A DNA stretch of 64,000 bases from Amblyornis subalaris (lineage: Eukaryota > Chordata > Aves > Passeriformes > Ptilonorhynchidae): the NCBI GenBank assembly GCA_018881555.1, contig JACAXG010000080.1:3676076-3740075 (forward strand), read 5' to 3'. Positions 1 to 64,000 of the stretch are shown piece after piece. Both the position numbers and the translations under genes were made by a program. The notes beneath the pieces were generated by a model. The model did no database searches. It was not told where the DNA came from and worked only from the letters and a program-made list of their open reading frames with translations. Each line of letters opens with the position of its first letter. Positions within the stretch are counted from its first letter, which is position 1.

Positions 1-482
1 GTGTTGACTCATTCAGGCAAGTGATGATGAAAGGCATGGAGCTGGGTATGCTCCCAGCCCTGGACACTCTTGGATGCCAGTGGCCAATGCTGCCCCTGCC
101 AGGGACCCACACTCTTGCCTGCTGGCAGCACCCCTTGGACGCACCGGGCACCCACGCTACTGCAGTGGAGATGGATGAGCACTGGAGTTTGTTGTCCCAG
201 CCCCGTGTCCTTGTATGCACTGTGCTGATGGGCTCATGTGTCTTTTGGGATGGGCCCCTTTCCTGGGTACCCATGGGTGCCCAGGGGCTGCTCCAGCAGC
301 GGGATCTTCTCTGCACTGGTGGTGGAGCAGGTCCTACCACAGGAATGGGGAAGCAGCGATTCAGGGAAAGAGCCACTGTCCCCAGACGACCCTGGCACTG
401 TGCCTGCATCATTGCTGGGGCTGCCAGTCTGCCAAGCACAGGGTGCAGCGACCCCAGCCTGCTGCCCTGGTGTGTCTTGCAG

Positions 483-1150
483 GGAGAATCTTCCTGCAGA
501 TCCCACAGCTGCGTGAGCCCCTNGGACACAGCCTGGCATCCCATTGGGGAGCACCAGGAGTCCTGGCTTTGGGGACATGCACCCAACCCATCCTCAGGCA
601 GGGGAGCTGCTGCCTGCAGCATCGTGTACCTTGATGTCCGCAGCCATGTGGCCTCACAAGTACCCGAACCCCACCAGCTTTGGGAGTTGTCGACCCTGGG
701 ACCCCCCACCCCTACAACCACTCCCCACAGTCCAGGGACCTCCTGTGCACACCACTGTGGTGTCCTCCAGTGCCAGTGACTCCAGCCTAGGCACCCCCCA
801 AGATGGGGGCCCCAGAGCTCAGCTTTGGCCCCCATGCAGGTGCCCTCAGGCAGGGGTGCCCCCCCTCTGGACACCCTGGCACAGCGTTCATGAGCTGGGC
901 ATATGCCCTACCCACAGCATGAATGCTGACAGCCACTGGCGTCTCCAGGAATGCCCACTGTGCACTGGGACCCCCAGAGACCAAGGCACAGCGTGCACTC
1001 CCTGCCAGGACAGGACTCTCCAGCAGCCATTTGCTCTGTGGGGCTGGGCCAGGGAGAGACTGTACTGCTGAGCTCCCTGGGGCAATGCCATGGCTCAGCC
1101 GCTCCAGATACTCTGCACAGAAAATAAACCCACTGCCCCCTGCCCACATT
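483..1150 (+). other. Putative 3'-terminal exon of an unidentified upstream gene
   Basis: A good splice acceptor (pyrimidine-rich tract ending TTGCAG at 477-482) is followed by ~650 bp that ends in AATAAA at 1123-1128. This is the layout of a last exon on the + strand, upstream of PHKA1. Three frames stay open for long stretches because the DNA is GC-rich, with stops at about 634, 779 and 1071, and I cannot choose between them. None of the translations is one I recognise; they are rich in Pro, Ser and Thr. An ambiguous base (n) at about 523 adds doubt. It could equally be non-coding 3' UTR. This is an inference from signals only. Confidence 0.25.
1123..1128 (+). terminator. Poly(A) signal AATAAA upstream of PHKA1
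   Basis: A canonical AATAAA on the + strand, ~470 bp before the PHKA1 CpG island. It would terminate the transcript entering from the left edge of the window. A G/T-rich stretch follows at about 1190-1215. Confidence 0.4.
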
Positions 1151-1401
1151 CAGCACCTTCCTGCCCGTGCCCAGCTGTGCAGAAGCAGGTTACGTGGGTG
1201 AGAGGGCCACGTGTGCCCCAGGGTGGCACACGGCACCTGCGGGCTCCTGCCTCTCGCCCAACAGGTGCAAAGTCCGGCACAGCAGCCACTTGGCCCCCAC
1301 CTGCCCAAAGGGGTCCCCAGGACGAGGCGTGCTGGGGTCTCCAGGAGCCCACTGCGCCCACACGCTGCTGGTGCACCCGTGTGGGTGCACATCTGCACAC
1401 G

Positions 1402-1594
1402 TGTCTGTGTAGGCGCGTGTCCGCACGTCCGTGTGTCCATCTATGTGTCCGTGTGTCCGTCCCTGTATCCGTGTGTCTGTGTGTCTGTCCATGTATCCGT
1501 GTGTCCGTGCGTCCATGTGTCCGCCCCTGTATCCGTGTGTCCGTCCGTGTGTCCGTCCGTGTGTCCGTCCGTGTGTCCGTCCTTGTATCCGCGT
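1402..1594. repeat. GTGTCCGT-type octamer minisatellite
   Basis: About 190 bp of imperfect tandem repeats. The basic 8-mer GTGTCCGT is interspersed with variants such as GTGTCTGT and CTGTATCC. The cleanest run is at about 1530-1580. It is open in several frames on both strands, which explains the long low-complexity ORFs here; these are not genes. It directly abuts the PHKA1 CpG island. Confidence 0.85.
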
Positions 1595-1599
1595 GTCCC

Positions 1600-20406
<18,807 letters not shown>

Positions 20407-23172
20407 CTCTTGCAGCTGCTCACTGGGTTGCAGGTCCTGTGGGAAGGTTGTTTCATACAGCTTGTAAAGATGAACACTAGGTTAGTTTGCAGGCAGCCTG
20501 CATGGCCATCTCTCCTCCCAGCCCTGGCCTCTNGGTGGGTGAGCCCCTGTGAGGAAGTCCACAGGAGGCATGTGTCCTAAGCTAACCTGTGCCTGCCTGT
20601 GGCCTGTGGAGCAAGGGAAAGGCTGAGCTTTGAAGCCTNCTTGTGTTAGAAGTTTCTGTCTGCACGACTCCTCCTGAGCTATCACCCCCAGAGAGACCTC
20701 TGAGGGAGTTGGAAAGGGCTCGCCTGACCAGACCTCAGCACTTCAGTGCTCCCTGACCAGCTCACACTCTCCCTGCCTCCAGCAGGTTTGAAGTTTTTAA
20801 CCTCTTCTGTGCTGCTTTTTATTCTGAACCTGCAGGACTTATACTAGTGTAGGCTGGAGCTCTTGCTCTTCTGCTGCTGATGGAAAAGCTTTGCTAGAGG
20901 AGTAGGGGATGATGCCTGAGCCTTTTTCCCAGCACACCTAAAGTCAGTATGGTCCAGCCAGCCACAGCTGTGCTGCTTGGAAGCAGGCAGCCCATCATCC
21001 TCCCTGGGCTCCTGTGTGCGGAGCTGGGGAGGTTGTGGTAGCCAGGATCACAGTTATACCCAAGCTGCTAGGATGGGGCTTCTGGCTGGCTGGGACATGC
21101 CAGTGGCAGCCCCTCTGTGCCATCTACTCTGTCCCTGGCAGTGGTGCTAGTGGCCAAGTCACAGATTCCTGAGTTCTCTTGTGCTCTATGAAGCAGCTCT
21201 GAGCTGACTGCTTGGCGTTACCTGTGCAATCAGAACTGTGCTCTTAATGCTCATCTCTGGCCTCTGCCCCATCTCCCACAGCCTGGCACAGAGAGGGGTG
21301 GGGACACAGTGGATCCCTGCTCCAATATATCTGGCAGGTCAGGTGCACCTCCGGATGGTGCAGCTGGACTGATGAGGATCAGGCACACGTGCCACAAAGT
21401 GGTGGAGGAAGTGAGGTTCCCTGTTGGATCCCTGGTTCACCTCCCTAAGACTTCACATGTGCTCCAGTATACTCAGCACATGAGCAACAGGCCCAAGACC
21501 CTCACTGGCACCCTCTGACCTTGGAATGTCCCACAGCTTGTCACAGGCCAGCCTGATATCATCCATGTCCCCCTCCAAGACTGCTTTACAGCTGTCGGTG
21601 AGCCCTGCTAGCTCCGAGCAAAGACCCCCTTCCCCTTTGGGAAAGGTGGATCCCATCTAACACCAGCGTGCCTGGGGCCGTGCAGGCCGCCCCATTATCA
21701 AAAAATCTGAAATTGTGGCAGTGACACCAGCCACCAAACCATGTATTCGACAGACTGGGTCCATCTGTTCCAGTGTCACTGCCCACAACTGGAAGGACAG
21801 AGGAAAGAACCTGTGTTCCAGAATCCCTTGCCAACCATCCCCAGGGCCTGAAGTCTCTTGTGATTGCCCTTGGACTACACATTGCAGCTTCATTGCCCCC
21901 ATGTGGAAGAGCAGCAGTGGGTAACAGTCCAAGGCTGAACCAGACTGNGAAGTTTCTTAGTGCTGTGTTTAACCTGGGCCCCAGGGAGGCAGCAGACTTC
22001 TGTGGGAGGCATATTGGACCATCTNTGTGGCATATTGGACCTTCAGTAAGGAGTCACAACTCTCACCCATCTTTCTCGAGGAGGTGGGTGTGGTCTGGGG
22101 GGTATCACAGCCATGGAAACACCTCTGGTGTAGATGGACTAACATCCATGTCATCCACTGCCTNGCCTTCCACATGAGAGCTTCATACCTGCTGTACAGA
22201 GAGGTGGGGGGGGAGACAAGGTGGGCAAGGAGGAGGTTTGCCTCCACCCACTTCTTNCTTTAAGTTACTGCCTTTACCTAGCAAGGGAGAATACAGGATC
22301 CCCTTGAACCTCTGTATTTTGGGGTGGCTGTTCATGTCAGGGAGGGCAGAGCCTGGTTCCACCAGCCTCTCTTTCTCAGAGTCTTATGTGCCTTAACGTT
22401 TCTACATTCTCTCATAGCTCAGCCCCGAGGCTGGGCAGATCTTATCCCCTTGGCCACACTAAACACAGCTGTTCTTACCACTGCCATGGTTCCCGGTGAA
22501 AGGCTCTGGCACTCCCTNCTGGGTGTTTTCATGGGAGCTCTGGCTGGCTGGCCACATCCACTCTAGCAAGCACAGAGGATGTGGTTTGTGCCAGGTGGAT
22601 GTCACAGCCTGAGCTCCTTCTGAGGGGGCAATGGCCAGCAGCTGAACTTGCCTCTTGAGCTGGCAGGGTGACAGTGCCCGGGCCATGCGCCAACACCGCG
22701 CTCTGCCTATGCTGCCTGGGGTGCTCTCTGGGCTGGCTGTGTGTGGGTGCAGGGGTGGCTGCCAGGCAAAGATCAGCCACTCCACTGTGGATAGGGCTGG
22801 CTCCAGAGCCAGGTGTTTGCCTCTGTGTGTGCCTGTGTTTTCTGATGTCCAATTTGGTTTGGCCTCAAAGCCAGGTGGTCTCTTGGGGCAGCAGCTCTTC
22901 AGTACGTGTGGCTAATCCCTCCCCGTGTGACCCCTGCTCTGGCAGAGGAGCAGTGAAGTGCCCGAGCCCCTGCCCGGCGCCTGCCTCTGACACGAGGGGC
23001 GCGGTGGGAGCTGCCGGGGGTCAGCGGGGCTGGCCACCTCCTGAGGTGCGGCCCCTCGAGCAGGGCGAACGACCCGTGGCGGGGTGCGTGCAGGCCACAG
23101 GCTTTTTTTAATGACAGTTATTACATTTTTAGAGAATAAACACCTCCCGACCTGCGTGGGGGCCCTAATAAA
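20407..23172 (+). other. PHKA1 3' UTR / PHKA1-HDAC8 intergenic space
   Basis: 2.9 kb separates the PHKA1 stop from the HDAC8 start. The only canonical + strand poly(A) signals I find are AATAAA at 23135-23140 and 23167-23172, close to the HDAC8 start and inside its CpG island. If they belong to PHKA1 its 3' UTR is about 2.7 kb and includes an antisense CR1 relic. No convincing cellular gene was seen in between. Confidence 0.45.
21520..22250 (-). mobile_element. CR1-type retrotransposon ORF1 (esterase-like) remnant
   Basis: On the - strand, broken frames contain YPLLLFHMG, SSVLPVV, NTWFGGWCH and DGIHLSQRGRG, in that order. This matches the SGNH-type esterase ORF1 of avian CR1-like elements; the D-x-x-H near the end corresponds to the second catalytic pair. 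Frameshifts and n bases (about 21948, 22025, 22164, 22257) break it, so it is a dead copy. Family knowledge comes from CR1 literature; the exact subfamily is not determined. An endogenous-retrovirus origin is a less likely alternative. Confidence 0.6.
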
Positions 23173-23335
23173 AATGTCTCTAACACGACTGTGCAGCCTG
23201 TTTTTACGCGGCCGGGCTGGGGGAAGGATGGTGGCGGGGCGGGCCTACANTTCCCGACACGCCACGCGGCCGGAACTGCCCGTCCCGGCGCGCCCCGGGC
23301 CAGCGGCGCTGCCGGTGCCGGCCGTCCCGGCCCCG

Positions 23336-37631
<14,296 letters not shown>

Positions 37632-38124
37632 CAGAAAAGGAAGGCTCAGGTTTCCGCAAGAGCGTTTCCCNTGGGGAAGACAGCATATTTATGTGAGCAA
37701 CTGGTGAAATTTGTGGCTGCAGGGAAAATTTGGAAGAAATTACTCTTGGTTGGTTAACTTTTTTCTCTTTAAAGAAGAAAAGCTGCTGCATGCCACGAGC
37801 ACTGTGGCTCTCCTCAGGCAGGAGTGTGGGCCCTCCATCAACAGCCTTCCATTGCCAGCAGAGCCTCCCTTGCTCCTTTCTCTTTCCTTTTTTAACACCA
37901 CGGTTTGTTCTCACAACTAGTTTTAAATATTTTTTAAGAGAAGGGCTGCTCAGAGCTATGAGCCCTCCCCAGCTGGAGCCCAGCGCTGTGTTACCTTCCT
38001 GGCAGGGGCACAGCCTCAGAGCTGCCCACTCGGGAAGTGGAGCTGAGGGCCACCCTGGGGCACAGGTTGTGTCTCACCCACAGAAAGGCACAGCCATTGT
38101 GTTTTTAACTGGGAATTTTTTAAG

Positions 38125-38130
38125 AATAAA
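38125..38130 (+). terminator. HDAC8: HDAC8 poly(A) signal
   Basis: AATAAA about 500 bp after the HDAC8 stop codon, the first canonical signal. A second AATAAA lies at 38575-38580. Confidence 0.6.
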
Positions 38131-39937
38131 ATCTTTGAAATACTCCTCCAGCCCTTTCCTTTCTTCTTCCACCTACCCTGCCTTGCCAGTGCNCTTATCC
38201 ACAGCACNCCCCACTGCAGGGCCATGCATGAGCTCCTGAAATCCTACGCAGAGGGGCCAGACCCTGGGGANCCTCTCAAGAGTGTCAAGGGAGATGTGGG
38301 GCATTGTGGCAGCTCTTGTCCTGGGAGATCTTGGATGAACTTCCAGATGCCATGGTGCCCCATGAGAGCTGCCACGAGGTGTCTCAGCAAGGGAACAGGT
38401 ATACAGGTATCTGGGGCAGATCTCTCCCAGTGCCATGGGCCATGGAGCCTGGCCTCTGCTGCCTTGTCCCCTCATTCACCTGGCCCATGGAGTTTTCATT
38501 GTGCTGGGTTTTTTAAAGATGTCCAGTCACTGTGGNAAAGCATATTTCCTGTGGCTTTAATTAGATTATGCTGGAATAAATAGCAAGATGCAGGGGCTCC
38601 CAGCCTGGCCTTGGCTTTGTTTTGCTCTCTTTGTTTTTCACTGCTGATTGAAACAACAGGAAATCTGGCATGGAGGGAGTTCAGCAGGATGTGACTCCCA
38701 TGACTCCTGACTCCCTTCTCTGCTTCCATGTATGCCTGATCTGGTGTGGTGGGTGGTGTGGAGAGACCAGTCTTGTGTGGTGACCGCTGGCAGCAGGCTG
38801 GTCCTGCCACTGGCACAGCAAAGGATCGCAGTGCCCAGGGAAGGTGTCAGGCTTGGGGACTGTCCAGCCAGGGGAAAGTGAGGAATGAGAGAGCAGAGAA
38901 GCTGGCCAGCTGCCCCTTCTGACCCACCTCAAGGTCCTATGTGCTGTCCCCACAGCAGGCAGACTGCCCTGTGAGCTGTGGGAGGTGTTTCAGGAACACA
39001 GCTGGGAAAATAAACAATAGGAAACCTCACAAGTGTCAAGTATTGTGGTAATAAATGGGCCTTCAGTGACGTGCAGGGAGACCTGCACTTGGGAATGGGA
39101 CTGTAGATATGGCATCCTAAACTTGGCAAGTTGCCCACCCCCAGACAGCCGTGGAAACTGAGGCATGAGGTAAGGCACCCACTCTGCCATCCCCATCCNC
39201 ATTCCTGAAGGTGGAAAAACTGGAGCACAACTTGGTTCAAAGCAAGGAAAGTGCAAAAGGTGGGACAAAACCTCGGAGGATATCCCCAGTGCCACCACAA
39301 ACAGCCCTCACATCCAAATCCCTCCACCAGCTGCCTGAGGGCAATAGCCCACATCACCCTGGAAGCCCCACCACCACCTGAACCCCACTGTTGTCCCCCA
39401 CCCTGGANAGGTGTTACAAGTGTGTCCCAGCCTGGACAGGGGGAGGCAAGGGAGGGGTCCCAGTCTGAATGGGGGACCTGGGGATTTCCACCCAAGAGGC
39501 TGGTAGGGTGGTGGGAGAACGTATGGGGTTGCTGGTGTCCAAGCTGAATGGGGAAGTGGGGGAAGCTACGAGCCTGGAGGGAGTGACGTGGCGGGACCCA
39601 GCCAGAACGGGGAGGACACGGAGGGACCAGGCCGGGACACGCGGTCCAGGCGGGGACCGGTGAGGCAGGCAGTGCCGGCAAAGTCCCTGGGGCCGTCCCG
39701 CCCCGTCCATCCCTCCCTATCCGCCCCGGTCGTCCCCCGCCCAGCTTCGCTTCACCTTCCCCCGCGGCGCGGCCGCAGCGGGGCCGCTGTAAATCCGGGA
39801 GCGCAGGGAGCGGGGCCGCTCAGGCAAGCGCGTCTGTGGCCGTGGCGCCGCCCCAGTTCCCTCCCCGTCTGGGACCCCACCCGCCCGGGGCTGCCCGCAC
39901 CGCTCGGAGCGCTGCCGTGTCCCCGGAGACGCCGGAG
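38131..39937. other. HDAC8-CITED intergenic region
   Basis: No gene is recognised. A 250-codon open frame on the - strand (38929-39681) has no recognisable domains and overlaps a decayed tandem repeat, so I do not call it. The right part grades into the CITED CpG island from about 39,590. Confidence 0.5.
39405..39660. repeat. Decayed tandem repeat (~50-70 bp period)
   Basis: Repeated, diverged blocks recur: GTGTCCCAGCCTGGACAGGG, GGTCCCAGTCTGAATGGGG, GGTGTCCAAGCTGAATGGGG and GGGACCCAGCCAGAACGGGG. Spacing is irregular. This looks like an old minisatellite upstream of the CITED gene. Confidence 0.5.
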
Positions 39938-40560
39938 ATGAGCTGCGTGCACTCCCCTCGCCGGGGCACGAAGGACCTCAAGGTGGCGGCGAACCTGCGG
40001 TACCCCTCCCGGGCCGGGGAGGTGCCGGCTGGGGGACTCNGCCCGCCCCCACAGCCCTCGTGGCCGCGCAGGCGGGTCCCACCCTCCCGGACAGCTTGCG
40101 CCTGCAGAAGCTCCACATCCAGCATCGCGCCGCGGAGAGATCCCGGCGTCCCACGGAGCTCGGCTCGCTGCTCGCCTGGGGCCTGGGGACGCCGCCGCGG
40201 GGCGCGGGGAGCCACCCCCTCCGGGCCGCCGGTCCCGGCCTCATAGACTCGCACCCCATGGACGAGGTGCACAGGGCGCTAGTGCTGGACCTTGGCCTCG
40301 ATAAGGCGGACGAACTGCCCGAGCTCTGTCTCGGTCACCACGAGTTCGATTNCCCCAGCGGCCCTGCCGGCCGGCTACTGAGGGTGGAGGGCGGCTGGGG
40401 CCAGGGGTCCCATCTCACCCCACCGGCACCCCGCGATCCGTTGCCGCCGGCGCTGCGGGCCGAGCGCTCGGAGCCCAGCCGCGTGTGGGAAGGGGCGGGA
40501 GGAGGCGCTGGGGCCGCGCTGCCCGCCCCACAACGCTCAAGGCGTCGTGCTGGGCCCCAC
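39590..40560 (+). promoter_or_regulatory. CpG island covering the CITED gene
   Basis: Extremely GC- and CpG-rich DNA spans the upstream region and the whole CITED coding region. This composition is also a plausible source of the indel errors or ambiguous bases seen in the gene. Confidence 0.65.
39938..40381 (+). CDS. CITED1: CITED-family CBP/p300 transactivator (CITED1 position), frame interrupted
   Basis: Nuclear co-activator without a DNA-binding domain; its C-terminal CR2 binds the CH1 domain of CBP/p300. Segment 1 (39938-~40035) reads MSCVHSPRRGTKDLKVAANL then RYPSRAG, similar to the CITED1 N-terminal homology region. Segment 2 (from ~40042, a different frame) has LRLQKLHIQH, like the CITED1 LQLQKL block, then GLIDSHPMDE and DELPELCLGHHEFD, the CR2 signature. 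The usual Trp in ELPELWLG is Cys here. The frame must change once between about 40,030 and 40,060 and perhaps again after HEFD. A single n lies at each site (about 40040 and 40352), so sequence error is as likely as decay. If uncorrected, segment 2 runs on to 40587. With a second shift it would stop at 40379-40381, giving a normal short tail. Avian CITED3 is an alternative identity; the location between HDAC8 and RPS4X favours CITED1. Confidence 0.75.
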
Positions 40561-40769
40561 AGGCGGGAGTGTCAAGCTGCTGTATAATAAAATCTGGAAG
40601 GGATTTAGTTCCGTTGTTCCGCCGGCTGTGCCCCTTTCCTCGTCCATCTCGGCGAAGGACACTGCGGGAAGCGGCCCTGGGTGGAAGGAGGGTCTGCCCC
40701 CGCAACTCCAGTGCGTCCTCTCGGCTTATGGTGGCACCAGGGATGCCAGCTCGGCGGTGTTCCCGTCGT

Positions 40770-41140
40770 GTTGTTGGAAATGATAAAACTTTCCTAATAA
40801 CTTTTCTAATTAATTGTTTTAAGCAATCATAAACAGTGTAATTTTCCATTGTAGCCAAGCATTTAGCAAGGTTTGTCGTAAGCTGCTATTGTGGGAACAC
40901 AGGTTGAGAAAATTATTGAAACTTTAAGTTTTGCTAAACGAACTTTGATATGCTTCATTGGACAGAGTGTGGGAGAGAGATATATTGCTGAAACTGGACA
41001 CAAAGAATGCCTAATTTATAGACTACAAGGAGATTTTGCAGAACCCAGAGATAAAGAAAAAACTAACAGAGACAATTCAGCATTGTACCGCAACCCCGTC
41101 TTATCTGGGAAAAAGATAATAAAAAGATAATAAAAAGACT
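40770..41140 (+). mobile_element. LTR-like insertion between the CITED and RPS4X CpG islands
   Basis: An abrupt AT-rich block sits between two CpG islands. It contains TGTGGGAACACAGG near 40891, TGATATGCTTCATTGGACAG, GAGATATATTGCTG and a duplicated AAAAGATAAT motif near 41111-41130, then turns GC-rich again (CCGAGCGCCGTGTCCGGGAG). The TG start and the A-rich end followed by a GC-rich R/U5-like segment look like a songbird ERVK-type solo LTR. No coding remnant is present. Borders are approximate. Confidence 0.5.
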
Positions 41141-41341
41141 GAAAACCCCGAGCGCCGTGTCCGGGAGCGGAGTGTCCCCGTGGGGGCCGCGGGGAAGGGA
41201 CAGGCCCTCCCGAGCGCCCCGTCACCCCGCGGGAGGCCCTGGGCCTCCGGGCCGCCAGGGGGCGGCGCAGGTCGCTGCCGCCACGCCTTGTCCATCCGCG
41301 GCGGGCCGGAAGCGCCGACCCTTTCCCGGCGGAGCGCAGCC

Positions 41342-45452
<4,111 letters not shown>

Positions 45453-45491
45453 AGTCCAGCTCAGGGTGGCTCTGGCGCTGTCAGTGTATTA

Positions 45492-45497
45492 ATTAAA
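45492..45497 (+). terminator. RPS4X: RPS4X poly(A) signal ATTAAA
   Basis: ATTAAA about 40 bp after the stop codon. This gives the very short 3' UTR typical of ribosomal-protein genes. Confidence 0.75.
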
Positions 45498-46956
45498 CCA
45501 TTTCCTACATGACTGTGATTGGCTGGGGAGCATCCCGGGGCTAGGGGGGAGCCATGTTGCCAGTGCCAGGCCTCGCTCTTCAGAAGGTCCTGCTTCTCTG
45601 GGGAGACTCCCATCGATCTGACCAACTGCCACAGCCACATTGCAGAAGGGCAAGGGGGAAGGGTGGGAGAGCCTTCACACTGCTCCATCTCCGGGAAGGT
45701 GTTGGCATGAATGCTCCTGGATGTCACAGGATGTGCAGGAGGAGCAGGAGTCTGGGGTGAGCCAGCTGGGCTCTCCTGTAGCCAGTGGTACCAGATCAGC
45801 TTGAGGAGTTGCCCCAGCTGTGTTGGCTTCGAGGGTGCTGGCGCTCAGTGTCCCACGCTTGGCTGGCGGGCGTGCACTGGGGCGATCCCTCCTAGGCTGC
45901 TCTTCAGTGTCTTCTGTGGAGGTGGAGGTGCAATGGATCATGCTCACAGCTGGGACTAGGCGAGAGGAGAATGGGCTGCCAGGGATGCTGAGCACCAGCC
46001 TGGCAATGGGCTGTTGCTGGGGAGCCAAGGAGGCTGGGAGCCAAGGGGGCTGGGGACCAGCCGTGGCTGTGGGAATGGCCCTGGAGGCCAAGGTGGGCAG
46101 GTGTGACCAGAATGTCCAGGCACAAGGGCAGTCCCACAACTGGGCTGTGCCAGCAATGGTGCAGAAGGCACTGTAGGGAAGGGGAGGCTGTGCCTGGGCA
46201 CAGTGTTCAGGCTGGGGCCACCTGGTCCAGGTGGGTATGGGTGCTGGAGTAATGCCAGTGGAGGAGCTGGTGTCATGGAGGCACAGAAGAGCAGGAGGGC
46301 ACAACCTCTGCTCAGCCTGCGGAAGAGGAGCCCTGGGGCCTGTTGCACTCTGCCTGCCGGCATCAGCCCTGTGAACACCTGTCTGTTCCAAGATGGATGA
46401 GGCACAGATGTGCATGATTGGAAAATCTGCATCTTTCATTGTCTTCGTCAGGTGTCCATGGTGAAATATAGTCAAGCCTTATGAAGTGTCCACAGCCAAC
46501 TGTATTGTGACAATGTGATGTCCTCAGGAAAGCTGAGTGCCTGTGGCACTGCCCNTACTCCTATCTCTCGAGTGTCCCAGTGCTGCTCCCTCTGGATGCT
46601 GCACAGGCTCAGAGCAGCAGCATCTCCAGGGACTTTTCATGGTGCTGGCAGCAGGCACTGGTACTCTGGCTGTCCTGTGATGCACAGATCTGAGCAGTCA
46701 GAAAGCAAAACCCCGACATTTTCATGCACAAAGGCAAAAGCAAAAATTAATTTTTATGTTGTGGAAAAGCTCTGGAAAAGCTCCAGAAAACTGCGAAATT
46801 GAATATTTGGGAAAGTAAAAAAAAACCCGATTTTTATATTAGCAAAAAAACCACCAAAATGGCAACAAAACCAGCAATTGGGAAAATTTGGGGTGAAATG
46901 CTTGCAGTGTGGGCGTGGGCATCGCGATGGATTATCCAGTGTGGGTCAGCCAGAGT

Positions 46957-47012
46957 GAGTTGTCTCGTGGGGGTTATCCCGAATGAGTTGTCTGCCGAGC
47001 ATTATCCCGGGT
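46957..47012. repeat. 28-bp tandem duplication
   Basis: Two adjacent 28-bp units both start GAGTTGTCT and contain TTATCCCG (46957-46984 and 46985-47012). A third, more diverged unit (GGATTATCCAG) precedes them at about 46928. Confidence 0.75.
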
Positions 47013-47059
47013 GGATCTGATATGTCATCTCAGTGGGTTTCCCATGCATCTCCCCCGCT

Positions 47060-47520
47060 CCATCTGTGTCCTCTCCCAGCTCCTCGGCCGTGACCGCCCC
47101 ACTCTCCGCCCCCGCGGCGCCTCCGCCCGGGCCCGCGGCGCTTCCCGGGCCGGGACCCCGCCGGGCCGCACTCGCGGCCGCCACCTGCTGGTCAGGGGCT
47201 GGTACTGCAGCCAAGAAAGCCGCGCGTGCGCGCTGACCAACACACGGCGCTCTCCCTGCTGCCACCCGCTGGCCAGAATGCCGAACTGCAGGTAAACCCA
47301 CAGGTAGACCCACGGGTAAACCCGCGTGTGCACGGCGGCGCTGGGGCTGGCGCTGCGGGACGGGCACTGCGGGGCTGCGGGCGGAGCCGCCTCCCGGTAA
47401 GGACGCGCCGCTGCCGTCCCACGGGCACGGTGTCGGCGGCGCTCGGAGTGCAAAGCGCAGAACTGAGGCGCTGGTGCCGCCGGAGAGGTGTTGCCGCCAC
47501 TGCCCCGCAGCGTTTTAAGT
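47060..47520. promoter_or_regulatory. Orphan CpG island
   Basis: A CpG-dense block including GCGGCGCC and GCGCGTGCGCGC runs. It lies ~1.6 kb downstream of RPS4X and ~1.3 kb upstream of the RBM11-like start codon, which has its own smaller GC-rich promoter. No recognisable coding exon lies in it. It may be a promoter of an unannotated transcript or of a lost gene. Open frames on both strands are composition-driven. Confidence 0.45.
47291..47326. repeat. Three tandem 12-bp units
   Basis: The units are GGTAAACCCACA, GGTAGACCCACG and GGTAAACCCGCG. They lie inside the orphan CpG island and are probably young. Confidence 0.85.
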
Positions 47521-48852
47521 ATCAATAATTGCATTCACCTCCAACACACATGCCCAGGTATTGAGTTCATGCTGTGCATTTCATGTGGTCAATTCTCATT
47601 TCTTCCCTTAGGCCACCAATGATACAAAACTTCTTTACTTTGATCCACAGCAGTGACACATTCTGTCTGACAAGCTCTCGGGCTCAGGTAGCACTCGGCA
47701 ATGCAGCTCGTTCCACAAATTATTGCTCTGACTTTTCACCCGGGCAGCACTCAAACCCGGTCTGCCAGAAGCAGCTCCTGGAGAGCTGCTCTCCTGCTGC
47801 CTGTGTCCCTTGGCCCTGGAGACTTCCTCCTGGCTCCGTGGTCGGAGCAGTTTTCAGCCCAGCCCCAGGCCCGTGGAGGTGCAGGTGGGCCTCCTTGCGT
47901 CTCAGCTGGTGCCCTTCGGCAATGTTTGCCAGGTTAACGGGAGCTGGGAGACACCTGCTGCTTGACGCCCAGTTGTCTGGGAGGGGCTCAGTGTGCCATC
48001 ATGATGGAGAAAAAAAGACATGCTCAGGAACACTGGTGTTCACAACAGCAAGTGTGTGACTGGTAGTGTCAGCGATTGATCTGGTGTTTCTACAGGAAAA
48101 AGCTTGGATCAGGAATTCTCATTGTGCCACGAGCTCCCCCCTGGCCCCAGGGGCTGCTCCTGCCGCCGGGCTTTGGGTACACTCTTTTTCCCGGCTTTCT
48201 GCCTGTGACCTGCTGCCATTGGAAGCTCAGCAGAAGCAAAAGTCTCTGTTCATTTGCCCAGCTGTGGCTGCACAATTCTAGCAGTTTATTGCAGAGATTA
48301 GGTCAGTCTGTTGTTCCAGTGCTCCATGATAAAAAATCACTTCTGTTCAAGCCGACACTGTAATATTAGTGCAGCATTTAAAATGGGTTTTCTGCATGGC
48401 AGGCATGGAGTTCCATCTGATAAAATCCCCTCTCTTTGCTCCTGACCTGAGCACTTGCTCTGTTTGCAGCCTCTTCTACAGCAAGGACTCACTGCAACAT
48501 TAATGGCAGGAGTGGATCATGTGAATCTACTTGTGAATGCAAGTTTGGGGAGATGGGTTGTCTTTCAGGGTTGATCGGTTTGTTTTGCACCAGTCAGTCC
48601 CGCCAGCACTTAAGATTCGGCGGCAAAAATAGAAGAAAACGCCTCCATGTTCGTAANTTACCCTCATCACTACACACCGAACGATCAAGTGCGGTGTCAC
48701 AAGCAGATGTTGGGGGTGGTGGCACACACAGACGCGACACCCGCCCGCCCGCGTTCCAGCGTTGCCGGGACCCGGGTCCGGCCCCTCACAACGAGCCCCG
48801 GAGCGCAGCTTCCCATCAGCTGGGGCGCTCCTGCCGCGCTCCCGCAGGCTCT

Positions 48853-51800
48853 ATGTCGTCGCCGGGGCGGTCCGAGGCGGCGGAGCAGACTCTCTTCGTG
48901 GGGAACTTGGAAAGCCGGGTCAAGGAGGAGATCCTCTACGAGCTCTTCCTGCAGGTAGCGACGGGTGCCCTTACNTGTAGAAATGCCGTTTTAATGCTGG
49001 AGGAGAAAAATTCCACCAATGGGGTGTTAAGTTAGAAGGGCTGTACGCTCTCCAGAGGTATTGGGCGCCTCCCTTCAAACCCCGACCCTTCAGTGATGGT
49101 GCAGAAACTCAAAGTAGCTGGACCTGTTTCAAGCCTGAGCTTAATTCCTACCTGTTTTCAAGACTAAGTAGAAGTCTGTTGTATAACTGTAAATGTGAGC
49201 TTAAGAAAGTTTATCTTCCCAGAGGACATGAGTAATACAATACAAAATGCAAAGTGATAAAGATGCTCTCAGAACAGAGTTTTTCAAGATTCTTCTGCAT
49301 CATCTGCAGCAGCCATCCAACTGCTGGCTTTTATCTGGGTCTTCAGGTCATCCCTAAAGACTAACTTGTCTTTTTCCCTCGTTTTGTTGTCACTCAGGTT
49401 TCCCTTTTGCTGCAACAGCCTATGCTTCTCCTTGTAGTATTGCCCTGTCTTGGAAAGTGTCCAGTTCAATATTCCTGCTATGGCACTCCTGACCTCTAGC
49501 TCTTCCCCCATCAAATGATGAGAAAGTATCTACTGCTACTTCTAAACTATTAATATATTTATTTATGAACTGGCAGATAATTTATGAACTGGAAGATAGC
49601 TATGGAGTCAGTAAATTAGTCTTCCCCTTTGGGAAGCTATTTGGTGTGGGATGGTATTCTAAAAATAATAAAAATTCTGATTATAAAAGACTAAACATGA
49701 ACCGATGCTTGGTTCCCCTTTTAACATATGTGGAGCTGATTTTTGTTTGTAGAAGGCTCAGAGTCTGAGCTTTGGCAATGTGGAGAAACATTTTCAAAGT
49801 AAGAAACTTACAGTTTCTGACTATGGCAAAAGAGAAATCATAATGAAATATTCAAAACAGAATGAATTGTCAATCTCTGCTAAATAATATAAATTTCTTT
49901 CAGGCTGGACCATTAACTAAAGTGACAATTTGTCAGGACAAAGAAGGAAGATCTAAGTCTTTTGGATATGTGTCCTTTAAACACAAAGTATCAGTGCCTT
50001 ATGCAAAAGCTCTGCTGGATGGAATCCACTTGTATGGAAGACCAATCACCGTGCAGTATTGTAGGGGTATGTTTCATAGTCCCAGTGGTAAACTTAAAGC
50101 GTAAATTTTTTTACCTTTTTAAGAATAGTTTTGAATCCTACAGTCTTTTACAAAGATAACAATCTGTAGTTGGAAAAAACTAGTAGTTTTTTTTTTTAAA
50201 AGAAACACAGACTTCCTGTGGCTTTTGCATAGGGAAGGATTCAGTCCTTGTATTTTTGTATTTACTAAGAGAATACAACAGACTGGTTCAGAACAGCATG
50301 ACTCGCAAGCTGTATCAGACACTGCTGTATGGAAAACAGCACCCTAGGTTTTCATGCCGGATTACATTTAGGAACTGGGATGTAACTTTACCTTGCAGTC
50401 CGACAGGAAAAGTTGATTCAGTAAGGCCAGCCACTGTTGAGCTGTTGGATTGTTCTTAGACTAAAGGTACAGGGTTATCAGAGCTGTGGTTTTAAAGGGA
50501 AGGGATTGTAGTTCAAAGAATATGTTAAATTAAAAGTTATATTCTTCATTTTATGTTTATGTGACTAAACCTTTGAGCAAGCCAATGATCAGGCAGCACT
50601 TGCAACCCAGACATTAAGGACTTACGTTCCTGCTGTGTCACTGCTTCCTTCAAAGGCTCTACAGAGCAGTTGCTGGTTTAAGCAGAATAGCTGAGGTTCC
50701 TAAAATCAGAAGCATCTCCTGTGTCTGTAACTGGATGACAATGATGCTGTTCTTGATTACTTCAACAACCCTGATTTGTGCTTCTGTAAGTGAATAAATG
50801 AGAAGTGAACATTTTCAAGCTGTAAAATGATTCAGATTATCTGCCATAAAATGGCACCGTAGCTTTGTATACTACCTTAGCTCTACTAGTACACTACAGA
50901 TGACATAAAACACTTTCTGTGGTTTTTAGCTTGTTAATTGAATAGTCATAACTGAATAGTCCTTATGCTCTTGTCTTATTTACAGGGAGTTCTCACTCAC
51001 CAGAACTAGACAGCTGCATACATGGTTTTGAAAACCATATTGACTTAGATTCTCCTGCAGACAGGTAACAAAGATCACCTGTGAAGGAATGTTTTGATTA
51101 TAATTTTTAAAAAATCTTATTAAGAAAGTGATTTGATGTGGTAGAGCAATCTTGAGGTTTTTCATTAAAACAGCATATTTTCATTACATCCTTACCAAGG
51201 ACTTGCAACAGGCTGCAGTTTAATGTTTGGTTGTTTAGCTTGCCAGATGCTTAGTTAGCTTCAATTTTCCATTCTTTCTTTGTTTCTGCAATATACAGGA
51301 CCATGAGAACATACTGAAACCTGGTGTTTGCACTAACAATGTTTTCAGTCATTGGGGGAAAAAATCTGACAACAGATTTTTTTAAACCCGAGTTTACACC
51401 TGCATATTTTGTGTGTTTAGGCACAAGCAGCTGTCAGGTACATAAGAATGCAGTTATAAACCTGTTATAATGGAAGTCTGAACACCCTAGATTCAGTATT
51501 TAAGCTGAACTCCCATGGGGAAATCTAGTACTCTTGTGCATGCACAGATGAGGATTGCTCATTAATAGAGCCTTTGGGTATATTTCCTTTGTTTTATTGT
51601 TTTTTTTCATGTAAGTCCTGTTGTTAATATCTCAACTGTCCTCTTGGATATTCCCATTACAGCCCAAGAGTTAAGTCTCAGCACTCTAATAAGCAGTATG
51701 TGGTGGACAGCCAGCCTTTCTACATTTGCTTGTTTTTCCTTTAGGCACCAAGAGCCCTCTGGAAATTCTCCATTTCCTGTTACTCCTTCGCCAGTGAACA

Positions 51801-52033
51801 ACAGTTTAATTCATGAACACCCTGGCTTTGAAGAGATGGTGAGTTTGTGCTAGAAGTTAAAAATCTGGGAGCATTTTTATGAAGTTGAATGCATTTTGCA
51901 TTTCTGCAAACAATGGTGCTTACTTCATGTTCCAAAATGTGCTATAAGCACAGTATTAGGACATTTCAGGGTCCTATAATAACGGGATCTACCAAACCAA
52001 ACTATTTTCTTCCTGCAGGAATATCTTAAATGA
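48853..52033 (+). CDS. RBM11: RBM11-like RRM protein with alternative short terminus
   Basis: RNA-binding protein of the RBM7/RBM11 family; RBM11 is known as a tissue-restricted splicing regulator. Exons 48853-48954, 49904-50066, 50986-51064 and 51745-51838 have consensus splice sites and compatible phases and encode 146 aa. One RRM fills residues ~12-88, with RNP2 LFVGNL and RNP1 KSFGYVSF. The segment EEILYELFLQAGPLTKVTIC is far closer to RBM11 than to RBM7. After exon 4 a strong acceptor (TTTTCTTCCTGCAG) opens exon 52019-52033, which adds EYLK and a stop, with AATAAA at 52049. The product would be ~150 aa, much shorter than typical RBM11, losing the Lys/Arg-rich tail. The expected last exon survives only in broken form at 53642-53860. 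Upstream, the promoter region 48,720-48,900 is GC-rich. This is not a retrocopy, since introns are present. Whether it is the sole RBM11 or a duplicate is unknown. Confidence 0.75.
49284..49514 (-). other. Antisense open frame in RBM11-like intron 1
   Basis: A 76-codon frame on the - strand has balanced, protein-like composition, rich in Lys, Glu, Asp and Gln (for example KTREKDKLVFRDDLKTQIKA), in otherwise AT-rich intron DNA. It starts MMGEELE and ends DDAEES. I do not recognise the family. It could be a fragment of a processed pseudogene or an exon of an unknown gene; a chance frame cannot be excluded. Confidence 0.25.
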
Positions 52034-52048
52034 ATATAGCCTAGGGAA

Positions 52049-52054
52049 AATAAA
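52049..52054 (+). terminator. RBM11: Poly(A) signal of the putative short RBM11-like exon 5
   Basis: AATAAA 15 bp after the in-frame stop at 52031-52033. With the strong acceptor at 52018 it defines a compact terminal exon. Confidence 0.5.
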
Positions 52055-52059
52055 AATGC

Positions 52060-53641
52060 TAAAGTCTAGAGACAGAGCTCTCTCCTGCACCTCCTGCACT
52101 GTGTTCCAAATGGTGGGACAAGTTAACCTTGTTGGATTACAACCACACAAGCAACAGCTTCTTCACATACAGCTAGTTTCATTGGGGAAACCTCTTAGTT
52201 CCTCACAATTCAGAAAAGCCCAGCAGAAGTTTGAAATGTGCTAAAATCAAACCTAAAACTCACCCAACCAATCACCATTGTGCAAGTTTGGGCAACAACA
52301 GTTTGAGGGTTTCTGGCCTGAACCTTCACATGCCCCTGCAGGTCTCTCTGTCGTGATTTACTTTCACAGAGTAGTTGCCAAGAACCCACATTTCAGTTCC
52401 CCTCTGACAAGACTGGCACACCACACCATTCTCGCCCTGATCTCTTCTGTCTGAGGTATTCCACAGAGCAAGGGAACTGGTCTCTTCAGGTGGAAACCCG
52501 TGGGTCAAACCTACTTCCAAAACACATCATGGAGCTTCTGAATCGGATGAGTCTGGACTGGTAGGACTGAAGAAATCCAGCCTTTAATGTGGGATACCAG
52601 CTGTTGACAGTCCTGCTCACCCAATCTGACTGGGGACTGGCCAGCCCTTTGGAACTACAGAAGGGGGGAAGTCTGGATCAATTACCCTCGTTGGCTGCAA
52701 TCTGAGCAGGAAAACGGACAGAATCTGTTCCCTATTGCATGGATGGGGTGGGGGCCTGCCCTCCCCTCTTCCCAGGCTGTGCCTTGAGAAGAGCTGGTGC
52801 TTGTACCAACTTTCCCATCTTCTCTACTCCTTTTGGAAGGTTCAAGTGCACCATGTCCCCCTCTACTTGCTGATGAACCCACTCCTCAGTTACAAGGCAG
52901 TACATAAACACCATGAGACCAGACTCGGCAGACCAGCACCCACAAGCAACTTCATCCCATTTTCTGCTTGCCAGAGAGGATGATGGTATTGCAGTGTGTC
53001 TCACGTGATAGTTTGCTGAAGCTTCAGCAGGAAGTGATCTCTTCACCACTGTGCTTTCATACATCTACCTCCCCTTGCCTTGGGTGAGCCAGGCAGGTTG
53101 CTCACTTGGAGTCTTTCAAGCTCCTCGTTGGAATGCTTTGTTCCACACTGACTTTAAAATTGGTTAAACCAGGTTTGAGGAACTTGCTGATACGCATGCC
53201 TTAACATTACCAATAGGCACTGCAGTTACAAATATTTATCAAATCGAGATGAGGAAATGAAAGGAATACCATGTTTGTTTACCTTATGTGAGGACTAGCT
53301 GGCAATTTCATCGTAGATTATGTCTCTGTTCTAACTTTGCCATGAAAAACTTGTCTACTTTTCTGAACTATACTAGTTGTTGTAATAAAATAGTTTTATT
53401 CTCAAGCATTCTATGTTATTTTATAGTTTGCCAGTCTTTTAATTGTATAAGCCATAATGCATGCAAAATTAAGCTCTTTAGAACCTCCTCTTCACAATGT
53501 TAACAACTCACGTTTCTATTTCTCTAAATGTACCAGTTTTAAACATAGCAGTACACAGTACAGAATCCAATGGGTTAACAATATCCTTATTAGCACATGA
53601 CTCCACCAGTGTTCTTAAATTTATCCTTTTCTCCCTATCAG
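52060..53641. other. RBM11-like intron 4 / inter-exon insertion
   Basis: 1.6 kb between the short terminal exon and the degraded old one. It contains a 110-codon - strand frame (52732-53064) of unknown identity and another AATAAA at 53384-53389. The stretch from ~52,240 to 53,080 is more GC-rich than its surroundings, which hints at an inserted element, but no family was recognised. Confidence 0.35.
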
Positions 53642-53860
53642 AATCAAACTGCAAATGTTAAGACTGCACAAAGTTCTCTTGAATTGGCCACATCCAAGTG
53701 ACTGTGAAGTGCATCAAGTGGGATGAAAGACCCTGTGAAAGCAAGAGAAAATGGAAAAGTTGTGACAATGACATTACTACCAAAGATAACAAAAGGAGAC
53801 AGACAGCGTGGCCAAAACTGCAAAAAGCACAAAGCCAAGAAAAAGACACATTAATACTGG
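53642..53860 (+). pseudogene. RBM11: Degraded former last exon of the RBM11-like gene
   Basis: A good polypyrimidine tract and CAG acceptor precede 53642. In the phase required after exon 4 the frame runs only ~19 codons to TGA at 53699-53701. A second frame reads NWPHPSDCEVHQVG, and a third reads ESKRKWKSCDNDITTKDNKR. Together they resemble, in order, the PSDSDLYQM and Lys/Arg-rich tail that I recall from RBM11. At least two frameshifts are therefore needed to read it. ATTAAA at 53920 may be the old poly(A) signal. Sequence error is possible, but no n bases lie here. Confidence 0.6.
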
Positions 53861-53969
53861 ATAAACGGATTAATCTTTTCTGTTATTATATTTGCTTTCA
53901 TCTTTCATCTTTGAACTGTATTAAAAAAAGGAATGTTCAAGATTCATAGTATTTTTGAAATGTGTTATG

Positions 53970-54135
53970 CATAGAAACATAGAATATCCTGAGTCAGAAG
54001 GGACCCACGAGGATCATCGAGTCCAGCCAGGCCTGCACCTGCCACACTGAGCTGTGCTCTGCCCCCTTCCCATCCCCTCCCAGCACATCACCCCCCTGGG
54101 GAACAAGTTCTCCCAAAACCCCAATCAGAGCCCAC
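53970..54135 (-). mobile_element. CR1-like 3' end
   Basis: An antisense tail: ATAGAAACATAGAATATCC, then GAAGGGACCCACGAGGATCA and CGAGTCCAGCC. It is a short 5'-truncated copy downstream of the RBM11-like gene. Confidence 0.85.
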
Positions 54136-54317
54136 TGAAGCTGCAAGGTCTGGCTTTTGTGTCCCTTCTTCTACACTGTCTGCCACAACTGGAAAGTCTG
54201 GCTGGCTCCACTGTACTTGCAATGGCCCTTTAAGCAGCTGCAAACTGATCACTCCTCAGATTCCACAGGCCCAGCTACATCCTCATACCTTTACTTATCC
54301 TCAATAAAAGGCATTGA

Positions 54318-54640
54318 TTTGAAAAACATTCACAGAACATTTGGGGTTGGGAAGGACCTCTGGAGATCTAGTCCAATCACCCCACCAAGGCAGGGTCACC
54401 TGGGGCATGTAACACAGGAATGTGTCCAGGTAGGTCTTGAATGTCTCCAGAGGGAGACTCCACAACCTCCCTGGGAAGCCCAGTTGCAACATGAAACTGA
54501 AGCTAAGCTGCTCATTCCCAGTAGGATTCTCCTCACTACTTTTGGAAGGGTCTGTCTGAGGAAGTCTTTACTTTTAGTCTGCCAGTCCTCATTGCTCATT
54601 CTCTCTAGCACCACACACCTCTCTCCTGACATTCCTCACA
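54318..54640 (-). mobile_element. CR1 3' end, second copy
   Basis: Starts TTCACAGAACATTTGGGGTT, then GGAAGGACCTCTGGAGATCT and GTCCAATCACCCC, and later CCACAACCTCCCTGGGAAGC. This is the antisense of a CR1 3' UTR. The right border is approximate. Confidence 0.85.
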
Positions 54641-56269
54641 CAGAATCTCTCTTACCTGTTCTTTCATCTGCATTTTAGTTGCAATATTTGCCTCTTCTGA
54701 TTTTCGCTACAGAGCCCAGGGGTTTTCTTGAGAGACATCATCTTTTTTCCCCTCATGTCCATGAAGGCTTCTCCAAACAGAGATAATATCCAGCCAATAT
54801 TTTGGTTCCTCAATGACAAAGCTTTTAATGTAATGCAACATTTTCCCTGCAACAAAAAGCAGTTTCAGGTTAAAGCAGTTCAGCCCCAGCATTTGATTTT
54901 CTTACGGATTGAGAACGGCTGTTAATAGAAACATGTGAACCCAGGGACCACAGCACATCAGACATCAGAGGCACAGCTGAGCTCTCAACACCCACATAGC
55001 CACCAGCAGACACCCAGGCATCCCTCCCATTACAAACTCTGCAAAGCCAAAATTAAATCATGCAGGGGTTGAATTCTGCAGAAAACTTCAGCACCTCTAG
55101 AAAACCAGACCATCTCTGAGAGTCATTCCCAAGGACAGAGGACCAGCTTCCCAGAATTTAGAATTATCCACGTAGGGGTGGAATCTACNAGATAATAGTC
55201 ACAAGTTCCTGATGTCAACAATCTGGTTAAGTGCCCCATCTCTCCCAAAAACACAGCTCACGTTTCCGAATTGGGGGGGGGTTGTTTGGTTTTTTAATAA
55301 AAGACAGCTTCCACATACCTAATCATTACTGTGCTGTTTATGCAGAACAAACAAACTTTAAATACTAAAATGCAGATGTTAAGCTGGAACATGCTGTTTG
55401 TTTCAAATTGCTCAGCAGGGCAGGCTCAAGCACTCCCCTGCAATGGCTTTACACTCTGTACAATCAGTTCTATGTGGCCACGACTCTATATAAGGAATAT
55501 AGTACATATATTGACTATTGTTTTTATTGTCAATTTACAAGAGAGAAAAAAATATTTTTCATTCTTATTCCACATTAACACTTCAGTAGAAAGTTACAGG
55601 TGTTGTATTGGCATGACCTGCAACTTCAGGAGGAAAAAGGACACATACATATCTATAGGAAATCTAAACTAATTCATAGGATAGGTACCAGCCAACAGAA
55701 TAACGATTATCTGAATTCAATACAATTGTGATTCTTGCTCCAAGGGAAAAACAAAAAAATCTTGCAAAATACAAAGGCTAGTAGCTTGCATTANGTAAAT
55801 AAGACAAACCACATATGGTATAACTTTTTCTTTGCATGTTTGTGAACAGGATTGTGGATTTAGGCACAGATTAAATTGCTGAGTTAGTCCCTTCATCCTT
55901 CACACATAATTAGCACCATAAAGATCCAAGGACCTCAGCAAACACCTAAATGTCATGCTTAATAGCTAAAGCATGCATCTCGCAGAGTTTGTGAATGGTA
56001 CATACTTTGTTTATTAAGGTTACTGTGCAAAAAAGATTCTTAACTACTGTTAACTGTTTCTGTAATTTTGGCAAAATTATCAGCAACATTTCTATAGTTT
56101 AGCAGGCTTGTGTGATATTAATAAGGGAAAAAAAACCCCTTGCATTTCATCCTTGACTGCTGTGCACAGGCCCTGCTCTGGCAAACAAGAAAACAATGGC
56201 AGCAGCCTGCATGTCCAATTAAGTGTTGGGAAAAATGAGTTCATATGCATGATAGTATCAGAATGTGTA
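54641..56269. other. AT-rich intergenic DNA
   Basis: No gene recognised between the second CR1 copy and the LTR. Two n bases lie at about 55190 and 55795. A homopolymer GGGGGGGGG followed by a T-rich run is at about 55274-55300. Confidence 0.5.
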
Positions 56270-56765
56270 TGTCCTAGTTTAAGACAATTTTACAGGATGG
56301 AGACTTTGAAATAAGTTACCTCCACTTAGTTCTCAACCTCTCCCCTCTACTACTAAGGAGGGACAAATGTGATAAGATATAAATGAAAAAATAAGTTTAT
56401 TAAAAGAGATACAGTAATAACCAAGAAAACAGCCATACCACAAGATACAAAGGTGCTGAGCCACGTTATTCCCCCCACCCTGAGAAGAAAGAGCCCAAGG
56501 TGGCTGCTGCTCTGGGGCCCAAAGGACAAGGACAAGGTGATGGAGAAGCCCCCGCCTCCAGACCGCATGGCCAAGAGAAAGAACAGAGGAAAAACAACTC
56601 AGCAACTGAGCCTCCATGGCTCCAAAACTCACCCCCTGCCGCCCTCAACCAATAGGGGACAGGGACAAAACAAAACCTGGAAGAACTGGTTTTGTCCAAA
56701 AAAAGGTCAATGCTGCTGGGCTGCCTGCTCCACACCACCAGGCAGGGGCTCTCCCAGGCCATGGT
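56270..56765 (-). mobile_element. Solo LTR, antisense
   Basis: Starts TGTCCTAGTTTAAGACAATT. It contains the antisense of an AATAAA signal (GTTTATTAAAAGAG near 56395) and a GC-rich block. The order is that of a bird endogenous-retrovirus LTR on the - strand. No internal viral genes are seen. The right border is uncertain and no target duplication was found. Confidence 0.55.
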
Positions 56766-57380
56766 GTCTGATTGGTGTCTCCTTTCATTTCTCTGGAAAG
56801 ATTGCCCTATATATGGTAAAACAGTTTTGGTTGTTCATTATCATTGAAGTCAAAGGCTATCAGCTTAAGTGGCTATTTATACTTATGAGTAGGTAATCAG
56901 AATAACCACTGGTTTATAACAAGCAAAAGAGAGTTTACTTTAATTGATTTTTTTTGTCGTAGTAGAAGGACTGCATTTTTCCAACATTTTTTCAAGGATG
57001 GTTCAGTTCTTGTGACTTTAATACATAAGGAAATAATTTTGCATTTAACAAGAATAACAGTTTGTCTAAATAGAAAATAGATTATTTTCCAAATCCACAA
57101 AAGTATCAAACAAATAATTGCTAGATCATGTGCAAGACCTGTCTTGCACTGTTGCAGCCATCCTTACTCTTACAATAATCTAAGCCTAATATAAAAACCC
57201 TGAAGACCCAGGAATTAACCATAACAAATTGTTTACCACTGAAATCTACAGAAACATTACCTGAGCAAACTGTTTTGTTAACAATAACAGCTATTTTTTG
57301 TCAACTGTTTCACAAAACTGGATGAAAATTTGATTGCATACTGCAAAGCATGAAAATAAATACTAAAATGCCTTGTAATT

Positions 57381-57386
57381 TTTATT
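57381..57386 (-). terminator. RPGRIP1L: Candidate poly(A) signal of the RPGRIP1L-like gene
   Basis: TTTATT on the + strand, AATAAA on the - strand, ~390 bp beyond the stop codon at 57774. Confidence 0.45.
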
Positions 57387-57480
57387 TCTGTGCAAAATGT
57401 TAAATGGCTGAAACAAATTACAAACATGCCAAACCTAGAATGAAAAAAAAAATTAAATTATTAGTTGGTACGTTAAGTGC

Positions 57481-57505
57481 GAAATTTGAAAAAATTTCAA
57501 ATTTC
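57481..57505 (-). other. Perfect 11-bp inverted repeat in the putative 3' UTR
   Basis: GAAATTTGAAA, a 3-base loop, then TTTCAAATTTC. In RNA it would fold into an AU-rich hairpin ~270 nt after the RPGRIP1L-like stop codon. Function unknown. Confidence 0.6.
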
Positions 57506-57773
57506 ATTTGAAACCAAACTTCGTTAGAACTTAGACCATGATACTACCAAGTGTCGAGAGCCTGAAGTGTGATTCAGCAAGGAGCTTAAAAATAAGAAAA
57601 CAGACTGAAAAATGTACAAAACTTTACAACTACACTTCAAGCATCTTTTTCATATACATTTTACATTAAATACACTGGAAGAATGACAAAGATCTCATTT
57701 TTGATGCACCATCAAGTATGTCTTTACACTGGGAGCAGGAACTTCTTGTAGGCGAATGTCCCTTTCCTGCCTC

Positions 57774-60700
57774 CTAGTCATTTCTGCATTCCTCGTGGAC
57801 TGAACGCAGCGCATGGAGGGCCTCCACTGTCACTGTGAGCTTTCCAATTACCGCACTGGCATCTTGGGAATCAAAAACTGGAAAGGAAACATCAGAAAAG
57901 AGCATTAGCTATTTAACTTAAGATTTCACTTTTGTTTTGATAATTTTCCTTAGTGTTTAGACAGATTAAAAGACACCCAGCATATGCTAAAAAAAAAAAA
58001 AGGGAGACATAAATAAATAATTTAAAAAGTCTTCCACTTCAGGTCCTCAGGCTACTGGAAATTAACCACTCAGGGGACAGTATCCTTTTACTTAAAAGAA
58101 GAGCAGGATAATTGTAATTAATCATGTCAGAAGATAACACTAATTCTATTTTCACGCTTTTTATACTGTCCTATTATCTCTGAGACATGTTGTTAAATGT
58201 TTTGACTATAATATTTTTCATCCATCTTCTTGCTTAGCCATTCACTTAATTGTTTCAAATTTCACATAAACCACTTTCACACAATCAGCAATCAAAAGAA
58301 CAAAATATGAAAAAGATATATGGTTGCAGTCCTCAAAAAGAATGAAGGAAGTTTATGGTATCTAAGTTAACAATGACTTTATCTTCATGTGGTAGTGTCC
58401 TATGAACTTCCCTGTGTCTAGGTTTATTATTTTTCCTCAAGCCAATATCCACCTCAGAGAATGTGTACCATATTANTTAGGAATTCTGTTTACTGTGCCC
58501 CTACATTTAATTGACATCTGTGTCCAGATCTTAAGAACTGATCCTTTTACAATGACTTCATCCAAGAAAATATACCAATGTATTCTTTTGCAACAATCTG
58601 ACACACACTAACATAAAATTAATTTCAATTCTCTGAAACATCTAAATTTTCAGAAAATACGCAATGTTATATGGATGCAATTAAACCCAGTAGTCTTTTT
58701 GAGTCTTCTTATCAGTTTTATAGAAATGCTATCCTATGACCCCAGGAAAAGGAAGATTCCACACCTCCTACTCACATCACCTTGCTCTAATGAGTCACTG
58801 AGTTTGGTCACAGTCTGGTACAGAAGGGTGCTCACTAAAAACAATTCCTAACCAAAACCACCAGAATTTCATATTGTCTCAGATACATGTTTCATATGGA
58901 GGACACTGACTGGAGGTACTCTGGGGGTTCTAACGTAACTTCAAATAAAATATAGACATTAGTAATACTGAATTGCTGACATAAATTTTAATACAAAACA
59001 AATTTTTATGCAAAATATATATTGATAGTCCTACCACAATATAGTATGTTGTAGAAAACAGAGAATTATAGTAAGCGAATGCGGCTTGAAAGTTCTTAGG
59101 TTTTATAAACTAATTACTATGAGGTGGAAATGCTGTTTGGTTTGGGTTTTTTTTAGAACAGACTTATAGGAATAATACTAATAGACAGTTTTTGCAGACT
59201 TTTGCAAACAAATGTGGAAGCTATCGGTTAATATTAAAGAATTTCTTACTGAAACAATGTCAAACATACTTGCACAGTAAAGCCTGCAAAGCAGAGTAGA
59301 AATCAAACAAATTTTAGGCTACAGAAGTTTACAAGAAAGTGATCTTTAAAACTTACCATCAATGTCTTGCTCAATGACATCTTTTTGCTTCTGAAATATT
59401 TCTTTTAAACTGACATAAGCAAACCCAATATCCTCACATTCAAGATCCTGTTCGTCTTCTGGGGGATCACTGACCACTGTAAATTTTAAGCTAAACAGAC
59501 ACACACACACACAAAAAGTATTTTGTATTCAAAAAGGGTCTAAAACCACACTATTTTACAAGTTTAAAATGCATAGAGGTGGAAACATTTGGTGTATGGG
59601 CAGAATCTTTCCATAAAGTTTGTTTCTTGGTGGTTCTCTTGCTAGGATAAAATGGGAACTGGACTCCTGATAACTTCTGCCTTCCTATTTATTCAACACG
59701 GAACTGAAATTTCAGCACGGGCCAAACCAGACATTCTGATAACTGTAGGAAACAACCTACTTAGTAACACACAGGACAGTAGTGACATGCTGGCACACAT
59801 ACNGGATGAATGCTTCTGTTCTGAGCAAAAGCTCACTGCTGTTATTTTACCTTATTTTTACCTCGGGTTTGTAAAATATTTAGTATAGATAGCTAAGTAT
59901 TTACAGGGGAAGTTGCAGCACACAGACCAGGTATTTTCTTTCACTGTGCTGAGGAATCCATCCAGAGCAGGTGGCTCAGGAGCAGCTGCAGGTTAAGCAC
60001 TGGAGGAGGCCAGCCCAAGGCAAGAGGCTGTGAACTGCCATCCCTTGGCACAACAAAGGGCCCAGCCACGGGAGGAACACTCATGAGACATGGCAGGAGC
60101 TGACAACTCCCAGACTTTGGACAGAGCCAGGGGAAGGACACTCAGGGACACGGCAGGAGCTGATGAGCCCCAGACTGTCCTGCGAGGGTATGAAAGCCCA
60201 GGGGTTCCTTTGTTTGGGGTCCCTCCTTGGAGGCACCAACTCGAGCTGTTATTTTCTTATTTAATTACTGCACCAAGATTAAATTATTTTAAGGATTGGG
60301 ACACCTGAAACTCTGCAATGGGAAACCTGGGCTGGAGCCAGTGAGGGGAACTGGTCTGACTGGGACGGCATGGGGCATGTAGCTGCAAAGGGGCCTCAGT
60401 CCCAGCTCATGGGTGAAGTGTGACTGCCAGAGTGGTCCTGGATGGCTGGACAGGGAAATTTCTTTAACAACTGAATTATCCCTCAGGAAAAAAAAAAGAG
60501 TATTTTATCCTCATTATTGTTAAATCTTAATAGAACATGCTTTAGTAGAATATGTTTAGCAACTTTCCTAACACAGATGGTAAAATAAGGGAAATGGAAT
60601 GAAGAGAGATCACTCTCTCTCTCTCGGAGTGAATCAGTGATTTGTGAATAAATACATATTTAAAAGATTTACAAGTGACTCTGATATTCAGATGCAATCA

Positions 60701-63181
60701 GCAGGTATCCTACTCTTCTGTAAATTAAATGGATCTTTAAATTAATAATTGTTCCATTTGAATGAAGATGGACATTCAAGAAGAAACAGAAAGTATTTCA
60801 TTCATTTCCTCCAAGTAATGCACGTTATCTCAATAAAAAAAAATTGATTAAGAACAAATTTATTATTATGAAACTGAAAAAGTCTAACTTATAATCTTTC
60901 TCGTATGTATTCATATAATAGATGTTGGCTACATCCATATATGTACACATATACATATATTTTGGTTTTTTGGAAATTCTGGGGCCAAAGAACACTTTCT
61001 GCAGTTCTTAAGACTCCTTTTAGTATTCTGAATTCAGAAAGTAACAAATGTACTACTCTCTACCATTGCATGGATATGTGATTTTCAAATTCATTATTGA
61101 TAGACTACTGATGATAGAATCTGAAGTCTCTCCTTTGTAAAACAAAGTTGTAAAAACCTCCATCAACAAAACAAACAAAACCCCCCAGAATTAAACCACA
61201 GCACTAAACGAACATTAGACGAGGCTGCAATATTCCATACCATATGCACCTACTTGGGGAAGAAATAAGACCAGCTGCCACATCAGAATGCAGGTATCAT
61301 TCCTAGCTGAAACAATTCCTTTTTAGTTGTTAGTTATGTTTTAACTACTCAGGGTTACCTTGTCATAAAGAAAACAAAAAGGCAAACCACAAGCATTATT
61401 TACAAGGACCTACAATAGAGGTTCTCAGCATTAATCTGTACCTGTAAGCAGGTAGATCTGGCTTGAGAAGAATTGACTTCAGATACTCTCTTTCTGCATG
61501 ATTATCTGCTTTATCCACATTTATCACTGCAAAGCAAATCAATCAACATAATTGGTTATCAAAGAACAAAGAAAAATAAGTACTTCTTTCCTTTTTCTTT
61601 TCTAAGGAAAAGCAAAAATGTTAGAATCAAATGTTAGAATCATGTGATCTAATGGTGTGTAACTGGCAAGTTTATATTAACACTCTCAAAAAAGATACAA
61701 GCAGCATCTAAGCATGTCACAGAGGTGTCACTTTCTATTAATGGCAATAGCAGCCATAATTTGAAAAGCCAAGGATCTTTATTGCTTTGTATTTGAAGTG
61801 GTTTACTGTGTTTTCTTCCACTAAGGAAGTTACAGATACTGAGAATGTATAGCAGAGTGCTTATCCCTTTTGACAGCCTCAGTAATTTAATCCCCCTTTC
61901 CTGACACAGTATTTCACTAAGAGAATCTCCAGACCAATGGCCTGGAGAAAATCTGTCATCTATATTCCCTCTCAAGTGGGCAATGCCAGCATAGCAATGG
62001 CTGAAGTGACATTTCCAATTGATTTCGGTCTTCAGCTACACACAGAGTGATCCAATAGTTTATGAGCAAGAGGAGGATCTAAATGAGTAAATACTTTGGC
62101 AAGTTGCATTCTAAAATCAGGTTTGTAGATGGTAGCAATTTTAAAGATCTGACTGTGACACCATTTCTGCAAAGCCACTTTTACAAAATTATTTTTAAAA
62201 GAATGCTTAATTTGAATGTCTGTATTAATGGTTTGTCACAAATAGCAAACTGATTCACCCACTCCAGAGTACTCTCAGATAAAAGTCCAAGACTGAAAGA
62301 CTCAGGCTGAATCTTAAATGAAATAAAACTTTACCAGGAAGAAAAAAGTTACTAAATAATTGAAATATGATGAAATAGCTGGAAAAATAATTAAGAAGAG
62401 AATTATCAATTACAATAATTCTATGTATGCTAGTAGTGTAAATATAAATATAAAGTATTATGAAGTAATTAGCAATGTATTAGTATTAAACATGGATGAA
62501 TCAGTTCCCCTATTAAAAGGTTGTCATTAAAGGAACACTGAGTATTTGTAAGTAGTGATGAAGTCCAATTACATAGTCTCTCTTTTCAATTGTACTTTAG
62601 TTGTACAGGTTAGAACGTTTTTCTTTTGCTGTATCATTGTTTACCAACAGAAAAATCAGTTCACCATGCTCTTTTAAAAAGAATATACTAATTTTAGTTA
62701 TGTATAGTCTTATTTTAAAATGTATGTGCTACCAGCATATTTAAATCTACTGTGATGTTACCATTTCATACACAGGCCTACTTCAGCATTTCATTTTATA
62801 CTTGATAATTGCATACTTACCTCATTTCTTAAAAATCACCATTAGTATTTCCCAAAATATTTGGAAAATAGGCCAATAGAGTTGGCACATAGAGAAATGC
62901 AACTATAATATACAGGAAGCAGGCTTTATTGCAGGCATTTTCATAAGACAGAACTGAAGAGAAGAACCAAGCCTGCTCAGGAATACACCAGACTTACCAG
63001 TGCTATAGTTATAGTGAATCCTCTGACCACCTGTTGGTTTTGGCAGTGACAGTGGCGTCTCCTCTGCAAGGAAATTGTTTAATCTGCATTCTACAAACAG
63101 CTGCTGTATTGTTTCATCTGAGGTAATTCGTGACTCAGTGAGCCCGAGCGATGTAATTTTAATCCGAATTTTTTCAACTTC
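57774..63181 (-). CDS. RPGRIP1L: RPGRIP1/RPGRIP1L family, C-terminal exons only (5' end outside window)
   Basis: Ciliary transition-zone scaffold; the C-terminal domain of the family binds RPGR. Four exons on the - strand in transcript order: 62998-63181, 61442-61526, 59357-59490 and 57774-57877 (with stop). All phases close and all introns are GT-AG. Together they encode 168 aa. Readable motifs in order: [89 protein letters not shown], and [18 protein letters not shown] just before the end. VTVEALHAL and the acidic [11 protein letters not shown] favour RPGRIP1L over RPGRIP1, from memory. Upstream exons must lie beyond 64,000; nothing more is visible at 63,182-64,000. The neighbours here are not those of mammalian RPGRIP1L (FTO, AKTIP). 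Confidence 0.85.
59930..60475 (+). mobile_element. LTR-like element with internal 61-bp duplication in RPGRIP1L-like intron
   Basis: A GC-richer island in AT-rich intron DNA. It carries AGCCA...GGCAGGAGCTGA...CCCAGACT twice with a 61-bp period (about 60064 and 60125), then GAGGGTATGAAAGCCC and GGGGTCCCTCCTTGGAGGCA. An AT-rich segment and GGGAAACCTGGGCTGG follow. This looks like U3 repeats, promoter and R/U5 of an avian LTR. Borders are approximate and there are no viral genes. Confidence 0.55.
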
Positions 63182-64000
63182 CTATTTAAAAACAAAACAT
63201 AATACAAATTATTTTTTGTTTCTTTAAGTGTTAACACAAAACAAACATACATATATTAAATCATCAGCTTTTTTATACGATTAATGCTGATTGATTGACA
63301 CATACAAAATGAGAATCTTAAACTCCAGGATTTGTTTTTAAGACTATTGTTGCAAGAGATACTGATTTCCATTCAATGTTTGCAGTATTTCTGCAATAGT
63401 CATAGTCTGCTGGTTATCTTTATGTACAACGCTATCTGAATCACAAATTTCAGTTGTCATTATTTTTACCTTTGCAGCAAAGTGATCCTGTAACTGCTTA
63501 AAATACTTTCAGTAATACAAGGTAACAAAGTTTTCCAAATAAAAGAGAATTGTTAGTACCTACTGCAGACTATACTATAAACAGTTCACTAAAAATCCAT
63601 CAAGTCACAAATTGTTAGGCATGTAAAGTAATAATGTATTTGTACAGAACTCAACTTCATATAGTGAACTTTCCTAGCTAAATCAAACATACCTTTAAAA
63701 GTTAAAATTAACATGTGATAATAAAAGTAATATCCCAATTGTTCTTCACCAGAGCCTTTTCTTATTATCTTTAACTCAAATGACATTTTTCTGTTCCTTA
63801 TATGAAATTGTTTCACACTGTTCTTCAAAGTCTGGTGTATTTGTGTACAGATAAATTTTAGTAAGTTTTATGTTTTTAAGTGGGCATGTCAGACTCAAGA
63901 GAAAGCCACAAATATTTCCCTAAGTTACTCTGGGAAGAAAGAAGAAAGAAAAGCCACTATGGTTTCAAAGTTGGAATATGTAGGTGAGAATTCAATGATG
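63182..64000 (-). other. Intron sequence of the RPGRIP1L-like gene
   Basis: AT-rich DNA upstream of the first visible exon. No further exon with matching phase and splice sites was found to the window edge. Confidence 0.5.

Follow-up and report, generated by a model that had tools for sequence, protein, structure and literature searches.

The DNA examined here (the window) is a 64-kb stretch of the Amblyornis subalaris genome, in which PHKA1 (1.9-20.4 kb), HDAC8 (23.3-35.6 kb), a C-terminal CITED portion (40.3 kb) and RPS4X (41.6-45.4 kb) are collinear and all on the plus strand, as located by tblastn with protein probes. The RPS4X coding exons, at the left flank of the insert (41559..45449, +), match the human protein at 72-100% per exon. 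Beyond them the gene order is RBM11 (+), RPGRIP1L (-) and then F8, with RBM11 and RPGRIP1L arranged tail to tail, and the synteny break after RPS4X reported in the initial annotation is genuine, not an assembly error. The two genes occupy a foreign AT-rich block of ~44 kb (about 48.8-93.0 kb) between RPS4X and F8 that extends past the window; positions past 64,000 are extended coordinates and lie outside it. In 2-kb bins, the 40-48 kb interval has a GC content of 0.53-0.64, against 0.30-0.43 for 50-92 kb and 0.49-0.56 for 92-124 kb. The composition drop previously placed near 48.5-49 kb is confirmed, and a step is present at both ends of the block. AT-rich DNA is also seen outside the block, beyond about 142 kb, with GC of 0.35-0.46 in most bins.

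The left breakpoint probably lies within a boundary zone (45470..48850) that is single copy genome-wide except for two short weak matches, with the GC drop just to its right. Ns between 45 and 93 kb are single bases only, without N runs, and the block is embedded amid ordinary genes on a 3.9 Mb contig (C709) that is probably chromosome 4A. The sole rotamase (PIN4-type) match is on the same contig, 0.4 Mb away on the opposite side of PHKA1. An Rfam search of 45-64 kb found nothing, and ORFs at 93.3-94.0 kb have no significant Pfam match.

RBM11 (48853..53701, +) encodes a predicted protein of 165 aa in five coding exons (48853-48954, 49904-50066, 50986-51064, 51745-51838 and 53642-53701), with GT/AG at all four introns and an intact RRM (RRM_1, 8.6e-15). 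The best protein matches are songbird RBM11, and all named proteins among the 120 matches listed are RBM11, the remainder being unnamed RRM proteins. Comparison with the PDB favors RBM11 (human structure 2ywk, 121.3 bits) over RBM7 (115.1 bits) by a narrow margin. An alternative fifth exon at 52,370-52,564 was dropped in favor of that at 53,642, the one employed in songbird proteins. The rejected exon supplied 64 of the 210 query residues in both the protein and genome searches for RBM11, and the coverage figures of the protein search are therefore understated. The window protein is short relative to the 256 aa of many non-passerine forms. Its frame closes after residue 165 and the tail runs on out of frame, without the basic C-terminal region. 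Three-frame translation against the 256 aa form locates the decayed ancestral last exon at 53554..53860 (+), with stops in the long-isoform part, a frameshift after TSK, and the basic C-terminus out of frame. Partial decay of the gene had been proposed earlier, and this is seen in the loss of the C-terminus by frameshift, with the RNA-binding domain and splice sites intact in the window. The exon 1 portion is absent from the annotated protein in four of the ten other songbirds aligned (Mimus, Cyanistes, Molothrus and Lonchura). With this absence and the loss of the basic C-terminus, the function of the gene, which evolved rapidly in its new place, is uncertain. A genome search found no other RBM11 RRM elsewhere in this genome; a match on contig C337 was considered as a second RBM11 and ruled out, as it is RBM7.

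The RPGRIP1L segment (56768..64000, -, continuing to about 92,965) was delimited by piecewise blastn to the ancestral locus on contig C215. Its coding exons in the window, all leftwards, are at 57774..57878 (the last, including the stop codon), 59358..59492, 61447..61527 and 62999..63181. The initial annotation described only a 3' half, but the gene is complete, reaching 90,750 and spanning about 33 kb, with colinear exons over its full length that place 1000 of 1059 Cyanocitta protein positions. An RPGR1_C domain (PF18111, 9.8e-58) and an RPGRIP1N-type C2 exon are present, and coiled coils can be recognized by eye. A second, PKC-type C2 domain (PF00168) is not found in the block copy, and residues 766-960 of the Calonectris protein (1272 aa) have no colinear match in C709 at E < 0.5. 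The same gap is present in all nine passerine rows aligned and in one of four non-passerine rows, which is an isoform from Gavia. The protein probably still acts as a ciliary transition-zone scaffold, and the block copies are presumably expressed.

Between the two gene segments is a spacer (54095..56250) homologous to C239:21429-25032 and C764:463008-464078, followed at the RPGRIP1L junction by a dispersed repeat (56270..56767) that is LTR-like by eye and has many genome-wide matches for 56270-56700; homology to C215 begins at 56768, directly after the repeat. The C239 homologue has no clear reading frame by eye. The spacer could represent a third donor or a low-copy element, and its copy number is a lower bound, with 40 of 3403 candidates scored in the genome search.

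Both block genes retain introns and are DNA-level copies, and a decayed counterpart of each is found elsewhere in the genome. Matches to PF18111 are confined to C709 and C215, and C215 matches 56,768-92,965 piecewise, promoter island included, with ~84% nucleotide identity to the block RPGRIP1L, introns included, although without DNA equivalent to 67.4-77.5 kb. The C215 gene is a pseudogene with in-frame stops in exon 2 and one later exon. The sole FTO_NTD match is on C215, where it is oriented head to head with the RPGRIP1L relic at a distance of 46 kb from the relic promoter; no FTO match was found in the first 10 kb beside that promoter, and because the main FTO match has two in-frame stops FTO there may not be intact. 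For RBM11, a block stretch (53359..54027) matches a candidate ancestral site at C204:4999334-5000002, 33 kb from HSPA13, where the last exon alone was found. Introns and flanks have thus been copied from an identifiable donor in an interchromosomal segmental duplication, for RBM11 on the evidence of one exon only, and the donor and target contigs presumably belong to different chromosomes. The decayed remnants at C215 and C204 indicate that both genes were duplicated before their originals decayed. The block carries the sole intact RBM11 and RPGRIP1L copies found in this genome, and with the originals decayed the outcome is relocation, the genes having been moved rather than multiplied.

Kimura two-parameter (K2P) distances are 0.192 (0.159-0.232; 636 sites) for the RBM11 piece against C204, 0.1755 (0.168-0.183) for RPGRIP1L non-coding sequence against C215, and 0.208 (0.177-0.244; 914 sites) for the spacer over 1.3 kb of C239. 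Such near-equal values are compatible with one composite insertion. Assumed neutral rates give an age of 26-46 My for the RPGRIP1L copy, and as this varies with the rate chosen the dating rests on the tree. Phylogenies of the copies, proposed in the initial annotation, place the window RBM11 inside bird RBM11, with a long songbird-stem branch (0.24), and C215 as sister to the sampled oscines, suboscines and C709 (97/94). This topology, in which C215 falls outside the RPGRIP1L of every oscine and suboscine sampled, dates the copy to the passerine stem. The path from the common node is 0.27 to C215 and about 0.07 to C709, and C215 is a long branch that could be drawn outwards in the tree. Of 32 sites that distinguish passerines from non-passerines (a state held in at least 80% of either group), C215 agrees with passerines at 20 and with non-passerines at 7, and has neither state at the remaining 5.

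In other birds with both genes listed, RBM11 and RPGRIP1L are on equal-sized contigs in seven of seven songbirds and on contigs of differing size in five of five non-passerines; the sizes listed are those of clusters at 90% identity, which makes equal size a proxy for pairing. In Mimus and Chloebia the gene numbers of the two are consecutive. The Cinclus fantom entry is on a 118 Mb contig, not one of about 20 Mb. No suboscine RBM11 is among the matches listed in two protein lists, and RBM11 may therefore be later, lost, or hidden in clusters.

A scenario that we regard as very probable is that the ~44 kb block was inserted between RPS4X and F8, probably on chromosome 4A, on the passerine lineage, as a mosaic with at least two donor sites: the HSPA13 neighborhood gave RBM11 and its promoter, the FTO neighborhood gave the entire RPGRIP1L and its CpG-island promoter, and the spacer is of separate origin. 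A single event would have placed all of the pieces, for example template-switching repair in which copies were joined within one break, such that RBM11 would have arrived as early as RPGRIP1L, and the originals at the HSPA13 and FTO sites would have decayed afterwards. The segmental duplication or translocation considered in the initial annotation was correct in kind, but it is not confined to this species, given the pairing in all seven songbirds and the passerine-stem position of the RPGRIP1L copy. A less likely history, although one to be taken seriously, has two independent insertions at one position, that of RPGRIP1L on the passerine stem and that of RBM11 later, on the oscine stem; moved-type RBM11 rows are oscine only among the matches listed, suboscine RPGRIP1L is already inside the moved clade, and the repeat and spacer lie between the gene segments. 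However, a later arrival predicts a lower divergence for the RBM11 relic, and its K2P (0.159-0.232) is not below that of RPGRIP1L (0.168-0.183).

Two further proposals of the initial annotation fare poorly. The abrupt GC change and the missing neighbor could reflect an assembly chimera joining 4A to other chromosomes, but the boundaries lack N runs, the equal-sized contigs recur in seven other songbird assemblies, and the ancestral sites lie apart and have decayed, making this extremely improbable. Equally hard to credit is an ancient vertebrate ohnolog pair that birds retained but mammals lost: distant paralogs do exist for both genes (RBM7; RPGRIP1 for RPGRIP1L), but the ~84% identity to the C215 relic includes introns, songbird RBM11 is nested within bird RBM11, and RPGRIP1L splits on the passerine stem rather than at the vertebrate base. 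The mosaic of RBM11, spacer and RPGRIP1L might instead have been assembled on a germline-restricted chromosome early in passerine history and from there inserted into 4A, the originals being lost afterwards. The block does unite copies from two, perhaps three, places, and the zebra finch germline-restricted chromosome is described as carrying over 115 genes paralogous to genes on 18 autosomes and the Z (PMC6884545); in one review the chromosome is argued to predate all passerines (PMC9508068). Another review places its origin no earlier than the songbird ancestor (PMC10643108), which would postdate the RPGRIP1L copy, ordinary template-switching repair yields an identical picture, and a literature search found no publication combining this chromosome with RPGRIP1L or RBM11; we consider such a passage improbable. 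That the block itself is germline-restricted sequence is argued against by its ordinary neighbors on the 3.9 Mb contig.

The favored single insertion on the passerine lineage would be an uncommon example of the relocation of two genes in perching-bird history and a datable rearrangement marker for passerines, and would help to explain the divergent, shortened songbird RBM11 and RPGRIP1L. A ciliary transition-zone protein has lost a domain in all of the passerine rows aligned, and synteny-based orthology calls will fail for both genes. Passage through a germline-restricted chromosome, if true, would show how such a chromosome can relocate genes. A literature search found no publication on RBM11/RPGRIP1L relocation. 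The block differs from germline-restricted chromosome mosaics, which it resembles in joining copies from several A chromosomes, in lying among ordinary contig genes and in the pairing seen in ordinary songbird records. Relative to typical RBM11, with which it shares one RRM, the block copy is in a new place and is a 165 aa form without the basic C-terminus; relative to typical RPGRIP1L (protein fantom), RPGR1_C and the C2 exon are shared, and the block copy is relocated and lacks the second C2 domain. A close known parallel is the passerine growth hormone duplicate GH2, described as an intron-bearing interchromosomal segmental duplication of about 20 kb from chromosome 27 to chromosome 1 at the passerine root, with both GH copies retained in virtually all passerines (PMC10016047). 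The block shares this type and timing, and would be the second case of DNA copied between distant sites on the passerine stem; it differs from GH2 in that at least two donors lie side by side, two genes are joined, and the originals have decayed and been replaced in the one genome studied.

Along the C709 contig (JACAXG010000080.1) the genes PHKA1, HDAC8, CITED and RPS4X are followed by RBM11, RPGRIP1L and F8. RBM11 (48,853-53,701) is transcribed rightwards, has GT/AG boundaries at all four introns, and stays open for 146 codons through exons 1-4 and a further 19 in the last exon. RPGRIP1L is leftwards-transcribed at 57,774-90,750 in extended coordinates (window numbering continued along C709, 64,001 being C709:3740076), with a Cyanocitta protein placed at 1000 of 1059 positions. 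F8, with one exon confirmed, is the next gene and also on the minus strand. In 2-kb bins the GC fraction is 0.53-0.64 at 40-48 kb, 0.30-0.43 at 50-92 kb and 0.49-0.56 at 92-124 kb, and past about 142 kb it is mostly 0.35-0.46 again; there are no runs of N in 45-93 kb. We note that DNA at 93.0-94.0 kb (extended), just past the right edge of the insert, appears LTR- or gag-like by eye and has no significant Pfam match. The sole match to a PIN4-type rotamase in the 1.08 Gb, 820-contig genome is at C709:3322294-3322443, 0.4 Mb from RPS4X, and the human neighbourhood is thus rearranged in this bird.

The C-terminal family of RPGRIP1L has matches on C709 and on one other contig, C215, which aligns piecewise with 56,768-92,965, including the introns and the CpG island; identity over the RPGRIP1L segment is 84.7% (18,578 ungapped sites). 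FTO_NTD matches occur on C215 only, oppositely oriented and 46 kb past the promoter relic, which is the head-to-head arrangement of RPGRIP1L and FTO in vertebrates. We take C215 as the original RPGRIP1L site. The main FTO_NTD match of the candidate FTO there contains two in-frame stops. Read outside the 6 kb at 5,740,001-5,746,000, RPGRIP1L at C215 is interrupted by in-frame stops, one or more in exon 2 and in a later exon, and the site has no DNA equivalent to 67.4-77.5 kb.

No second RBM11 RRM came up in a six-frame search of the genome in which all 33 candidates were scored; the next-best match, on contig C337, is RBM7. At the DNA level, with 40 of 3403 candidates scored, the last exon and 3' part of RBM11 were located at C204:4999334-5000002, 33 kb from HSPA13, which we take to be the neighbour of RBM11 in human. 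This piece encodes the RBM11 C-terminus with the basic tail in frame, and two stops lie upstream in the 4 kb of C204 read. A CR1-like 3' end, recognized by eye, adjoins the last exon both at 53970-54027 and on C204 (up to 5000002); its presence at both sites indicates that its insertion is older than the copying.

The spacer between the two genes (54095-56250) has colinear relatives at C239:21429-25032 and C764:463008-464078, off the gene-donor contigs (40 of 3403 candidates scored), and is possibly a third donor or a low-copy element. Repeats are present at the joins of the block pieces. RBM11 and RPGRIP1L, with promoters from two places, are set tail to tail on either side of the spacer, a layout that would arise in a single step if several templates were copied into one break. 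Passage through a germline-restricted chromosome would leave an identical present-day picture. K2P divergence from the source relics is 0.192 (0.159-0.232) for the RBM11 piece, 0.1755 (0.168-0.183) for RPGRIP1L non-coding DNA and 0.208 (0.177-0.244) for the spacer against C239, values that are compatible with a single event without proving it. The literature, taken outside most subscription journals and all preprints, provided no description of a move of RBM11 or RPGRIP1L, nothing joining RPS4X with both genes or RPGRIP1L with chromosome 4A, and nothing joining the germline-restricted chromosome with either gene; RPGRIP1L and passerines came together in one owl paper.

In a tree of 22 RPGRIP1L rows and 392 columns, C215 branches as the sister of a group made up of C709, six oscine rows and four suboscine rows (support 97/94), within a passerine clade (100/99); C709 groups with the six oscines (84/75). 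At 32 positions separating passerines from non-passerines (threshold at least 80% of each group), C215 agrees with passerines 20 times, with non-passerines seven times and with neither five times. This tree position and these states date the copying of RPGRIP1L to the late part of the passerine stem, a caveat being that the long branch of a pseudogene can be pulled outwards in a tree. Window RBM11 branches before ten other oscines (clade of ten, 95/90), and the songbird RBM11 branch is long (0.24). The two protein trees thus put this bird within the oscines, probably on an early branch. No suboscine RBM11 is named among the best 120 of 195 and the best 120 of 404 matches; since these rows are representatives of 90% clusters, RBM11 may have arrived later or been lost, or a suboscine row may be hidden.

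Both genes have changed. The second (PKC-type) C2 domain is absent from all nine aligned passerine RPGRIP1L rows and present in three of four non-passerine rows (the exception is a Gavia isoform), where full-length proteins with the domain are about 1272 aa. No match to it was kept in C709, in which the neighbouring exons are 1.6 kb apart (69313-67724, extended), and we infer an effect of this loss in passerines. Songbird RBM11 annotations differ in protein length, several sharing the short last exon of the window (Sturnus, 165 aa). In the window, the sequence for the basic tail of the 256 aa form lies outside the reading frame. Compared with six complete-RRM rows, the window RRM agrees at 74-80 of 90 positions, and the stretch after it at 41-47 of 56; at the sequence level, this suggests constraint in the RRM. 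Four of ten aligned songbird rows (Mimus, Cyanistes, Molothrus and Lonchura) lack the part of the RRM encoded by exon 1, reflecting either an annotation gap or further decay. RBM11 is on this account described as intact rather than working, and relocation is judged no less likely for it.

Ten oscine RBM11 rows among the matches listed have a stated contig size. Setting aside Serinus, Onychostruthus and Ammospiza nelsoni, RBM11 and fantom (the RPGRIP1L protein; best 120 of 907 matches) are on contigs of identical listed size, a proxy for the same contig, in all seven comparable species (Cyanocitta, Sturnus, Melospiza georgiana, Mimus, Chloebia, Cyanistes and Molothrus ater), and have consecutive gene numbers in Mimus and Chloebia. 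The sizes differ in all five comparable non-passerines among the matches listed (Morus, Buteo buteo, Phalacrocorax aristotelis, Rissa, and Nipponia, whose scaffolds carry little weight).

We infer that the block lies on chromosome 4A, because PHKA1, HDAC8, RPS4X and F8, which we take to be 4A/human X genes, are present, and because fantom contigs of four Sylvioidea approach the autosomal half of 4A in size. Among the matches listed, fantom is on contigs of roughly 20 Mb in many other songbirds. At odds with the 4A pattern is the 117,953,103-base contig of Cinclus cinclus (best 120 of 907), and we ask whether a 4A fusion or another move occurred in dippers. Within the same best 120 of 907, fantom is on a 0.5 Mb scaffold in Zosterops and on contigs of 9.0-10.1 Mb in Hirundo, Sylvia, Prinia and Chamaea, the four Sylvioidea. 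The sizes in these four are near the 11 Mb of the autosomal half left by the 4A split (PMC8662655).
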